DNA of 61,052 nucleotides, taken from assembly GCA_022402525.1 (NCBI GenBank), contig JAKRSB010000004.1, forward strand, positions 1 to 61,052, given 5' to 3'. The notes beneath the pieces were generated by a model. That model did no database searches and had not been told where the DNA came from. It saw nothing but the letters and a program-made list of their open reading frames with translations. Numbering within the stretch: position 1 is the stretch's first letter; the number at the start of each line of letters is the position of its first letter. The stretch comes from Thermosynechococcaceae cyanobacterium MS004 (GTDB lineage: Bacteria > Cyanobacteriota > Cyanobacteriia > Thermosynechococcales > Thermosynechococcaceae). A program made the translations under genes and the position numbers. This document shows, in pieces, positions 1-61,052 of this stretch.

Positions 1-1762
1 GGTCTAGGGTAGGCCGATGCCCCACGCTTAAGTAGGTAATGCCGGAGCTTTGAAGCTGCTCGTAGAGGAGGGCTTCGTTTTGGGTATCGAGGGCGCTGGT
101 GGCTTCGTCTAGGATGGCGTAGGCGGGCTGGTTGAGCAGGAGACGTGCAAAGATGAGGCGCTGCTGTTCGCCGAGAGATAAGACTTCTGACCAGTCTTGC
201 TCTGTGTCAAATCCACCGTGCTGCTCCTGAAGATTGGCAAGGTTGACACGCGCTAAAATCTCCTGGAGCTGGGCTTCTGCCATCTCGACCCCTAGTTTTG
301 GGTAGAGAATCTGATCGCGGAGCGTCCCCAGAATCATGTAGGGGCGCTGGGGCAAAAACAGCATGTCCGAGAGGGGCGGACGCTTTACCTTCCCGCTGCC
401 CGTCTGCCATAACCCTGCGATCGCTCTGAGTAAAGAGCTTTTACCGCAGCCACTTGGCCCTTTGACCAGTAGACCCTCTCCAGGTAAAAGCTGAAGGGAG
501 AGCTGCTTGATGAGGGTGCGCTGACGGTTGGGCGTCTGTAGCGTCATAGACTCTAGGGCAAGCATTGCCGCTGTCTCGGTTTGAATTGTAGAGGTTGGAA
601 TCGTAGAGATTGGGGGCGCTGCAATGGCCGGAAGGACTTGCGGCTCGCTCTGGTCAGCTTGTAGCCCATCGAGCGGCACCATTAAACTCTGCTCCCCTTG
701 GGACTGTTCAGTGATGGGCTGCTCTTGAGTCGGCTGATCAAGCGCGCTAGAGAAGGAGAAGAGGCGCTGTACGCCTGCTCCAAAGGTTGCCAGGGACTGA
801 AAGCGCGCCACAATGAGGTTTAGGGAAAAGAAGACCCGAATAAAGGCACCCTGGGCTTCAGATACTTTGCCAACCTCTAGTTCCCCCGCAAAGATGCCAG
901 GGGCAACGACGATCGCCGGCAAAATAAAGGGGATAAATTCATAGGCATTGCTGAAGGCATTCAGGTTTAACTCCCAAAATAAAAGGCGCTTGAAGTTATC
1001 AAAAACTTGGCTAAAGCGACCCTTGAGCTGCTCCGCTTCGCGTCCTTCTCCCTGATAAAAGGCGATCGCTTCGGCATTCTCGCGCACGCGCACCAGACCA
1101 AAGCGGAAATCCGCTTCTTTTTTGATCTGGTCAAAGTTAAGCTGCACCAGCTTTTTGCCAAAAATCCCCACGGTGGCTAGGGTGCCGACCAGCGCATACA
1201 GCACCAAAAATACAATGAGGGACTTTGAAATACTCCACAGCACCCCGCCAAAGGCTGCGATCGCCAAGAGGGAATCGACAACCGCTAGAAGCAGCGTTAA
1301 AGACTCCTGGGTAAAGCTTTTGACATCTTCTGCAATTCGCTGGTCAGGGTTGTCTATTTGGGCCTCAGAATTAGCTCCAGTATTGGCTTCAGCGTGGTTC
1401 ACCCGATAGAACGCACGGTTTTCAAAATAGCGATCCATCACATAGTTTGTGAGCCAGTTGCGCCACTTTAGACCCAGCCGATCGCGCAGGTACACATAGC
1501 CTGCAAAAAGGGGCGCATAAATCACCAAAACCCCCGCAAATACCACAATGACCTGCCAGAATCGGGCCTCATCCTGTGCGGAAAGTGCGGAGATTAGCGC
1601 CCCTCGCTGGTTATTCAGCACCACGCTGAGTCCGGTGTAGCCCAAAGACAGCACAACCACCAATAGCAATAGGCCCCGCACCCGCCATTTTTGGTCGCCC
1701 ACCCAGAAGGGCTTGGCGATCGCCCAGAACTGCTGGGGTAGATTTAAATTAAGTTGTTCCAT
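1..1762 (-). CDS. ABC transporter, fused permease and ATPase (SbmA/YddA-like), 3' end cut by window
   Basis: The reading frame opens with ATG at 1760-1762 and runs without a stop to base 1, so about 587 residues are visible and the C-terminus lies outside. The N-terminal half has several hydrophobic helices (about residues 25-330), typical of the ABC_membrane_2 permease. The C-terminal half is an ATPase domain with Walker A GPSGCGKSS (about residue 436), signature LSLGEQQR, Walker B YAILDEATSALD and the H-loop VGHRPT. This half-transporter layout, likely working as a homodimer in the inner membrane, matches the SbmA/BacA/YddA family; the substrate cannot be read from sequence. A linker around residues 335-385 is rich in Gln, Glu, Ser and Thr. 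No operon partner is visible. Confidence 0.9.
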   Translation of the reverse strand, partial: MEQLNLNLPQQFWAIAKPFWVGDQKWRVRGLLLLVVVLSLGYTGLSVVLNNQRGALISALSAQDEARFWQVIVVFAGVLVIYAPLFAGYVYLRDRLGLKWRNWLTNYVMDRYFENRAFYRVNHAEANTGANSEAQIDNPDQRIAEDVKSFTQESLTLLLAVVDSLLAIAAFGGVLWSISKSLIVFLVLYALVGTLATVGIFGKKLVQLNFDQIKKEADFRFGLVRVRENAEAIAFYQGEGREAEQLKGRFSQVFDNFKRLLFWELNLNAFSNAYEFIPFILPAIVVAPGIFAGELEVGKVSEAQGAFIRVFFSLNLIVARFQSLATFGAGVQRLFSFSSALDQPTQEQPITEQSQGEQSLMVPLDGLQADQSEPQVLPAIAAPPISTIPTSTIQTETAAMLALESMTLQTPNRQRTLIKQLSLQLLPGEGLLVKGPSGCGKSSLLRAIAGLWQTGSGKVKRPPLSDMLFLPQRPYMILGTLRDQILYPKLGVEMAEAQLQEILARVNLANLQEQHGGFDTEQDWSEVLSLGEQQRLIFARLLLNQPAYAILDEATSALDTQNEALLYEQLQSSGITYLSVGHRPTLD

Positions 1763-1942
1763 CGCGGGATAAGCTCTGAGATTCGGACAAGGGTAGCCCC
1801 AGGGAATCTCTAGCTTATCTTGTTCGCCCTAAAGGCATGTATGGGGCGCTCTTGGGCATAAGTGCGAAAAAATGAATTGCCCCCACGCTTCAAGCTTTCT
1901 TCTTCCTAGAAGAAAAGCAGAAGCCACCAAAAATCAGGGTTG

Positions 1943-1985
1943 TAAGCCCCTCTCCCAAAGACAAGAGGGTTGGGGGGAGGGGCTT
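1943..1985. repeat. Fragment of the dispersed GC-rich repeat, forms a hairpin
   Basis: Arms reading TAAGCCCCTCTCCC and GGGGGAGGGGCTTA face each other around a short loop. The sequence matches the left hairpin of the MITE-like element found complete at 5342, 21294 and 56074. It lies just past the stop of the minus-strand SYLF gene and could help end transcription there. No T-tract is seen. Confidence 0.6.
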
Positions 1986-2030
1986 AAGATTAGATAGATC
2001 CAAGATTCAAATCATCGAATTTGCGCGGGT

Positions 2031-2744
2031 CTAAAACGGTCTTAAGACCCCTGCTTCTGCCTGCTCCAAAACATCTCTTAGTGACTCAACCACCGGGGGT
2101 GCGGTGATGAAGGGGTCATTAAAGATTTGACGCGCAGATAATTGCTTGCCGTAAAATTTGCTGTTGCGCTTATTGTCAAACCCTAGCTCCGTCCCCTCTA
2201 GGGATAGCCCACCAAATAACCCGCTGCTGCGGGCATAGGTATACACGGGCGCATTATTAAACCCTCTGGCAGAATTTACAGGGGATGATTCAATAGGGCC
2301 AGCAGTCCCAGACACGCTGCCCCCTAGCCGAAAGGAACCCGTCAAAAACTTCTGAATGGCCTCTCTGCTCTTAAAGACCATCACAATATCCGTGGACTTT
2401 GCACCAAACTGGAGTCCAACACTGCCTGCCGTGAGGCTGACGAATGCCGGATTACTCCAAGGCCCGTCTGGTTCGCGCACCACCATGACCCCTGTTCCTC
2501 TGGTGCCGCCAAAAAAGAAACCCGCACGTAGAACATCGGGTATAATCACGATCCCCTGGCTTTCTTCTAACAGCCTGCGGGGAATACGGCTGTTGGAATC
2601 AACCATAATTTCTTCAAAAACTTTGGCAGCTTTCTCAACGGTCTTTTCCGTGCGGGAAGCCGCATCACTCGGCAAAGGGGAAGCTATCCCGCTTGCCACA
2701 ACCATTGGGAGCACAATCCAAGTATTCAATTTCGCTACATTCAT
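2031..2744 (-). CDS. SYLF/YSC84 domain lipid-binding protein, exported
   Basis: A 237-residue protein. The start is the ATG (MNVAKL) placed 8 nt after AGGAG; an in-frame GTG lies 3 codons upstream. A signal peptide of about 28 residues ends near SDAAS. The rest fits the SYLF (YSC84) domain: a helical lead (EKAAKVFEEIM), then ESQGIVIIPDVLRAGFFFGG, TRGTGVMVVR and SLTAGSVGLQFGAKSTD. Eukaryotic SYLF domains bind phosphoinositides; in bacteria the role is unknown, and a periplasmic or envelope lipid-linked function is an inference. It is a single gene, with no obvious functional link to its neighbours. Confidence 0.88.
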   Translation of the reverse strand: MNVAKLNTWIVLPMVVASGIASPLPSDAASRTEKTVEKAAKVFEEIMVDSNSRIPRRLLEESQGIVIIPDVLRAGFFFGGTRGTGVMVVREPDGPWSNPAFVSLTAGSVGLQFGAKSTDIVMVFKSREAIQKFLTGSFRLGGSVSGTAGPIESSPVNSARGFNNAPVYTYARSSGLFGGLSLEGTELGFDNKRNSKFYGKQLSARQIFNDPFITAPPVVESLRDVLEQAEAGVLRPF

Positions 2745-2795
2745 CACACACACTCCTACCTTAAGAGACAGTTTTGGAAAGGGCTGCTTCAGCCA

Positions 2796-2837
2796 GCTAG
2801 ATTTAACCCGCTAGGTTTAAGCAGTTAGGTCTAACCC
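2796..2837. repeat. Three 14-bp tandem repeats upstream of the SYLF gene
   Basis: The units GCTAGATTTAACCC, GCTAGGTTTAAGCA and GTTAGGTCTAACCC sit head to tail in the spacer upstream of the SYLF gene. The rest of the spacer to 3053 shows nothing further. This is one of many 13-16 bp period arrays in the window. Confidence 0.8.
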
Positions 2838-3053
2838 GTCAAGCTGCCGCCCCAGACCTTCCCTAACGGCAACTTGTTCCAGCGCTGGTTTCTGCACCTA
2901 GATTCCAGCGTTGGTGTCTAGGTTTAGGAAACCTCATGGGAAAGTCACGCTGATCTTAATGCGGGTGTGTCACTTTGTGGTAAAAGCGCAAGAATTCCAT
3001 CTACTTTTTTTGGCGATGCCCAGATCAAGATGTCCAGATAAACCTGGGCGATC

Positions 3054-4508
3054 TTAAATCGCAGGCCGCCAAGTCCCATGAAAACTCACGGCGATCGCTC
3101 CTGGGAGCGCAAGGCGACAGACGGGTTCATCTCCAAGGCGATGACTCTCATACACCCAAACCTCACTGGCATGATGTTGGGCGTCATAGATGATGGTCAG
3201 CACCCAGCCCTGATGGGGCTGATGGGGGTTTGGGGCAAAGATCGGTTCGCTGGGATAGCGTTGTGTCCCCAGATTGGCGAGGGTTAAGGTGTCCTGAGTA
3301 TGGTCAAAACAGGCGATCGCATCAAACAGATCCGTGGTGCGGTTGTGGTCTGAATGCGTACTGAGAAAGGTATACCGGCCTGGGCTGCCCGCTGCTGCCG
3401 GAGACACCACCGGAAACTCACAGATGCGGTCATGCAGGCGGTGCGCTTCTGCCACTTCAGCCGTCTGGGGGTTGACCCGTAAGCGCCAGAGCGTTCCGGG
3501 GGCATCGGTTTTAGGCTGACCGGAAGGCACTTCTTTCAAAAATTGATTGGTTTGGAAATCTGCATAGCGCACCACATCCACCACAATCTGGCCGTCGGCG
3601 TCTACAAAACTATTCCCAAAGTGCCACTGAAACCAGGGGTCGACTTCACGTTGCTGAAGCAGCTCTAGCGTTTCTCGATTAATCACCATAACCTGAGTGC
3701 CCCGCTTAGGCTGCCAGCGGAGCGCTTCGCTGTAGCCCTGCCAACCCAGCAGCAGCGGCAATACCTCCAGATAGACGGGCGAAATGAAAAAGACAAGGTA
3801 AGGCCCCGCCAGCACAAAGTCGTGGACTAAGGGGGTGCCCTGGAGCGGGATTTTATTCTGACGCAGCAGCTTACCTCGGCGATCGCAGTGATACAGGTTC
3901 AGCAAAGACTGTCGCCCTGGCTGAATGCCAAAGTTATAGATTTCACCCGTCTGCGGATCAACCTTCGGATGTGCGGAAAAGGTTTGACTTGCCTCCAATC
4001 CCTGAAGATCGTCCATCCCGATGGTCTCTAGGGTCTGTAGATCCAGCGCGTGGGGCAATCCACCTTCCCAGAGCGCCAGCAGCCGATCTTCTAGGGCAAG
4101 GACGGAAGTATTGGCCGCATTTTTAGGGGACAGGGAAGACTCTCCCTGCGATCGCCGCCAGAAGGGTGTAGCCCGTCGCCCAAATCCGCTAAACCGAAAG
4201 GCTCCGGCCTTTTCTTCTGCAAGATATCCAGCGGTCTGGACGCGCCGATAGGCCCCTTGGGCAGCCTCCCCATCAAAATGGACGCCCAGCACCGCACCGT
4301 CCCCATCAAACCAGTGGGTAATCCGCTCTCCCTGGCGCTCAAAAAGCGATGGGCCATTGCGGTAGAGACTTCCCCGCAGACCTGCGGGCACCTGACCTGA
4401 AATGACGCGCAGGGGCGTTAACGGGAATTCTTGAATGGGCTGCGTAAAGGCGCTAGACCAGTGGGCTGCTGCCGATTTTGGGCTAGATTTCTGCTGCGAT
4501 ACAGTCAT
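3054..4508 (-). CDS. Carotenoid oxygenase (RPE65/apocarotenoid 15,15'-oxygenase family)
   Basis: A 484-residue protein, close to the length of the cyanobacterial apocarotenoid oxygenase. The four iron-binding histidines are visible at about H180 (TFSAHPKVD), H229 (LVHDF), H296 (QWHFGNS) and H477 (SFHGTW), with the family motifs LRGSLYRNGPS and HWFDGDG near the N-terminus. These non-haem iron enzymes cleave a carotenoid or apocarotenoid double bond with O2, making retinal-type aldehydes; the exact substrate here is inferred. The start is firm: AAGGAGGG lies 3 nt before ATG. It is divergent from a PadR regulator across a perfect 20-bp palindrome, so repression by that PadR protein is likely. 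Confidence 0.93.
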   Translation of the reverse strand: MTVSQQKSSPKSAAAHWSSAFTQPIQEFPLTPLRVISGQVPAGLRGSLYRNGPSLFERQGERITHWFDGDGAVLGVHFDGEAAQGAYRRVQTAGYLAEEKAGAFRFSGFGRRATPFWRRSQGESSLSPKNAANTSVLALEDRLLALWEGGLPHALDLQTLETIGMDDLQGLEASQTFSAHPKVDPQTGEIYNFGIQPGRQSLLNLYHCDRRGKLLRQNKIPLQGTPLVHDFVLAGPYLVFFISPVYLEVLPLLLGWQGYSEALRWQPKRGTQVMVINRETLELLQQREVDPWFQWHFGNSFVDADGQIVVDVVRYADFQTNQFLKEVPSGQPKTDAPGTLWRLRVNPQTAEVAEAHRLHDRICEFPVVSPAAAGSPGRYTFLSTHSDHNRTTDLFDAIACFDHTQDTLTLANLGTQRYPSEPIFAPNPHQPHQGWVLTIIYDAQHHASEVWVYESHRLGDEPVCRLALPGAIAVSFHGTWRPAI

Positions 4509-4538
4509 AAACCCTCCTTGGGATTCTTCTTAAGCGTA

Positions 4539-4608
4539 ACAGGCTTAAATTTACAGGCTCAAACTTATAGGCTTAAACTCAGCGGCTCAAGCTCCTATGC
4601 TCAAAGCC
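4539..4608. repeat. Five imperfect 14-bp tandem repeats
   Basis: Successive 14-bp units begin at 4539, 4553, 4567, 4581 and 4595 (for example ACAGGCTTAAATTT, ACAGGCTCAAACTT, ATAGGCTTAAACTC). The array lies between the carotenoid oxygenase start and the PadR palindrome, so it would fall in the oxygenase leader or promoter. Confidence 0.85.
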
Positions 4609-4610
4609 GA

Positions 4611-4658
4611 ATATTCAACAAAGTGCATATACTAATTAATATGCACTTTGTTGAATAT
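4611..4658. promoter_or_regulatory. Perfect 20-bp inverted repeat, probable PadR operator
   Basis: The left arm ATATTCAACAAAGTGCATAT (4611-4630) and its exact reverse complement (4639-4658) flank the 8-bp spacer ACTAATTA. It sits between two divergent genes, 150 nt before padR and 103 nt before the carotenoid oxygenase. PadR proteins bind dyad sites holding TGCAT/ATGCA-type half-sites near their own promoters. A bidirectional terminator is less likely because both genes point away from it. Confidence 0.65.
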
Positions 4659-4807
4659 GTCAAGTGGTGAATATCGCCGCTAGAATTAATCCAGGATTAA
4701 TGGGAAGCTAAGCAGATCATTGCGCCCTCGTGGATAGTCCTGGGCGGGATTCAAGGGATGGACGGGCTTGAGTTCCGGGATGGAGTTCGTTGTGAAAAGG
4801 AAGCAGT

Positions 4808-5404
4808 ATGAGTTTGGCTTACGCCATTTTGGCCGCGCTCTCCTGTAAAGAAAGCAGCGGTTACGACCTAGCCAAGCGATTTGATGAGTCGGTGGGCTAC
4901 TTTTGGTCAGCAACCCACCAGCAGATCTATCGGGAACTGCGGCAGCTAGAGGATAAATCATGGATTGAAAGCCACACCATTGAGCAGTCCGATCGTCCCA
5001 ATAAAAAAATGTTTTGCCTGACGCCCCTCGGTCAGCAAGAAATGATGGACTGGATTGCACAGCCCAGCAAATCGAGTAAGCACAAGGAGGAAATTCTGGT
5101 TAAGCTCTTTGCAGGGGGGCTTGTTGAGCCTCAGCTCCTCCAGGAAGAGCTGTTAAGAACGCGCGCTAGCCATCAGCAGCAGCTCCAGACCTATCAGGCG
5201 ATCGCAGATCAGTATTTCCCAGATCCAGAGCCGCTCCCGTTCGCGATAAAGTGCCAGTACCTCACCCTACGCCAAGGTATTCGCCACGAAACCGCCTGGG
5301 TTGAGTGGTGTGATGAAGCCCTCAGCGCGCTAAATTTACGTGGTTTCCATGATGCCCTTGAAGCCCCTCACCCCAAACCCCTCTCCCAAAGGCGAGGGGC
5401 TTAA
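4808..5404 (+). CDS. PadR family transcriptional regulator
   Basis: A 198-residue protein. The N-terminal winged helix is clear: LAYAILAALSCKESSGYDLAKR, then a long helix FWSATHQQIYRELRQLEDKSW and the wing with KMFCLTPLGQQE. The C-terminal half (about 95-180) is the helical PadR dimerisation region, ending in ETAWVEWCDEAL. AAGGA precedes the ATG. The last ~20 residues (ending PHPKPLSQRRGA) and the stop are encoded by an inserted copy of the dispersed MITE-like repeat, so the native C-terminus has been replaced. It probably senses a small ligand and represses the divergent carotenoid oxygenase and itself. It is paralogous to the PadR gene at 11806. Confidence 0.9.
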   Translation: MSLAYAILAALSCKESSGYDLAKRFDESVGYFWSATHQQIYRELRQLEDKSWIESHTIEQSDRPNKKMFCLTPLGQQEMMDWIAQPSKSSKHKEEILVKLFAGGLVEPQLLQEELLRTRASHQQQLQTYQAIADQYFPDPEPLPFAIKCQYLTLRQGIRHETAWVEWCDEALSALNLRGFHDALEAPHPKPLSQRRGA

Positions 5405-5486
5405 GAAGCTTGATTTTTAAGCCCCTCCTTCTCCCTAGGGAGAAGGAGGATGGGAGGATGAGGGGCGGTTGTTTCTGGTCGACCTC
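5342..5486 (+). mobile_element. MITE-like element, copy 1 (overlaps 3' end of padR)
   Basis: About 145 bp. Core order: GCCCCTCACCCCAAACCCC, a GAGGGG hairpin, AAGAAGCTTGATTTTT, a second hairpin with CCTTCTCCC/GGGAGAAGG, then GAGGGGCGGTTGTTT and a right end CGACCTCACGT. It aligns end to end with the copies at 21294 and 56074. The left end (GGTTTCCATGATG) is diverged from the GAGTTCGATGATG of the other copies. It has no coding capacity. Confidence 0.75.
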
Positions 5487-5494
5487 ACGTTAAA

Positions 5495-5553
5495 TCTAAA
5501 AGCCAAAAATCTAGAAGCATCAAGTCTAAAAGCCCAAAATCTGGAGCAAGACG
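5495..5553. repeat. Two copies of a 30-bp direct repeat
   Basis: TCTAAAAGCC begins at 5495 and again at 5525, with similar sequence following (AAAAATCTAGAAGC versus CAAAATCTGGAGC). The 30-bp spacing is twice 15. It lies in the spacer after the MITE and before the end of rsmB. Confidence 0.55.
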
Positions 5554-5659
5554 TTTTTGCTCAAGACGCAACGTCATCACCCAACGCCTCGGCCTAATTT
5601 CCAGCCATAGGCTTACGGGAAAAGGCAACCAGCGTTAAGTGCTGTAATGACCCAGCGGC

Positions 5660-7051
5660 TCAGCTCCCCTGCCGAAGCCGCACCATAAAAAAGCCGTCCA
5701 TGTTTTGCTGATGGGGCCAGATTTTAATCCAGCCCTGGTCAGACTGCAAAGATGATAGGAACTCCTCTGGCGCTGGGCGATCAATGTGCCAGTGAGAGTT
5801 TTCTGCTAAAAAGCGCTCGACCACAGCCTCATTTTCTTGAGGGTGTAGCGTGCAGGTAGCATAGACCAAAATTCCATCGGGCTTGACATGCTGAGCAGCG
5901 GCGCTCAGCAGTTGGCTTTGTAGGGCGCAGAGTTCCTGTACCGTTTCTGGGGTTTGTCGCCAGCGTGCATCGGCATGGCGGTGTAGGGTACCCAGTCCAG
6001 AGCAAGGAGCATCCAGCAGAACCGCATCAGCCAAGGGAATCTCAGCAGAGAGCGATCGCCCATCTCCCTGCCAGATATTGACTGCCGCGCTGATCTGGAG
6101 CCGATCGAGGTTTTGCTGGAGACGCTTGAGGCGGGACGCAGTGCGATCGCAGGCCCAAACTTTTCCCTGCCCCTGCATCAGCTCAACCAGATGGGCAGTC
6201 TTGCCACCCGGTGCCGCGCAAAGGTCAATCACCACCATACCGGACTGGGGATTCAGCAAATGGCCCACGAGCTGAGCGCTGGCCTCCTGCACCATCCACC
6301 ATCCTTCTTGGTACCCCGGTAATTTGGGAATAGCCCCAGGATTTCCCACCATTCGCAGGGCTTGGGGAGAGGGGAGCGCTACCGTCTCAATCCCTTGAGT
6401 AGCAAAGGCAGCCTGTACCGTTTCGCGGTCTGTTTGCAGCGGGTTAATACGCAGGTCTAGGGTAGGGGGTTGATTGAGGGTGATGCAAAGCTGTTCGGCA
6501 GCTTCTAGTCCGAGGCTGTCTGTCCAGGTTTTGACAATCCAGTCCGGGTAGCTGTGCAGAATACCGAGGCGCTCGATTGGATTGGCGCTGTCAGCCGTCA
6601 GCAGGGCAAGCGGATCGCCCTTTTCTTGAAGCCGCAGGTACTGCCGCAGTAGCCCGTTGACAAACCCAGAAAGTCCGCTTAGTCGATTTTGCTTTAGCAG
6701 CTCTACGGTTGTATTCACCGCTGCCGAGGGGGGGATTTGCGCTAAATACCGAAGCTGATATAGCCCCAAGTGCAGAATGGTTCTGACATCTGGGGCTTGG
6801 CCGCTAGCGGGCTTTTTGGCGAGTTGGGTAATGAGGGCATCCAGCGATCGCAGGCGTCGCACACACCCATAGACTAGCTCCGTGAGGAGCCGCCGATCTG
6901 CATCGGTGAGCGTATGCTTTGCCAGACTGCGCTCAAGCGCCACATCAGCAAATGCACCTTTATGCACCGCTTTCAGCGCTTGAAAAGCCAATTGGCGACC
7001 AGATGGTTGCGCAGATTTTTGAGCAGATTGTTGCACAAGCACAGAATTCAT
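5660..7051 (-). CDS. rsmB: 16S rRNA (cytosine-967-C5)-methyltransferase RsmB/Sun
   Basis: A 463-residue protein of the usual RsmB length. The N-terminal 150 residues form the NusB-like RNA-binding domain (ALERSLAKHTLTDADRRLLTELVYG). The methyltransferase domain has the SAM loop DLCAAPGGKT (about residue 277), motif IV DAPCSGLG (about 349) and motif VI YATCTL (about 395); these contain the two cysteines needed for C5 methylation. It should methylate C967 of 16S rRNA in the cytoplasm. No strong Shine-Dalgarno is seen before the ATG. It is followed on the same strand by no close gene; clpB lies upstream, 108 nt away. Confidence 0.93.
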   Translation of the reverse strand: MNSVLVQQSAQKSAQPSGRQLAFQALKAVHKGAFADVALERSLAKHTLTDADRRLLTELVYGCVRRLRSLDALITQLAKKPASGQAPDVRTILHLGLYQLRYLAQIPPSAAVNTTVELLKQNRLSGLSGFVNGLLRQYLRLQEKGDPLALLTADSANPIERLGILHSYPDWIVKTWTDSLGLEAAEQLCITLNQPPTLDLRINPLQTDRETVQAAFATQGIETVALPSPQALRMVGNPGAIPKLPGYQEGWWMVQEASAQLVGHLLNPQSGMVVIDLCAAPGGKTAHLVELMQGQGKVWACDRTASRLKRLQQNLDRLQISAAVNIWQGDGRSLSAEIPLADAVLLDAPCSGLGTLHRHADARWRQTPETVQELCALQSQLLSAAAQHVKPDGILVYATCTLHPQENEAVVERFLAENSHWHIDRPAPEEFLSSLQSDQGWIKIWPHQQNMDGFFMVRLRQGS

Positions 7052-7159
7052 AGCCAGGGCATTCCACGGATTCTCAATCCACGGATCGGCGTGGAATAGG
7101 TTCAGATCAACTCGACCCTCACGCCGGATGGCCGTAGAGGTTCGCCCAACGGCTCAAGC

Positions 7160-9778
7160 TTAACTGCTCAGCACCTCGGCGGAGAGGCGCTTAAAGTCAA
7201 GGCGCTCATTGAGCACATCGACAAAGACCGTATCGCCTTCGCTGAAGGTACCGCTTAAGATGCCTTTAGCTAGCTTGGTTTCTAGCTCACGCTGAATGGT
7301 GCGCTTAAGGGGACGTGCCCCATATACGGGGTCGTAGCCAACTTCGGCCAGCAGGTCGAGGGCAGACTCTGAGAGCTTGAGGGTGATTTTACGATCCTGG
7401 AGGCGTTTTTCAAGGCGCTTGACCTGAAGCTTCACAATTTGGCGCAGTTCGTCTTTGCGGAGGCTATGGAAGATGATGTGCTCATCAATCCGGTTTAGGA
7501 ATTCGGGTCGGAAGTTGCCCCGCAGCGCTTCTAGTACACGGGTCTGCATTTCAACATAGCGGGTATCGTCTCCGGCTAAATCTAAGATGTACTGCGACCC
7601 AATGTTGCTAGTCATGATAATGACCGTATTTTTGAAGTCTACGGTACGCCCTTGAGCGTCGGTCACGCGCCCATCATCCAAGATTTGCAGCATGATGTTG
7701 AATACATCTGGGTGCGCTTTTTCAATTTCGTCAAAAAGCACGACCGCATAGGGGCGTCGGCGCACGGCTTCCGTGAGCTGTCCGCCTTCGTCGTAGCCCA
7801 CGTACCCCGGAGGCGCACCCACCAGACGCGAGACGTTATGTTTCTCCATGTACTCGGACATATCGATCCGCACGATCGCATCTTCGGTATCAAACATAAA
7901 GGCGGCTAAGGCTTTGGCCAGCTCGGTTTTGCCAACCCCCGTGGGGCCGAGGAAAATAAAGCTGGCGATCGGACGGTTGGGGTCGGCAAGTCCCGCCCGC
8001 GATCGCTGGATAGCGTCGGCCACGGCGGTCACGGCTTCATCCTGGCCAATGACCCGCTGATGCAGTTCGCCTTCGAGGTGGAGGAGCTTTTCCATTTCGG
8101 ACTGCACGAGCTTGCTCACCGGAATGCCTGTCCATTTGCCAATAATTTCAGCAATATCCGCTTCGGTGACTTCCTCGCGCAGCATGGAGTGTCCCGTGGT
8201 TTGGGCTTGGGTGAGGCTGGCTTCCGCGTCTTCTAGCTTATGGTGCAGGCTAACGAGGGTGCCGTACTTGAGGGCAGCGGCCTTTTCGTGATCGTATTCT
8301 CGCTCGGCCTGTTGAAGCTCGATATTGGTGCGGTCAATCTCTTCTTTAACGGTCTGGATTTGGTCAATGACCTGTTTTTCAGACTGCCATTGGGCATTCA
8401 GGTTCGACTGCTCTTCTTTAAGGTCGCCCAGCTCTTTTTCTAGACGGGCCAGCCGATCTTGAGACGCGCGATCGCTTTCTTTGCGCAGGGACAAGCGCTC
8501 CATCTCAATCTGAAGGATCTTGCGATCAATTTCGTCAAGCTCTTCGGGCTTGGAGGTAATCTCCATCTTGAGCTTGGCGGCGGATTCATCGACCAAGTCG
8601 ATGGCTTTGTCTGGCAAAAAGCGATCACTAATGTAGCGCGTGGAGAGGGTGGCCGCTGCAACAAGGGCGCTGTCGGAGATCTTCACCCCATGATGCACTT
8701 CGTAGCGCTCCTTAAGGCCGCGCAAAATAGAGATGGTGTCTTCAATACTGGGCTGGTCAATAAAGACCTGCTGAAATCGTCGCTCTAGGGCAGCATCTTT
8801 TTCGATGTACTTGCGGTACTCATCTAGCGTTGTAGCGCCAATACAGCGCAGCTCACCCCGCGCCAGCATGGGCTTCAGTAAGTTGCCTGCATCCATTGCG
8901 CCCTGGGTTGCCCCAGCGCCCACGACGGTATGAATTTCGTCGATAAATAAAATAATTTGGCCTTGGGAGTCCGTGACTTCCTTCAGGACGGCCTTGAGTC
9001 GTTCCTCAAATTCGCCCCGGTATTTTGCCCCCGCAATCAGTGCGCCCATATCCAAGGAAATCAACTGGCGATCGCGCAGAGATTCGGGCACATCTCCGGC
9101 AATAATGCGCTGGGCCAGACCCTCGGCGATCGCGGTTTTACCGACCCCTGGCTCCCCAATCAGCACCGGATTATTTTTGGTGCGGCGGGACAAAATTTGG
9201 ATCGTGCGGCGAATTTCATCATCTCGACCAATCACGGGGTCAAGCTTGCCAGACTTTGCTAGCTCTGTTAAATCGCGGCCATACTTTTCGAGAGATTCGT
9301 ACTTCCCTTCTGGGTTTTGATCCGTCACTTTTTGGTTTCCCCGAATTTGTTCAATAATGGCGCGCAGCTTTGCTTCGTCTAGCCCTACTTCTTTGAGCAG
9401 CGTTTGTCCCAGTCGCTCATCTTTAGCGTAGGCCAAAATCAAGTGCTCAATGGAGATAAAGTCGTCTTCAAAGGTTTTACGATGGCTCTCCGCACGGTCA
9501 AGGAGCGTATCTAAACTACGACCCAAGTACACCGAGTCGCTGGGCGTGCTGAGTTTTGCCTGCTTCTGGATAAAGTCAGCCGTGCGATCGCGCAACTGCT
9601 GCACACTCACCTCAGCCTTGTTAAAAATACTGGTGGCTAAGCCCTCTTGCTCTAGCAGCGCCTGCAAAAGATGTTCGCTTTCAAGCTGCTGCTGCTTCGC
9701 TTGCTTTGCAATATCTGGGGTGCGGACAATGGCTTCCCAGGCTTTTTCTGTAAATTGGTTGGGGTTGGTTGGTTGCAT
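7160..9778 (-). CDS. clpB: ClpB chaperone, protein disaggregase
   Basis: The start chosen is [14 protein letters not shown], the conserved cyanobacterial ClpB N-terminus, giving 872 residues; an in-frame ATG ten codons upstream is less likely. Order: Clp_N domain (1-145), AAA-1 with GEPGVGKTA (about 206) and [12 protein letters not shown], the coiled-coil M-domain (about 405-525, rich in Glu/Lys/Gln), AAA-2 with GPTGVGKTE (about 613) and [11 protein letters not shown], then the ClpB D2-small domain. As a hexamer it threads aggregated proteins through its pore, working with DnaK. It lacks the ClpP-binding loop expected of ClpC. Usually heat induced; no CIRCE-like element was recognised in the upstream spacer. 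Confidence 0.96.
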
Positions 9779-10124
9779 GGGGGTTCTCTCTTCTCGACAA
9801 AGGTGCAACGGGGTTAAGCTGTTGCGAGCCTTGCCCCTAAGATCGTGACTTAGATTGTGACTTAACGCTCATGAACCTAACGATCATGAGCTTATTGTAG
9901 AGATCATCAAGCTTTTCACGAGATCGGTGTTCACACCATTAGCGATAGGGGTTTACGCTTCTGTTGCTAAAATCTCGGCTCCGCCCCCATCGCTTTCTTG
10001 GCTCCGCCCCCATCGTTCTTGATTTAGCCCTACCGTCTTCACGCGCCAGCCCTGCTGACTATATGCCCACTTGGCTTAAATGGCGGATGCTAAACTATGG
10101 CTACCTGCATCCTGAGGCTGTTCT
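9779..10124. other. Spacer upstream of clpB, no gene
   Basis: No coding region is supported. The sequence contains short imperfect repeats: GTGACTTA twice near 9846-9864, ATCATGAG-type motifs near 9880, and two copies of GGCTCCGCCCCCATCG (near 9977 and 10001). The clpB promoter must lie in the right half, but no -35/-10 pair can be named with confidence. Confidence 0.5.
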
Positions 10125-10415
10125 ATGACTGCCCTGACGCTAAATTTAGACGCGGAGGGATTTCTACCGCTCGCACCAGATTTTGTGATTGAGCTGCGGT
10201 CTGCAATCGATCGTCTCAAGCCCTTGCAGGACAAAATGCAGGAATACATCGACAACGGGGTTCGACTAGGTCTTTTATTAAACCCTCAAGACCACACCGT
10301 TTAAATCTATCGAGTAGACCAGCCCGTTGAAATACTCCAGTCTCTCGCAGAGATTCTGGGCGGGGAAATTTTACCTGGGTTTGCGCTGAATCTAAAGGAA
10401 ATTTTTGAGACTTAA
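10125..10415 (+). pseudogene. Uma2 (DUF820) nuclease remnant
   Basis: The frame from ATG 10125 reads MTALTLNLDAEGF and then jumps into the C-terminal half of Uma2 proteins (PDFVIELRSAIDRLKPLQDK). It has an in-frame TAA at 10302-10304 exactly where the intact paralogues at 22902 and 23531 have Glu (EVYRPGQDVEILE-type strand), and continues to TAA at 10413. The middle of the gene, including the first half of the PD-(D/E)XK fold, is deleted, so the copy is dead. It shows that the Uma2 family has been both spreading and decaying in this genome. Confidence 0.85.
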
Positions 10416-10606
10416 AGTTTAAGATTAAAAATTTAAGATCATATAGTTGCGCTGAGACTCAAAATTAATATCTAACTTATACGCAATGGCCTTTTCACGC
10501 TTCCAGAGTAATCTGAATAAGCGTATTGTATTGCTTCATGATGTGATAATTCTTTTAGAAACATGCATGACTAAACTCTAGTTTATTCGATTTTTAAAAA
10601 TAAAGT

Positions 10607-11476
10607 ATGAATGCCAAAGAATTAATAGATCGTTATAAAACAGGAGAGCGTGATTTTAGAGGCACTTGCCTCAGGGGAGAAAATCTTGCTTGGGCTGTAC
10701 TGCCCAATATAGATCTTAGAGCATCTGATTTGCGAGAGACTAATTTAAGTGGTGCAGACTTGAGTGGTGCTAATTTGAGTGAAGGAGTGAACCTTACCTT
10801 TTCTAATTTAAGTCGTACCGATTTAAGAAATGTAGATCTACGCGATGCAAATTTAATCGGAGCTAGTCTCGATTCTGCCAAATTAGAGAATGTCTTATAT
10901 AACTCGACAACTCAATTTCCAAAAGGTTTTGATCGTTCTCGAATCAAGATTTTGAGCACGGGTGACGAATATCATCAAATCACGAAAGCTCATACGATTG
11001 AATTAATTCAAGAATCAGAAGTATTCTTGGACAAGGTTAAAGAGATTTACAATTATCTTGATCCCAATAGTCAAAGATATGGACGTTTACTAAACTGGCA
11101 GAACTCATCTGATCCATTTTGGCACTATGGAATTGGCCTATCCGATTTATACATTTTTGATACAGGGAGAGGATTACAGTCATTTGAAAGACAAGATGCA
11201 AAATTTGTTGAAGGGATTGAATCTATTGCTTTTTCTCCACAACAGACTGTAGAACGTCTAACGTATGCATGTCATGTTTTTGGCTCCTGGAGCTATTCAA
11301 CTTTGGGATGGAACTGCGAACATCTTGCGCGTCTGATTGCGACCGATGAAGCACGATGTTACCAAAGTCAATTTCTATGGTGGCTATCAGATTTGACCCC
11401 GAATGGAGAACACAAAACGGCACGTCAAATTTTTAGAGAATATCTTTGTAAAGAAGCACCTCACCTGAATCGTTAG
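10607..11476 (+). CDS. Pentapeptide-repeat protein fused to an LRAT-like domain
   Basis: 289 residues. Residues about 15-95 are pentapeptide repeats of the A(D/N)Lxx type (RASDLRETNLSGADLSGANL, then VDLRDANLIGASLD), forming a right-handed beta helix. After a linker, residues about 150-270 look like an LRAT/NlpC-P60-type fold: HYGIGLSDLYIF carries the first His, and GWNCEHLARLIA has the NCEH catalytic Cys motif. The second His of LRAT enzymes, 12 residues after the first, appears to be Asp. Such domains are thiol acyltransferases or hydrolases acting on lipids or peptides; substrate unknown. AT-rich codon use differs from its neighbours, suggesting transfer. No Shine-Dalgarno is obvious. Confidence 0.75.
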   Translation: MNAKELIDRYKTGERDFRGTCLRGENLAWAVLPNIDLRASDLRETNLSGADLSGANLSEGVNLTFSNLSRTDLRNVDLRDANLIGASLDSAKLENVLYNSTTQFPKGFDRSRIKILSTGDEYHQITKAHTIELIQESEVFLDKVKEIYNYLDPNSQRYGRLLNWQNSSDPFWHYGIGLSDLYIFDTGRGLQSFERQDAKFVEGIESIAFSPQQTVERLTYACHVFGSWSYSTLGWNCEHLARLIATDEARCYQSQFLWWLSDLTPNGEHKTARQIFREYLCKEAPHLNR

Positions 11477-11575
11477 CCCTACTTAGCTACTCCAAAGAAT
11501 TCGTCTCTCGCTTCTAAAATAAGCCGACACTCAACTTAAGCAAGCTTTATTTATAAAATCTGTCTCCGCAAAGTT

Positions 11576-11731
11576 AGCCAAAAGGAAACCCTAGACCTCC
11601 CTCATCGGAAAGTACGGAGAAGGCCTAGTTGCCCAATGGCTCCAGCAATAGGGCTGGACAATTTTGGCTCAGGACTGGTCGTCTCGATGGGGTGAGCTGG
11701 ATGTGGTAGCGCATTGGATGGGCGATCGCTC
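11576..11731 (+). pseudogene. Partial duplicate of the yraN 5' end
   Basis: About 155 bp closely match the first third of the intact yraN gene at 20504-21019 (there on the minus strand). The translated fragment reads TSLIGKYGEGLVAQWLQQ, a stop, GWTILAQDWSSRWGELDVVAH, with two in-frame TAG codons. Homology ends abruptly after the HIP1 site near 11730. It is a dead fragment copied about 9 kb from its source. Confidence 0.85.
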
Positions 11732-11805
11732 AAAAAGGTCTTCGAGATCTTCGATCTTCAGTGAAGCGATGCTGATCGCATTCTGCTTTCTAATTCTCAA
11801 ATGAC

Positions 11806-12366
11806 TCACTCAAATGACTCATCATTCATAGTCCGTTCGATTGCCTCAAGTGATTCATTACACCATGCAACCCAGTCTTCTTGATAGCGAATTGCCCGAC
11901 GAATAACGAGGTGCATATAGAGATCTTTGAGTTCGAGTGAATCCAAATTTTTGGCAAAATGTTCGTCCATTTTTTGCAAGTGTTGCGCCATTGACCTATG
12001 CAGTTTTTGCCGACGCTCGATTTCAAGAACAACGACCTGACTTGGCACGAGATGCCCTGCTAATCCTATAACGCCAAGATCTTCGCGGATAGCAGTGGGT
12101 TCTGTGGGCTGGGTTAGCCAACTGATGAGGTCTTCCTGCCCCTCGCTCGTGATGGAATAGATTTTTTTATCTAAGCGTCCAGGCTGGGGAATGACCTCGT
12201 AGGTGACGCGACCTTGTTGTTCTAGCTTGGCAAGCTCTGCATACACCTGCTGTTGACTCGCCTTCCAAAAACATCCCCCAAATCCTTCCGCAAATTCTTT
12301 CGCGACTTCATAGCCGCTTAGGGGTTGTCGTGAGAGAAAAGCCAGGATCGTATGCTTGAGAGCCAT
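11806..12366 (-). CDS. PadR family transcriptional regulator
   Basis: A 186-residue protein. Winged helix: MALKHTILAFLSRQPLSGYEVAKEF, recognition helix region FWKASQQQVYAELAKLEQQGR and wing DKKIYSITSEGQEDL. The C-terminal helical half ends with YQEDWVAWCNESL, matching the DEAL-type ending of the PadR protein at 4808, so the two are paralogues. It is divergent from the SDR/4Fe-4S pair, with a near-perfect dyad between them (12434-12461). It probably represses that pair in the absence of a small-molecule signal; the ligand is unknown. Confidence 0.9.
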   Translation of the reverse strand: MALKHTILAFLSRQPLSGYEVAKEFAEGFGGCFWKASQQQVYAELAKLEQQGRVTYEVIPQPGRLDKKIYSITSEGQEDLISWLTQPTEPTAIREDLGVIGLAGHLVPSQVVVLEIERRQKLHRSMAQHLQKMDEHFAKNLDSLELKDLYMHLVIRRAIRYQEDWVAWCNESLEAIERTMNDESFE

Positions 12367-12433
12367 AAATCAATTCTACGGAAATCAGGACTCAAAATCG
12401 CTTGACGGATTTCATGACTTGAAAATATCATGC

Positions 12434-12461
12434 TTTTGTACTCAAAAACTTGAATACAAAA
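12434..12461. promoter_or_regulatory. Inverted repeat between padR and SDR, probable operator
   Basis: Arms TTTTGTACTCAA (12434-12445) and TTGAATACAAAA (12450-12461) are complementary except for one position, with spacer AAAC. It lies 13 nt before the SDR start codon and 67 nt before the padR start. That position would allow a bound PadR to block both promoters. Confidence 0.6.
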
Positions 12462-12474
12462 AACAGAGATTGAC

Positions 12475-13269
12475 ATGAAAAACTTCCAAAGACGACTAAA
12501 AGCCCGATATGGTCTTTGGGCTGTCGTCACAGGTGCATCTTCTGGCATTGGTCGTGAAATGGCACTGAGGTTAGCTGAGTCGGGGTTGAATCTTGTTTTG
12601 GTGGGGCGGAGTCAAGCGACTTTAGAGCAGATGGCGAATGACTTGAGCGATCGCTATGAGATTGAGGTGCGCTCAGTCATCCAGGATTTGTCGGTGGAGA
12701 GGAGCTTGGAAACCCTTGCCGCACAGACCCAGAATTTGGAAGTTGGGTTACTGGTGGCGGCGGCAGGCTTTGGCACATCAGGCGCGTTTCTCAATTGCCG
12801 ACTGGAACAAGAGGTGGAGATGCTGCATGTTAACTGTCGATCGCTCATGGGGCTGACTTGGCACTTTGCACAGCGGTTTGCCAAGCAGCGACGGGGCGGC
12901 ATCGTTTTGATGAGTTCGATAGTGGGGTTTCAGGGAATGCCATTTGCGGCGCATTATGCAGCGACCAAAGCCTATGTGCAAACCTTCGCTGAAGCGCTCA
13001 ATGTAGAGCTTGCACCCTTGGGCGTTGATGTAATCGCCTCTGCACCAGGGCCGACGAACAGTGGGTTTGCTGATCGCGCCGGGATGAAGATGGGCAAGGC
13101 TCTCAGCGCAGCGGTGGTCGCTCAAGGAACTTTACAAGCGTTGGGCCGAAAGTCCACCGTGTTACCAGGATTCCTATCAAAACTGCTGACCTACTCCCTG
13201 CTCCCGTTACCCCGATGGGCGCGGGTGCGGATTATGGGTGGTGTGATGAAAAGTATGACGAAGCATTAA
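12475..13269 (+). CDS. Short-chain dehydrogenase/reductase (classical SDR)
   Basis: 264 residues, the classical SDR length. The Rossmann cofactor motif is TGASSGIG (19-26). Catalytic residues are Ser147 or Ser148 (LMSSIVG), Tyr161 and Lys165 (YAATK). The NAG motif is changed to AAAG (95-98). VGRSQ after the second beta strand suggests NADP(H). It reduces a carbonyl or oxidises an alcohol; the substrate is unknown. The C-terminus is hydrophobic and basic (LLTYSLLPLPRWARVRI), as in membrane-associated SDRs acting on lipids. The next gene follows 13 nt after the stop, so the two are almost certainly co-transcribed under the divergent PadR. Confidence 0.9.
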   Translation: MKNFQRRLKARYGLWAVVTGASSGIGREMALRLAESGLNLVLVGRSQATLEQMANDLSDRYEIEVRSVIQDLSVERSLETLAAQTQNLEVGLLVAAAGFGTSGAFLNCRLEQEVEMLHVNCRSLMGLTWHFAQRFAKQRRGGIVLMSSIVGFQGMPFAAHYAATKAYVQTFAEALNVELAPLGVDVIASAPGPTNSGFADRAGMKMGKALSAAVVAQGTLQALGRKSTVLPGFLSKLLTYSLLPLPRWARVRIMGGVMKSMTKH

Positions 13270-13282
13270 ACCCTTTATTGGC

Positions 13283-14632
13283 GTGGCTGTCATGAAAAAT
13301 TTTGAAGATCATCCTACAGTCCAATGGTGGCGCAATCGCTCAGTTGTCCAATCATCTGTTGTTGTGACTCCTCTAAATTCAGATTCGCTGCGCGAGCTTT
13401 GTTTGCAAGCAGGTGCAGATGATGTAGGTTTTGTCGAAATCGATCGACCGGAACTCGCCGATCAACAGGCTGATATCTTGGCTGCCTTCCCCAAGACCAA
13501 AACCTTGATTAGCTTTGTTTGCCGGATGAACCAGGAGAATGTACGAGCGCCGCTACGATCAATTGCGAACACCGAATTTCATTCGAGTGGGGCGGATATT
13601 GATCGGGTCGGTCGCACGATCGTCGAAACCTTGACCCAAATTGGCATCCGTGCCCTAAATCCGTCGGTAGCGTTTCCGCAAGAAATGGATCGGTTTCCAG
13701 GTAAGGTTTGGATTGTTTCGTATAAGCCTGTTGCAGTCGCTGCTGGCTTGGGACATATGGGATTGCATCGGAATGTCATTCATCCTAAGTTTGGCAATTT
13801 TATCTTGTTGGGTGCGGTGTTGATGGAATCGGAAGTTACGGATTACAATTATCCGATTGACTATAACCCTTGCATCGATTGCAAACTCTGTGTTGCGGCT
13901 TGTCCCGTTGGCGCGATCGCCTCAGATGGTCACTTTAATTTTTCAGCCTGTTATACCCATAATTACCGTGAATTCATGGGTGGATTTAGCGAGTGGGCGG
14001 AGACGATTGCCGAAAGTAAGAGTGCCAAAGACTATCGCGAAAAATTTAGCGCGGCGGAATCTGCCTCCATGTGGCAGAGTTTATCTTTTAAAGCTAATTA
14101 CAAGGCCGCTTACTGCATGGCGGCTTGTCCGGCTGGAGAAGATGTCATCGCGCCATTTTTAAGCGATCGCAAAGAATTTGTGCGAGACGTTGTGAAGCCA
14201 TTGCAGGAAAAAACTGAAACCATTTATGTCATCCCCGGATCGGATGCAGAAACCTATGTCGCTAGACGCTTTCCCCATAAAACCGTCAAACTTGTCAGCA
14301 GTGGAATTCGTCCGGTATCGATAGAAGGGTTTCTCTTCGGTCTACCATTGCTCTTTCAGCGCAATCAGTCGGAAGGATTGCGTGCAGTTTATCACTTCAC
14401 CTTTACTGGCGCTGAACGTGCTCAAGCGACCATAACAATTCAGAACAAAACGCTTCAAGTTCAATCAGGACACAACGGAAAAGCGGATCTTGCTGTGACA
14501 GCAGATAGCAAAACTTGGATCAGGTTTCTTTGTAAGGAAGAAAATATTATTTGGGCGTTGATACGTCGAAAAATTAAGGTCAAGGGGGCTATTAAGTTAC
14601 TTCAGGCCTTTGGAAAATGTTTTCCCTCATAA
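13283..14632 (+). CDS. Two-cluster 4Fe-4S protein (QueG/reductive-dehalogenase-like) with C-terminal SCP2 domain
   Basis: 449 residues from a GTG start (an ATG lies three codons in). Residues about 30-190 resemble the QueG/RdhA cobalamin-binding N-domain (VAAGLGHMGLHRNVIHP). Ferredoxin-type cysteines follow: CIDCKLCVAACPVG at about 196, and CMAACPAG at about 277, enough for two 4Fe-4S clusters. Residues about 365-449 look like an SCP2 sterol-carrier domain (VYHFTFTGAERAQATITI, ending GAIKLLQAFGK). It may reduce a hydrophobic substrate held by the SCP2 domain, together with the SDR upstream. It is unlikely to be the housekeeping epoxyqueuosine reductase because of the fusion and the operon. 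Confidence 0.78.
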   Translation: MAVMKNFEDHPTVQWWRNRSVVQSSVVVTPLNSDSLRELCLQAGADDVGFVEIDRPELADQQADILAAFPKTKTLISFVCRMNQENVRAPLRSIANTEFHSSGADIDRVGRTIVETLTQIGIRALNPSVAFPQEMDRFPGKVWIVSYKPVAVAAGLGHMGLHRNVIHPKFGNFILLGAVLMESEVTDYNYPIDYNPCIDCKLCVAACPVGAIASDGHFNFSACYTHNYREFMGGFSEWAETIAESKSAKDYREKFSAAESASMWQSLSFKANYKAAYCMAACPAGEDVIAPFLSDRKEFVRDVVKPLQEKTETIYVIPGSDAETYVARRFPHKTVKLVSSGIRPVSIEGFLFGLPLLFQRNQSEGLRAVYHFTFTGAERAQATITIQNKTLQVQSGHNGKADLAVTADSKTWIRFLCKEENIIWALIRRKIKVKGAIKLLQAFGKCFPS

Positions 14633-14906
14633 AACATAGTAGAAAGCGATCCAAGAAATGATGGTACTCCAGCTACTTTCAGATGGTCTCACGCCAATAA
14701 CTCAATCAAGATAGAAAGATTCCCCGCAAGTTCTCCTCTCATACTCAGACTGCTAAGGCGAGCTGCACCAGCCTCAGCTTCTGATCGTTCTCCGGCAACG
14801 GCTCAGGCTTCTCCGCTTTCGCCGCACAATTCCGTCTTCGCTGCACAATACGGGCAATATGTGGAGCTGTGTAAGAAGCAGGCGCAAAGCACCAAAGCTT
14901 GAAGTG

Positions 14907-15602
14907 CTAGGGCTTGAGAATGCCCCGCAGTTCTCCTGTCCGAAATCCTCTTGTATGGAGGTCTACATAAAGCTGGCCCTTGTTGAGTGCTTCAAGCTGT
15001 TCGGCCGTCAAAGTATACTGCCCACTCAAGCTGCCGTTTAAGCCGTTGGGGTCAGCCTGTACCTGAAGTGCGTATTGAAACGGGCCATTTGCAGTTGGTT
15101 CGCCTCTATGGAGGTGTACACCTGAGGTGATGTTTGGGTTGGGCGGGTTGAGAGGATCCGTTGCATAATCGCGCAAAGGACTACTCAAGTTGCGAAAGAC
15201 TCCCCGCACCACGAGACGACTGCCGTTGAGGGAGGCACCTACTACGCCAGTTGCGTCGGTCTGGACGGGATTGGGCGCAATATTTTTGCCCGATAGAATT
15301 GCTGTAAATCCCTGAAGGGCGGCATTCTGGCCCATTAAAGTCTGGCCCATTAAGGTTTGGCCTATTAAAGTTTGGCTGAGCAAATCTCCTTGCGCTAGTC
15401 CGGCATTGGCCGCTTGCACCTGTACGCTGTCTAGATTCAGCGACGTGGACAGGACTGGTGCAGCAGTGAGGACATCCACCGCAGTTGTTCTGGCCTGTGC
15501 TGTCTGAAGCTGAATCGCCATCGCAATAGATAGGAAACAAGTCATTATTCCTAGCGATAGCCTAAAGATGCGTTTTTTGTATTTGTTCAAAGTCTCGAAC
15601 AT
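14907..15602 (-). CDS. CHRD domain protein, exported
   Basis: 231 residues, with AAGGAGGA 3 nt before ATG. The signal peptide (LSLGIMTCFLSIAMAIQLQTAQA) ends near residue 37. A linker around 75-92 repeats L(M/I)GQT from a 15-bp tandem repeat (15326-15385). The CHRD domain covers about residues 95-231, with the typical HLHRGEP, GQYTLTAEQLEALNKGQLYV and HTRGFRTGELRG motifs. CHRD domains occur in chordin and in many bacterial secreted proteins with no known enzyme activity. A cell-surface or periplasmic role is inferred. Single gene. Confidence 0.88.
   Translation of the reverse strand: MFETLNKYKKRIFRLSLGIMTCFLSIAMAIQLQTAQARTTAVDVLTAAPVLSTSLNLDSVQVQAANAGLAQGDLLSQTLIGQTLMGQTLMGQNAALQGFTAILSGKNIAPNPVQTDATGVVGASLNGSRLVVRGVFRNLSSPLRDYATDPLNPPNPNITSGVHLHRGEPTANGPFQYALQVQADPNGLNGSLSGQYTLTAEQLEALNKGQLYVDLHTRGFRTGELRGILKP
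15326..15385. repeat. Four 15-bp tandem repeats inside the CHRD gene
   Basis: Units begin at 15326, 15341, 15356 and 15371 (TCTGGCCCATTAAAG, TCTGGCCCATTAAGG, TTTGGCCTATTAAAG, then a decayed unit). In frame they encode the LMGQT repeats between signal peptide and CHRD domain. Confidence 0.85.
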
Positions 15603-16120
15603 AAATCCTCCTTACTGCTCAAATTCTTGCTGGTTAAGCGCTTATGGTTCAAATTCCTGCTGGCTGATAGATTTTCAGCCACGCCCAAAAGGCGGAGAAC
15701 CAACCCCTGTTTAGGTTACGCAGCAGGCTTCGATTCGGATTGATGGGCTCACCGACAAGCACCGACAAGACCATTCCCCGCCTCCTGTTCAACAAAATTT
15801 TTGTCCAACATCTTTGTCCAACAAAGTTCTGTTCTTGACGGCTTGTGATTGGCGGGTCTGGTTCAAATCATCTCGCTCAAGCGATCGCAGTTGAGGTTGC
15901 CTTAGCCAAGATGACTGACCCTGATATTGATTACACTAGGGCGGTGTTCTTTTAATGCGACTTTTAATGCGACTTTGCGACTTAAGGTAATGCGACTTAA
16001 GGTGCCATTCTTCGCGCAATCTTTCGCGCAATCTTAAGGGCGTGCCTTGAGGCCAAACGCCGCTTTTCTGTAATCTTTGACCTATATGATCTATATCTTG
16101 AATAGTCTGCGCCCAATACA
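15603..16120. other. Spacer of 518 bp, no gene
   Basis: No supported ORF. It holds short repeats: AAATTC(T/C)TGCTGG twice near 15622 and 15653, CTTTTAATGCGA twice near 15950-15973, and GCGACTTAAGGT twice near 15977-16003. The promoters of the two divergent neighbours must lie here, but no boxes are clear. Confidence 0.5.
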
Positions 16121-17917
16121 ATGTCCAAGGCCACAATGTCTAAGGCAGTTCAGGTAGAGCCTAAAGAATCGCGCTCCATGCTGATTTCGGCATTGGGGCT
16201 TGGTGTTTTAAGGCGTTGGTGGCTCGTGTCCTTGGTGCTGTTGGGCTGTGGAGCGGCCAGCGGCGCTTTAGGGATAATGTTGTTGTTGAGGCAGCCCCCA
16301 AAGCCTCAGTGCGATCGCGTATTTTGGCCCTTTGCATCTGGTTCCCGACGGCTTTACTGCGCCCAAGAAGTTGCCCAAAAGCGCACCCTCGAAGACTTAT
16401 TTAAGGCGATCGCTCTAGTTGACGGTCTTTCGCGCAACCATCCCCTGCGCCCCCTGATTAACCGCTGGGTGGAAGTCTGGTCTAAGCAAGCGCTGGATCT
16501 TGCAGAAGAAGAATTTGACCAGGGAAACCTTGAGCGCGCCATTTACTTTGCCAAAAAGATTCCGGCCCAGACGACAGCCTATGCACTGGTGTCAGAGCGA
16601 ATTGCCTACTGGGAAAAGGTCTGGGCCAAAGGGGAAGGAATTTTTAAGCGCGCCGAGGCAGCGCTCAATGCGGAGGACTGGCGGGGTACTTTTTCGATCA
16701 TGATTCGGCTGTTGACCGTAGACAACCGCTACTGGTCGGTGAACCAGTATGAAGCCCTCAACCAGCGCATTATCCAGGCACAAAAGGATGAAACACAGCT
16801 TGTGGAGGCACAGCGGTTCTTAAGAGCAGGGGGGCTAGATAACTTGACTAAGGCGTTAAGCATCCTGCAGGACTTGTCCTCTAAGGGGACGATTTTTCAA
16901 AAATCGGTGCAGCAGAGCGTTTCTAAAGTCGCGCGCGCCTTGGTCAGCATTGCCGAAAACGCCCTAGCTCAAGAAGACCTCAACACAGCGCTTAATGCCC
17001 TTGAGCAAATTCCCAAAGAGGTTAGCTTTTGGCCAGAAGTGCAGGACTGGACTGAGATCGCTCAGGCAATGGCTGAAACTTGGTCTGAGACGCCCGAAGG
17101 CTATGAGTCGGCGATCGCCAGGCTCAAGAAGGTATCACCCAATCGCCCACTCTATGGCAAGGTACAGGACTATATTTTGCGCTGGAGTGCAGATATTGGC
17201 TATGTGCGCCTCCTCTCCGAAGCCCAAGCCCAGGCTGCTGACGGCTCTGTTGGGGGGCTATCTAGGGCAATCTTCCAGGCGCAACAGGTTCCTAGCGACA
17301 GCACCCAGTGGAATGAAGCTCAGCAGTCCATTCGTCAATGGAGTGAAAGTCTCAGCGATCAGCAAGATCGGCCCATTTTGACCCAGGCCGACGAAACATC
17401 GTTTCGAGGAGATCTTGCCTCTCTGCGCGCCGCTATTCGTCAGGCTCAGCAGATTCCGTCCGGCAGTAGGCTCTATGCCGAAGCCCAAAGCCGCATCCGC
17501 GACTGGCAGTCCCAAATCCAGTTCCAAACCCAGTCCCAGACCCAAGGCTTTACCATCGCTGCCGCTCCCTCAGCCAGCAGCGCCGCCCCCATCCAAGGAT
17601 CTGCTCAACCGATCAGTTCATCGACTGATCCATCTGGAGACTTGCTGAGAGAAGCCCAAGCCCAAGCCCAGCAGGATACCCCCAGTGCCCTCGCCGCCGC
17701 CATCGAAACAGCCAATCAAATCTCGCCCCGATCGCCGCAGCGTGCCGAGGCCCAGCGCGTCATTAATACCTGGGGGAATCAACTGCTAGGGCTGGCCATT
17801 CGCCAAGCCACTATTGATAAAAACGAAGCGATCGCGATCGCTCAGCAAATTCCGAACTTTTCCAGCGCCTACGATGCTGCTCAAAAACAAATTCAGGCTT
17901 GGCAGGGCTTACCCTAG
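16121..17917 (+). CDS. Single-pass membrane protein with long helical repeat region
   Basis: 598 residues. A short basic N-terminus is followed by one membrane helix at about 33-58 (WWLVSLVLLGCGAASGALG). The remainder is predicted helical and outside, with repeated units ending in a pattern like AQxxIxxWxxQ (for example EAQQSIRQWSE, EAQSRIRDWQS, EAQRVINTWGN, AAQKQIQAWQG) about 30-60 residues apart. A Ser/Gln/Ala-rich linker lies around 465-510. Cyanobacterial homologues are often labelled chromosome segregation ATPase, but no Walker motif is seen. The function is unknown. Start choice is uncertain by five codons (two ATGs at 16121 and 16136). Confidence 0.75.
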   Translation: MSKATMSKAVQVEPKESRSMLISALGLGVLRRWWLVSLVLLGCGAASGALGIMLLLRQPPKPQCDRVFWPFASGSRRLYCAQEVAQKRTLEDLFKAIALVDGLSRNHPLRPLINRWVEVWSKQALDLAEEEFDQGNLERAIYFAKKIPAQTTAYALVSERIAYWEKVWAKGEGIFKRAEAALNAEDWRGTFSIMIRLLTVDNRYWSVNQYEALNQRIIQAQKDETQLVEAQRFLRAGGLDNLTKALSILQDLSSKGTIFQKSVQQSVSKVARALVSIAENALAQEDLNTALNALEQIPKEVSFWPEVQDWTEIAQAMAETWSETPEGYESAIARLKKVSPNRPLYGKVQDYILRWSADIGYVRLLSEAQAQAADGSVGGLSRAIFQAQQVPSDSTQWNEAQQSIRQWSESLSDQQDRPILTQADETSFRGDLASLRAAIRQAQQIPSGSRLYAEAQSRIRDWQSQIQFQTQSQTQGFTIAAAPSASSAAPIQGSAQPISSSTDPSGDLLREAQAQAQQDTPSALAAAIETANQISPRSPQRAEAQRVINTWGNQLLGLAIRQATIDKNEAIAIAQQIPNFSSAYDAAQKQIQAWQGLP

Positions 17918-18017
17918 GCTCAGCTTATCGTTGCCGCTTCATAACGTTGCCAGCCATAACGTTTAGCCTGTGTTAGAGTAGGCGTACTTTGTAACAACCA
18001 GTAGCTGGGGATAGCTT

Positions 18018-19325
18018 ATGGGTCTGTCAAAACGTAGCCTTGCTTTAGGCGCATCTGCTCTTGTTGGAGCAAGTATTATTGCGACAGGTGCAGGAGTTCG
18101 CCTTTCCAAGAGCTGGGCGGTTTTTCAGCCCAGCCCCAAAGAAACCGTTGATGAAGTGTGGCAAGTCATTAACAGTGACTATGTGGATGGCACCTTCAAC
18201 GGTTTAGATTGGCGAAAAGTGCGTACCCAATACCTCAATCGCACCTATCCTTCTCAAAAAGAAGCCTACAGCGCCATCCGAGAAATGCTCGAAAAGCTCG
18301 GAGACCCCTACACGCGCTTTTTAGATCCTGAGCAGTTTAAGAGCATGAAAATTGACACCTCCGGAGAGCTGACCGGGGTGGGGATTCAAATTGCTCAAGA
18401 TGAAAAAACCAAAGAAATTAAAATCATTGCGCCCATTGACGGTAGCCCAGCATCCAAGGCTGGCCTCTTGGCTAAAGACGTGCTCCTGAAGGTTGGCGAC
18501 AAGGCGACGAAGGGCATGGACATCAATGAAGTGGTTGCCTTGATTCGTGGCCCGGTCAACACCAACGTAACGCTTACCATTTTGCGCGGTGGACAAACGA
18601 AAGTCTTTAACCTCAAGCGAGAGCGCATTGAGCTAAAAGCTGTCCGCTCTAGCGTAAAAACTTCTAGTGCTGGGCCTATAGGCTACATTCGGCTATCGCA
18701 GTTTAGTAGCCATGCCCCAGACGAGATGAGAAAAGCCATTCGGGAGCTTTCTCAGAAGAATGTGGCCGGGTTTATTTTAGACCTGCGCTCTAATCCGGGC
18801 GGTTTGCTGCACGCCAGTACCGAGATTGCCCGCATGTGGATCAATGACGCGCCCATTGTCTCGACCGTCGATCGACGGGGCATCTCGGAGCGAGTGACTG
18901 CTGGGCGGAGTAGCTTGACCGATAAGCCCCTAGTGGTTTTGGTGGATGGCGGCTCGGCGAGCGCTAGCGAAATTTTGTCTGGTGCTCTCCAAGAAGATGA
19001 TCGAGCTGTCCTGGTTGGTACGAAGACCTTTGGAAAAGGATTGGTGCAGTCGGTTCGTCCCTTAGGAGATGGGTCGGGTATGGCCGTCACGATCGCCAAG
19101 TATTTTACGCCTAGTGGTCGAGATATCAACAAAAAAGGGATTGAGCCAGACTACAAGGTTGAGCTGACTGAGGCACAAATAAAGGCCATAACGCCCGACA
19201 TCATTGGTACAGATCGGGATCTTCAGTATGCAAAAGCACTCAGCGTACTGAATCAGCAAATTGCCTCTGGACAAAAGCTGCCCCTCAAGTCAGAAGAGCC
19301 TAAACCTCCCTCAAAAAGCTCGTAA
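18018..19325 (+). CDS. C-terminal processing peptidase, S41 family (Ctp)
   Basis: 435 residues. A twin-hydrophobic N-terminus (LGASALVGASIIATGAG) acts as signal peptide or anchor. The PDZ domain is at about 110-195 (GVGIQIAQDE, SPASKAGLLAKDVLLKVGDK). The S41 catalytic core has the Ser-Lys dyad, by family spacing Ser315 in GGSASASEI and Lys340 in TFGKG. Ctp proteases act in the lumen or periplasm; CtpA removes the D1 C-terminal extension of photosystem II, while CtpB/C paralogues have other targets. Which paralogue this is cannot be settled from one sequence. GGGGA precedes ATG. A strong hairpin follows the stop. Confidence 0.93.
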   Translation: MGLSKRSLALGASALVGASIIATGAGVRLSKSWAVFQPSPKETVDEVWQVINSDYVDGTFNGLDWRKVRTQYLNRTYPSQKEAYSAIREMLEKLGDPYTRFLDPEQFKSMKIDTSGELTGVGIQIAQDEKTKEIKIIAPIDGSPASKAGLLAKDVLLKVGDKATKGMDINEVVALIRGPVNTNVTLTILRGGQTKVFNLKRERIELKAVRSSVKTSSAGPIGYIRLSQFSSHAPDEMRKAIRELSQKNVAGFILDLRSNPGGLLHASTEIARMWINDAPIVSTVDRRGISERVTAGRSSLTDKPLVVLVDGGSASASEILSGALQEDDRAVLVGTKTFGKGLVQSVRPLGDGSGMAVTIAKYFTPSGRDINKKGIEPDYKVELTEAQIKAITPDIIGTDRDLQYAKALSVLNQQIASGQKLPLKSEEPKPPSKSS

Positions 19326-19350
19326 CAATCCACGCTTCAGGGAATCTGAG

Positions 19351-19382
19351 TAGGGCTGGCGTTTACCCAAGCGCCAGCCCTA
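19351..19382 (+). terminator. Stem-loop after ctp
   Basis: A perfect 11-bp stem, TAGGGCTGGCG (19351-19361) with CGCCAGCCCTA (19372-19382), around a 10-nt loop, 25 nt after the stop. There is no T-tract, so it may act as an RNA stabiliser or a T-less terminator. Confidence 0.6.
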
Positions 19383-19408
19383 TGCAGTTGTTGTAGAGGT
19401 TTGGGACT

Positions 19409-19460
19409 GATATTAGAGGTCGATACTGGGGGTCGATACTGGGGGGCGATATTGGGGCAC
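19409..19460. repeat. Four 13-bp tandem repeats in the ctp to DUF2808 spacer
   Basis: Units GATATTAGAGGTC, GATACTGGGGGTC, GATACTGGGGGGC and GATATTGGGGCAC. The rest of the 19383-19837 spacer has no supported gene. Confidence 0.75.
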
Positions 19461-19837
19461 TTTTAGGGCGCGATCGCGTCTAATCATTTGACCTGTGTGT
19501 CTAGGGGGAGGCATCTTGGCCGCGCTGCGTTTAGTGGTTTAGGCGTTTGTTCAAAAGATAGGGCTTCTAGGTGGGGGGATTGGGTGGCCTGAGTACGGTC
19601 GTTTTAATTTCTGGCACAGCCTTTGACTGAGGGAGACTCAAAGGCTGCTACCATAATCAACAAATTTCGATATATTAATCTGGTAGATTGCTTAGAACTT
19701 CATTCCGCTAGATACGCTCACTCACCACCGTCATCCACAAGCGTTCATTTAACACTCGCCAGTTAGGGTTTCTGTCTTTAATATTCTCTCCCCTGTATTC
19801 TCTCCATTCATTTCTTACACCCAAAAGCGTTATTCCT

Positions 19838-20410
19838 ATGTCAGCTTCTAAATCTGCTCTCAAACGCCTCAGCTCTTGCCTTTGTATTGCAAGCTGCTTG
19901 TTTGTAGGCGCACCGATTGTCACGCCTGCCCAGACTAATCCAGGGCTGACTTTTACCTGGGGTGGTAATGGCCCTTCCGGAAAGCAGCAGTTGGGCTATG
20001 TCCTGCAATATGGGACGCCCGGATTTCCTCAGGAGCGCATGCGTCTCAAGCTGGGTCGCCAAAAAACGGCGATCGACAGCATCCGCATTTCCTATCCAGA
20101 TTATTTTGATGGCGAGTTCAATGAAAAATCCATCACCATTCAAGAATCCCCTAAGAGCCGCTTTATTGGGTTTGGCCGCAGCAAGCAAATTCCTATCAGC
20201 TCAGCCAAGGTAGATAAAGATAGTCGCCTGATTGAGATTGTGCCAGCAGAGCCAATTCCTGCGGGGACTGCGGCAGAAATTGTGCTGTCCAATGTGCAAA
20301 ACCCCAGAAGTGGCGGGATTTTTTACCTCAACTGCTTTATTTCGGTACCCGGAGATGTGCCCCTCAAGCGCTATCTGGGTACTTGGGTGATGAGTATTTC
20401 CCGAAGCTAG
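19838..20410 (+). CDS. DUF2808 domain protein, exported
   Basis: 190 residues. The signal peptide is LSSCLCIASCLFVGAPIVTPAQ (cut near residue 32). The mature part fits DUF2808, a family largely limited to cyanobacteria: LGYVLQYGTPGFPQERMRL, DSIRISYPDYFDGEF, IEIVPAEPIPAGTAAEIVLSN and NCFISVPGDVPLKRYLGTWVMSISR near the end. Function unknown; probably periplasmic or outer-membrane linked. A rho-independent terminator follows 26 nt after the stop. Confidence 0.88.
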   Translation: MSASKSALKRLSSCLCIASCLFVGAPIVTPAQTNPGLTFTWGGNGPSGKQQLGYVLQYGTPGFPQERMRLKLGRQKTAIDSIRISYPDYFDGEFNEKSITIQESPKSRFIGFGRSKQIPISSAKVDKDSRLIEIVPAEPIPAGTAAEIVLSNVQNPRSGGIFYLNCFISVPGDVPLKRYLGTWVMSISRS

Positions 20411-20436
20411 TTTGGATTTCGTCGGTATAGCCCCAG

Positions 20437-20471
20437 CCCCCAGTGGACAAATCACCTGCTGGGGGTCTTTT
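20437..20471 (+). terminator. Rho-independent terminator after the DUF2808 gene
   Basis: Stem CCCCCAG (20437-20443) pairs with CTGGGGG (20459-20465), followed by TCTTTTT. It also lies just before the end of the converging yraN gene. Confidence 0.8.
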
Positions 20472-20503
20472 TATTGTTCTCTGTCTCGTCTCTGCTTCCC
20501 GTG

Positions 20504-21019
20504 TTATTCAAAGGCTGAGTCGAGATAGGTGGTTAAGGTGAGTCGATACCCTGGCTGTAGGGTGGGCTGTCCTAACTGAATGGTGCTTGCTGGCGTTTCG
20601 TTTGAGGCAGGCGCTGAGATGGGCCGCGCTATCTTCTGAGCGTTCACTAAGGCCACATCAAAGCGACAGGGGCTGTCTGCAAACTGCGGAAATGTACTCA
20701 GAAAGAGCTGCGCTGTTTTACGCAGCTTGGCCTGCTTGGCAGGAGTGATGGCGAAGAGTCCATTGGTATCCCAGTTGCCACTGCTGCGGGTCTTGACTTC
20801 CACAAAGGCGAGGGTGCCCGTTTCGGGAGTCTCTGAGCTGGAAGGGCGATCGCCTGTCCAATGCGCTACTACGTCCAACTCACCCCAGCGGCACGACCAG
20901 CCCTGAGCCAAAATTGTCCAGCCCTGTTGCTGGAGCCATTGGGCAACTAAGCGTTCTCCGTACTTTCCGATGAGGGAAGTGTTGGGTTTCCTCTGGGCTG
21001 ATTCTTCAGGGATAGGCAT
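20504..21019 (-). CDS. YraN family (UPF0102) nuclease-like protein
   Basis: 171 residues. The core has the family motifs IGKYGERLVAQWLQQQGW, WGELDVVAHW and LAFVEVKTRSSG, which together give the D...ExK residues of an endonuclease-like fold. It also shows the PAKQAKLRKTAQLFLS helix and RFDVALVN. YraN proteins are widespread and usually sit near rnhB; their function is unclear. The insertion PSSSETPETG within the fold and a 35-residue tail are longer than usual. GGAAAT precedes ATG. A truncated, dead copy of the 5' third lies at 11576. Confidence 0.88.
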   Translation of the reverse strand: MPIPEESAQRKPNTSLIGKYGERLVAQWLQQQGWTILAQGWSCRWGELDVVAHWTGDRPSSSETPETGTLAFVEVKTRSSGNWDTNGLFAITPAKQAKLRKTAQLFLSTFPQFADSPCRFDVALVNAQKIARPISAPASNETPASTIQLGQPTLQPGYRLTLTTYLDSAFE

Positions 21020-21293
21020 TATTTCCAGGGGGAAAGGTCTTTAAACTAGCTCATAAACTAGCTCATAAAATTGATTCAACTGGAGATGGATTTTCAAGGC
21101 GCGATCGCTCATGATTTGGCAGGAACATCTCGCTTTTGTGATGAGTAGAAATACTTAAGCGCAAAATCAAGCTTTTTTAAGCATAAATTGAGTATCGGTC
21201 TAGCGCTATAATCCCTTTTTGAAGCCTTCAATTTATCTGAAAGGTATGATATGAAAGTTTTTATGGATAAGTATAAATACTTGGCGAAAAGAT

Positions 21294-21438
21294 GAGTTCG
21301 ACAAAAACAACCGCTCCTCATCCTCCCATCCTTCTCTCTGGGGAGAAGAAGGAGGAGTAATTAAAAGTCAAGCTTCTTAAACCCTCGCCTTCGGGAGAGA
21401 GGTTTGGGGTGAGGGGCTGTAAGTGCATTATCGAACTC
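21294..21438 (-). mobile_element. MITE-like element, copy 2
   Basis: 145 bp, in the opposite orientation to copies 1 and 3. It opens with GAGTTCGACAAAAACAACCG and closes with ATCGAACTC, giving terminal inverted repeats of about 8 bp. Inside are the two hairpins and the AAGCTTCTTAAA linker common to the family. No ORF; no certain target duplication. Confidence 0.8.
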
Positions 21439-21533
21439 GCGTTAGCAAAAAGATGAGATGCTCCCGATTTTAAACACTCTCGATCAAATCTAGCTGAGAT
21501 TTTGGTGCCGAATTTTATTCTCATATTGAAGTT

Positions 21534-21935
21534 ATGCAAAAATTATTCGCAGGTATTTTATTTTCCATAAGTTTTGTTTTTTTGTTGGTTACAGCTTCGG
21601 TAATGCTGACTAAGAACCCCTCTGAAAAGGAAAAAAGCGCAGCCTTTGGTGGATTAATTCTTGGAGTTCCTGCATTGGCTGGTGGTACAGCGATCATGCT
21701 AGGAGTACGAAAGAATAGAAAACAATCACAATCAGATCTAGAGCGTCAACTTGAAGCAATTTTTTTAGAAGTTATTCAGAATAATGGCGGACGAGTATCT
21801 GTTATTGATTTTTCAATCGCTAGTAAGTTGTCTTTGGCAGAGTCGAAGCAGTATCTAGATAATAAGGCTAGCGAATTAAATGGAGATTTTCATGTAAATG
21901 ATGAGGGTAAAATCAGCTATTTGTTTGATTTTTAG
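21534..21935 (+). CDS. Small membrane protein with a C-terminal winged-helix-like domain
   Basis: 133 residues, not assigned to a named family. Two membrane helices (about 5-25, FAGILFSISFVFLLVTASVM; about 38-58, GGLILGVPALAGGTAIMLG) are joined by a short loop. The cytoplasmic tail from about 68 reads ERQLEAIFLEVIQNNGGRVSV, then FSIASKLSLAESKQYLDNKASEL and a beta end KISYLFDF. This looks like a small winged helix. Similar two-helix plus winged-helix proteins are common in cyanobacteria, without known function. AT-rich compared with flanking genes. Confidence 0.65.
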   Translation: MQKLFAGILFSISFVFLLVTASVMLTKNPSEKEKSAAFGGLILGVPALAGGTAIMLGVRKNRKQSQSDLERQLEAIFLEVIQNNGGRVSVIDFSIASKLSLAESKQYLDNKASELNGDFHVNDEGKISYLFDF

Positions 21936-22010
21936 ATGATTTGATGAGTTGCTTTAGGATGAAAGTTTCACAATAAATCTATTGCTCTGCTTTTGAATAA
22001 GGCTTCAACA

Positions 22011-22673
22011 TTATTTCACTTCTGAACCTAAATCAATGAGCGGCTTGGTGGTGATGACTTTCCGTTCATCTAGGTTAATGATGCTTGATGTTTTGATCTT
22101 ATCTTTGCCGTAAACCACGACTAACTTCCCAGGCTTGACCATTGTTATACCAAAAATATCCGTGACCCCTGCCAATACCTCAACGTATTCTTTGCCGTTG
22201 GCTGATGATATCCCTAAGGTGCGCAAGTCTTTCTGGTCTAAATACCTGTTGCCATTGGTATCTGCTTTAAGAACCTGATATACCAGCCATTGCGTCACAG
22301 CTTTACCGTTAATCTCCTGGCTATATCTATCCGTCTGCACAATGACGTAGGCATTTGTCTCAAACAGCCGATGAGATTCTAAAGTATTGGTGTCGAGAAA
22401 AACTAAGTTTCGGGATTGATCGCCCGTCCAATAGCTGCCAGACGTCGAGAGCTTTTCTGATCTTGAGCCCACGTTGTCTAAGGAGGCCATGAGGTAAGGG
22501 GTTCCCTCAATCGGTTGAAAAATACCTAATGCTGCCTCATTTTGATTTGACGTATTAACCTTTGCTTCTTCAGCTCTAGGAGATTGACCAGCTCGACTAC
22601 AGGCAAATCCTGGGGGCAAGAAGGGCAACGCGACCATGAGTGCGACCATCCCGTGTAATGTCCTTAGGCTCAT
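22011..22673 (-). CDS. Exported protein of unknown function with an EF-hand-like loop
   Basis: 220 residues. The N-terminus (LHGMVALMVALPFLPPGFAC) is a signal sequence; the Cys could be lipidated, though the lipobox GFAC is poor. The mature part is mostly beta: YLMASLDNVGSRSEK, NLVFLDTNTLESHRLFE, QWLVYQVLKADTNGN. DTNGNRYLDQKD at about 138-149 has the acidic spacing of a Ca-binding EF-hand loop. A beta-propeller-like or lipoprotein role at the envelope is possible. No named family recognised. Confidence 0.65.
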   Translation of the reverse strand: MSLRTLHGMVALMVALPFLPPGFACSRAGQSPRAEEAKVNTSNQNEAALGIFQPIEGTPYLMASLDNVGSRSEKLSTSGSYWTGDQSRNLVFLDTNTLESHRLFETNAYVIVQTDRYSQEINGKAVTQWLVYQVLKADTNGNRYLDQKDLRTLGISSANGKEYVEVLAGVTDIFGITMVKPGKLVVVYGKDKIKTSSIINLDERKVITTKPLIDLGSEVK

Positions 22674-22740
22674 ACCATTTCATCATCCATGACGTTATTG
22701 CTGATTCTTTCAATTCAACACCAATATCAGCAGGAATTTA

Positions 22741-22814
22741 GACTGACTAAGTTTGACTGACTAAATTGGACTGCCTAAATTGGACGCTGCCAGGATTGGA
22801 TGCTGCCTGGATTG
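22741..22814. repeat. Tandem repeats of 14 and 16 bp upstream of the Uma2 pair
   Basis: GACTGACTAAGTTT, GACTGACTAAATTG and GACTGCCTAAATTG (14 bp) run into GACGCTGCCAGGATTG and GATGCTGCCTGGATTG (16 bp). The second pair seems to have grown from the first by a 2-bp expansion. Confidence 0.85.
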
Positions 22815-22901
22815 GATGGGTCAATGGGCAAGGGTAGGGCTAGAACCTATAATAGAGTGGAAATGCCAGAAGTTAGCTCCTCAAGATGTTGGGAGGTTTC
22901 T

Positions 22902-23507
22902 ATGACCGCTGCCACGACTCCTACATCATCTGTTGATGCTCTGTTACTCAATGTTAGCCATGCCAAGCTCACGGTAACGCCGGAACACTTCGATCAACTT
23001 TGTATGGATAACCCGGATCTACGCCTTGAGCTGACTAAAGATGGAGAGTTGATTGTCATGGCTCCGGCGGGTGGTGAAACTGGTGAAAGAAATCTAGATT
23101 TAGCTGGGCAAGTTTGGTACTGGAATCGCCAGAATAACTTTGGGCAAGGATTCGATTCATCGACGGGCTATGATTTCATAGCATTGGGTGGCGGAAAGCG
23201 ATCGCCGGATGTGTCTTGGATTGAGAAGTCGCGCTTAGAGGGCGTGGAAATTGTTGGATTTATTCCGGTCGTGCCTGATTTTGTGATTGAGCTACGATCT
23301 GCTACAGATACTTTGAAGCCGTTGCAGGAGAAGATGCAGGAGTATCGAGGGCTTGGGGTAAGGTTGGGGTTACTGATTAACCCTCAGAGTAAAGAAATTG
23401 AGGTCTATCGTCCTGGACAGGATGTGGAGATATTAGAGTCGCCTAGTGCGATGGATTGTGGTGAGGTGATGCCCGGATTTGTGCTGAGCATGAGCCGAAT
23501 TTGGTAA
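22902..23507 (+). CDS. Uma2 family endonuclease-like protein (DUF820), tandem copy A
   Basis: 201 residues from the ATG six bases after GGAGG, preferred over an upstream in-frame ATG at 22800. The fold is the Uma2 PD-(D/E)XK type: LRLELTKDGELIVMAPAGGE, KRSPDVSWIEKSR, VPDFVIELRSATDTLKPLQEKM and VRLGLLINPQSKEIEVYRPG. Uma2 proteins are strongly expanded in cyanobacteria; their true role is unsettled, despite the restriction endonuclease label. The adjacent gene at 23531 is a clear duplicate with the same ribosome-binding site. Confidence 0.88.
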   Translation: MTAATTPTSSVDALLLNVSHAKLTVTPEHFDQLCMDNPDLRLELTKDGELIVMAPAGGETGERNLDLAGQVWYWNRQNNFGQGFDSSTGYDFIALGGGKRSPDVSWIEKSRLEGVEIVGFIPVVPDFVIELRSATDTLKPLQEKMQEYRGLGVRLGLLINPQSKEIEVYRPGQDVEILESPSAMDCGEVMPGFVLSMSRIW

Positions 23508-23530
23508 TCATGAACGATTTGGAGGTTTCT

Positions 23531-24136
23531 ATGACAATTGCCACGACTCCTAAATCCTCTGCTGATGTTTTGTTATTGAATGTTAGCCATGCCAAGCTTA
23601 CGGTAACGCCAGAGCATTTTGATCAACTTTGTATGGATAACCCGGATTTACGCCTTGAGCTGACTAAAGATAGAGAATTGATTGTTATGGCTCCGGCGGG
23701 TGGTGAAAGTAGTGAGAAGAATTTTGACTTAGTAATGGAGGTGGGGATTTGGAATCGGCAGAGTGGTTTGGGGCGGGCTTTTGATTCATCCTGTGGCTAT
23801 GATTTCACTGCGATTGGGGGTGGAAAGCGATCGCCGGATGTGTCTTGGATTGAGAAGTCGCGCTTAGAGGGCTTGGAAATTGTCGGGTTTATTCCGGTTG
23901 TGCCTGATTTTGTGATTGAGCTACGATCTGCTACGGATACTTTGAAGCTGTTGCAGGAGAAGATGCAAGAGTATCGAGGGCTTGGGGTAAGGTTGGGGTT
24001 ACTGATTAACCCTCAGAGTAAACAAATTGAGGTCTATCGTCCTGGACAGGATGTGGAGATATTAGAGTCGCCTAGTGCGATTGATTGTGGTGAGGTGATG
24101 CCCGGATTTGTGCTGAACATGAGCCGAATTTGGTAA
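23531..24136 (+). CDS. Uma2 family endonuclease-like protein (DUF820), tandem copy B
   Basis: 201 residues, starting at the ATG after the same GGAGGTTTCT leader as copy A, 23 nt after the stop of copy A. The two proteins differ mainly in the stretch after GGE (SSEKNFDLVMEVGIWNRQSGLGRAFDSS versus its copy A counterpart), while both ends are nearly identical. That pattern points to a recent tandem duplication with gene conversion at the ends. The catalytic strand residues PDVSWI and FVIELRS are intact in both. Confidence 0.88.
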   Translation: MTIATTPKSSADVLLLNVSHAKLTVTPEHFDQLCMDNPDLRLELTKDRELIVMAPAGGESSEKNFDLVMEVGIWNRQSGLGRAFDSSCGYDFTAIGGGKRSPDVSWIEKSRLEGLEIVGFIPVVPDFVIELRSATDTLKLLQEKMQEYRGLGVRLGLLINPQSKQIEVYRPGQDVEILESPSAIDCGEVMPGFVLNMSRIW

Positions 24137-24170
24137 TCATCCCATCTCTTTAAACTCGATCGCCCTATCG

Positions 24171-24252
24171 TTACACCTGTGCCATCACGGCGTTGAGGAG
24201 GTCGGCTTGTTTGTTTTGGGATGCGGCGATCGTGAGGTAGACCTCAGGGTAA
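24171..24252 (-). pseudogene. Relic A of a 3' gene end (NKQADL..NAVMAQV motif)
   Basis: Minus-strand translation ends in IAASQNKQADLLNAVMAQV and a stop. Two more copies of the same tail occur at 24985 and 25830. The tail recalls the C-terminal helix of type I restriction specificity (HsdS) subunits. Upstream sequence is lost. Confidence 0.55.
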
Positions 24253-24329
24253 TCTTGGTGCGCACAGTCTCTTCAATGGCGCTAGCCTTAAAATGAAGAG
24301 TAAATTTATGAGTTGAGAGGAGGTATAGA

Positions 24330-24554
24330 TTGCTGAAAAGTTATGAAGCGACCTTGGAGAATGGCCAGATTCATTGGTTGGGTGAACGGCCTGAGGTTTC
24401 TATGGCTCGCATTATTGTGACGGTGTTAGCAGATGAGGGTGTGCCTGGGACTAAACGCCGGACTGCTCCTGCTTCTATTGCGGGTAAGGGTCGCACTTTG
24501 GGAGATATTGTGAGTCCGATTGTGGATGAGCAAGACTGGGATTGTCTAAAATGA
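24330..24554 (+). CDS. Antitoxin-like protein of a vapBC-type pair
   Basis: 74 residues from a TTG start preceded by GAGGAGG. The N-terminal strand pattern (SYEATLENGQIHWLGERP, ARIIVTVL) is that of small cyanobacterial antitoxins paired with PIN toxins. The acidic C-terminus (DIVSPIVDEQDWDCLK) likely contacts the toxin. The stop overlaps the next start by 4 nt (ATGA), showing tight translational coupling. It should neutralise the PIN toxin and repress the operon; DNA-binding residues were not identified. Confidence 0.75.
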   Translation: MLKSYEATLENGQIHWLGERPEVSMARIIVTVLADEGVPGTKRRTAPASIAGKGRTLGDIVSPIVDEQDWDCLK

Positions 24555-24946
24555 TTGTCCTAGATACGCATATTTGGTTTTGGATGGTGACTCAGGACTG
24601 GAAAAGGTTTCCGGCTGCATGGCGTAATGATATTGAACTGGCGGATCAGGTTGGAGTATCGCCGATTTCTTGCTATGAGATTGTGCTAGCTGAAGAGCGG
24701 GGCCGTTTGGAGTTGCCTTGTGCTGCCGAGGATTGGTTTCGGGATGCATTGGAGCCAATGGATATTGTTTTGTTGCCGTTGAATGCGGCGGTGGCTTGTC
24801 GAGCGGTTGAGTTGTCTCCTGTTCATAAAGATCCTTTTGATCGATTAATTATTGCAACGGCATTGGTCTATGACGGACGGCTAGCGAGTGTGGATGGTTC
24901 GTTTCCGCTATATTCTGAGATTAAGAATCGGTTATTAGGTTCTTAG
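24551..24946 (+). CDS. PIN-domain ribonuclease toxin (VapC-like)
   Basis: 131 residues from the ATG overlapping the antitoxin stop. PIN acidic residues are visible: Asp4 in VLDTHIW, Glu in SCYEIVLAEERGRL, and the pair in HKDPFDRLIIATALVY, with a final Asp in LASVDGSF. PIN toxins are Mg-dependent single-strand RNases that stop translation when the antitoxin is lost. All key acids are present, so this toxin looks active, unlike the frameshifted one at 25972. Confidence 0.88.
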   Translation: MIVLDTHIWFWMVTQDWKRFPAAWRNDIELADQVGVSPISCYEIVLAEERGRLELPCAAEDWFRDALEPMDIVLLPLNAAVACRAVELSPVHKDPFDRLIIATALVYDGRLASVDGSFPLYSEIKNRLLGS

Positions 24947-24984
24947 TATTTTTTTGATAACATATTTGACCGATCGCTCTATCG

Positions 24985-25085
24985 TTACACTTGAGCCATC
25001 ACGGCGTTGAACAGGTCGGCTTGTTTGTTTTGGGCAGCGGCGATCGCGTCTTCTAAGCGATCGCACAGTGCCAGTTGACGCAACT
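24985..25085 (-). pseudogene. Relic B of the same 3' gene end (HsdS-tail-like)
   Basis: The minus-strand frame reads LRQLALCDRLEDAIAAAQNK, then QADLFNAVMAQV and a stop. It begins directly after the stop codon of the Uma2 gene at 25086, so a recombination joint lies at this base. LCDRLEDAI is typical of the C-terminal coiled coil of HsdS subunits. Confidence 0.6.
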
Positions 25086-25679
25086 TTATTGTTGCTGGAT
25101 GCCCCGGCGAAACTCGCGCATGGCTTCCAGTCTGGATGTCTCACCCATGAGCACACACCGACTGAGTAACCCAAAATCCAAGGTTGCCAGCTCGGGAATC
25201 TGGCTTTGATCAATGCGTTCATAACCAGATTCCCGCAGGCGGTACAGGCTAAACGCCCGATCTTGCCAAAACCAGACTTCTGGCACGCCCAATGCCTGAT
25301 AGCGCTGCAACTTGTTGGGACCGCCACTGGTAAATACTACTTCGATGGATAGATCTGGAATGGGCTTGGATGCCCCAATGCAATAAGATTCATCGGCCTG
25401 AACCGATGCCATACCCTCACGCTCTTGAGTCATGGAACCCGTTGGCTCAAACTCAACACCGACTTCTTCAAAAAAGATGCCAAGCAGTAAGGCAATGATG
25501 CCTTTAAACACTTCATGGTCACGCCCCGGCATAAGAATCTCAATCGTACCGTTGTAATAAAACAAACGAGAACCGGGAAAGTCCTCGAAGCCAGCTTGAA
25601 TCAGCTTGAACTGCTCCCAAGTGCGTTCTGCTAAAACCAGGCGTTGATCGGTTGTGAGGGGTGAGGTTGCAAGGGGCAT
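25086..25679 (-). CDS. Uma2 family endonuclease-like protein (DUF820)
   Basis: 197 residues from ATG 25679 (AGG lies 8 nt before); an upstream TTG at 25697 is less likely. Motifs: RLVLAERTWEQFKLIQAGFE, GSRLFYYNGTIEILMPG, PIPDLSIEVVFTSGG and VPEVWFWQDRAFSLYRL. It belongs to a different Uma2 subgroup from the tandem pair at 22902. The nuclease-fold acids (PDL and IEVV) are kept. The gene is flanked by two relics of the same HsdS-like tail, suggesting insertion into an old restriction-modification locus. Confidence 0.87.
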   Translation of the reverse strand: MPLATSPLTTDQRLVLAERTWEQFKLIQAGFEDFPGSRLFYYNGTIEILMPGRDHEVFKGIIALLLGIFFEEVGVEFEPTGSMTQEREGMASVQADESYCIGASKPIPDLSIEVVFTSGGPNKLQRYQALGVPEVWFWQDRAFSLYRLRESGYERIDQSQIPELATLDFGLLSRCVLMGETSRLEAMREFRRGIQQQ

Positions 25680-25829
25680 GGTTTTGTACCTGAGCAACAG
25701 GATTCTAGCGATTTAGGGGAGCAGTTTTTCGTTGATTTAGTCTATTGTAAGGTGTTTTTCAAAGCGATCGCAGCAGGGATTCGGCATGTGGCGATCGCGG
25801 CCAGGAAACAGGTTTGAAAATGCTGCGGC

Positions 25830-25905
25830 TCTCACACCTGCGCCATCACAGCGTTGAGTAGGTCGGTCTGTTTAGCTTAGAATCGGCGATCGCTTCTAAT
25901 CGATC
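25830..25905 (-). pseudogene. Relic C of the same 3' gene end
   Basis: Translation on the minus strand recovers KQTDLLNAVMAQV and a stop, with a stop and a frame change just upstream. It aligns with relics A and B at the DNA level (GCCATCAC.GCGTTGA...AGGTCGG). Confidence 0.5.
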
Positions 25906-25971
25906 CGTTAGGAAGGACGCTGGAGCGTCTGTTGGGCACTATCAGGAGCCATTTTGCCTATCCAATCAGCA

Positions 25972-26392
25972 TTAAGTCTGTAGGCCGGACAATACGTTAA
26001 TCACGTTGTGAGTTGCTGCTTCATGGAGACGATGATCATTTGTCCAAAGTTCGACGCATTCGTAATGATGTGCGATCGCCAGATGCAATGCGTCAGGGGT
26101 TTTTAGGCGATGCCGCGATCGCAATTCGGCGGCAAAACGATAGATTGATGGCTCGATATCTAGGCTAATCTGCTGCTGAAAAAAGCTTTCATAGCGTTGA
26201 ATGATGGATGGGTTGCCGTTGCGTAGGGGGACAACCAAACATTCCAGTTCAACTAAGGGTGAAATTATAGAACTGCCGATCTTCGGCGATTTCAAAGGCA
26301 TGGCGCACGATGCCACTAAATTGTGGATGTTCTTCGAGCAAGTAAATAACAATGCAGCTATCAAGGTATACCTTGGTGGGATCTAGTCCCAT
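25972..26392 (-). pseudogene. PIN-domain toxin (VapC-like), frameshifted
   Basis: The start ATG 26392 gives GLDPTKVYLDSCIVIYLLEE and a clear PIN beginning, but this frame stops at about codon 48. The rest of the protein (SPLVELECLVVPLRNGN, LKTPDALHLAIAHHYECVELWTNDHRL) continues in another frame to 25972. The shift lies between about 26255 and 26300. Either the toxin is dead or there is a sequencing error. The start overlaps the antitoxin stop by 10 nt. Confidence 0.8.
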
Positions 26393-26631
26393 GCCGATCT
26401 CTCTTCGTTAATCTGCTGGTCGATTTCGGTGGCGGTGCGTTGATGTTCTTGGGGGAGTGGATGAACTTGCAAGAATTGTAAAATCGCGGCGGCGCGGCCT
26501 TTTTCTGGCGGTTCAGATGGCGGTTGAGTTTCGAGGGTGAGGATGGCTCGCGTGGGTGTGGTGACGTGTAATGCTTCTAAGGGGCGGATAACGCCGTTAG
26601 GTTCAATAATGACTTCGATGGCTCTCAGCAT
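26383..26631 (-). CDS. Antitoxin-like protein paired with the broken PIN toxin
   Basis: 82 residues. MLRAIEVIIEPNGVIRPLEA and TRAILTLET are typical of small DUF2281/AF2212-like antitoxins that precede PIN toxins. The C-terminal half is acidic and polar (HQRTATEIDQQINEERSAWD), as expected of a toxin-binding tail. It overlaps the toxin ORF by 10 nt. Since the toxin is frameshifted, this may be an orphan antitoxin. Confidence 0.75.
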   Translation of the reverse strand: MLRAIEVIIEPNGVIRPLEALHVTTPTRAILTLETQPPSEPPEKGRAAAILQFLQVHPLPQEHQRTATEIDQQINEERSAWD

Positions 26632-27277
26632 GAGCTATGCCTTTGTGGGTTATGGAGTGAGCGTCGGGGTCTGGGGCTGATGTGGCAGGGTCTGATATCA
26701 TCATAACTTTGATCTCACCTAGCCGCGATCGCCCGTTGAATCTGGGGGATCATTGCCTGTACTGCTGATAAATCTCCACAAAATCCCTCAGGAAGCCAGG
26801 GGAGTAAAACTACTGCTAGGGCGATCGTTTGTCTCAAGCTCAGAGAACTGTATCTGTATCCCCTCAGCCAGAATTTCAGAGGCCAATTTTCCCACGGATA
26901 TATTTTTGGCTGCGGTTGCTTTAATCAAAAGCTTTTGCGCTGCTTGAGCAATATGAAGGTTGGTGACCGTTATAGATTTGTACTCTCCGTACCTTCAAAA
27001 TCTATCACAGGTGAACTGACATGACTGTTAGCAGAATACAACTTACACTTACAGGGGTTGCTGCTGACCTATTGGAGGATGATTGGATTAGAAAGCTTAT
27101 CTTGGGCAGCAGGGATTGGAGGGACAAGGAGATCGCCTAATCTGATGCATTGAATTTGATGTAGCCCAGATACTTAACTGACGCTGCCAAGAGTAATTAG
27201 GTGCTGCTGGAAGAAGAGGAACTTGAGGCTAGGAGATCTGATTTTTATATCTGCTGAAAAATAAATCTAGTACAAAC
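26632..27277. other. Spacer of 646 bp with decayed coding traces
   Basis: No supported gene. On the minus strand near 26960-26810 a frame reads IAQAAQKLLIKATAAKNISV and on to a stop, with the look of a small antitoxin lacking a start codon. A plus-strand ORF of 39 codons from 27020 has no supporting evidence. Weak complementary arms AAATCT/AGATTT at 27260-27300, next to a T-rich tract, may help end the reverse transcriptase transcript. Confidence 0.4.
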
Positions 27278-28363
27278 TCAGGTATTCAGATTTTTTAAGA
27301 GAGTATAAAACCACGATTTATAGGTACGATAAATTTTATTGTCTTTACCTCTTACCATGCCTAGAAAATTTATTTTCCCTCGAATTACTTCTAGGAATGG
27401 AGAAACTTCTTCTTCGGAAATACCCAATTCTTTACACTGCTTCTCTCTAAACTTTTTCTCAGCCAAATCAAATCCATATTTTTGCCAAATATTAAGCATA
27501 GAACTAATTTGCCTGACGTATTTACGCTTCACATTAGGAAACTGATTCACAGTAAGGCCAGTGACTTCTTGATGTTGACTTTTGTGCTGCAATCTAATTT
27601 TGTTTGTATTAATTTCAAAACCATTATCTTGGATAATAGAAATTAATCTTTTGCCCAATAATATTTTTCCCTCTTCTTCTTGAGTGTCTGTATATGCAAT
27701 CTCTTTGGGGAAATTAGATAAAGTTGTTGAAAATGTAATGTCATCTGCATATCGAGTATAGTTACATTTACATTCTTTTGCTAACAACCTTAATTGACTA
27801 TCAATTTTTGCACAAATCATATTAGAAATAACAGGAGATGTTGGAGCACCTTGAGGGAGAGATCCAGAATGACAACAAATTTTTGCCAGTATAGTTGCTA
27901 CTTCACTTGAGCGGTTATACGGAGGTGCGATAAAAATTCCTCTAACTCTGCCAAAATGAATACTTTTAAAAAAATCTTTCAAGTCAATATTTAGAACGAA
28001 TCTTTTTCTCAGGTGCTGCTGTGCATTTGTAACAATGCTTCGACAAGGCAAAAAACCATGAACTGTAGCCTTAGGTTCATAGACGCTATATAAAACTTGA
28101 CTAAGTTTGCGTTGTATTATCTTCAGTGCTGTTGAAGGAGCTGATATCTTCCTAGGATTGCCAGACTTTTTAGGAATCAAGAATTCTATATATCTTTGAT
28201 TCTCAGGAGTCTTATAAAGGTGGTAGATAAGTCGATCAAATGAAACTTCTAAAAGAGTAGCAACATCTCTTGTAGTCTTAAGCGAAAAAAAATCTCTCTT
28301 TAAAACATCACAATCTTTATAGAGAAGGAGGGATGAATTCTCTTTGAGTTTAGTCTTAGACAT
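27278..28363 (-). CDS. Retron-type reverse transcriptase
   Basis: 361 residues, the normal retron RT length. Motifs in order: NAQQH at 113-117 (retron NAxxH), VLNIDLKDFF (RT motif A with its Asp), LPQGAPTSPVISN (169-181), YADD (205-208) and VTGLTVN at 267-273, the VTG triplet that marks retron RTs. The thumb ends with GKINFLGMVRGKD. No maturase, endonuclease or primase domain is present, so it is not a group II intron protein. It should prime from a guanosine 2'-OH in its own ncRNA and make msDNA. The ncRNA candidate lies directly upstream (28423-28588). AT-rich like the two genes before it. Confidence 0.92.
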   Translation of the reverse strand: MSKTKLKENSSLLLYKDCDVLKRDFFSLKTTRDVATLLEVSFDRLIYHLYKTPENQRYIEFLIPKKSGNPRKISAPSTALKIIQRKLSQVLYSVYEPKATVHGFLPCRSIVTNAQQHLRKRFVLNIDLKDFFKSIHFGRVRGIFIAPPYNRSSEVATILAKICCHSGSLPQGAPTSPVISNMICAKIDSQLRLLAKECKCNYTRYADDITFSTTLSNFPKEIAYTDTQEEEGKILLGKRLISIIQDNGFEINTNKIRLQHKSQHQEVTGLTVNQFPNVKRKYVRQISSMLNIWQKYGFDLAEKKFREKQCKELGISEEEVSPFLEVIRGKINFLGMVRGKDNKIYRTYKSWFYTLLKNLNT

Positions 28364-28422
28364 TCTTGAAATTTAGAGCAAGCTTGTAAATAATATAGTT
28401 GTGTATTACTTAAAAAAAGAAA

Positions 28423-28588
28423 TGAGAACATCTATAGATATATCCACGTCTTCTGCCCATACAATAGCAAAACTATAGCTACTACATACAGTAATAACCC
28501 TGGATCAGCTAGCGGGCATAATGCTGACATTGAGATACACCATCGCTAATAGTCAATGGAAATCGATATTTTATCTATAGATGTCTCA
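28423..28588 (-). ncRNA. Candidate retron msr-msd RNA
   Basis: In the RNA sense (minus strand) the segment starts with TGAGACATCTATAGATA (plus 28572-28588) and ends with TATCTATAGATGTTCTCA (28423-28440). These are complementary over 17 bp with one bulge, like a1/a2 arms. Between them lie TTAGCGATG near 28541-28549 (the local context of the branching G in Ec86-type retrons), a short UCAGC/GCUGA stem, and a longer hairpin: CUG-UAU-GUAGUAGC against GCUAUUGU-AUG-CAG with several G-U pairs, suited to msd. The segment ends 59 nt before the RT start codon. The branching G is unusually far (about 25 nt) from the arm, so exact ends are tentative. Confidence 0.62.
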
Positions 28589-28619
28589 GCTTTTGACAAT
28601 ATAACCCGATTTTGAAAAA

Positions 28620-30500
28620 TTAGCTATCGCAAGAGTATATTTTTTTATGTACCCATTTTTTTTCATAACTTGATACCCGATATTTCGGTTGAGATCTTAG
28701 TGATTTTTTGTATAGAGCTATACTCTCATGAAATTTTCCTTGCTTTTCTAAAATGAAGCCATATTCTCTATAAATCACATAGTTATCAGGTGAGGGAGGC
28801 TCAAGTAAAGCTGCTTTTTCATAGCTTTCTAAAGCTTCATTATATTGCTCTACTTCGACAAGAGCTTTTCCCTTCTTCCACCAAACATTGTAATCCTTTT
28901 CCTCTAACTCAAGAGCTTTATCATATGCATCAACTGCTTCAATGTGCCTGCCGAACTTTTTTAAGGTATTTCCTTGCTCAGTTCTGATTTTATAGTCATT
29001 TGGAGAAAGTAAAGATGCTCTTTCATAAGATTGAATTGATTCTTCAATGCGACCTAATTCTTTAAGAATAACAGCTTTCTTCTTCCATAATTCTACATTG
29101 CCTGAATCACTTTCTATTTCTTTCTCACAAAGTTTTAGCTTTTCTTTCAGATCTCTATGTTTTAGTTCATCTTCTCTGCTCAACAATCTAGTTAGTAAAT
29201 TGATATCTTGATAACCTTTTCTCTCGACAAGATTGCAGCTTAATTTATAAGCATCTCTAATTGTTCGGTCACAGCCTAATTGATAGTAAAACTCTTCAAT
29301 AAAAATACTGGATTTGCTGTCTTCTAGCTCATCGCTTACTCCAATCAAAAAGTCAACATATTGAACGATTTCTTTAGCTTGGATTTCTGAATAACATCTG
29401 TTCATAACAATGCACTTTATGCTTCTATTATGAAGCTGAAGCAACTCAGCTATTAGTTTTGATTTTCTTGGTTCTTGAAGTGAATTTTTTTCAGGATTTT
29501 CTTCTATTGCCAACTTTTCAATTCCACTGTCACGGCCAAAAATATTGATAATATAAGGCTCAATAGCTGATAACTCTTGAGAAAGTTCGGATGCGCTTAT
29601 ATCTGATCTTTCTTCAAGATAAAATTGCTTGCCATTTTTAGCTCTTCTTAATGCATCTCTAATTTCTTTATGATTTTGTTTCCAGATTGCATGTTCTATT
29701 TTTTTAGGATTGGATGGCAGTATAAGGATTGTCCTTGAAACCTGTTTTACTTGTGCCACATCACTGCCATGAAAATGAGTTCCTCCATTAAAAATGGTGT
29801 TATCAACGCCGAGCTGAGTTTGAGAAACTGTATTGCCTAAATTATTTTGACTGTTTAGTAGATCTCTAGATAAATCGATAACTAAATTATTCCAGCGTTG
29901 ATCTTGCTGATGAAACGAACGCTGTTGCTCGACTAGCTCAGGGAACTGAGTCAGAATTATCGTAGAGGGTACAGCACCCCCACCCAAATCACTAGAACGT
30001 TCACGTGTGAATTTTATAATTCCACAGACCTTACCTGTTCGTTGGTTTAGCAAAGGTGATCCACTCATTCCCGGTCTTACTTGACCCGCAGCAAACTTAA
30101 TTAATGCTGGCTCATCTCCTGTTAGACCTTCACAAGTAAAGGTTACAGGGCAACCATTTGGAAAGTCTTTGTCAGGATAACCAAACATGTAAAGCTCATC
30201 GCGAGATTGGACTGCTTTATCTTCTAAATAAGCACAAGGCGTGTTTCTATCAACTGGAGATGTTACTTTCAACAAAGCCAAATCATATGGCTCAGGTAGT
30301 GATTTCACAACAATTGCTGTTGCCCAGTTTTGAGTTGATTGCAATTTCACTCGAATTGTTTGTTGGTCTGTTTGTTCTATTACATGAGTACAAGTGAGAA
30401 TCCACTCAGGAGTCACAAAAAAACCTGTCCCCCAGCCTGTTTCCTCCGGACGAGAAAGCTTCACTGTACATTGATTCAGAAAACTCTCTAGCTCACTCAT
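28620..30500 (-). CDS. Trypsin-like protease fused to a CHAT-like domain and TPR repeats
   Basis: 626 residues. Residues 1-190 are a trypsin-like serine protease with His39 (LTCTHV), Asp73 (YDLALLKV) and Ser146 (GMSGSPL). Residues about 256-430 match the CHAT-like caspase domain of cyanobacterial proteins (ILILPSNPKKIEHAIW, RDALRRAKNGKQF, VMNRCYSEIQAKEIVQYVDF): Cys369 is kept, but the usual SGHG is FGRD, so the His is Arg323. Residues about 460-615 are at least four TPR repeats. It starts 3 nt after the Trypco1 stop and ends 256 nt before the RT gene. It is probably cytoplasmic. Likely role: effector of a conflict system, with CHAT as a sensing or scaffold part. Protein targets unknown. Confidence 0.85.
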   Translation of the reverse strand: MSELESFLNQCTVKLSRPEETGWGTGFFVTPEWILTCTHVIEQTDQQTIRVKLQSTQNWATAIVVKSLPEPYDLALLKVTSPVDRNTPCAYLEDKAVQSRDELYMFGYPDKDFPNGCPVTFTCEGLTGDEPALIKFAAGQVRPGMSGSPLLNQRTGKVCGIIKFTRERSSDLGGGAVPSTIILTQFPELVEQQRSFHQQDQRWNNLVIDLSRDLLNSQNNLGNTVSQTQLGVDNTIFNGGTHFHGSDVAQVKQVSRTILILPSNPKKIEHAIWKQNHKEIRDALRRAKNGKQFYLEERSDISASELSQELSAIEPYIINIFGRDSGIEKLAIEENPEKNSLQEPRKSKLIAELLQLHNRSIKCIVMNRCYSEIQAKEIVQYVDFLIGVSDELEDSKSSIFIEEFYYQLGCDRTIRDAYKLSCNLVERKGYQDINLLTRLLSREDELKHRDLKEKLKLCEKEIESDSGNVELWKKKAVILKELGRIEESIQSYERASLLSPNDYKIRTEQGNTLKKFGRHIEAVDAYDKALELEEKDYNVWWKKGKALVEVEQYNEALESYEKAALLEPPSPDNYVIYREYGFILEKQGKFHESIALYKKSLRSQPKYRVSSYEKKWVHKKIYSCDS

Positions 30501-30503
30501 GAC

Positions 30504-30824
30504 TCAATCTTTTTGCTGAGTTTCCCATTCCAAAGTAATTTCTAAATTAGCTTTTCCTGAACCTTTGACAATTACAGCGCTTAGCTGCCCAGATTCGATC
30601 GCTAACTCCATGCCAAACTTAACAGTTGCCTTTTTAGGTTGAACTTTTTTTATTGGGGTTGCAATCATCTGTACTACACCTTCAATTGCATCAGCAACAG
30701 GTTGAAATTGTTTCGTGTCAAAGGCTACATCTTCTCTTCCAGTCTTCGAAACCTCAATTCTAACCATTGCCCCATTGGGTAGCTTAATTGGAACAGTTTC
30801 ATTAGTAGAGTTTTGAAATGTCAT
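30504..30824 (-). CDS. Trypco1 (CU044_2847 family) trypsin-co-occurring protein
   Basis: 106 residues. The sequence IKLPNGAMVRIEVSKTGRED, ADAIEGVVQMIATPIKKVQPKK, TVKFGMELAIESGQLSAVIVK and NLEITLEW matches the CU044_2847/Trypco1 family. These small beta-rich proteins are encoded next to trypsin-like proteases in predicted NTP-regulated bacterial conflict systems. It may be a regulatory subunit or a substrate of the protease. The first gene of the island on the minus strand, with a 3-nt gap to the protease gene. Confidence 0.82.
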   Translation of the reverse strand: MTFQNSTNETVPIKLPNGAMVRIEVSKTGREDVAFDTKQFQPVADAIEGVVQMIATPIKKVQPKKATVKFGMELAIESGQLSAVIVKGSGKANLEITLEWETQQKD

Positions 30825-31085
30825 TTAGTTTTTCATAAATCATACCCTTATCATACTATACTTAATTGTCTTGATTTGGGATAAGGCCTATACTTCGCTT
30901 GCCAGGTGAGGATATATCATGCAAAGCCTCAGTTATTTTTCATTAAAATAAAAATATGATCTTCAGTTGCTAATCTTTTTTATTTGAATCAAGCTTTATG
31001 GACGTATGTTAAAAATCACTATTCTTAAATAATTAAATCAGCTTGATCGGTAGGCATGACTTAAAGTCTTAACAATTACTAACGT
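30825..31085 (-). promoter_or_regulatory. AT-rich leader before the Trypco1-protease-retron island
   Basis: 261 bp lying between the Trypco1 start and the terminator of the upstream gene. It is strongly AT-rich (runs such as TTTTTCATTAAAATAAAAATATGATC near 30937-30962), so the island promoter must be here. No operator or -35/-10 pair is certain. Confidence 0.4.
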
Positions 31086-31112
31086 AAAAACAAGCTGCTG
31101 ATCGAGCAGCTT
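31086..31112 (-). terminator. Rho-independent terminator of the PD-(D/E)XK gene
   Basis: On the minus strand AAGCTGCT, loop CGATC, AGCAGCTT, then GTTTTT. It lies 52 nt past the stop of the gene at 31164 and insulates the island from that gene. Confidence 0.8.
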
Positions 31113-31163
31113 TACGATAGCGGATTACCCCTCAGCTTAATGTTTTCAGAGATCGCCTCCCCT

Positions 31164-31796
31164 CTACCGAATCACAACCTGACTAATCCCTTTGAGAATT
31201 TGCAGAACCTCATACAGCCGATTGGCACGAGACAGCGGGCTATAGGTATCTGAAAAATCATACTCAGGATTTTCACCCTGCTTAACCTTCAGAAAAATAA
31301 AGCTATTTCCATTGGTCACCATGCCAAACAAAGGCTTGTCTTGGATTGGGCTCGCCATCATATAGGCCAGTAGTTGAGGAACCCCTACCTCAACGTCAAA
31401 CTCCGTTTCTTTCGACTCAATCACCGCTCGCCAAAATTGGTCTTGAATCACCAAAAAATCAATGCGCCCTCGAAGCATTTCGTCTTCGTCAACGGTTTCA
31501 ATCTCCACAGAGACTTCAGCGCGTAATCGAAAAGGCGGGTCGTAAAAGCCAGCCATTTCGAGCAATCGCGATACCACAATGGCATTCACCGCCCCCTCCG
31601 TCACCTGCCCCGCCTCACGGTGATACCGAAACCGCTGGCGGATCCGATCCAACGTTTCCCGTTCTAATTCATCTAAGGCGGGTAAATGGGTGTACCATTC
31701 CGTGAAAAACTGACTGTCTGGTGATCGCCGCAGACCAAACCGTCGATGAACATCGTTTAAGGTTTTAACAACCTGAGTGACCGCCGTTTGTACCAT
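31164..31796 (-). CDS. PD-(D/E)XK nuclease-fold protein (restriction endonuclease subunit R-like)
   Basis: 210 residues from the ATG that follows GGAGCGAGG; the in-frame ATG 13 codons upstream has no such site. The core GRIDFLVIQDQFWRAVIESKE, followed by EVGVPQLLAYMM, carries D...ExK residues of the PD-(D/E)XK fold. C-terminal strands read LFGMVTNGNSFIFLKV. Cyanobacteria hold many such single-domain proteins labelled restriction subunit R, but no methylase or helicase is near. The role is unknown; it ends in its own terminator and is not part of the retron operon. Confidence 0.8.
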   Translation of the reverse strand: MVQTAVTQVVKTLNDVHRRFGLRRSPDSQFFTEWYTHLPALDELERETLDRIRQRFRYHREAGQVTEGAVNAIVVSRLLEMAGFYDPPFRLRAEVSVEIETVDEDEMLRGRIDFLVIQDQFWRAVIESKETEFDVEVGVPQLLAYMMASPIQDKPLFGMVTNGNSFIFLKVKQGENPEYDFSDTYSPLSRANRLYEVLQILKGISQVVIR

Positions 31797-31898
31797 CAGC
31801 CCTCGCTCCGCTCGACTATCTCTATGGTATGGCACTCAAGCAATCCACTGCTGGAGCACACCTAGGATAGGCGATCGCCTTTAATGATGCCGACCTGC

Positions 31899-34800
31899 TT
31901 AAACACTCGATGAAGCCACAGGCTCAGAAGACCGTACATCAGCCGTCGCTGAATCTAAACCTTTCACGGAACGATTGGTTTGACGCGGATGGTTATGAAT
32001 GGGCGATTCACCATTTGATTGCGCCCCTTCTGCTAGGCAAGCTTGCAGAGATTTAAGCAGATCTTGTTCTAGGTAGGGTTTTGTGAGGTAGTGGTTAGCC
32101 CCCAGTAGTTTGGCAATGCCTCGGTGCTTGTCGCTACTGCGAGACGTTAGCATAATGATGGGCAGCGCCGCAGCAGAATAGGACTTGCGGCAGGTACTTA
32201 AGAATTCAAACCCGTTCATCGTTGGCATTTCTACATCCGAGAACACGGCTTGAATGGTGGAGTCTTGCCGTAGTTTTTCGAGCGCTTCCTTGCCATCCCC
32301 AGCCTGGACTACCTGATAGCCAAACTTTTGGAGCGTCAGGGTTACGTTTTGGCGGGTGGTGAGAGAGTCGTCTACCACAAGAATGGTTTGAGATTGAGTC
32401 ATCACGGGCAGTTCCGCCGCCGCAATTGCGGGCATCTTCCCTGTCCCGCTCAGCACGAGGTCTTGCTGAGTTGCGAACAATGCCGCACCATCCATCACAG
32501 GCACCAAGGAACCATCCCCTAAAATGGCGCAGCCATAGAGGTATTTGGGCGGCGTTCCGGCGGTACCAAAGGGCTTGATCACCAGTTCTTGCTCATCTAA
32601 AACCTGATCAACTTCTAGGGCGATGACTTCCTTACCGCTGGCAATCAGCAGAAGGGGAACCTTCCCTTCCTGAGGTAAGGCCATGACTTTAGATTTTTCG
32701 GCAAACCCTTTGGGCAGCGGGTAATGGTAGACAAACGTGGAGGGTGAATAGAGCGGAATGGTGCGATCTTTTTGGCGATAAAATCGCTGCCCATCGCGGG
32801 ATTCAATCTCTTTTTCGGACGCTGCCACAATGGACAGGAGTGAATCGACCGGAATGGCGAGGGTATGGTTTTCGGCGCTAAAGACCAGCAGTTTGGCAAT
32901 GGTGAGGGTGAGGGGAAGGCTAAGGGTGAAAGTGGTGCCTTTGCCTACTTCGGAGGCGATCGCAATATTTCCCTTCAGGGTCTGTACTTGGTTCATGACC
33001 GCAGACATTCCCATGCCCCGCCCCGACAGATCGCTGACTTCTGCGGCGGTGGAAAAGCTGGGTTCAAACAGACATTTATAAAGCTGCGCAGTGGAGGCGG
33101 CTTCAGCTTCAGCGGGAGTGAGCAGACCTTGGGCGATCGCCGTTGTGCGAATGTTGTCCGGGTCAATGCCCCGTCCGTCATCCCGCACTTCAATCAAGGT
33201 TTGGTTGCCTCGATGATAGGCACGAACTTCAATAGTGGCCGCTGGAGGTTTATTTTGAGCTAAGCGTTCGGCGGCGGATTCTGTGCCGTGGTCGAAGGCG
33301 TTGCGAATGAGGTGGACAAGCGGGTCGTACAGTTTTTCTAAGATGGCTTTATCCACGAGGGTGGTCGCACCGTACTGCTTAAAGATGACCTGCTTGTCAT
33401 GCTTGGTTGCCAAATCCCGCACCATGCGCGGGAAGCGATTGAGAATGTCTCCTAGGGGAATCATTCTGGCCCAGAGCAGGTCATTTCTAACCTGTTTGAG
33501 GGTTTGCTGTTTCTTGCGCTGAATTTGCTGCGATTGCTGAGTGAGGAGTGAAATATCCCCGATGGTTTCGCCCATTTGGGCAATTTCTTCGAGGGCTTCC
33601 TGAAGCATGGTGTACAGGCCGCTATAGGAATCCATCTGGAGCGGATCAAAGTCGGCAAGGGAGGCTAGGTCTGGGTTTTGAGTTCCCTGGAAGGAACGGC
33701 GCGTGACATCTGAAAATTGACTGCTGACATCCGACTGTAAACTCTGGTCCATCCAGGTTTGCAGGTTCTTACTCAGGTCTTCAAAGTGTAAGAACCGCTG
33801 CTGCAAGCGCTGGAGTGTAGCCTGAAGCTGTTGGCTTTGGAGTAGGGAGCCATTTTCGTGAGTAACCAGTTCCCCCACTAGGTTATTGAGCCGCTCAAGC
33901 CGCATAAAATCGACCCGAACGGAGTCGGTCATGTAGGCGTTGGAGGCTATTGAAGGCTTGGGTTGGTCTTTCGCAGCGGAAGTGGTAGCAGCTTCAGGTT
34001 CTGAGGGGCTGTCCTGAGGGGATGGTACAACCAAATCATCGGACGGGGATGGGATCGGATCGGCGTCCCTCTCCGTAGGCATGACTTCAGCAGCAGCCGG
34101 AAATGTTGACCAATCCTGGATAGAATCTAGATCCAGAGAGGCACTGCCAAAAATATCCTCTAGGACATCTCCCGAATCGGCGATCGCGGGGCTTGAGGAT
34201 TCCTCTGGCTCAAAGGCAGACTGCCCAAAAATATCTTCTAGGACGCTGCTGTCTTCAACGGCAGATTCCCCAAAAATATCCTCTAGGGCGCTGCTATCTT
34301 CAACGGCAGATTCTCCCAAAATATTCTCTAGGGCGCTGCTGTCTTCAACGGCAGATTCCCCAAAAATATCTTCTAGGGCGCTGCTGTCTTCAACGGCAGA
34401 TTCTCCAAAAATATCCTCTAGGGCGCTGCTATCTTCAACGGCAGATTCCCCAAAAATATCTTCTAGGGCGCTGGGGTCGGCAAAGCCTTCTAGCGCAGAC
34501 TCCCCTGAATCGGCGACTGGCTCAGGCGTGGAAGCATAATGCCCAAACGCTAAGGCATCCGGTATTTCAGGATGGATGGGGAGTTCTAGCCCCTCAAACG
34601 AAGCGGCATCGTAGAGATTTTCTAGATTGGTCCGCTGGAACTCAAAGTGTGTATCTTCTTGAGCGTCTAAGCTATGTTCCGTGCTATGTTCCGCCGGAGG
34701 TTGGGGAAGTACGAAATGATCCAGGTCAGCAGGGAGAGAGGGCTGAGCTAAGGCTAAGAGTGCAGGACTGGGGCTACCGCCGTGGGTGCGATCGCCTTCC

Positions 34801-35525
34801 AGAACCCCAACCTGAGCTGCCTGAAGAGACTCAATGGTTAGCTGCCCAATGGTCAAGGCTTGTTCCGGGTGACAGTCCAAGGCTTGAAGGGTCGCCTGGG
34901 CGATCGCACTAAAGCCCGCCAACCCCAATAGGTCGCCAATGCCTACAAAGACCTCAGCCGTGGCCCGAATTTCGCCTGCGAGGGGTTCTACTTCAGGGTG
35001 CTGTAGCACCTCCGTCAACCGATCAATGCCCCGTTGGACATCGCCAGAAAACACCTCATAGACAATATCAACCCCCAACTCAGCCGCCGTGGGTAGCTCC
35101 ACATCGGCCCCGATTTCAAGCTGAAAGACCGCTTCAAGGAGGGTGAAAATCGGTTCCGCCTTGGCCCAAGCCGCTCCATCATCAAACTGCCCCGTATTCA
35201 ACTGCTCCAGGAGGGGCAGCCGGAGACAGTCATAGGCTTGGAGCAGAGCTTCTTCGAGATCTGCATCTGGTGGATCGGTGCGGCGATAGAGGGCGCGAAA
35301 TACATCTTCGAGCTTATGGGCAATCTTTTCGATGCCCGGTAGCCCCACACTGCTGGCCCCACCCTTAATTGAATGGGCTGCCCGCATCAAGTCATGTACA
35401 TGGGGAATATCGTACTGCGATCGCAGGTTGAGTAGCCCATCTTCTAGACTCTGCAATAGGTCTAATGCTTCTTGCTGAAAAAACTGATAGGCCTGATCGC
35501 GGATGGAAGGGTTAGTCGCCGTCAT
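31899..35525 (-). CDS. CheA-type hybrid histidine kinase (HmpE/PixL-like)
   Basis: 1208 residues. Order: Hpt domain with His51 (MRAAHSIKGGASSVG); a second helical, Hpt-like region (about 145-240); a long acidic linker with five to six copies of SALEDIFGESAVEDS (about 345-440); a dimerisation and ATPase part (HLIRNAFDHG, VRDDGRGID, GRGMGMSAV); a CheW-like domain; a receiver (ILVVDDSLTTR, FSDVEMPTMNGF); and a Ser-rich tail. It receives signals from the MCP encoded just upstream and phosphorylates the CheY-like proteins of the operon, steering type IV pili. Last gene of a five-gene operon, 32 nt after the MCP gene. Confidence 0.93.
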   Translation of the reverse strand: MTATNPSIRDQAYQFFQQEALDLLQSLEDGLLNLRSQYDIPHVHDLMRAAHSIKGGASSVGLPGIEKIAHKLEDVFRALYRRTDPPDADLEEALLQAYDCLRLPLLEQLNTGQFDDGAAWAKAEPIFTLLEAVFQLEIGADVELPTAAELGVDIVYEVFSGDVQRGIDRLTEVLQHPEVEPLAGEIRATAEVFVGIGDLLGLAGFSAIAQATLQALDCHPEQALTIGQLTIESLQAAQVGVLEGDRTHGGSPSPALLALAQPSLPADLDHFVLPQPPAEHSTEHSLDAQEDTHFEFQRTNLENLYDAASFEGLELPIHPEIPDALAFGHYASTPEPVADSGESALEGFADPSALEDIFGESAVEDSSALEDIFGESAVEDSSALEDIFGESAVEDSSALENILGESAVEDSSALEDIFGESAVEDSSVLEDIFGQSAFEPEESSSPAIADSGDVLEDIFGSASLDLDSIQDWSTFPAAAEVMPTERDADPIPSPSDDLVVPSPQDSPSEPEAATTSAAKDQPKPSIASNAYMTDSVRVDFMRLERLNNLVGELVTHENGSLLQSQQLQATLQRLQQRFLHFEDLSKNLQTWMDQSLQSDVSSQFSDVTRRSFQGTQNPDLASLADFDPLQMDSYSGLYTMLQEALEEIAQMGETIGDISLLTQQSQQIQRKKQQTLKQVRNDLLWARMIPLGDILNRFPRMVRDLATKHDKQVIFKQYGATTLVDKAILEKLYDPLVHLIRNAFDHGTESAAERLAQNKPPAATIEVRAYHRGNQTLIEVRDDGRGIDPDNIRTTAIAQGLLTPAEAEAASTAQLYKCLFEPSFSTAAEVSDLSGRGMGMSAVMNQVQTLKGNIAIASEVGKGTTFTLSLPLTLTIAKLLVFSAENHTLAIPVDSLLSIVAASEKEIESRDGQRFYRQKDRTIPLYSPSTFVYHYPLPKGFAEKSKVMALPQEGKVPLLLIASGKEVIALEVDQVLDEQELVIKPFGTAGTPPKYLYGCAILGDGSLVPVMDGAALFATQQDLVLSGTGKMPAIAAAELPVMTQSQTILVVDDSLTTRQNVTLTLQKFGYQVVQAGDGKEALEKLRQDSTIQAVFSDVEMPTMNGFEFLSTCRKSYSAAALPIIMLTSRSSDKHRGIAKLLGANHYLTKPYLEQDLLKSLQACLAEGAQSNGESPIHNHPRQTNRSVKGLDSATADVRSSEPVASSSV
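34216..34485. repeat. Six 45-bp tandem repeats inside the cheA-like gene
   Basis: Units start at 34216 (decayed), 34261, 34306, 34351, 34396 and 34441; the last diverges at its end. Each encodes 15 residues, consensus SALEDIFGESAVEDS. The near identity of the units points to recent expansion. A related sequence, VLEDIFG, occurs again just beyond. Confidence 0.92.
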
Positions 35526-35557
35526 AGAAAAGCCTCGCTCAAAAACCGCATCCGAAA

Positions 35558-38146
35558 TTAGCTGACCTTAAACTGTGCCACACTCACCTGAAGACCTTGG
35601 GCAACTTCTAACAGACGGCCGAAGGAACCCGCCATATCTTCGGATTGCTTGGAGGTATCCGTTGCAATAGTGGCCACATCCTGCATGGTTTGGCTCACGG
35701 TGGCAGAGGCTTGGGTTTGTTTCACCGCAGCCTGGGCAATTTCTTGGATGAGCTGGTTGACCTGGGTACTCACCGCAGAAATCTGGGTTAGCTTCTGACG
35801 GGATTCTTCCACGAGCTGCGTCCCAACCACCACCTGCTCCGTCCCCGATTCCATGGCTGTGACCACTTCGTTGGTTTGGGTTTGAATTTCTTCCACCAAG
35901 GATTCAATTTCGGCCGTTGCCGCCGCCGACTGTTGGGCTAGAGCGCGCACTTCTTCTGCCACCACACTAAAGCCTCGGCCTTCTTCTCCAGCTCGGGCTG
36001 CTTCAATGGCAGCGTTGAGCGCCAGCATGTTGGTTTGAGCGGCAAAGCCACTGATCAGGTTCACCACCTTAGAAATCTTTTGGGAGGCTTCCCCTAGCCG
36101 CTTCACCTTTTTAGAGGTTTGAGACACCGTTTCACGAATGGTAGAAATCCCCGCAACGGTACGGTTCATGGCAGCATCCCCGTCTTCTACGGCAGTATTG
36201 GCTAATTTCACTTGCTGCTCGGCCTGTTTGGCAAATTCCGCAACCCCTTCACTGGTCTGTGTCACCACTTGAAGCTGGACGAGGGCGTTGGCGATCGCCA
36301 AGGCTTGCTCTGTCGCTTCTTCTGCCACTTTCTTCACCGTCGAGGCATTGTCCTGGGCAGTATCGGTCACGGAAGCCGCAGCCCCCTGCACCTTCTGCAC
36401 AATTTGTCGCAGACTGCGAATAATTGCGTTGTAAGAGTCAGCAACCGTTCCAATTTCATCGGGAGTCACGTTTGCCCGTACCGTCAAATCTCCACGACTA
36501 ACGGGGTCTACCTCAATCAGTAGCTCTAGGGCGCGTTTTTGGAGAAATTCCTTGGCTTGTCGCTGTTCTTGAGCACTTGCATCAGCATCCATTCGGGCTT
36601 CTTGCCGAGCAAGTTCAATCCGCTCGGTTTCTGCCTTTTGCTCTTCAATCAGAGATTCTAGAGCCATCGCCATCTGATTGATGTTATTTCCAAGGGTCGC
36701 AAACTCATCTTCCCCAACCACGTCAATACGAGCATCCAGCTCGCCTCGTCCAATTTTTTCCACCGTTTTGGCGGCAGTTTGAATTGGTCGAGTGGCACGG
36801 TCAGCCAAAATTGTTCCAAGAAAACCGATCAAAACTGCTGCTACCGTTGTCCCTAATAGGATAGATAGCCGAAGATCGTTTACTGCCTTGAATCCATTCG
36901 CGGTATTAATGTTGTAAACAAGGCCGAACTTAAGGTCTGGCATCCCTTGGAACGCCTGCGTTGCGGTAAATGCATTCAAAGTTTCCGTACTTCCAAGGCT
37001 GGCGTCCCTTCCAATCCAGCTATCGGGCTTTCCAGCCAATCGCCTTGCCGCCAGTTGATTGGAAAACTCTTGATCAATATTTTTGCCCACCACATCTTTC
37101 TCGTTGGCCATGAAGATTGTGCCAGATTTATCGAAAAAGTGATAATTACGATTGGTCTTTACGTCTCCAAAATTCTCAATAACTTTTTCGAGATCCTTTA
37201 CAGGCATCCGAGTTCGAATAACAGCAATTGTTTTACCTGTCACAGTATCTTTAATGGGCGCTGCGAAGAAAATATTAGCAGTCTTAGTTACCTTTGAAAT
37301 GATCGGTTCACTAATATAGGGCTTGCCCGTTTTGAGCGCAATCTGAAAATATTCTCGGTCTGAGTTATTTGCAGGTGCTTTTTCCCTGCCCCCATTCACA
37401 ATGAGATTTCCATCCAATCCATAAACTGCAATACTGTCGTAAACTTGATAGGTCTCAGCATATTGCAACAGAACTTTCTGCTTTTCTTGAAGGCTTACGG
37501 ATGCGCGCAAGGTCGGGTCACGAAAAATTGGCAAGTTTGCTAGAACTTGGATATCACCATAACGCTCAAAGACAAATCGCGTCAGTTTGTCAACCGCATC
37601 AACTGCTTTTTGCTGGTGTTCACTTGTGATCTGTTGAGTCACGGTTGTACTAGCCAAGGTGTAAGCAATACCGCCCACACCCATCGTAGGAATGGTTCCT
37701 AGAGCGATCGCCACTGCGATCGCCTTCGTTCGTAAGCTCAAGCCAGAAAAATCTAACCGAATTAACCTCTGTATGGTAGAAGTCTTCGATTGCTCCACTT
37801 GAGTGGGCTGAAGTACTATGCCTCTATATCTGAGCGCTGGCTTAGACACAGAATCGGGAGTGCTAATCACTGGTGCAGAGTCTTGCACAACTCTGCCACG
37901 GTACTTACGGACTGGCGTCGCTGGGTGCTGAGCCTCCATAGCTTGAGAGTCCGTATTAGCTTGAGAGTCCGCATTAGCTTGAGAGTTCGCATTGGCTTCA
38001 GGTATTTCTACATCAAGCTTTAGCTCTGAGCTAAACGAGCTTAAAGCCTCAGAAGCAGGCAAATCTGACGGATTCAGATCAAATTCAGTAGGGTTTTCTT
38101 TAGATGCTGTGAAAGATTGATCAACGGGAGATTTATGCATGACCAT
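35558..38146 (-). CDS. Methyl-accepting chemotaxis protein with dCache sensor (PilJ/HmpD-like)
   Basis: 862 residues. A ~125-residue acidic cytoplasmic N-terminus has 18-bp repeats coding ANADSQ. A membrane helix (AIAVAIALGTIPTMGVGGIA) is followed by a dCache extracellular domain (ILANLP-type start, YDSIAVYGLDGNLIVNGG, SDREYFQIALKTGKPYIS). A second helix (LLGTTVAAVLIGFLGTILA) leads to HAMP segments and a signalling hairpin (AAQTNMLALNAAIEAARAGE). There are no GAF domains, so it is not the bilin-binding PixJ type. It probably senses a small molecule outside the membrane and controls the CheA encoded next. Confidence 0.93.
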   Translation of the reverse strand: MVMHKSPVDQSFTASKENPTEFDLNPSDLPASEALSSFSSELKLDVEIPEANANSQANADSQANTDSQAMEAQHPATPVRKYRGRVVQDSAPVISTPDSVSKPALRYRGIVLQPTQVEQSKTSTIQRLIRLDFSGLSLRTKAIAVAIALGTIPTMGVGGIAYTLASTTVTQQITSEHQQKAVDAVDKLTRFVFERYGDIQVLANLPIFRDPTLRASVSLQEKQKVLLQYAETYQVYDSIAVYGLDGNLIVNGGREKAPANNSDREYFQIALKTGKPYISEPIISKVTKTANIFFAAPIKDTVTGKTIAVIRTRMPVKDLEKVIENFGDVKTNRNYHFFDKSGTIFMANEKDVVGKNIDQEFSNQLAARRLAGKPDSWIGRDASLGSTETLNAFTATQAFQGMPDLKFGLVYNINTANGFKAVNDLRLSILLGTTVAAVLIGFLGTILADRATRPIQTAAKTVEKIGRGELDARIDVVGEDEFATLGNNINQMAMALESLIEEQKAETERIELARQEARMDADASAQEQRQAKEFLQKRALELLIEVDPVSRGDLTVRANVTPDEIGTVADSYNAIIRSLRQIVQKVQGAAASVTDTAQDNASTVKKVAEEATEQALAIANALVQLQVVTQTSEGVAEFAKQAEQQVKLANTAVEDGDAAMNRTVAGISTIRETVSQTSKKVKRLGEASQKISKVVNLISGFAAQTNMLALNAAIEAARAGEEGRGFSVVAEEVRALAQQSAAATAEIESLVEEIQTQTNEVVTAMESGTEQVVVGTQLVEESRQKLTQISAVSTQVNQLIQEIAQAAVKQTQASATVSQTMQDVATIATDTSKQSEDMAGSFGRLLEVAQGLQVSVAQFKVS
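37941..37994. repeat. Three 18-bp tandem repeats in the MCP gene
   Basis: Units begin at 37941, 37959 and 37977 (GCTTGAGAGTCCGTATTA and close variants), coding the N-terminal ANADSQ/ANTDSQ stretch. Confidence 0.85.
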
Positions 38147-38303
38147 AGAATTTTCTCGAACTCAAAGTATCAAAATTAACGACTTACAGATAATCGCGAG
38201 GAGCTAAGATCAGCAAACCAGCGAAAGGTTATTACAAGAGCAATGCAAAGTATTAGTCAGCATCAGAGATTAAAAATCTCTGGGCAAAATCAATTTTGAA
38301 AAA

Positions 38304-38783
38304 TTAAATCTGGGCATTCAAAATAGATTCTCCGTTGAGTACAAGCACAGGATCTTCGCCCAGAACCGACCAGTAACCTTGCAAACAATGGGTCAATTCA
38401 GGCGTCGCCTTAGGGTTCGTTAAAGGCTGAATTTGGCCTTCATCACACCACAGCATCTGGGCAACTTGATCTACCCCTAAGCCCAGCGTTTGACCTTGAT
38501 GGCTAATCAAAATGACGCTGAGTTTTGCCTGACGGAGGCTTTGTTGGTAGAGTGGCTCCAGTCCTAGCCAAGCCCCTAAGTCAAGCAGCCATAATACTTC
38601 TCCCCGCCAGTTACAAACGCCCATCATGGCAGGATTAACATCGGGAATGGGAATAATCTGACTTAGGCTGAGATTCAAGATTTCAGTGAGATGCTGCGTG
38701 GGAAGCATCGCTTGGGTATGTCCCGGCAGTTGAAACCGTAAGAACTGCTGAAGGCATTCGGGAGAGGGAGCCGAAACACTCAT
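38304..38783 (-). CDS. CheW-type adaptor (PilI/HmpC-like)
   Basis: About 159 residues. The ATG lies 7 nt after AAGGG; a GTG directly before it is possible. It matches CheW: LRFQLPGHTQAMLPTQHLTEILN, IPDVNPAMMGVCNWRGEVLWLLDL, LGLGVDQVAQMLW. It couples the MCP to the CheA kinase. Its start comes 2-5 nt past the stop of the receiver gene, so the two are translationally coupled. Confidence 0.9.
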   Translation of the reverse strand: MSVSAPSPECLQQFLRFQLPGHTQAMLPTQHLTEILNLSLSQIIPIPDVNPAMMGVCNWRGEVLWLLDLGAWLGLEPLYQQSLRQAKLSVILISHQGQTLGLGVDQVAQMLWCDEGQIQPLTNPKATPELTHCLQGYWSVLGEDPVLVLNGESILNAQI

Positions 38784-38787
38784 CACA

Positions 38788-39153
38788 CTACCCTTGAATG
38801 AGCAACTTAACAGTACGGACTAATTCATCGGGCGTAATTGGCTTGGTGAGGTAAGCTGCCGCTCCTTGCTTCATCCCCCAAAATTTGTCCATCTCACTAT
38901 TTTTGGTAGAACACATTACAACCGGAATAGCTGAAGTATCCGTATGTTCTTTAAGTTCTCGGCATAACTCAAAGCCGCTTTCCCCTGGTAATACTACATC
39001 TAGGACAATCAAGTCTGGCTTGCTCTCAGTGAGCCTTACTTTAGCCTCTTCACTACTGATCGCCTGAATGACTTCAAATCCAGCATTCTTAAGTGTGCCG
39101 CCAATAATAACGGCTTCAGTCATTGTATCTTCTACGAGTAATACCGTTGCCAT
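38788..39153 (-). CDS. CheY-like response regulator (PilH/HmpB-like)
   Basis: 121 residues, a single receiver domain. The acidic pocket is in LLVEDTMTE, the phospho-acceptor is Asp52 (LIVLDVVLPGESG), the switch Thr and Lys are in VVMCSTKNSEMD, and YLTKPITPDELV closes the domain. It is phosphorylated by the CheA of the operon, and in related systems influences pilus extension or retraction polarity. The 280-nt spacer before it (39154-39432) is AT-rich and holds a weak ATTATTTTT/AAAAATAAT hairpin (39347-39373) that could reduce read-through from the PATAN gene. Confidence 0.92.
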   Translation of the reverse strand: MATVLLVEDTMTEAVIIGGTLKNAGFEVIQAISSEEAKVRLTESKPDLIVLDVVLPGESGFELCRELKEHTDTSAIPVVMCSTKNSEMDKFWGMKQGAAAYLTKPITPDELVRTVKLLIQG

Positions 39154-39432
39154 AAGTGTTAATCCCTACTTGATTCGATCTGTGTGACTTTATCGATAAA
39201 TTCTTCTTGTCTCTAGGGTGCCCTTTCTTAAACAAGAACCACCAAGATTCAGCATGACTTGCCAAAACTTTATGGACATTCAGTTGCACCCCTAACCTAG
39301 ACTTTTGATATTTCTATGAAAAATTAAAAGAAATAAATCCCTGTTTATTATTTTTCTTTTTTCAAAAAATAATATAAGGTCTATATCTTTACAGAGTGCT
39401 CAACTCAGTATTAAATCCCACGAATATATAAA

Positions 39433-40653
39433 TTATATATTTACAAGATTTTCAGATAGCCTTGCTGCCGTGCTGTTTTCAAGAAGCTTCTGCACCGTTT
39501 GTATGACCTTATTAGGTTCGGGAGGCTTGCCCAAAAAATCAGTACTGCCAGCAACCTTCGCTCGCAGACGATCAATGACTCCATCATGACCTGTTAACAT
39601 GACAATAGGAGTTTCTTTAAATAGAGGACTCTTTCTCAAAAAAGAACAAAGTTCATACCCATTCGTATTCGGCATGACTAGATCGAGAAAAATAAGTTTA
39701 GGCCTTTTTTGCAAGAGAATCATGAGGCTTTGCAATGGGTCAAGAATACTGATCACTTCATAGCCTAGAGGGGCAAGAATATGCTCTAACTCTTTCCCAA
39801 TGACGGGACTGTCATCAATACAAGCAATTAAACCTTTAGGCTCTACTCGTTTTATCGCAGCGGGTCGCTTATACCCAGGAAATGCCACATCAGAGACTTC
39901 ATTTAAGCAAATCACTGCATCCTGAATAAAAGGAAGTAAAGAACTCACCACTGCAATGAAGGGCTTTTTCATCATCAATGCTACATCCCAGAGGGTATTT
40001 TGCCCCGTTAAGACCTTGCTCAGCCCTTGATAAACCCCTGGAGAGACTAATCGTTGAAGTTCTGGGGCATTATGAATAATGGGGGCTAGATCGGGTGAAA
40101 CTTCAAAATCCCAGTCATTCAAATTTTGAGAGACGACTTTTCGCCATTGAATACATAACAGTGATGCACTTCTGACGATTTGATCAATATCTAGCCAAAC
40201 AAACTGCTGCGGCAATTCCTTAGAAGTGCTCCACTCACACTGAACGTTCGGTTGGTCAATGACGCAGAAAAAGACTTCCTGAACATAGGTAGCAACAATT
40301 GCCTTTGCCTGCTCAAGGGTCATAACCTTCGCTTGCACCGCTTGATCAATGATTTGAATTTCCCAGTGCCCCAATTCATCGGTCGTCATCATTGCGGTGA
40401 CGGTCTTGTGCATCCACTCTGGATTCATTAAGGCAGGGCAAGACTGCTTTAAGGACCGAAACCATCTCCGATTGCGATGAAGACCGCCCGTCGCCCACAC
40501 GACTCGTCCGAGATAAAAGTAAATGTGCCAAGTACTCGGATTGCTTTGATTCAGTTGAGGCACCTGAAGAGTAAGCTGTCCAGAAAGCTGCAGCATTTGA
40601 ATGCGCTTCAAATCCTGGAAAAGCCTTGTCATGATAGTGAGGTCGTTGTCCAC
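39433..40653 (-). CDS. PATAN-domain response regulator (PatA/PixG/HmpA-like)
   Basis: 406 residues. The N-terminal DUF4388/PATAN region starts LTIMTRLFQDLKRIQMLQLSGQLT, passes YFYLGRVVWATGGLHRNRRW and reaches about residue 190. A middle linker has YQGLSKVLTGQNTLWDVALMM. The C-terminal receiver (about 275-395) has IACIDDSPVIG, FLDLVMPNTNGYEL and MLTGHDGVIDR with KPPEPNKV. Such proteins act as output regulators in cyanobacterial phototaxis and hormogonium motility and may interact with pilus motor ATPases. First gene of the chemosensory operon; 280 nt separates it from the next gene. Confidence 0.9.
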   Translation of the reverse strand: MDNDLTIMTRLFQDLKRIQMLQLSGQLTLQVPQLNQSNPSTWHIYFYLGRVVWATGGLHRNRRWFRSLKQSCPALMNPEWMHKTVTAMMTTDELGHWEIQIIDQAVQAKVMTLEQAKAIVATYVQEVFFCVIDQPNVQCEWSTSKELPQQFVWLDIDQIVRSASLLCIQWRKVVSQNLNDWDFEVSPDLAPIIHNAPELQRLVSPGVYQGLSKVLTGQNTLWDVALMMKKPFIAVVSSLLPFIQDAVICLNEVSDVAFPGYKRPAAIKRVEPKGLIACIDDSPVIGKELEHILAPLGYEVISILDPLQSLMILLQKRPKLIFLDLVMPNTNGYELCSFLRKSPLFKETPIVMLTGHDGVIDRLRAKVAGSTDFLGKPPEPNKVIQTVQKLLENSTAARLSENLVNI

Positions 40654-41245
40654 CGTTCTTGCCTTTGTTGATCTGTTGGGAGCGTTGTTTGTTTGACCCT
40701 AGAATGAGCGCTGTGTTACGAAGGTTCTCTCTGAATTGACATTTTGAACATGCCTGTCGAACGCTCTTTTCTGTATTCCTGGATACTTTGTAGAACACAT
40801 CCAGTATCACTAAATCCGTGCCAATCAGCCATCAGTATTCCCACTGAACCCAAATTCCAACGAATTACAGCGAATTTTCACGTTTATCCTGAAATCATCA
40901 CATTCTTATGGATGGCTCTATGGTGGGGTTTGCACTATCTCCGCTAGACCCGCCATGACAACTTCAAAAATCTAGAATGAATGGGTTGCTGGAGTAGGTG
41001 TTGAGTCTTGAAAGATACCGTTAACCCACCGCCGCCAAGTTTTAATCCATCAATTTGAAGCAGACGATATTGTTAAAAAAACATAGCTGTCAAAAGAGTT
41101 GTCGAAAGATATCCAATTTCTGGGCGATCGCCCTAGCGGGTCATGGTCGCCATTGCGGTTTGTAAATCTGCCGCCAGTTGCAGCACGGTGCTGCACGGTG
41201 CTGCACGGCATCTCTATCGCTACGACGATTTCCTTGATAGTGGGG
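40654..41245. other. Spacer of 592 bp upstream of the chemosensory operon
   Basis: No supported gene; a 67-codon plus-strand ORF at 40744 has no recognisable features. Near 41181-41209 the 10-bp unit CTGCACGGTG is repeated. The operon promoter on the minus strand should be close to 40654-40800 but is not resolved. Confidence 0.45.
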
Positions 41246-41470
41246 TCAGCGCTGGTTCACCGATAGCGACTCACCAATGGCGATCGCCAGTCGTTTGAGT
41301 CCTAGATTGGGCAATTGATCGGGCTTCTTGCCCTCCAGCCCTGTGGTAATACGCCACACAATGACCCACATTTCGGCAAACCGATCTGCACTGAGTTTTT
41401 GAATAATTTTGAATAATATTTGAATAATATAACTGACTGAAATCACCGTAAGGCCTTCTGCAAGGCGCAT
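41246..41470 (-). CDS. Small hypothetical protein downstream of the lipoxygenase
   Basis: 74 residues from ATG 41470. The longer frame from 41641 overlaps the lipoxygenase gene by over 100 nt and is not credible as a start. The sequence has a helix (GLTVISVSYIIQILFKIIQKL), then FAEMWVIVWRITTGLEG and LPNLGLKRLAIAIGESL. No family recognised. Its position 54 nt after the lipoxygenase stop on the same strand suggests co-transcription. It could also be non-coding. Confidence 0.4.
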   Translation of the reverse strand: MRLAEGLTVISVSYIIQILFKIIQKLSADRFAEMWVIVWRITTGLEGKKPDQLPNLGLKRLAIAIGESLSVNQR

Positions 41471-41523
41471 GTGCCACAGTGCCAAACTTGCATCCGCCGA
41501 ACTCACGTCGGTTGAGTCATGAC

Positions 41524-43332
41524 TTAGATAAAAATACTGTTGCCGATCTGGGAGGGTAGGAGGTAGGGATAGGCCATAAAGCGCGTCTTTTCGCGATCGC
41601 GAATTTCTTGCTCTGCCTGGGCTAAGTCTTGCTGAAAACACTTCAGAAGGGGTGCAACTCTTGGGTCGGCAAAGTGCAGAGGCGAATAAAACCCTAGCTT
41701 GCCGTAGCGGACGCTAGAGAGCTGGTACAAAACATTAAACTGCATCAGGGTTTGGCGTAGCGGAGCCAGCAGCATCAAATAATTTTCGTCGTTTTGGGGT
41801 GTCTCTGCGGTAGGGGCTGGGGCATAGAGCGCACCAGGGAGGTTAGGCCCGTAGCTCATCATCGGAAACTGGGCATAGTTGAGGGCAGCGTGCTGGGCGG
41901 AGGCCGTAAAGATAATCTGAGCCAGGGTATGGATGAGCTGCTCTAGGGTCTGCACAGGCTCCACACCCTGAATATTGCCCCCCTGCAGGTTCCCTAGCGC
42001 TTCGATCCAAGCCTGAAGCTCAGTATCTGATGCTACGGCGGCATCATTGCTGTAGTACAGGCGCAGATACTGCGCCACAAAACGCTGTAAACAGGGCCAC
42101 AGCAGCAGGGCATCATCCCGATAAGGATACTGGGGCAAGGCTTGGCGGTCATCCACTCGGCGATCGCTAAAATCCTGGGGCGGAGCCGCTCGGCTAAAGC
42201 GATAGGCTGCCATCCCTCGAACCAGCGCGGTCAAGCTGCCTGCCAAGGTTGAGCCAAAAAGCAAATCAACGGCACCGCTGGGCGCTATCAGATGACGATA
42301 GGCGTAGTCGTTCAGCGCCAGCGTGAACTGAAAATGGGGCTTAAGTAGCGCAAATAAGGGGTGATTTTCTGCCAAATGACGCTGGGCCGATACAATCACC
42401 GCTTCCATGACCAGATGGGTGTGACCCAAGTGGTAAACCAATTCTTGAATCGTGCCGTCCGCATTTTGCACCACGGCCTTTGCCATTTCCCAACGCACTC
42501 CGTCCCTTGGTGTAAAAATAGGGTTATGGGCAGAGTCGGAACCGGCTTGATGACACTGAATGGCAACGGGCACAAAGCAACCCAAGGACTGGGGCGTATC
42601 CTTGGTCTGAACAAAGAGCGCTAGGGGTGCAAACACATGCTTACTGCGCGGCAGATCTAGAAGACCATCGTGCCAGGTGCCCAAGGGTAGGTCGTCAAGG
42701 AGTTTATAGTTGGCTAAATAAAGCCTTCCTTCTGCCAAGGCTGCATCCAGGCTATCGTTTTCGCCCACAGCGCTTTGAAACTGGGCTTGGGTGATCTTAA
42801 AATTTGCAGGGATTTCTCTGACCCCTTCTAAAATCATTGGGTTAGCGCCTGCCAATCGCTGCCAAGCAAAGACGCGATCGCGCACAGCTTGGCCTTGGTT
42901 CAGCTTATAAAAAATTTCCGGCTTGGGAATAACCGTAAAAATAGACTCGTAGCCCGTTAAATTCAGGGGAAAAGACTGGGAAATGCGGTTGGCCACCTTG
43001 AAGGGCGCAGAAAACAGCAGGTGGCGATCGCCCACCAATCGCGTTAATCCTAGCCAGTCCGTCAGGGATGGTGTGCCGCCGTCACTTCCGGCGATCGCCT
43101 CAAAATCAATGGCGGCATGGTTGGCCAAGAGCATCGCATTGACCTTCAGAACTTCCCAAAGATAGTCTGGGGTAAATTCTTCCGTTGGGGGCACAAACGC
43201 TGCCAGCCCAATTCCCCCCGGCAGCGGCTCCACAGCGTATTTATGGGTAAATTCATAGGTCGCCTGCTGCTGGGCAAGACGTGCCCTGCGTGCTGGCAGA
43301 AACGGATCGTTTTGGGGAAGGGTGGGCAGCAT
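41524..43332 (-). CDS. Lipoxygenase family protein (compact)
   Basis: 602 residues, shorter than plant enzymes because the N-terminal PLAT domain is missing. All five iron ligands of plant-type lipoxygenases can be placed: HLGHTH (about H301 and H306, with HPLFALLKPHF downstream), QHAALN (about H477 and N481), and the C-terminal Ile602 (QIGNSIFI). The enzyme should insert O2 into polyunsaturated fatty acids to give hydroperoxides, starting oxylipin synthesis. No fatty-acid hydroperoxide lyase, catalase-like partner or cytochrome P450 is adjacent. A 14-bp repeat array lies in its upstream spacer. Confidence 0.92.
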   Translation of the reverse strand: MLPTLPQNDPFLPARRARLAQQQATYEFTHKYAVEPLPGGIGLAAFVPPTEEFTPDYLWEVLKVNAMLLANHAAIDFEAIAGSDGGTPSLTDWLGLTRLVGDRHLLFSAPFKVANRISQSFPLNLTGYESIFTVIPKPEIFYKLNQGQAVRDRVFAWQRLAGANPMILEGVREIPANFKITQAQFQSAVGENDSLDAALAEGRLYLANYKLLDDLPLGTWHDGLLDLPRSKHVFAPLALFVQTKDTPQSLGCFVPVAIQCHQAGSDSAHNPIFTPRDGVRWEMAKAVVQNADGTIQELVYHLGHTHLVMEAVIVSAQRHLAENHPLFALLKPHFQFTLALNDYAYRHLIAPSGAVDLLFGSTLAGSLTALVRGMAAYRFSRAAPPQDFSDRRVDDRQALPQYPYRDDALLLWPCLQRFVAQYLRLYYSNDAAVASDTELQAWIEALGNLQGGNIQGVEPVQTLEQLIHTLAQIIFTASAQHAALNYAQFPMMSYGPNLPGALYAPAPTAETPQNDENYLMLLAPLRQTLMQFNVLYQLSSVRYGKLGFYSPLHFADPRVAPLLKCFQQDLAQAEQEIRDREKTRFMAYPYLLPSQIGNSIFI

Positions 43333-43420
43333 CAGAGTTTGCCTGTACTCAGGTTAAAACTAAATAAACTCTAAACCTTAAAAATTAGATGCAAAAAATA
43401 TAATTGCGTTCAATTCAGTT

Positions 43421-43505
43421 CACACGATTCAAGTTCAGATGATTCAGTTCACACGATTCAATTCACACGATTCAATTCACACGATTCAATTCATACGATT
43501 CACAC
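43421..43505. repeat. 14-bp tandem repeats upstream of the lipoxygenase gene
   Basis: Exact CACACGATTCAATT units at 43450, 43464 and 43478, with decayed units on either side (43421, 43435, 43492). They lie about 90-170 nt before the lipoxygenase start, where a promoter or leader would be. Confidence 0.9.
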
Positions 43506-43546
43506 ATTTAATATTTGATGGATGTGTAAATTTCTGCAAAGGTATA

Positions 43547-44932
43547 TTAGGGAACTTCTCCTAAATTTCCCTTGAAATATTGGTAGTGTAGCCTACTGCG
43601 ACAGACGGCCTGTCCATTAGAAACATGAACCAGCCCTAACCCTTGGAGCTTCAGCGCCTGAACCAACTCAAGTTCAGTCGGGCTTTCAGACTGCATGACC
43701 TGCTCAAAGGCTTCTTTAAGAACCCTGTTTTGCTCTAGACTCCAGGTCAAGCTTTGAAAATATTCCCGATAAATGCCTTGGGGCGTTGCGGCGGTTTTGA
43801 GGAGTTCTTCCAGGGAGAGATCTTTGGCCCACAGATGGTAAAACGCCTTGCGCACCAGATAAGGGTGCCCTCCAACCAGCGCCATAAGCTGGCCAATTTC
43901 CGTTGCTGAATAGGATAACTGATAGCGCTGCGCCAGCATTTTGGACTGGGACTCAGTAAACTCCGGGAGATCAATTAAGATCCCCACGTTGAAAGGAGAC
44001 TGGTTAATGTTCAAGGGGATATAAATTTCGGTAGAGTAAGCCACAACTAGGCGTAGCTTTTTCCAGATTTCTGAGTTTTTAGACTCCTCATGCCACGCTC
44101 GCAGGAGCCCAAAAAAGTCTTCCGCAACTTCAGGATACTGAAATAGTAAATCTACATCATCCAGCCCTAGCACAATGGGAGACTGGAGCTGGGTTAATAG
44201 ATATTCCTCAAAATAAATCTTGCAGTTCACCTTACTGCCAAAAAACGGATCCCATAGCGTTTCAAGTCGATTGGGGAGCTTAAGCCCTAGCCCTACGCTG
44301 GCGCAAAACCACTGTAGAAATCGATCCAGATTTTGCAGAACGGCCTTATCGGCCAGCCGAAAGCTTAACCGAACCGCTCGGATGGTGTGGTGTTCCGCAT
44401 CCTGCAAAATACGCACCAGCAGCGATGTTTTGCCCATTCGTCTCGCTGCCCTCAGCCGAACCAAGGCACCCGCCTGTCGAATCGCCCTGTAGGCTTGTTC
44501 TTCACAGGGGGGTCTTTCGATATAAAACGAAGACTTTAAAGGAACCTGCCCCTCTGGCAGTTCAGCGAGGACTCCAGATGGGGTGGGGTCTGGGGTCGCT
44601 TGTGCGCTGGGCTCTACGGATTGGCCGAGGGCGTTCACGTAGTCGTTAGGCTCTAAAACTAGCCCAAAGGCTTTGAAGCAGATGGCTAAGGTTTGTCGAT
44701 CAACGGCAGCACTTGCGGAGAAAACCTTCATGACCGTCTCTACCGAAAGCCCTGTGCGATCGCTCATGTCCTCCAGCGTCAGGCGATCGCCCTTCCTTTC
44801 CCGGAATTCAATGTCTAGCTTGGCCTGCAGCAATTTCTCAAACGCCTGCGGTCTTAAAAGAACACCCCGTCTACGTCGGATTGGAGGAGAAGCTTCCTCA
44901 TCATTAGCTCGATTTGGAGAATAAGAAGACAT
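43547..44932 (-). CDS. HTH-AAA_35-type ATPase (AAA-like domain protein)
   Basis: 461 residues. The N-terminus (about 20-110) has a helix-turn-helix-like segment: RLTLEDMSDRTGLSVETVMKVFS, then DRQTLAICFKAFGL. After a Pro-rich linker comes the P-loop ATPase: SSFYIERPPCEEQAY, Walker A ARRMGKTSL, Walker B IVLGLDDVDLLF and sensor-like VVAYSTEIYI, then a winged end (VGGHPYLVRKAFYHL). This AAA-like family is common in cyanobacteria, often fused to signalling or effector domains. Here the fusion is to a DNA-binding-like module, so a signalling regulator is possible. No partner gene is adjacent. Confidence 0.82.
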   Translation of the reverse strand: MSSYSPNRANDEEASPPIRRRRGVLLRPQAFEKLLQAKLDIEFRERKGDRLTLEDMSDRTGLSVETVMKVFSASAAVDRQTLAICFKAFGLVLEPNDYVNALGQSVEPSAQATPDPTPSGVLAELPEGQVPLKSSFYIERPPCEEQAYRAIRQAGALVRLRAARRMGKTSLLVRILQDAEHHTIRAVRLSFRLADKAVLQNLDRFLQWFCASVGLGLKLPNRLETLWDPFFGSKVNCKIYFEEYLLTQLQSPIVLGLDDVDLLFQYPEVAEDFFGLLRAWHEESKNSEIWKKLRLVVAYSTEIYIPLNINQSPFNVGILIDLPEFTESQSKMLAQRYQLSYSATEIGQLMALVGGHPYLVRKAFYHLWAKDLSLEELLKTAATPQGIYREYFQSLTWSLEQNRVLKEAFEQVMQSESPTELELVQALKLQGLGLVHVSNGQAVCRSRLHYQYFKGNLGEVP

Positions 44933-45412
44933 GGCGATCGTTCTTAAATGAGGGCATCAATCAATCTTAAAACTCATGCAAAGAATAATTGCCCCAGGCT
45001 TCCTCCCACCTCTAAAAATATGAGCCACAACAGCCTAGAAGCCTTATGAAGTGCTGCATCATGCCGCTTAAGCTACCTCTGAAATCTTATAACAGTCCCC
45101 TCCGCAGTGAATGTCTACATCAATGCAGTTTCCCCTAAATCTGGGAGCTTAAGGTTGGAGTTTCTCCAACTTTAAGAAACCAAGTCTCATGTTTCAGCAC
45201 ATTAAAAATACCTTAACCCTAGTCTATGAAAAGGATACAGGCATTCCAAACTATTTTTCATAACTTCTTCCTTAAAACCCTAAACGTGGATGGTTCAAAA
45301 TCTCTTTATCCAACAAACTAAGGATGTGATGAATAGGGGGCTTGAGCGGCCCAGGCAAAGCATTCCAGCCCCTATTTCATCTATTGCAGATTATTTATTC
45401 CTGGAGAGTCTC
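44933..45412. other. Spacer of 480 bp, no gene
   Basis: Divergent spacer. The sequence from 45290 is in frame with the next gene but lacks a ribosome-binding site at its start, while GGAG precedes ATG 45413. GGAGCTTAAGGTTGGAG with TCTCCAAC near 45147-45175 forms a partial hairpin. Nothing else is seen. Confidence 0.45.
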
Positions 45413-45838
45413 ATGAAACTTCAATCTATTCTTTCAATGTCTGCTGTTTTCTTGGGGTTGGCCACCATTCCTGCAATGGCGGGTGAAGCTTTTGTCACCA
45501 ACAGCAGTAGCTGGCAGCACACCTATGGCAAGGGGTATTCAGAGTCAACCTTTAAAGAAGTCTACAACGGTTCTCGTTTTGCAGCGGCAGCCGCCATCAA
45601 GCTAGAAAAGGGCTATAGCTTCACTGGGGGCTATCACCCCGTCAGCAAAGGCTCCGATACAAAAGACTTCGATAAAAAAGACTTTGAAACGAAGGGCTAT
45701 GACTACTTGGCCGCATCTGGAAGCCTCAATATCGAGCAGGGCAAGTTCAGAGCCAAGACAGAAGCCTATTCCTATCTAGATACAAAGGTCTATGGGGGCA
45801 GTAGCTCTCACACGGTTGGCAGTGGTTTTAGATACTAG
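45413..45838 (+). CDS. Exported protein of unknown function, Tyr/Lys/Ser-rich
   Basis: 141 residues from the ATG after GGAGAG. Signal peptide LQSILSMSAVFLGLATIPAMA, cut before GEAF. The mature part has repeated Lys-Gly-Tyr and Tyr-Ser motifs (YGKGYSEST, EKGYSFTGGYHP, FETKGYDYLA) and short repeats DTKDFDKKDFETK. It ends in Ser/Tyr/Gly-rich strands. This looks like a beta-rich surface protein. No family recognised. The next exported protein, 266 nt downstream on the same strand, may be related in role. Confidence 0.7.
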   Translation: MKLQSILSMSAVFLGLATIPAMAGEAFVTNSSSWQHTYGKGYSESTFKEVYNGSRFAAAAAIKLEKGYSFTGGYHPVSKGSDTKDFDKKDFETKGYDYLAASGSLNIEQGKFRAKTEAYSYLDTKVYGGSSSHTVGSGFRY

Positions 45839-46103
45839 CCTCTAAATCGCTGCTACATTGACCTCTGTTTTCCTCAAGGGCAGGGATGTCCTGCTCTTGA
45901 GCCTTTTTTCCCAATGTTCATCGAGATCGCTGACTTTAGCGCCATTCCTCATGTCTTTCTCATATCTTTACTCATGTCTTAAGACTGTCTCATGGATGTC
46001 TGTGGCTCATGGGTCGCTTTGCTCGATGGTTCGTGTCTCGTTTGTGCTCCCGTTCTAATTGTTTTACTTCTACAGTTTCAGTAAGTTTTCAGGAGCGATG
46101 GTT

Positions 46104-46772
46104 ATGAAAATCAATGGACTGGTGACAGCTCTGTCGCTAGCAGGACTGATATTAACGGCAGGGACAGCCTCTGCTGAATCCTATGGAGAAAAGTCGGAAG
46201 GGGGGTATGCAAAACCGGGCTACACAGAGGGTGGATCTGGTCATGCCTCTAGCCTAAATCTTTCCAACAACAACAGCTCTAAATCTTCTTCTAACGCTCA
46301 AGGCAATCTTAACCAGGCAGGTTCCCTGGTGAATACCCAGGTCAATAACTATGCTTTAGGCCGTGGCGTTGTAGGTCAGGGGATTGCAGACTGTACCAGC
46401 AGTGGAATTGCATTTTCGGCCTATGGATCAGGCTATGGCCCTTTTGAGTCGGGCAGTATTGGCGGCACTTTTACCTACACCCATTCTTTTGGGATGGGAA
46501 CCTGCAGAGCCTACGCCAAGACCCAATTGGGTCGGGCAAGGCTAGAAACCTGCCTACTGCTGATTAGCAACTATGCCCAAATGACAAAGGCAGGGCTAAT
46601 TGTTGATTATGAAAAGCTCCAAAGCGTCGCCAATGTTGATGGCTGTCCGGCGGTGACGTTTACAGCAGCAGTCCCTGCTGAACAAAGCACCTTGCCTGCC
46701 ACACCTCCAGAACCTGCCCCCAATACGGGAGGGGCCGCTCTAGCTCCGCCCCCTATTCGGGGACTCTGGTAG
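46104..46772 (+). CDS. Exported protein of unknown function with Asn/Ser-rich and Pro-rich ends
   Basis: 222 residues; ATG 46104 stands 8 nt after AGGAG, and another ATG six bases earlier is too close to it. Signal peptide INGLVTALSLAGLILTAGTASA. Then a Gly/Ser/Asn-rich stretch (SLNLSNNNSSKSSSNAQGNL), a glycine-rich core (FSAYGSGYGPFESGSIGGTF), a Cys-bearing helical part (TCRAYAKTQLGRARLETCLLL) and a Pro/Ala tail. Cysteines near YTHSFGMGTC, LETC and DGCP may form disulfides. No family recognised. Confidence 0.7.
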   Translation: MKINGLVTALSLAGLILTAGTASAESYGEKSEGGYAKPGYTEGGSGHASSLNLSNNNSSKSSSNAQGNLNQAGSLVNTQVNNYALGRGVVGQGIADCTSSGIAFSAYGSGYGPFESGSIGGTFTYTHSFGMGTCRAYAKTQLGRARLETCLLLISNYAQMTKAGLIVDYEKLQSVANVDGCPAVTFTAAVPAEQSTLPATPPEPAPNTGGAALAPPPIRGLW

Positions 46773-47307
46773 AGGCCAAGCGTTCCCTATTTTTTACCGA
46801 TTCAAGCGATCGCTGTCACTATCGCCAGCTAGAAATGGTTCAGCTAGCAGATGGTTTAGAAATTGGTGCCTGTTGACTGGCCAGGGTTTGATACTTATTT
46901 TGATGCTTATTCTCTACCCTAAAAGGGCAGTCAAAGCATTACGCCATAATCTGTTCGGAGTGTTGATCAAATCAAGATTAGTGAAGCCCTAGATTTCTGC
47001 TCAGCAATCTCCGCCCAGCAAAGGTACCCGTTATAAAAAGCCCGTTGCAAAAAGATACATAGCCTTGAAGCCTGGTTGAGATGTACGGGAAGCATCTGTC
47101 CCGGTCTTGCAGGGAATGGCTGTGTTGTCCTGAAGATCCCTAGGCGATCGCACGATCCTGAAAGCCATGCTCAATCGGACTTTGTGGGGTGAATCACTGA
47201 ATCTGGGCTACGACATGAGGGGCAGTCTCAATCAGGTAGAGATTGCCCAACCAGAGAACACCTAAGCATCACCTAAGCATAGAGATTTTAGGAGACATCG
47301 CGAAACG
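46773..47307. other. Spacer of 535 bp, no gene
   Basis: No ORF with recognisable features on either strand. A short direct repeat (CACCTAAGCAT, near 47260 and 47270) is present. The glnB promoter region begins at its right end. Confidence 0.45.
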
Positions 47308-47350
47308 GTATATTCCGCTACAAGCCCCCCTCAACTGGCGGTGATAGAAA
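47308..47350 (+). promoter_or_regulatory. NtcA-type promoter for glnB
   Basis: GTA TATTCCGC TAC at 47308-47321 is an exact GTA-N8-TAC NtcA site. It is followed 23 nt later by TAGAAA (47345-47350), a weak TAN3T-like -10 box. Spacing fits class II NtcA activation, and glnB is a known NtcA target in cyanobacteria. A second, imperfect site (GTA-N8-TAA) occurs near 47370. Confidence 0.7.
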
Positions 47351-47382
47351 GATGGGAGTGTGATGGTAGATTGTTGTAATAG

Positions 47383-47736
<354 letters not shown>

Positions 47737-47823
47737 TGCTCCCAAGGCTAGGACTGGCTTTGACGCTAGAGATCGATCTAAATTGAGAACTAGATCTTTC
47801 AGTCCGTTTTGACGGTTGTCTTT

Positions 47824-48771
47824 ATGGTAAATATTACGGGCAGCACTCAGCTTTTGGGCGTGATGGGCTACCCGATTGAACATTCTTTATCCCCAGCGCT
47901 GCATAATGCGGCGCTTTTTTCACGGGCGGTGGCGCTAGCCTCTGCTGAGTTTAAGTCCGCTGAGTTTAAGTCTGCTGAGCCTGAACTTGAATATATTTAT
48001 CTGCCGCTGAAGGTTGCGCCAGAGCACCTAGGGGCTGCGCTTCAGGGCATGATGGCTACTGGATGGCGGGGGTTTAATGTAACGATTCCCCATAAGCAGG
48101 CGGTGATGCCCTATTTACAGCAGATCTCCCCCTTGGCGGAGGCGGTGGGAGCGGTAAATACGGTCTGGCGGGAGGGAGAAGCCTGGGCGGGAACAAATAC
48201 GGATGTGCATGGGTTTCTCGCGCCGCTGCAGGCTTATGAGGTCAATTGGAGTGCGGTCGATGCCTGTGTGCTAGGTGGCGGTGGTGCAGCAAGGGCCGTG
48301 GTTGTGGCCTGTGCCCAGCTTGGGTGTCGTTCAGTGCGAGTGGTGGGTCGCGATCGCGCTAAGTTAGAGCCTCTCCAGCACAGTTTGGGAGTCAGCTTAA
48401 AGACTTTAGGGCTGGATACCCCGCTGTCTATTGCCGAGTGGCAAGATCTTGACCAGTACCTCCCTCAAGCTGGACTGCTGGTCAACACCACCCCGATTGG
48501 GATGTATCCGAAGGTGGGTGAGTCGCCGCTGAGTTCTGAGAGAATTGAGCGACTGCCGCTCCGGGCAATTGTGTATGACCTCATCTATACCCCGCGCCCT
48601 ACAAAGCTGCTGGCCGATGCTCAGGCCCTTGGGTATCGGGTGCTGGATGGTCTAGAAATGCTCATTCATCAGGGGGCAGCGGCCTTTGAGATTTGGGTAG
48701 GGGAGCCTCCTTCGATTGCAGCCATGCGTCAGGCAGCGATCGCCCAGCTTCAGCCGTCCCCTAAGGCTTAG
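47824..48771 (+). CDS. aroE: Shikimate dehydrogenase
   Basis: 315 residues from ATG 47824; a TTG five codons earlier is possible. The shikimate site has SLSPALHN, then NVTIPHK with catalytic Lys91, and AVNTVW; NTD gives Asp127. The NADP domain has LGGGGAARAVV and VNTTPIGMYP. It reduces 3-dehydroshikimate to shikimate in aromatic amino acid synthesis. An extra stretch at about 40-54 (SAEFKSAEFKSAEPE) from three 15-bp repeats lies just before the YLPLKV strand, making the protein longer than usual. Confidence 0.95.
   Translation: MVNITGSTQLLGVMGYPIEHSLSPALHNAALFSRAVALASAEFKSAEFKSAEPELEYIYLPLKVAPEHLGAALQGMMATGWRGFNVTIPHKQAVMPYLQQISPLAEAVGAVNTVWREGEAWAGTNTDVHGFLAPLQAYEVNWSAVDACVLGGGGAARAVVVACAQLGCRSVRVVGRDRAKLEPLQHSLGVSLKTLGLDTPLSIAEWQDLDQYLPQAGLLVNTTPIGMYPKVGESPLSSERIERLPLRAIVYDLIYTPRPTKLLADAQALGYRVLDGLEMLIHQGAAAFEIWVGEPPSIAAMRQAAIAQLQPSPKA
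47941..47985. repeat. Three 15-bp tandem repeats inside aroE
   Basis: TCTGCTGAGTTTAAG, TCCGCTGAGTTTAAG, TCTGCTGAGCCTGAA. In-frame expansion in a surface loop near the N-terminus of AroE. Confidence 0.9.
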
Positions 48772-48785
48772 CTTCGGTGCATCCT

Positions 48786-49586
48786 ATGGTTCAGGTCGTT
48801 CAGCCCAGCGGCATTGTGACCCTGCTAACGGACTTTGGGCTGGAGGATGTATACGTTGGGGTCATGAAAGGGGTCATGCTGAACATTAACCCCAGAATGA
48901 CGCTCGTGGATTTGACCCACCAGATTCCCTCCCAAAACGTTGAGTTGGGTGCCTTTCAGCTCCAGAATGCCTATCCTCACTTTCCCGTGGGGACTGTGCA
49001 TCTAGCGGTGGTTGATCCTGGGGTTGGCAGTGCCCGCCGCGCGATCGCGATTGCTACGCCATCTGGTTTTTTTGTGGGGCCTGATAACGGTATTTTTAGC
49101 CCAGTGCTAGAGGGTGAGGGCTGGATTCAAGCTTCTGCCCTAGATAACCCGCAGTACTGGTACAGCCCAACCCCCAGCGCCACATTTCATGGACGGGATA
49201 TTTTCTCGGCGGCTGCGGCTCATTTGGCAAGCGGTGTTCCCTTCAAGGCTTTAGGCACTGCCCTTGCCGCTGGGCAGCTTACAGTGCTGCCTAAACTGCC
49301 GTGCACAGCCTCTGCGATCGGTCTTCAAGGCGTAATCCGAGCCCTTGATCGCTTTGGGAACGGCATCAGCAATATTCCAGCGATGGCTGTGCAGGGACGA
49401 GAGTGGGCGGTGACGGTAGAAAAACGGCTGTTTCCGCACCACGCCACCTATAGCGAGGTTGAGATGGGCCATCCCGTCAGTCTTGTGGGGAGTCACGGCT
49501 GGGTTGAGCTTGCCGTGCGGGGCGGGAGCGCCCAAAAAGACTATGGTTTAGCCCTGGGCGATCGCGTTGAGCTGACCTGGGTTTAA
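48786..49586 (+). CDS. SAM hydroxide adenosyltransferase / SAM hydrolase (DUF62)
   Basis: 266 residues from ATG 48786 (a GTG three codons upstream is possible). Motifs of the fluorinase-like SAM hydroxide adenosyltransferase family: TLLTDFGLEDVYVG, LVDLTHQIPSQNVELGAF, TVHLAVVDPGVGSARR, FVGPDNGIFSP, FHGRDIFS. It would split SAM with water into adenosine and methionine. The fluorinase halide-binding loop is not evident. The gene starts 14 nt after aroE, so it is co-transcribed with it and possibly with glnB. Confidence 0.92.
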   Translation: MVQVVQPSGIVTLLTDFGLEDVYVGVMKGVMLNINPRMTLVDLTHQIPSQNVELGAFQLQNAYPHFPVGTVHLAVVDPGVGSARRAIAIATPSGFFVGPDNGIFSPVLEGEGWIQASALDNPQYWYSPTPSATFHGRDIFSAAAAHLASGVPFKALGTALAAGQLTVLPKLPCTASAIGLQGVIRALDRFGNGISNIPAMAVQGREWAVTVEKRLFPHHATYSEVEMGHPVSLVGSHGWVELAVRGGSAQKDYGLALGDRVELTWV

Positions 49587-49754
49587 GGGAGAAGGCTTAA
49601 GGGATAAGTACTGAGAATGTGCCTGACAAAAAGAGTGCCGCTGCGGTAGTTAATCTCTGTGATTAGGCGAGGGAAGGGGAGCAGGAGACTGCCAAGACTA
49701 GAAAAGATGAGAAAGACAGGGATGAAGACAATAGCTTTTTGTATAGCAATCCTA

Positions 49755-50117
49755 TTATTTAGGAAATCGACTAACTATAGCTAACTTATTATACCAATAA
49801 AAATAGAAATAATTTGAATCTTTCACAAATTTAGCTTTCTTGGATTTATCAATAATTACTGTCTGATCACTATTTCTGTCAATTCCTGTTCCAATTCCAT
49901 CAGGCCATTGAATTGTGTAATCGTAGCCATTATGCTTCAAATAAATTTTACAGGTTCCATTAATAACGATGTCTTTCCCCACTTTATAAATACACTTATA
50001 TTGCTTGATAGGAGAAAAATTTAGTTGTGCTGATACGTTGGAGGAAGATAGAAAGAATAAGGTGCTAGCAAAGCAAAGTAGATTTAGTATATTTAATTTG
50101 ACTGGCAGAAATTTCAT
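49755..50117 (-). CDS. Small exported protein of unknown function
   Basis: 120 residues from ATG 50117 (another ATG six bases earlier). Signal peptide LNILNLLCFASTLFFLSSSNVSA. The mature part has two Cys (YKCIYKVG, GTCKIYL) that could form a disulfide, and strands such as YDYTIQWPDGIGTGIDR and YFYFYWYNKLAIV. It looks like a short beta protein with a lipocalin-like flavour, but no family is recognised. AT-rich, unlike its neighbours. Confidence 0.6.
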   Translation of the reverse strand: MKFLPVKLNILNLLCFASTLFFLSSSNVSAQLNFSPIKQYKCIYKVGKDIVINGTCKIYLKHNGYDYTIQWPDGIGTGIDRNSDQTVIIDKSKKAKFVKDSNYFYFYWYNKLAIVSRFPK

Positions 50118-50223
50118 GTGCATGTGTTAATTTTAAATAATTATGAATAAGTAAACATAATTCTATCAGATTGGTTAAATTAAGTTTAATTTATTTAAAG
50201 TCTTCCGAGAGTCTCATCTCTTA

Positions 50224-51723
50224 CTAGTATGAAGTTCTCTCATTCTTCAAGGTTTTACATTCAATAAAGGCTTCGGCTTTAGTAAAAATATGATTGCGTC
50301 GCTGAGGATCGATTTTTTCTAAGGTTTTGAGCATCATCGACAGTCGCGGGTTCCGCGCCAGCCTGTCTCTGTTTCGATCCACAAAGCGCCAATATAGACC
50401 GTCCCAAACCTCGCACCAGTCGCCCTTGGAATAGTCCCCCATCTTGTTCAGGTAGCTGGAGCCAGAAATATAGGGCTTGGTCATCATCTGGCCACCATCG
50501 GCAAACTGCCCCATCCCGTAGACATTGGGCACCATCACCCAGTCGGCGCTGTCCACAAATAGCTCCATAAACCACCGAAATACCTCGTCAGGATGTACCT
50601 CGCACAGCAGCATCGCATTGCTGATCACCATCAGCCGCTCAATGTGATGCGCCCAGCCCCGCTCCTGGACGCGCTGAATGACCTGATCGACCGGAACCAA
50701 TCCCGTCGTGCCGTCATACCAATCTATGGCGAGGCTGCGCGTGTGCTTTAGGACGTTTTGCTGCCGCTGGGTCGGGGCGATCGCATGGTAAACCCCTCGA
50801 ATATACTCGCGCCAGCCAATGATTTGTCGAATAAAGCCTTCGAGGGAGTTGAGCGGAATATTCCGGTCATCGGCGCAGTCTAGTGCTGCCTGCACCACAA
50901 GTTGAGGGGTGAGAAGGCCCAAGTTGAGCATGGGCGAAATCACGGAATGGAACACAAAGGGGGTTCTTGTGGTGAGGGCGTCTTCGTAGGGGCCAAAGTT
51001 GGCAAAGCGATCGCTCAAGAACTGATGGAGCCAGCCCATAGAGTCGACATGGGTGACAGGGAGCCAGAAGGTCTGCCCTTGCCCTGGATGGTCAGGAAAG
51101 AGCTGGTCTACCAGCGCTGCGACACTTTGCACATGGGCTGTCGGGGCTGGAAGGCTGAGGGAGGGCACCTCTACTTTTTTAGGAAGGGGCTTACGATTTT
51201 GGTCATCGTAGCTCCACTGCCCGCCCTCTGGTTCGCCATTGACATCCACCAGAATCTTGAGCCGTCGCCGCTGATATTTGTAAAAGTCGCCCATAAAGAG
51301 GCGTTTGTAGCGGCTGCGGTAGACTTGAAACTCCGCCTGAGTGGTTAAAAACAGCGGGCTGTCGTAAGTAACCAGCTTGAGGTGATGGGTGTCGCAGAAG
51401 ACTTGAAGACGACTCCGAAATCCGTGGTCTTCAATCGTGTAGGTATGGAGTGCGGAGGCTTGGTGTTTGCGAACGGCCTGGAGCAGCTTGTCTTCATAGG
51501 ACGATGAGGATTGAGCCGATAATTCCGCGTAGTCAACATTGATCCCCTGGGATCTTAAGACATCCCGATGATGACGCATGGCCGCCAGGACTAAGATCAG
51601 CTTGTGCTTGTGATATTTAAACTGGGTAGAAATGCCCCGATCCTCCGCCATAAACACAGGCATCTGACGAATCGGCAGGCGGGAGTGATCGGGGAATAGC
51701 ATATTCCCCAGCAAAATAATCAT
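50224..51723 (-). CDS. Cryptochrome/photolyase-related protein (DPRP, PhrB-like) without the Fe-S cysteines
   Basis: 499 residues from ATG 51723; a TTG 12 codons upstream also fits. The N-terminus IILLGNMLFPDHSRLP and KYHKHKLILVLAAMRHHRD are typical of the PhrB/DPRP group. The FAD-binding half has GWREYIRGVYHA, HHIERLMVISNAMLL, WVMVPNVYGMGQFADGG and KPYISGSSYLNKMGDY. The four Cys that bind 4Fe-4S in bacterial 6-4 photolyases appear lost: EVFRWF has Phe, and the usual CxxC segment is shortened to SKGDWCEVWDG. It may repair UV damage or act as a light sensor without a cluster. Confidence 0.85.
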   Translation of the reverse strand: MIILLGNMLFPDHSRLPIRQMPVFMAEDRGISTQFKYHKHKLILVLAAMRHHRDVLRSQGINVDYAELSAQSSSSYEDKLLQAVRKHQASALHTYTIEDHGFRSRLQVFCDTHHLKLVTYDSPLFLTTQAEFQVYRSRYKRLFMGDFYKYQRRRLKILVDVNGEPEGGQWSYDDQNRKPLPKKVEVPSLSLPAPTAHVQSVAALVDQLFPDHPGQGQTFWLPVTHVDSMGWLHQFLSDRFANFGPYEDALTTRTPFVFHSVISPMLNLGLLTPQLVVQAALDCADDRNIPLNSLEGFIRQIIGWREYIRGVYHAIAPTQRQQNVLKHTRSLAIDWYDGTTGLVPVDQVIQRVQERGWAHHIERLMVISNAMLLCEVHPDEVFRWFMELFVDSADWVMVPNVYGMGQFADGGQMMTKPYISGSSYLNKMGDYSKGDWCEVWDGLYWRFVDRNRDRLARNPRLSMMLKTLEKIDPQRRNHIFTKAEAFIECKTLKNERTSY

Positions 51724-51850
51724 CTGGTTTAAGGTAAAGATACAGTAAGCATTGCTCAAGAATGGATTGATCCAAGTTCAATTGATCTTAATGATCTAAA
51801 CTCACATCAATTAAGCTCACATCAAGTACGGTTCAGAAGGGAAGGTTGTG

Positions 51851-52513
51851 ATGTTGACATGGTTCCAAGAAACTGGTGAGGTCTACCAAGGACAGTTTGG
51901 TGAATTTACCATCACCACCGAAGACCGTCGGGGCGTTGTGCTATATCGTGCGGCTCTGACCATAGCCGCGATCACCTTTGGCCTTGGTGCAGTGCTGACC
52001 CTCCAAGATAATCACGGCACAAACTTTGACATGCTTCTGTTCGGCTTATTTGCTCTCTTTTGTGCTGGCTTAGGCGTCAGCCTGTGGACGATTCATATCT
52101 ACCTCAAGCCCCTCCATCTGTTTCTGCAAATATGCTGGGCGATCGGCAGCCTCAGCGCCCTTGGCCTCAGCGTGGGTTCTGTCCAGCCACTGACTGCCGC
52201 TCTTTATGCGCCCTATTCTTGGGGACTGGTTGGCGTGGGATTTGTCTTTGTTGCCTTGACTGGACTCTTCGTCAAAGAAGCCTTTTGTTTTAATCGTTGG
52301 CAGGCCAAGCTGCTCATTTTGGTGGTTCCGTCCCTTTTGCTAGGCCACTGGCTGGGCTTACTGCCCGTAGTGTCTGAAAAAACGTTGCTGGGGATTTGGG
52401 CCTCTATTTTTCTATGGTTTGTGCTGGATAAAGATTTTCAGTCTATTCCACCAGATGTAGGGGACAAGACAGTCTTTGATTACTTAAAGCAATCCAAACA
52501 GCTTCCGTCTTAG
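51851..52513 (+). CDS. DUF2301 integral membrane protein
   Basis: 220 residues; ATG follows AAGGGAAGG by 5 nt, with a GTG just before it. N-terminal soluble strands (YQGQFGEFTITTEDRRGV) lead to about seven membrane helices (RAALTIAAITFGLGAVLTL, LLFGLFALFCAGLGVSLW and others). The loop GLFVKEAFCFNRWQAKL and the end SIPPDVGDKTVFDYLK match DUF2301, a family of cyanobacterial and plastid membrane proteins of unknown function. Divergent from the photolyase-like gene. Confidence 0.85.
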   Translation: MLTWFQETGEVYQGQFGEFTITTEDRRGVVLYRAALTIAAITFGLGAVLTLQDNHGTNFDMLLFGLFALFCAGLGVSLWTIHIYLKPLHLFLQICWAIGSLSALGLSVGSVQPLTAALYAPYSWGLVGVGFVFVALTGLFVKEAFCFNRWQAKLLILVVPSLLLGHWLGLLPVVSEKTLLGIWASIFLWFVLDKDFQSIPPDVGDKTVFDYLKQSKQLPS

Positions 52514-52545
52514 ATTTTAAAGAGAAATTTCTATTTGAAGCTTTT

Positions 52546-52602
52546 CCTTGAAACATCAGGACTTAAAGATCAGCACTTAAAGATCAAGACTTGAAACATC
52601 AG
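52546..52602. repeat. 14/15-bp tandem repeats after the DUF2301 gene
   Basis: CCTTGAAACATCAGG, ACTTAAAGATCAGC, ACTTAAAGATCAAG and ACTTGAAACATCAG in a row. They lie in the spacer before the first small lipoprotein gene. Confidence 0.8.
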
Positions 52603-52740
52603 GCCCAATCTGAAGCAAAAAAGAGCTTTGGAAAGAGAGCGGATCGTCAGTGTCTCTTATCACTTCTCTTGACCGAGTGATTGACAGAAACTGGGTGAAC
52701 GCTAGAGAATCTATACTCGATGTCGTTTTGTTGAGTCTTT

Positions 52741-52887
52741 ATGAAAGGCAAGCTTATTTCAGCATTGTTAGTTGGGGCTGTGTTGTTCCCCTTAGCGGGT
52801 TGTGGCTCTTCAGAACCCACGCCAGCTGAATCTCCTGCAGCTGCTCCGACTGAGTCTCCCGCAGCATCTCCAACTACCTCCCCCTAA
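52741..52887 (+). CDS. Very small lipoprotein, 48 residues
   Basis: The sequence starts MKGKLISALLVGAVLFPLAG, then a lipobox LAGC with the Cys at residue 21 and a tail of repeated Glu/Ser/Pro/Ala/Thr (TPAESPAAAPTESPAASP). The mature peptide is about 28 residues, all linker-like, and would be tethered to a membrane by the lipidated Cys. The paralogous gene at 52996 has the same plan. Function unknown. Confidence 0.7.
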   Translation: MKGKLISALLVGAVLFPLAGCGSSEPTPAESPAAAPTESPAASPTTSP

Positions 52888-52995
52888 CAAGACGGGCTAA
52901 TCAAACGGGAACTTAATCATTCGTTCCAAACGCTGCATCCAGCTTCACTTTTGATGAGAACAACAATAATTTTTTACGAGAGCGATAAAATTACG

Positions 52996-53130
52996 ATGAA
53001 TATCAAACTATTGAGTGCAATCCTTCTTCTCGGAATTGCCACAACCCTCGGAGCCTGCGGTGGTGGAGCAGAAGCCCCAGCGCCTGCAGATTCCCCTGCC
53101 GCAACGACTTCCCCTTCTCCTTCTCCTTAA
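52996..53130 (+). CDS. Very small lipoprotein, 44 residues, paralogue of the previous one
   Basis: MNIKLLSAILLLGIATTLGA followed by the lipobox Cys (LGAC, residue 21), then GGGAEAPAPADSPAATTSPS. The design matches the gene 109 nt upstream but the DNA is diverged. A conserved pair of such short genes argues for real translation. Function unknown. Confidence 0.7.
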   Translation: MNIKLLSAILLLGIATTLGACGGGAEAPAPADSPAATTSPSPSP

Positions 53131-53298
53131 AGGGTTAATGGCGGTAGTCAGTGTTGTTTCCGAATCGTTTCCGATGAGGTGTTTTGGTTTTGTCATGAGA
53201 CACTTCTGGCTTATTCAATCCCTCAGCTCAAGGCTCATTCCGCTGTCTGAGATGAGTGATTTGGGTTAAGAGATTACGATCTAAAAAAGTTACAATGT

Positions 53299-53339
53299 CC
53301 CAGATAGACGACTTCTCTTAGTCGTTTCTGGGGCTTTTT
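53299..53339 (+). terminator. Rho-independent terminator
   Basis: CCCAGA (53299-53304) pairs with TCTGGG (53327-53332), with inner CGAC/GTCG, followed by GGCTTTTT. It closes the small lipoprotein unit upstream. Confidence 0.8.
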
Positions 53340-53369
53340 CTATTCTGGGGCTTTTTTATAATAGAGGGC

Positions 53370-53711
53370 ATGATGCGTACAGTGGGTTTTGCAGTCAAGT
53401 CTGCTTCTTGCGTCATGTTGGTGCTCGGATTCTCTTGGAGCATCAGCGCGATCGCGCTGGCTAACCCTCAGACAACCCCTGAAGAGATTCCTGAAGAGAT
53501 TCCCGAAGAAGTGCTGCAGCTTTCTATCATTGAACGGGCTCACTCCCAACAGAGTGGGGTGGCGCAAAGCCCTGCTGAGCAAGCCGCTGAGGAGCGGAGC
53601 CTCAGGGTGACAGTAGAGGAGGTGCCTGCCCGGATTGACCCCGACATACAGCAGATCATTGTGCTGCTGAGAATTCGGAAGCTTTTAAAGACTTTTATCC
53701 CGCTGTTCTAG
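53370..53711 (+). CDS. Small exported protein with an acidic Pro-Glu repeat
   Basis: 113 residues; AGAGGG precedes a double ATG. Signal peptide SASCVMLVLGFSWSISAIALA, cut before NPQTT. The mature part has PEEIPEEIPEEV, then a Gln/Ser/Ala-rich stretch and a C-terminal amphipathic helix (IDPDIQQIIVLLRIRKLLKTFIPLF). The basic-hydrophobic end may attach to membrane. No family recognised. It starts right after a terminator, so it has its own promoter. Confidence 0.6.
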   Translation: MMRTVGFAVKSASCVMLVLGFSWSISAIALANPQTTPEEIPEEIPEEVLQLSIIERAHSQQSGVAQSPAEQAAEERSLRVTVEEVPARIDPDIQQIIVLLRIRKLLKTFIPLF

Positions 53712-53815
53712 AAACAATGCCTCTGCATTTTGCAGCTCTGGGGTTTGCGACACAACAAGCACCCCTCAAAAATTGCATCCTTCAAGAATCGCACCCTTCA
53801 AAACTTAAGGTGCCT

Positions 53816-53860
53816 AAGATCAAGGTCTCTAAAATCAAGGTCTCTAAAATCAAGGTCTCT
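53816..53860 (+). repeat. Three 15-bp repeats ending 2 nt before a start codon
   Basis: AAGATCAAGGTCTCT, then two copies of AAAATCAAGGTCTCT. Each carries AAGG, a Shine-Dalgarno-like core, and the third one stands 8 nt before ATG 53863. Confidence 0.9.
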
Positions 53861-53862
53861 AA

Positions 53863-54312
53863 ATGTCCTCTATCGAAGGGCTGTGGGTTGGCGTAGGCTG
53901 TAAACGAGGAACCTCTGCGGTGCTGATTCAGTTTGCCCTACAGTCAGCCTGTGACTGTGCAAGGATTTCCTGGACAGCGATCGCAGGACTAGCCACCCTG
54001 GAGCGAAAACGAACCGAAGCAGGTCTTCTGGAGGTCAGCCAGATTCACCGATGGCCGATCGCCTATTTCACCGCAGCAGAGTTGAAAAACTGCCCCATCC
54101 CTCATCCCTCATCTGCCCTAGAGTCCATTGTCGGCACCCCCAGCGTTGCAGAGGCCGCAGCCCTGAGCGCTGCGGCGAATAGCGGGCAGCTTAAGTCTGC
54201 CGTTCTGATTTTGCCAAAGCAGATTTTTCGGCTGCCCCAAGAACCAGGAGCCGTCACCTTGGCGATCGCCCAGCATGTACCCATCCCAACCCGACCCCAG
54301 CGCATAACCTAG
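53863..54312 (+). CDS. Cobalamin biosynthesis CbiG C-terminal/CobE-like protein
   Basis: 149 residues. It matches the CobE/CbiG C-terminal domain: LWVGVGCKRGTSAVLIQFAL, IAGLATLERKRTEAGLLEV, ESIVGTPSVAEAAAL and VTLAIAQHVPIPT. In CbiG this domain is fused to an N-terminal part that opens the lactone ring of precorrin/cobalt-precorrin-5A; here it is free-standing, as CobE is. No other cobalamin gene is adjacent. The ribosome site is supplied by the last of three 15-bp repeats. Confidence 0.82.
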   Translation: MSSIEGLWVGVGCKRGTSAVLIQFALQSACDCARISWTAIAGLATLERKRTEAGLLEVSQIHRWPIAYFTAAELKNCPIPHPSSALESIVGTPSVAEAAALSAAANSGQLKSAVLILPKQIFRLPQEPGAVTLAIAQHVPIPTRPQRIT

Positions 54313-54434
54313 CCCTAAATCAGCCATAAGATTTTCTAACGATGCCCCTCTCATTTCTGTCATGATTCGTAAGCCTGTCAAGGTATGATGGGGAAGCGAA
54401 AAACATCATCAAAGAACTCAGATAGGAAATCGTC

Positions 54435-54890
54435 ATGGCAACGTCAGACACCTCCAACAGCACCGCCAACAATAGTGCGAATGACCCCGCACCTCTCGCA
54501 ACAAGGAAAGCGGCTTCTGGCGGCGGTGAAAGAACTGCCCGCAAGACCTCCGGCGCCAAGGAAAACGCTCTGTCTCTGTATGAACCCGCTCCACTGCCCA
54601 GTACTCGCCCCATTGCTGAATCCAATCATGACCTCGTGAGCGGCCACATGCCTGGAAATCGCCCCATCACTGCTGCCCATATGGCTGTCCTGAATGACGA
54701 TACGCTTCCTAATCATCGGCCAATTATGAAATCTGACCTCGTGATTGTGAATACGGATACCCTGCCCAATCACCGCCCCGTGGTTCGCTCAAATATTGAT
54801 TTTCAGCACGCCACGATGATTCTCAAAAATCGGCCCATTGCGTCTAATCTCATTGATAATCCCAAAGATTTGATGGGCTACTTAGACTAA
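54435..54890 (+). CDS. Protein with RPI-type repeats, function unknown
   Basis: 151 residues; AGGAAA precedes ATG. The first 55 residues are disordered (Ser/Thr/Asn/Ala-rich, then basic). From about 57 there are five repeats of about 20-23 residues, each with Arg-Pro-(Ile/Val): STRPIAESNHDLVSGHMPG, NRPITAAHMAVLNDDTLPN, HRPIMKSDLVIVNTDTLPN, HRPVVRSNIDFQHATMILK, NRPIASNLID. The regular strand-turn-strand pattern suggests a small solenoid. No signal peptide, so it is cytoplasmic. Not a family I can name. Confidence 0.75.
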   Translation: MATSDTSNSTANNSANDPAPLATRKAASGGGERTARKTSGAKENALSLYEPAPLPSTRPIAESNHDLVSGHMPGNRPITAAHMAVLNDDTLPNHRPIMKSDLVIVNTDTLPNHRPVVRSNIDFQHATMILKNRPIASNLIDNPKDLMGYLD

Positions 54891-55021
54891 CCCCCAAAAG
54901 ACTAATCCCCAAAGATGAACCCTTGAGATTTATCAGCGATTAATCGCTGGTATGAGTGGCCTATGGGCAGCTTGGCAAGTTGGCAGCAGAGGTGGTTGAC
55001 TGCTGGCGGCGAAGATTGTGC

Positions 55022-55930
55022 CTATTGCTTAGGATGGCTCGACCGCTGCATCAGCGATCGCAAGATAGGCTCTAGGGTGCTTTCCTGAAGCACTTGAGCA
55101 TTTACAGCTTGCAAAACGCACTCAACCCTAGTCACCACGTCAGGGATGCTCACCCAGGGATTCTGCTGGGGAAATCCCGGCAGGAAATCAAAAGCGCCCT
55201 GATGCATAGCCCAGCGTCTTTCTGACTCAAAAATTTCTCGGCGATCGCTACAGGTCAAGATCACCCGAATATGGGGGTAATAATCTCGAAACCAGCGGCA
55301 AAAACCGTAGGGATTGGGGGCAAGCGCTTCGATATCTGCAATCAATAAATCCGGCAGTTCATCCAGCTCGGTTAAAAGCCCTTCGGCGCGATTGCGGCAG
55401 CTTTGACTAATCTGACTTTGATGCTTGATGGATATCCCGAACGTTCGCAGAATTTCTTCCCAGACTTGGCGCTGAAACTCAGACGTTTGAACCAGTAATA
55501 CCGACTTTTGGGGGACAGAGGGCGGATCCGGAAGCAGCTTACTAGAATCTTGGAACTCTATTTCGTAGGGGCCAATCTTCAGAAGATCGCCCTGGACTAG
55601 CAGGACAGGAGACAGAATGGGCTGATCATTTACAAAAGACCCATTGATGCTTTGCAGATCGCTGAAGTAAATTTTGCGCTCGGCGGTGGTCAACAGTAAA
55701 GCATGCTGACTCGAAATCAGCGCATCTTTAAACAAAATATGACAGTCAGATCCGCTGCCAATAATCCAAAATTTTTGACCAACGAGAGAGTAATAATAGC
55801 CCGCAGTCAGCGCTGAGGAAGATTTTGACATCCACATCAACGGACTCCAAAACCCGCTGTTGATTAAGTCCTGATGGGCGTACCGATAGTCAGAACGAAT
55901 AAAAAGCTGGGGAACGGCAGAAGCAGTCAC
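55022..55930 (-). CDS. FHA domain protein with a degenerate receiver domain
   Basis: 302 residues from GTG 55930 (TTG 55948 is also in frame). The N-terminus has LFIRSDYRYAHQDLINSGFW. The FHA domain (about 50-130) has WIIGSGSDCHILF, ISSQHALL and SINGSFVND, the residues that bind phospho-threonine. The C-terminal domain (about 150-270) looks like a receiver: LLVQTSEFQRQVWEEIL, LLIADIEALAP with the acceptor Asp, and VILTCSDRREIFE; the usual acidic pair in the first loop is missing. It probably reads Ser/Thr-kinase output. Confidence 0.82.
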   Translation of the reverse strand: MTASAVPQLFIRSDYRYAHQDLINSGFWSPLMWMSKSSSALTAGYYYSLVGQKFWIIGSGSDCHILFKDALISSQHALLLTTAERKIYFSDLQSINGSFVNDQPILSPVLLVQGDLLKIGPYEIEFQDSSKLLPDPPSVPQKSVLLVQTSEFQRQVWEEILRTFGISIKHQSQISQSCRNRAEGLLTELDELPDLLIADIEALAPNPYGFCRWFRDYYPHIRVILTCSDRREIFESERRWAMHQGAFDFLPGFPQQNPWVSIPDVVTRVECVLQAVNAQVLQESTLEPILRSLMQRSSHPKQ

Positions 55931-56073
55931 GAGTCTACTCTTACACAATAAGACCTAGAGATGGCTGGGCTGGGGATAAAAGATCAAGGCATCCAATAGA
56001 CCTGTGACTTTGCAATGATGCTTGATCACAATGCTCAACAATCAGCGCTACAATCATCAACCCTCAATAATGG

Positions 56074-56223
56074 GAGTTCGATGATGTACCTGAAGCCCCT
56101 CACCCCAAACCCCTCTCCCACAGGTGAGGGTTTAAGAAGCTTGATTTTTCATTACCCCTGCTTCCCCCTTGGGAGAAGCAGGATGGGCGGATGAGGGGCG
56201 GTTGTTTTTTGCCGAACTCACGT
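56074..56223 (+). mobile_element. MITE-like element, copy 3
   Basis: About 150 bp with left end GAGTTCGATGATG and right end CCGAACTCACGT. Internal order is as in copy 1. The rest of the 55931-56416 spacer holds short repeats of CAACAACCAATGC and CTCAAC(A/T)-type words (56219-56275) and no gene. Confidence 0.8.
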
Positions 56224-56416
56224 CTCAACAACCAATGCACAACAACCAATGCTCAACTAAGGATGCTCGACAATAATACTCAACAGTGCTGAGCATTCAT
56301 AGTTTGTTGGGTGATTTGTTTGGTTCTGTTGAATCGATGGGGCTTTGTCTATCGAGTTTAGTTGATTGGGAAGGTTGTTGATTGGGAAGGTTCTTAAAAG
56401 GTGTGTAGGTTAAGCG

Positions 56417-59400
56417 CTACCTTACTTTCTCTACTCGATTGCCAAGTTCCGTGAGGTAGCGGAGTGCCGCTGCGGTGTATTGGGCACAGCGAAGGGGCGG
56501 ACTGTCGTAAAAGTTGTTCCAGGCTTCGCTGGTAAATTCAGCATAGCGATCGCATCGTTCTGGAAACTGCTCTAGGTAAGCAAGCCGCACAGCGTGACCA
56601 ATAAGGACATCCATGACCAGATTATCTTCTAGATAAAATTTAGGATTAGCTTCAACAATGGCCGATAGCTCCATGAGCGTTTCAATATTGAGTTGCCGAT
56701 ACTGGGGCGCACCAATCTTGTTGAGCAGATGCTCGATCTGGAGGGCAAAGTTTTTCTCACCCGGCGTCATCTCGGACAAAATCGACTGGCTATCTAGACG
56801 ATTGCGGCGCTCTAGCTTATCGCCGATGACGATGCCTTTACAGTGGTTGAGCAGTCGCCAGACGCGCGGGTAAAAGTTGGGCGGCAGACGGTTAATGAGT
56901 CCCTGAAGCTCTCGCTTGCGCTGCCAGCTACCGGGCTGCTCCTCGGCAGCGTTGCTCTCTGGCTGCACAATCCATTCAATCAACTGCTGGGGTTGTCTCA
57001 GGCGCAAAGACTCTTGATTCAGTAGGGCTTGATTGAGGTCATCAAAACTCTGCAAGGCTTTCCGCAGCCGTTTTTTTACCTGAAAGGGACTCAGGTTCAT
57101 GAGGCGCTCGTAAGCTTCATCTTGGGTGAGGTCTGACTCACGGGCCAGTTCACTGGTCATGAGCAAAATAAAGTAGCCCACCCGTAAGGTCAGAACGCCC
57201 TCAAAGAGCTTTGGCTCAGCTTTAAGCAACAGGTCAAAGTAGATCAGGATTTCTTGTGTCAGAATGCGATCGCGAATATCTTCCCGGCAAAAAACCTGAA
57301 TTTTTTCCATGAGCTCCAGGTGAGACATGGGTCGCGTGATCAGGGAAGCCGAGCTGTAGGCTTTGCCCACCGCAATCTGCCGCTGCCGCACCAGAATGTC
57401 TGTCACCGCATCGGAGAGGCTGATATCGACTTTTTGCATGAGTCCCGCCACCCGCCGGATAATGCCCCATAGCCGCAATTCTCCGGCTTTGTCGTAAACC
57501 TCATTCAGTAGATCCCGCAGCGTCACGCTGTGCCCCTGGCCGCCAAACCCCGTTTCAAAGTCTAGGTCTTTGAGGCTCAGGAGCGTTTGCAGTAGCTCCA
57601 CCTGCTCGTAGAGGTTGGCAGACTGCTTCAACTGTCGCAGCAGCTTTGAAATATCCGTTTCCCGCTCTAGGTTCATTTCAAAGCGGTAGGAGAGCGGCTG
57701 GCAGCGCTCTGGATCGAGGGGTAGATAGATAGAGACTTGGCGCGGAGCCAGCTGATCGGAAGGGGCAAAGTCAAAGTTTCGCAGGGCGTCAATGCGCTCA
57801 ATACCGGCTCTAAGCATGAGCTGCTGGAGCGCGCCCAGCCGGACTTTAACCCCATTACATTCTCCATTCCTCAACTCCTGAAAGAGCTGGAGCAGAGGGG
57901 CTTGTCCCTCTATCAGCATGGTGCGCGTTAGCAGCAGGGTGATGGTGGGCTGGCCAAGGTGTGCCCAGTGTTTTTGAATATAGGCTAGCTCTGTTTTGAT
58001 TTGGTCAACCAAAAAGTGGTAGTCCAGGGTGAGATAAAACTGGGTTTGGTCTAAAAATGCCGGTAAGAATGCTTTGACCTCACCCTTGACGCGATAGAGA
58101 CAGGCTGTGGCAAGACTCCGCAGGCGGCGAATCGGTCGTCCGGTTAGGCCGAGCTTGCGGTTGTGGCCGAGCTGAGCGTAGGCCCTCGCGAGAGCCCCTG
58201 CATCCAAAATCTGAATGGGGTCAAGCTGGGATAGGGTTTGGGTTTCGACACCGAAGGTGCGCAGCTCTTGCTGAAGGGCATCGTCTTCGGCAATGAGGGC
58301 GATTTGGACAATGGGGCTTTTGGTTTCGCGCAGCCGCAGGTGACGGCCTAGGGGATCTATATCGCCGACGGCAATGAATCCTTCGTAGAGGAGTTCTCCT
58401 AGTATGTAGAGGCTTTGGGCCCAAATGAGGGGGACGTTTTCGTTGGGGATGCGGGGCTGGCTCTGGGGGTTGGCGCGTTCGGCGTTGATGTGATCTTTGC
58501 TGACGATGTACAGCTCTGGTAGGAGCGGCCAGCCGTGGCGCTCAAGAAAGAGGGGCTTGAGTTTTTGACGAAAGGTTTCGGTTTGGGCGGTGTCCCTTCG
58601 GAACAGCCCGTCCAAAATTAAATAGGTGAAAAAGAGCGGCCACTCGCATTCGATATGCTCAAAGGCCTTGAGTTCTGCGGGTTCGTAGTGGAGGCGACTG
58701 CTGTCTTCAAGGACGGTTTGGTGGCCGTCCCTCAGAAATCGCTTGCAGCCGTAGTTGCCCGTGAGCTTATCTAGAATTTTTTGGCGGGTGCGCTGGGCGA
58801 TCGCTTCGTCTTCGACGGCAAAGGCCGGGAACCCAATGATGCTGAGTAAGGCCGCATCCACTTCCTTGGAGTTGGACTCACGGGGCAGGAGAGACTCTAG
58901 GGTGATGCGTGATCGCGCAATTTCATCGGCCAGCACATGCACCACGCTGGCGGGGCCACCCCGAATCCCAAAGAGGTTGAGTCCGGCCATTGCCTCTAGG
59001 GCCGCTTTTGCCATACCAATGGAGCTGGCGTTGAGTTCGGGGTTGCCGTGGTTAATTTTATTGCCGCGCTCCCAGATGCCGTAGTCTGGTGTGCGGTAGG
59101 TGCGGCCAATGTAGTAGACCAGGTTCTGGATAAAATCCACTTCGTCTAGGGTCTGGATAATAGCCAGCCCGGAGGTGGTCATCTGCGCCAGCATCAGCAG
59201 GTAAAGCGAGGTTGCGTCTAACTGGAGGTGTCCCCACTCATCATCGGCCACCACCACATCCCCTGAATGGGTGTCGTACTTCGCGTGCATCGCATCCAAG
59301 GGATGCTGAGTTTCTTTGAATTTTTCTACCTTTGCGGCCTGCTTCATCATGGCGGTCAGCAGCCCCCGCATGAGCTTAATGACGCTTTGCTCCAGCTCGT

Positions 59401-59713
59401 AGGTATAGCCGCGATCGTCATCTAGCTTACGGTAGGCCAGCGCCAATCCCCACACGGCCAAAATGCTGTAGACATTATCCCGCACCCAGGCATCCGTATA
59501 GTCACCGTGGGCGTTGACCGCAGTACTGGCAGGCAGCAGCCCCGTAATGGCGCTCTGGCGTTCCAGAATAATTTGCTTGACCTGAAAGTAGTGGGCATTG
59601 AGCCGCTGATACCGATCCATGAGCGCCACAGACTCACCCAGCTCTTGGACGCCTAATTTAGCGTTTTTGGCAGAGGCGCTGGAGGCGATCGCGTTGGGCT
59701 GAAGGCTGGTCAT
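56417..59713 (-). CDS. Glycoside hydrolase family 15 / phosphorylase kinase alpha-beta-like protein
   Basis: 1098 residues. The N-terminal half is the GH15 (alpha/alpha)6 barrel: GLLPASTAVNAHGDYTDAWV, RDNVYSILAVWGLALAY, DEWGHLQLDATSLYLLML and IWERGNKINHGNPELNASSI. DTHSGDVVVADDEWGHLQLD sits where one catalytic acid is expected. The C-terminal half (about 480-1090) is helical and matches the phosphorylase kinase alpha/beta tail (KKRLRKALQSFDDLNQALLN). Such proteins are widespread in cyanobacteria; whether they cut alpha-glucans is uncertain. No glycogen genes are adjacent. No Shine-Dalgarno visible. Confidence 0.88.
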   Translation of the reverse strand: MTSLQPNAIASSASAKNAKLGVQELGESVALMDRYQRLNAHYFQVKQIILERQSAITGLLPASTAVNAHGDYTDAWVRDNVYSILAVWGLALAYRKLDDDRGYTYELEQSVIKLMRGLLTAMMKQAAKVEKFKETQHPLDAMHAKYDTHSGDVVVADDEWGHLQLDATSLYLLMLAQMTTSGLAIIQTLDEVDFIQNLVYYIGRTYRTPDYGIWERGNKINHGNPELNASSIGMAKAALEAMAGLNLFGIRGGPASVVHVLADEIARSRITLESLLPRESNSKEVDAALLSIIGFPAFAVEDEAIAQRTRQKILDKLTGNYGCKRFLRDGHQTVLEDSSRLHYEPAELKAFEHIECEWPLFFTYLILDGLFRRDTAQTETFRQKLKPLFLERHGWPLLPELYIVSKDHINAERANPQSQPRIPNENVPLIWAQSLYILGELLYEGFIAVGDIDPLGRHLRLRETKSPIVQIALIAEDDALQQELRTFGVETQTLSQLDPIQILDAGALARAYAQLGHNRKLGLTGRPIRRLRSLATACLYRVKGEVKAFLPAFLDQTQFYLTLDYHFLVDQIKTELAYIQKHWAHLGQPTITLLLTRTMLIEGQAPLLQLFQELRNGECNGVKVRLGALQQLMLRAGIERIDALRNFDFAPSDQLAPRQVSIYLPLDPERCQPLSYRFEMNLERETDISKLLRQLKQSANLYEQVELLQTLLSLKDLDFETGFGGQGHSVTLRDLLNEVYDKAGELRLWGIIRRVAGLMQKVDISLSDAVTDILVRQRQIAVGKAYSSASLITRPMSHLELMEKIQVFCREDIRDRILTQEILIYFDLLLKAEPKLFEGVLTLRVGYFILLMTSELARESDLTQDEAYERLMNLSPFQVKKRLRKALQSFDDLNQALLNQESLRLRQPQQLIEWIVQPESNAAEEQPGSWQRKRELQGLINRLPPNFYPRVWRLLNHCKGIVIGDKLERRNRLDSQSILSEMTPGEKNFALQIEHLLNKIGAPQYRQLNIETLMELSAIVEANPKFYLEDNLVMDVLIGHAVRLAYLEQFPERCDRYAEFTSEAWNNFYDSPPLRCAQYTAAALRYLTELGNRVEKVR

Positions 59714-59869
59714 AGCGGGTAAAGATATCGTGGACGGAGAGGCGTGAGATTTGGGTAGGGTAGCCCCGCAATCAGCAGTTTTCTTTTCCTAGCACGGCGT
59801 GAGATTCAAAAGAGTGGCCGAGGGAACCATTCAACCGGTAGGGAGCGGTGGCATTAGGGAGCGAGAGCG

Positions 59870-60610
59870 TTAGGGAGCGGTGGGGAGGTTTGCCCGTGGG
59901 GTCAGTTCTCCAAGCACAAAGGTATGCTTTCCGGTGGCGGCAACTTTGGTGAGCGTTTCCATAAGCTGCAAGAACCGGATGTTGTCATCGCCTTTCATGA
60001 GGTCTGAGGCATTTTTCAGGGCTCTGGCAGCGGCAACAGCCGTTCTGGCATTTTCGAGGTCTGACTGGGCGCGAATTTTAGACTCTAGCCGACGGGAGAA
60101 TAAGTCCTGGATGGCTTTGGGAAAGGTGATATCCCGCAGGCTCAACTCCAGCAGCGTCAGGCCATAGGGCGCAAGCTGTTCCTGAAGGGCATCGTCGGGG
60201 ACGCCGTTGAGGATCTGACCGCGCTGCTCGTTGAGGTTTTCGCTGTCAAGCTGGGCGATCGCCTCTCGGAACTGCACTTGGCTCAGATGATGGATGAGCT
60301 GCTCTGCCTCAACAAACAAAAGGTAGGGGGCTTGAAAGACATCAAACTTGGTGATGAAGCGATCGCTATTGGTGAGGGCGTAGCGCACAAAGTAAGAAAA
60401 CCGCAGCGCAATGTTGTCCTTGGTGAGCACCTCTTGGTTCGTCACGGTCAAAAAGCGTTCGCTGATTGGCAAAAGAACCAACTTAAGCTCAGAAAATCCA
60501 GGGAAAAAGCGATAGAGTCCCGGCGATAGCCTTTTGTAAAATCGGTTGTCTTTGTAGAGGTAGCCGATATGGTTGGGCGTTACCGAGAAGGTCTTTAAGA
60601 AGCTAAACAT
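59870..60610 (-). CDS. SPFH/slipin-like membrane protein
   Basis: 246 residues from ATG 60610, the first that starts a natural N-terminus (FSFLKTFSVTPNHIGYLYKD). The SPFH core follows: LSPGLYRFFPGF, KLVLLPISERFLTVTNQEVL, ALRFSYFVRYALTN, FREAIAQLDSENLNEQRGQI and LTLLELSLRDITFPKAIQDL. The C-terminal coiled coil has RRLESKIRAQSDLENARTAV. These proteins assemble into large rings at membranes. There is no N-terminal membrane helix of usual length, so attachment may be peripheral. It lies 157 nt downstream of nothing else and 156 nt upstream of the GH15 gene on the same strand. Confidence 0.87.
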   Translation of the reverse strand: MFSFLKTFSVTPNHIGYLYKDNRFYKRLSPGLYRFFPGFSELKLVLLPISERFLTVTNQEVLTKDNIALRFSYFVRYALTNSDRFITKFDVFQAPYLLFVEAEQLIHHLSQVQFREAIAQLDSENLNEQRGQILNGVPDDALQEQLAPYGLTLLELSLRDITFPKAIQDLFSRRLESKIRAQSDLENARTAVAAARALKNASDLMKGDDNIRFLQLMETLTKVAATGKHTFVLGELTPRANLPTAP

Positions 60611-60841
60611 AGCAAATGAAACATACACAAATGAAACATGCACAAATAAAGCGATCGCAATATGCAGAAAAGCGCTCTAGCAGGGCATTGGAAGCTTTTG
60701 AAAAGGAACCCTAGGACATGAGGAAAGCAAATTAAGCTGAAACGAACGCTCCAGCGGTATCCTCTGCTTTGCAAATCATGCCCTAGGCTGCGCGATCGCT
60801 GTTCCTTTTTTTGGGGTTTGTTGGAGACTTGTGTAAAGTCG

Positions 60842-60932
60842 TAGCATCCACTGCTAGTGGGAGTCGAACCCTTGCAGCTTGCACCGCAATACCCTGTAAA
60901 AAAACAAGCTGCACAAGATTACAGGTGGCGGT
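60842..60932. other. Structured spacer segment: interlocking hairpins next to a tRNA-like T-arm
   Basis: TGCAGCTTG (60873-60881) pairs exactly with CAAGCTGCA (60905-60913). CCTGTAA (60893-60899) pairs with TTACAGG (60919-60925), extended by ACCGC (60883-60887) with GCGGT (60928-60932). The two pairings interlock as in an H-type pseudoknot, or compete. On the minus strand GGGTTCGACTCCC (a TpsiC-arm-like sequence) follows, and then TAGCA-GTGGA-TGCTA. No full tRNA or tmRNA can be built. It could be an unknown RNA or the remains of a tRNA/tmRNA gene. Confidence 0.45.
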
Positions 60933-60953
60933 TGAACTTAGTATAGTCAACAA

Positions 60954-60998
60954 AAGTCTCGTCAACCTAAGTCTCGCTAACCTAAGTCTCGTTAACCT
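60954..60998. repeat. Three 15-bp tandem repeats next to a MITE end
   Basis: AAGTCTCGTCAACCT, AAGTCTCGCTAACCT and AAGTCTCGTTAACCT. The array stops 5 bp before the terminal inverted repeat of the last MITE copy. Confidence 0.9.
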
Positions 60999-61003
60999 AA
61001 CGT

Positions 61004-61052
61004 GAGTTCGACAAAAAACAACCGCCCCTCATCCTCCCATCCTCCTTCTCCC
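61004..61052 (-). mobile_element. MITE-like element, copy 4, cut by the window end
   Basis: GAGTTCGACAAAAAACAACC, then the CCCCTCATCCTCCCATCC block, in the same orientation as copy 2. The sequence leaves the window after about 49 bp. Confidence 0.75.

Follow-up and report, generated by a model that had tools for sequence, protein, structure and literature searches.

QueG and the reductive dehalogenases (RdhA) are described as the two groups of class-III cobalamin enzymes in the abstract of PMC7585037. QueG combines an N-terminal nitroreductase-type module with a ferredoxin module that carries two [4Fe-4S] clusters and, according to PMC4646009, ends in HEAT repeats; the same paper gives DYH as its active-site motif and assigns Cys194, 210, 236 and 239 to the corrin-proximal cluster and Cys184, 187, 190 and 243 to the distant one. 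Self-sufficient reductive dehalogenases are built as fusions to an FAD/NAD/2Fe-2S reductase (PMC10463259).

Here we analyze a cyanobacterial locus encoding a protein that resembles both groups in its core and, by sequence, belongs to neither. A third, apparently soluble class-III group, present in many phyla and combining a lipid-carrier domain, reductase fusions and an altered cofactor-adjacent cluster, would broaden the known chemistry of this fold.

Organization and control region of the locus

The locus lies in a 61,052-nucleotide stretch of DNA that was analyzed as a whole (the window) and belongs to a genome with cyanobacterial nearest relatives. The anatomy of the locus is secure. A PadR-type regulator (11806..12366, minus strand), with PadR (PF03551, 47.8 bits, cut-off 27) and Vir_act_alpha_C (51 bits) domains both over the Pfam cut-off, is divergent from two plus-strand genes. 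These encode a classical SDR oxidoreductase (12475..13269) and a class-III-cobalamin-enzyme-like Fe-S reductase with an SCP2 domain (13292..14632, alternative GTG start at 13283; assigned from the open reading frame, Pfam, profile and fold), hereafter the Fe-S/SCP2 protein. The SDR matches adh_short with 131.6 bits and carries TGASSGIG and YAATK, corresponding to the TGxxxGxG and YxxxK motifs of classical SDRs. For the Fe-S/SCP2 protein, the ATG at 13292 appears the likelier start because homologues begin there; residues are numbered here from the GTG at 13283 as 1, and 3 is to be added to model numbering. The gap between the two genes is 13 nt from the GTG or 22 nt from the ATG, and they therefore probably form one operon. 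PadR orthologues occupy the equivalent position in two other cyanobacterial records, L016 (83% identity; L016 and L023 denote one record region) and L025, and SDR relatives occur in the equivalent operon position in L016, L019 and L025 (78%, 60% and 68% identity, respectively).

The initial annotation had described a second PadR paralogue facing an SDR and a QueG/RdhA-like protein. The open reading frames are where it placed them, Pfam backs every domain call, and the other PadR of the window (4808-5404, plus strand) is 34% identical to this one. Five PadR matches over the Pfam cut-off were found in the host genome.

A candidate sigma-70-like promoter of the operon, TTGACG-18-TATCAT (12402..12431, plus strand), was recognized by consensus match only, with 0.3 expected in shuffles; its TTGAC element is kept in L016 and L025. 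An operator-like dyad (12434..12461), with 12-nt arms at 12434-12445 and 12450-12461 that are 92% complementary, lies 2 nt beyond the -10 box. Its 24-base version is found once in the window, where 0.03 occurrences would be expected, and, with up to two mismatches, at a single place in the 4.9-Mb genome, where a control pattern gave 0. The spacers of L016 and L025, which have the same PadR-SDR-reductase order, are loosely alike overall and preserve the dyad nearly letter for letter. Thus the near-perfect dyad of the initial annotation is real. It looks like a repressor operator covering the transcription start, to which PadR would bind, and this unique, conserved element upholds the earlier proposal of a PadR-controlled operon. 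We also considered one PadR signal common to both PadR genes; this is not supported because the two proteins share only 34% identity and, in the window scan, the dyad was absent at the other PadR, where a separate 20-nt inverted repeat is found.

The core has a class-III fold and forms its own clade

The region at 13346..14221 (plus strand) matches the reductive-dehalogenase/QueG core by fold and by hhalign; both the profile-profile and the structure comparison place a nitroreductase-type module ahead of a ferredoxin module. A profile of 59 family members aligned to 23 cyanobacterial QueG sequences with 99.2% probability (E 1e-19, 185 columns). In the AlphaFold model (mean pLDDT 88.7, pTM 0.82), residues 19-310 matched reductive dehalogenases best (8q4h, Z 17.9, rmsd 3.5 over 235; PceA, Z 17.4; the soluble NpRdhA, Z 16.6; range 16-18), with QueG at Z 16.1. 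The QueG/RdhA-like core proposed earlier is therefore supported by both approaches. MMACHC (CblC), which has a related nitroreductase-type cobalamin module and is not known to carry Fe-S clusters or SCP2, was also matched (Z 9.5). Since the model matches RdhA/QueG over residues 19-310 and SCP2 over 342-446, the protein has the class-III cobalamin-enzyme fold, with SCP2 replacing the HEAT repeats of QueG.

Membership in either described group is not borne out by the curated models. The protein scored 49.4 bits against TIGR00276 (QueG; cut-off 200), compared with 329 bits for the host's own, separate true QueG, and 35.8 bits against TIGR02486 (reductive dehalogenase; cut-off 160.35). PF08331 (QueG_DUF1730) was not listed for it by Pfam at E up to 1 and was detected in the host's QueG. 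Its C-terminus is SCP2 by Pfam and by fold, rather than the HEAT-repeat domain. The DYH motif is not kept, as hhalign pairs it with residues 105-106-107, which vary within the family; an invariant EFH lies near these columns, and hhalign does not align it to DYH. The column of the QueG catalytic Asp (Asp130 in S. thermophilus) falls on M135, adjoining the invariant E134, in a part where the alignment is loose.

A tree was built from 62 cores, with the family represented by 26 of its 94 rows (L054 not among them) beside 23 QueG and 13 RdhA, the latter all from one phylum and without L188, which lacks the first motif and was dropped. The three sets fell into separate clades, each with support of 100/98 or better. 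Because both curated cut-offs are missed and the clade is separate, the protein is, as judged from these sequences, neither QueG nor RdhA and falls in a fully supported clade of its own. It further differs from the reductive dehalogenases in having no twin-Arg start (by sequence) and no duplicated cobalamin domain, and in its added SCP2.

The SCP2 domain

The lipid-carrier domain (14363..14620, plus strand; residues 361-446) matches PF02036 with 36.7 bits (E 5.6e-9, cut-off 21.3) and ends in an invariant CFP tail that includes C446. Model residues 342-446 matched SCP2 domains with Z 10-16, among them those of the Pisa1 alkylsulfatase (Z 16.1, rmsd 1.8 over 106) and human SCP-2L (Z 14.2-14.4, rmsd 2.2-2.3 over 105). 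The SCP2 fusion first called from the C-terminal 85 residues thus holds by profile and by fold. The fold is shared with the SCP2 of alkylsulfatases (Pisa1, SdsA1) and SCP-2L; unlike these, the family's SCP2 is fused to a redox core and has an invariant near-terminal cysteine.

The SCP2 fold binds many lipids, and a mycobacterial-type subfamily (L129 and L131-L133) lacks the domain entirely, so the core reaction does not require it. A sterol-specific reading was dropped in view of this broad binding, of the subfamily and of the lack of a sterol gene as constant neighbor in the 80 loci compared. The sterol-like substrate of the initial annotation is likewise unsupported, and a cysteine in the MarR partners (below) is no less compatible with reactive electrophiles.

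An altered second cluster motif coupled with three histidines

The first Fe-S motif, C197-x2-C200-x2-C203-x3-C207 (13871..13903, plus strand), is nearly universal, with C203 present in 80/81 aligned members and the other three cysteines in 81/81. C223 and H226 (13949..13960, plus strand) are found in 81/81 and are invariant in both subtypes described below. The second motif, A275-x2-C278-x3-C282-P (14105..14128, plus strand), is degenerate in the family alignment and has lost the canonical C-x2-C-x3-C. Motif order pairs C207, C223 and C278 with QueG Cys194, 210 and 239. It places residue 275, an Ala in 78/81 members and a Ser in 3/81, at Cys236. The protein thus has seven rather than the eight cysteines required for two [4Fe-4S] clusters and found in the reductive dehalogenases. 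Of the two clusters claimed earlier, the first Cys motif stands, whereas the second is without one canonical Cys.

The canonical C-x2-C-x3-C is present in 23/23 QueG and 13/14 RdhA sequences (the remaining row lacks the first motif) but in only 1/94 family rows. Among the 93 rows without it, L054 additionally lacks C203. The single exception, L141, is the most divergent family row, and five proteins of its kind, its own included, were found in 297 genomes of its order. This sister subtype keeps the Cys in 5/5 cases. H100 and H162 occur in 93/93 main-clade rows and H147 in 91/93, versus 0/5 in the sister subtype for all three. Positions 273, 274 and 276, beside the lost Cys, also differ between the two, whereas H226, E134, K148 and C446 are invariant in both, and the AGLG..G loop and the fold are retained in the main clade. 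H226 as a simple substitute ligand for the lost Cys was rejected, since the sister subtype has both H226 and the Cys; it is H100, H147 and H162 that track the loss.

What is new here, at the level of sequence, is that Cys loss is coupled with His100, His147 and His162 in the main clade, with the opposite state in the sister subtype. This is a single evolutionary contrast, and we therefore take it as a coupled change without implying cause. More tentatively, the family may be a third class-III branch whose main clade rebuilt the corrin-proximal site, with a His-ligated or open-site cluster and a His-on cobamide or no cobamide, reducing lipophilic electrophiles delivered by SCP2; we regard this full reading as possible but doubtful. 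If true, the cofactor arrangement would be new, and the family that has it is large, with members in many bacterial phyla.

Electron supply

In three of the 80 best-matching relatives (L063, L066 and L087) the protein continues past SCP2 into FAD_binding_6, NAD_binding_1 and Fer2 domains, identified by Pfam in L063 and read from the sequence in L066 and L087, an arrangement that resembles the RdhA-PDOR fusions. A reductase gene overlaps or follows within 25 nt at the mycobacterial loci L081, L101 and L102, with Fer4 and Pyr_redox_2 assigned by Pfam on the L102 protein. Given the fusions, the Fe-S/SCP2 protein is very probably an electron-fed reductase, and fusions and adjoining gene together support electron input through an NAD(P)H/ferredoxin reductase. 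The earlier view of an uncharacterized redox enzyme is upheld. Literature searches, largely confined to openly available papers, gave reductive dehalogenases, QueG and unrelated work and, in the titles and abstract starts listed, no description of an Fe-S/SCP2 fusion. Nor is the family named in the libraries and literature searched.

Neighbors and regulators among relatives

We found at least 376 relatives; neighbor counts describe the nearest 80 of these. The nearest repressor within 2.5 kb was MarR in 51, HxlR in 9, TetR in 8 and PadR in 2 of these 80 loci (70/80 in all); two of the 10 loci with no recognized repressor nearby have short flanks. In a position control limited to the 45 loci that have long sequence on each side, repressors were concentrated in the first 2 kb upstream, and 27 of 33 MarR matches lay in the first kilobase. 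An SDR was found within 2.5 kb in 11 of the best 80 loci only, and its presence may thus be incidental. The constant element is the Fe-S/SCP2 protein beside a MarR, HxlR, TetR or PadR repressor; PadR and SDR are not constant. At some loci, phospholipid-methyltransferase-like and ester-cyclase genes are also neighbors, as are SDRs.

On the family tree (79 labelled of 94 rows; L025, with a stop in frame, and the short L074 dropped beforehand), regulator type changed at least 10 times with the enzyme retained. Most of the cyanobacterial group around the window member and L023 is under MarR control, so that PadR here looks like a local substitute. The MarR partners share one invariant cysteine (48/48). 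Some redox MarR proteins sense through such a cysteine, which would point to reactive compounds rather than sterols.

Proposed function

Our combined findings suggest that the locus serves the inducible reduction of lipophilic electrophiles by a soluble, ferredoxin- or FNR-fed enzyme, as a repressor-controlled detoxification operon, to which we assign a probability of about 0.5. We infer the cofactor, substrate, inducer and pathway direction as follows. PadR would occupy the dyad over the transcription start until a hydrophobic or reactive compound frees it, and the operon would then yield the SDR and the soluble reductase. Electrons may pass from ferredoxin or a ferredoxin reductase through the Fe-S clusters and reach the active site within the nitroreductase-type module; a cobamide probably occupies this site, to judge by the fold only. 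SCP2, in place of QueG's HEAT domain, would deliver or shield the lipophilic substrate. Most likely, an electrophilic group (an enone, quinone, epoxide or halide) would be opened or removed by reduction, and the SDR would act on a carbonyl earlier or later in the pathway.

Use of cobalamin is uncertain because one corrin-proximal ligand is lost, DYH is unconserved and the catalytic Asp column falls on M135, one residue from E134. The main clade may even have abandoned cobalamin for a rebuilt site, which might hold a [4Fe-4S] cluster that is His-ligated or has an open site, for example, or a flavin bound in the nitroreductase-type pocket. The mirror-image states of Cys275 and of H100 and H162 in the two subtypes, and the near-universal motif in QueG and RdhA, speak for such a site, but its single contrast and the retained fold and AGLG..G loop make it unlikely in our view. 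The enzyme could be a reductive dehalogenase that acts on lipophilic halogenated compounds, as a soluble, NAD(P)H-fed protein with RdhA chemistry on a cobamide. Its best structural neighbors are reductive dehalogenases, and the FNR fusion has the layout of self-sufficient RdhA (PMC10463259). This is nonetheless improbable given the low TIGR02486 score, the separate clade, the lost second Cys motif, and QueG being nearly as high by structure and higher by sequence.

We rate as equally improbable that the enzyme modifies lipids or serves biosynthesis (by reducing an apocarotenoid, hopanoid, quinone or polyketide) in place of detoxification. The SCP2 fusion and the SDR, methyltransferase-like and ester-cyclase neighbors would suit it, as would the carotenoid oxygenase that accompanies the other PadR 6 kb away, but that carotenoid link is limited to this window, no constant biosynthetic partner was found among the best 80 of at least 376 loci, and the patchy distribution and drug-type repressors speak for a trait that is accessory and inducible. 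An inducible detoxification operon is the reading that we prefer.

Distribution

The family is spread patchily over many phyla. At E 1e-20 it was detected in 7/386 cyanobacterial genomes (the phylum of the window), 6/296 actinobacterial genomes (the phylum of a Streptomyces; several matches partial or ending before SCP2) and 7/398 proteobacterial genomes (the phylum of Methylocaldum). The gene looks like an accessory trait, since it is patchy, sometimes plasmid-borne and regulator-swapping. Cyanobacteria, Streptomyces and Priestia would offer tractable hosts for testing the group, and an entry that reads 'SCP2 sterol-binding domain-containing protein' can now become a testable enzyme hypothesis. 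That is the sole annotation of the plasmid-borne members, which were found in Nostoc and Priestia (3/72,556 plasmid records at ≥80% coverage).

Variation among relatives of the Fe-S/SCP2 protein

The reductase core of this family can occur without the lipid carrier, since four family members (in loci L129, L131, L132 and L133; 57-59% identical), all from genomes of the Streptomyces phylum, end ahead of the SCP2 domain, at ~340 aa. In 8 of the nearest 80 of at least 376 relatives (L026, L027, L037, L039, L043, L060, L061 and L097), the Fe-S/SCP2 gene is adjoined by a gene for a small membrane methyltransferase-like protein of the PEMT/ICMT family, for which the Pfam domain search covered the L027 protein only. 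In L025, the third PadR-linked locus, a stop codon lies inside the reductase frame (L025 6001-7344), reflecting either assembly error or decay.

Other features of the window

The other PadR gene (4808-5404, + strand) and a gene for an RPE65-type carotenoid oxygenase (3054-4508, - strand) are arranged facing each other, and a perfect 20-nt inverted repeat with a loop of 8 (4611-4630/4639-4658) lies between them.

A reverse transcriptase gene (27278-28363, - strand) scores 460 bits against the RT portion of PADLOC's RT-Protease_XI, and the trypsin-TPR gene beside it (28620-30500, - strand) scores 49 bits against the protease portion. PADLOC gives this defence system as one gene; the window has a version of it in two genes. 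A strong match to the PADLOC candidate defence family PDC-S17 (25086-25697, 221 bits), together with a weak PD-DExK match (31164-31835), points to a possible defence island.

Follow-up and report, generated by a model that had tools for sequence, protein, structure and literature searches.

In retrons of types I-C, XI and XII, the effector is fused to the reverse transcriptase (RT), which makes sensing and killing inseparable by simple genetics. The fused effector is a Toprim domain in Retron-Eco2/Ec67 (type I-C), a trypsin-like protease at the RT C-terminus, within one gene, in type XI (PADLOC PDLC02959/02960), and a TIR domain in type XII. In the Retron-Eco2 RNA, rG15 is linked to DNA and is followed by AUUU (positions 16-19) and a stem-loop, and the branch at rG15 is visible by cryo-EM (PMC12405507). 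Trypsin-co-occurring domains (Trypco1 and Trypco2) are described from another setting, namely trypsin and CHAT conflict systems (Kaur et al. 2020, PMC7159879) that are built around MoxR-vWA/VMAP NTPases. A literature search, with the main retron classification outside its scope, turned up no retron described as having a TPR, CHAT or protease effector.

The locus described here lies in a 61,052-nt stretch of DNA from Thermosynechococcaceae cyanobacterium MS004 (contig JAKRSB010000004.1), which we refer to as the window. Its minus strand carries, in order, a Trypco1 gene, a gene for a 626-aa protein, a 256-nt spacer, and a gene for a 361-aa RT (Table 1). Our comparisons support the view that a genuine retron RNA is encoded in the spacer, from which the adjacent RT would make a small molecule of branched RNA-DNA, and that the locus is probably one of a little-described set of putative cyanobacterial anti-phage systems whose varying killer enzymes are carried by one conserved adaptor protein. 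It adds a new member to the retron RNAs; an Rfam scan of the window found no family up to its gathering score. Covariance model R1 (see below) finds the RNA as a single copy in its own genome. The phage collection holds distant RTs only (at most 44% identity to the window RT), and RTs on plasmids are below 60% identity to it.

Table 1. Features of the retron locus (window coordinates; all on the minus strand, listed in the direction of transcription).
Feature	Position	Strand	Basis
Trypco1 (trypsin-co-occurring domain 1) protein	30504-30824	-	Pfam PF19493, E 1.6e-18
Probable effector-adaptor, 626 aa	28620-30500	-	Pfam; fold match to SAVED-CHAT 8tl0
Trypsin domain (Trypsin_2) of effector-adaptor	30018-30431	-	Pfam
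Pseudo-CHAT domain of effector-adaptor	29169-29744	-	Pfam/fold match
TPR repeats of effector-adaptor	28671-29162	-	Pfam
msr-msd spacer, 256 nt	28364-28619	-	Between effector-adaptor gene and RT gene
a1 arm (outer helix 28573-28587, inner helix 28565-28569)	28565-28587	-	Pairs with a2; compensatory changes
Proposed branching guanosine	28564	-	rG15 position of Retron-Eco2; inferred
AUUU preceding first msr hairpin	28560-28563	-	Sequence
First msr hairpin, CCAUUG-ACUAUUAG-CGAUGG	28540-28559	-	Covariation in 53-sequence alignment A5
Single-stranded msr tail, UGUAUCUCAAUGUCAGCAUUA	28519-28539	-	Well conserved, five closest relatives
Putative msd template region: basal stem GCCC/GGGC, variable hairpin, AGAAGACGUG ahead of a2	28445-28518	-	
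a2 arm	28424-28444	-	Pairs with a1
U7 tract 3' of a2	28412-28418	-	Sequence; T-rich stretch there in many relatives
Retron reverse transcriptase, 361 aa, unfused	27278-28363	-	PADLOC, NCBIfam, structure match

The RT carries the retron motifs reported for it in an initial annotation of the DNA, NAQQH (residue 113) and VTG (residue 267), and also a YADD motif (residue 205). Its top PADLOC profiles are those of type XI (RT-Protease_XI, 2e-138), type XII, with a near-equal score (RT-TIR_XII, 1.5e-130), and type I-C (RT-Toprim), it matches the Ec67 and TIR retron models of NCBIfam, and the nearest solved structure is that of the Retron Ec67/Eco2 RT (E 3.6e-62). By these profile and structure matches, we assign it to the retron RTs of the Eco2/type XI/type XII superclade. 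Unlike the RTs of these three types, the window RT ends after its own domain: RVT_1 is the only Pfam domain above cut-off, with neither the TIR of type XII nor the Toprim of Eco2. A trypsin-like effector is common to the window and type XI, but in the window it belongs to a protein encoded upstream, which also has pseudo-CHAT and TPR parts and lies beside Trypco1, rather than to the RT. Most cyanobacterial relatives likewise have unfused RTs; among relatives with fused effectors, Pfam identifies trypsin in L019, L023, L025, L028, and L030 and TIR in L016, and L024 is an RT-Toprim by profile. In a tree of 121 RTs, the window RT falls in a seven-member group with an SH-aLRT support of 100. A related RT in a genome of the same genus (L180 in G001), with genes for a PD-(D/E)XK and a vWA protein nearby, is interrupted by stop codons; it may be a decayed retron.

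The RNA itself was proposed in the initial annotation from two complementary arms in the spacer, at 28423-28440 (TGAGAACATCTATAGATA) and 28572-28588 (TATCTATAGATGTCTCA; plus-strand coordinates). These arms do form a 17-base pairing interrupted by a single bulged base, and an inner helix (28565-28569 with 28440-28444) lengthens them. The spacer contains a perfect inverted repeat of 13 bp (loop of 80 or more), a length reached by none of 300 dinucleotide shuffles (mean 7.1, maximum 12). The predicted fold of the minus strand at 28415-28600 (186 nt) has an energy of -54.5 kcal/mol (z -3.4), and all 200 shuffles were less stable. On the minus strand, 28424-28587, immediately 5' of the RT, adopts a fold with the proposed a1-msr-msd-a2 order, with the internal sequence TTAGCGATG in place at 28541-28549. 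The arms also contain a palindrome, TCTATAGA, which could mislead in one sequence alone; this concern is settled by the arms of relatives, which have changed in sequence yet still pair.

Loss of the arms upstream of close RT homologues had been set as an outcome that would refute the retron reading; instead, we find both the arms and the msr core kept there, with heavy compensatory change. In the four relatives closest to the window (L003-L006; 65-74% RT identity), the same RNA separates the upstream gene from the RT, and dozens of relatives, ranging from cyanobacteria to Pseudomonas, Bacteroidota, and Clostridia, carry it immediately 5' of the RT. Among the five closest loci, the msr core is well conserved (consensus AUUUCCAUUGACUAAUUGCGAUGGUGUAUUUCAAUG), in contrast to the variable msd interior; the msd basal stem is partly conserved. 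A plain MAFFT alignment of these five loci (A2) has 89.7% of cells paired and two-sided changes at 10 of 30 pairs, with a covariation score of 0.307 versus at most 0.147 for slid partners. In a 53-sequence alignment (A5), 90.5% of cells are paired, two-sided changes occur at 28 of 29 pairs, and the score rises to 0.660 (at most 0.147 slid), in an alignment that is fitted to the model; its first msr hairpin has 97.5% of cells paired and two-sided changes at all 6 pairs. Since A3 and A5 are covariance-model alignments, and thus fitted to the model, the unfitted alignment A2 and matches in held-out sequence are the cleaner evidence.

For the latter we used two covariance models, R1 built from the five closest sequences and R2 from 35 sequences. 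R1 places the RNA immediately 5' of the RT in other cyanobacteria; its matches from Pseudomonas and other taxa are weaker. R2 recovered 19 held-out RNAs in 685 kb, all 19 directly 5' of an RT, in taxa that include Chloroflexi, Clostridia, Bacteroidota, Nitrospinota, and candidate phyla; of 13 further matches at E 1e-5 or better in later loci, 12 were so placed. Type XI members from Pseudomonas (L019, L020, L022, L030, and L038) have the same RNA family directly 5' of their RTs. The RNA model is a means of finding such systems, whose unfused RTs are called type XI by protein models. One locus (L110) has two tandem copies of the RNA, at 2639-2788 and 2934-3114 on its minus strand, upstream of a single RT.

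The initial annotation took the G of TTAGC as the likely branch point, noting its distance of about 25 nt from the arm. That G sits inside the first msr hairpin, where it closes the loop. We compared the window with the Eco2 RNA sequence (locus L150), and because the Eco2 layout of G, AUUU, and stem-loop recurs in the window, where the a1 helix is followed by G28564, AUUU, and the stem CCAUUG/CGAUGG, we tentatively place the branch at G28564. This guanosine, which adjoins the a1 helix, is probably the better candidate, and with the branch there the objection from distance falls away. Neither R1 nor R2 gave a match at the proven Eco2 RNA when searched against the Eco2 locus, and homology to that RNA thus rests on the common layout.

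Most relatives have G at the position equivalent to 28564. L004, L005, L006, and L169 have A, and the Pseudomonas type XI members listed above have a base other than G; the base is also not G in L118 and L132. Either other bases would serve for branching in these relatives, or the branch would lie elsewhere in their RNAs. This variation, together with the other modes of priming known from DRT systems (PMC12483538), would also fit an RNA that templates the RT and yields an unbranched or otherwise primed product instead of strict msDNA. We consider such a product unlikely, given that the RT scores highest with retron models and that the msr is laid out as in Eco2, whose branch has been seen directly; branched msDNA remains our preferred reading.

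The upstream protein begins with the protease domain recognised in the initial annotation, which Pfam assigns to Trypsin_2 and in which the triad H39/D73/S146 is intact. This part was judged by sequence, as its model in our first fold was of very low confidence. The middle domain (residues 253-444) is mostly modeled at pLDDT 67-88 in the full-length prediction, with lower values at 331-345, and aligns with SAVED-CHAT (PDB 8tl0_C) at Z 17.1 and an rmsd of 3.7 over 181 residues. CHAT structures are its top Foldseek matches; a model of the CHAT part by itself was weaker, with an unchanged best match, and a search with the full-length fold was dominated by TPR structures. In sequence, the domain matches CHAT proteins of cyanobacterial genomes at E values of about 1e-41 to 1e-46. 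The HFSGHG motif that holds the histidine of these CHAT relatives reads FGRDSG in the window protein, and the SGHG histidine is lost in all five retron proteins compared (the window and four relatives), in which C369 is invariant. Modeling and sequence thus identify the domain as a CHAT caspase-like fold that lacks the catalytic His-Cys dyad, with the cysteine kept and the histidine gone; we term it pseudo-CHAT.

Across the RT clade, the pseudo-CHAT and TPR parts remain alike (whole-alignment identity to the window protein 32-61%), and the N-terminus is exchanged. It is a trypsin accompanied by Trypco1 in the window, L003, and L166 (the last may be frameshifted, because the gene reads as several frames), an active-type CHAT domain accompanied by Trypco2 in L004/L168 and L169, and an unassigned domain in L005 and L006. 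Outside this arrangement, L171 has trypsin and TPR in separate genes beside Trypco1, and L112/L179, L175, and L176 have a SLFN_AlbA_2-TPR gene at the equivalent place. The proteins of these relatives all end in a C-terminal motif, P-x-[YC]-R-x-[AS]-x-Y...Y. A scan for this pattern gave 22 occurrences in 410,943 residues of open frames, some of them in duplicate loci, and each in a gene that precedes one of these RTs; the scanned set consisted of loci other than the window. The window protein has a tail of the same type (YKKSLRSQPKYRVSSYEKK..., with V in place of A/S before S), in which the core fits and H stands where others have the last Y (PKYRVSSYEKKWVHKKIY). The constant adaptor and tail suggest how an effector encoded in trans would be held, and the swapped N-termini suggest that the killing activity alone differs between members.

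Conserved gene order, co-conservation, and the tail motif probably tie this trans effector gene to the retron. Alternatively, the retron could be real and the trypsin-pseudo-CHAT-TPR gene and Trypco1 could form a separate conflict system that lies upstream by chance. Trypco1 or Trypco2 with trypsin modules do exist without retrons in other systems (PMC7159879), and heterocystous relatives of the window RT have no such upstream gene. Coincidence is nevertheless a poor explanation, and slightly poorer than an unbranched product, when all seven members of the window RT clade have an upstream pseudo-CHAT-TPR gene, the equivalent place in four more relatives is taken by SLFN_AlbA_2-TPR or by separate TPR genes whose products carry the tail motif, and the enzyme class is that fused to the RT in type XI. 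Set against the systems of Kaur et al. (PMC7159879), the adjacency of window Trypco1 to a trypsin domain is familiar, as is that of Trypco2 to a CHAT protein in L004 and L169; the difference is the partner, a retron RT and RNA in place of MoxR-vWA/VMAP NTPases. In heterocystous and other cyanobacteria with RNA of the same family, a protein of 210-310 aa is encoded downstream of the RT (L007:6100-6969, L012:6097-6939, L103:2600-3469, L104:2659-3573, and others). That of L007 has no match in Pfam or PADLOC; this protein may be an effector of unknown type.

Overall, we hold with considerable confidence that this is a retron locus with the order Trypco1, effector/adaptor, msr-msd, and RT, in which msDNA made by the RT would restrain a probable trypsin effector acting in trans. 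In the mechanism we propose, the RNA would fold through a1 and a2, the 2'-OH of G28564 would serve the RT as primer, and reverse transcription of the msd would give branched msDNA. A complex of RT and msDNA would then hold the trypsin-pseudo-CHAT-TPR protein, probably via the TPR repeats and the conserved C-terminal tail, and, by analogy with characterised retrons, restrain it until the msDNA or the RT is disturbed by infection. The trypsin domain, set free, might cut Trypco1 or other targets and so stop the infected cell, which would make the system a defence.

A broader reading, toward which we lean only slightly, is that of a plug-in cyanobacterial retron class, in which one RT-msDNA sensor would control swappable trans effectors (trypsin, CHAT protease, Schlafen/AlbA_2, or unknown) through a pseudo-caspase/TPR/docking-tail adaptor, and in which the msDNA of some members may start at A. 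An effector that is unfused, modular and built on an inactive CHAT scaffold is new as far as profiles and our literature search reach. In this locus sensing and killing are split between genes, and the same RNA and RT stand beside different effector domains on one adaptor, so that exchanging or shortening the adaptor would test the coupling of msDNA to effector directly. If the proposal is true, a dead caspase-like scaffold and the Trypco1/trypsin conflict modules of cyanobacteria enter retron biology.

The U7 tract downstream of a2 could be the 3' end of the RNA. Its closeness to the a2 arm, and the T-rich sequence after a2 in many relatives, would also suit a mere intrinsic terminator or leader between two genes, with stem and U7 limiting RT expression, but this is very improbable for a structure whose loop of about 120 nt contains a conserved msr core and hairpin, which still lies directly 5' of the RT where no gene is close upstream, and which a simple terminator scan does not report.

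Further genes lie on both sides of the retron. Two overlapping tandem genes for Uma2 (putative endonuclease) proteins of very similar sequence occupy window positions 22800-24136, and a third Uma2 gene lies at 25086-25697. Genes for PIN-domain (VapC-like) proteins at 24330-24946 and 25972-26631 each have a small open frame ahead of them and look like toxin-antitoxin pairs. A PD-(D/E)XK gene is found at 31164-31835, and in gene content the PIN pairs, the retron, and this gene resemble a defence region. Beyond it, 31899-35525 encodes a CheA-like hybrid kinase whose linker contains a run of near-identical repeats (SALEDIFGESAVED).
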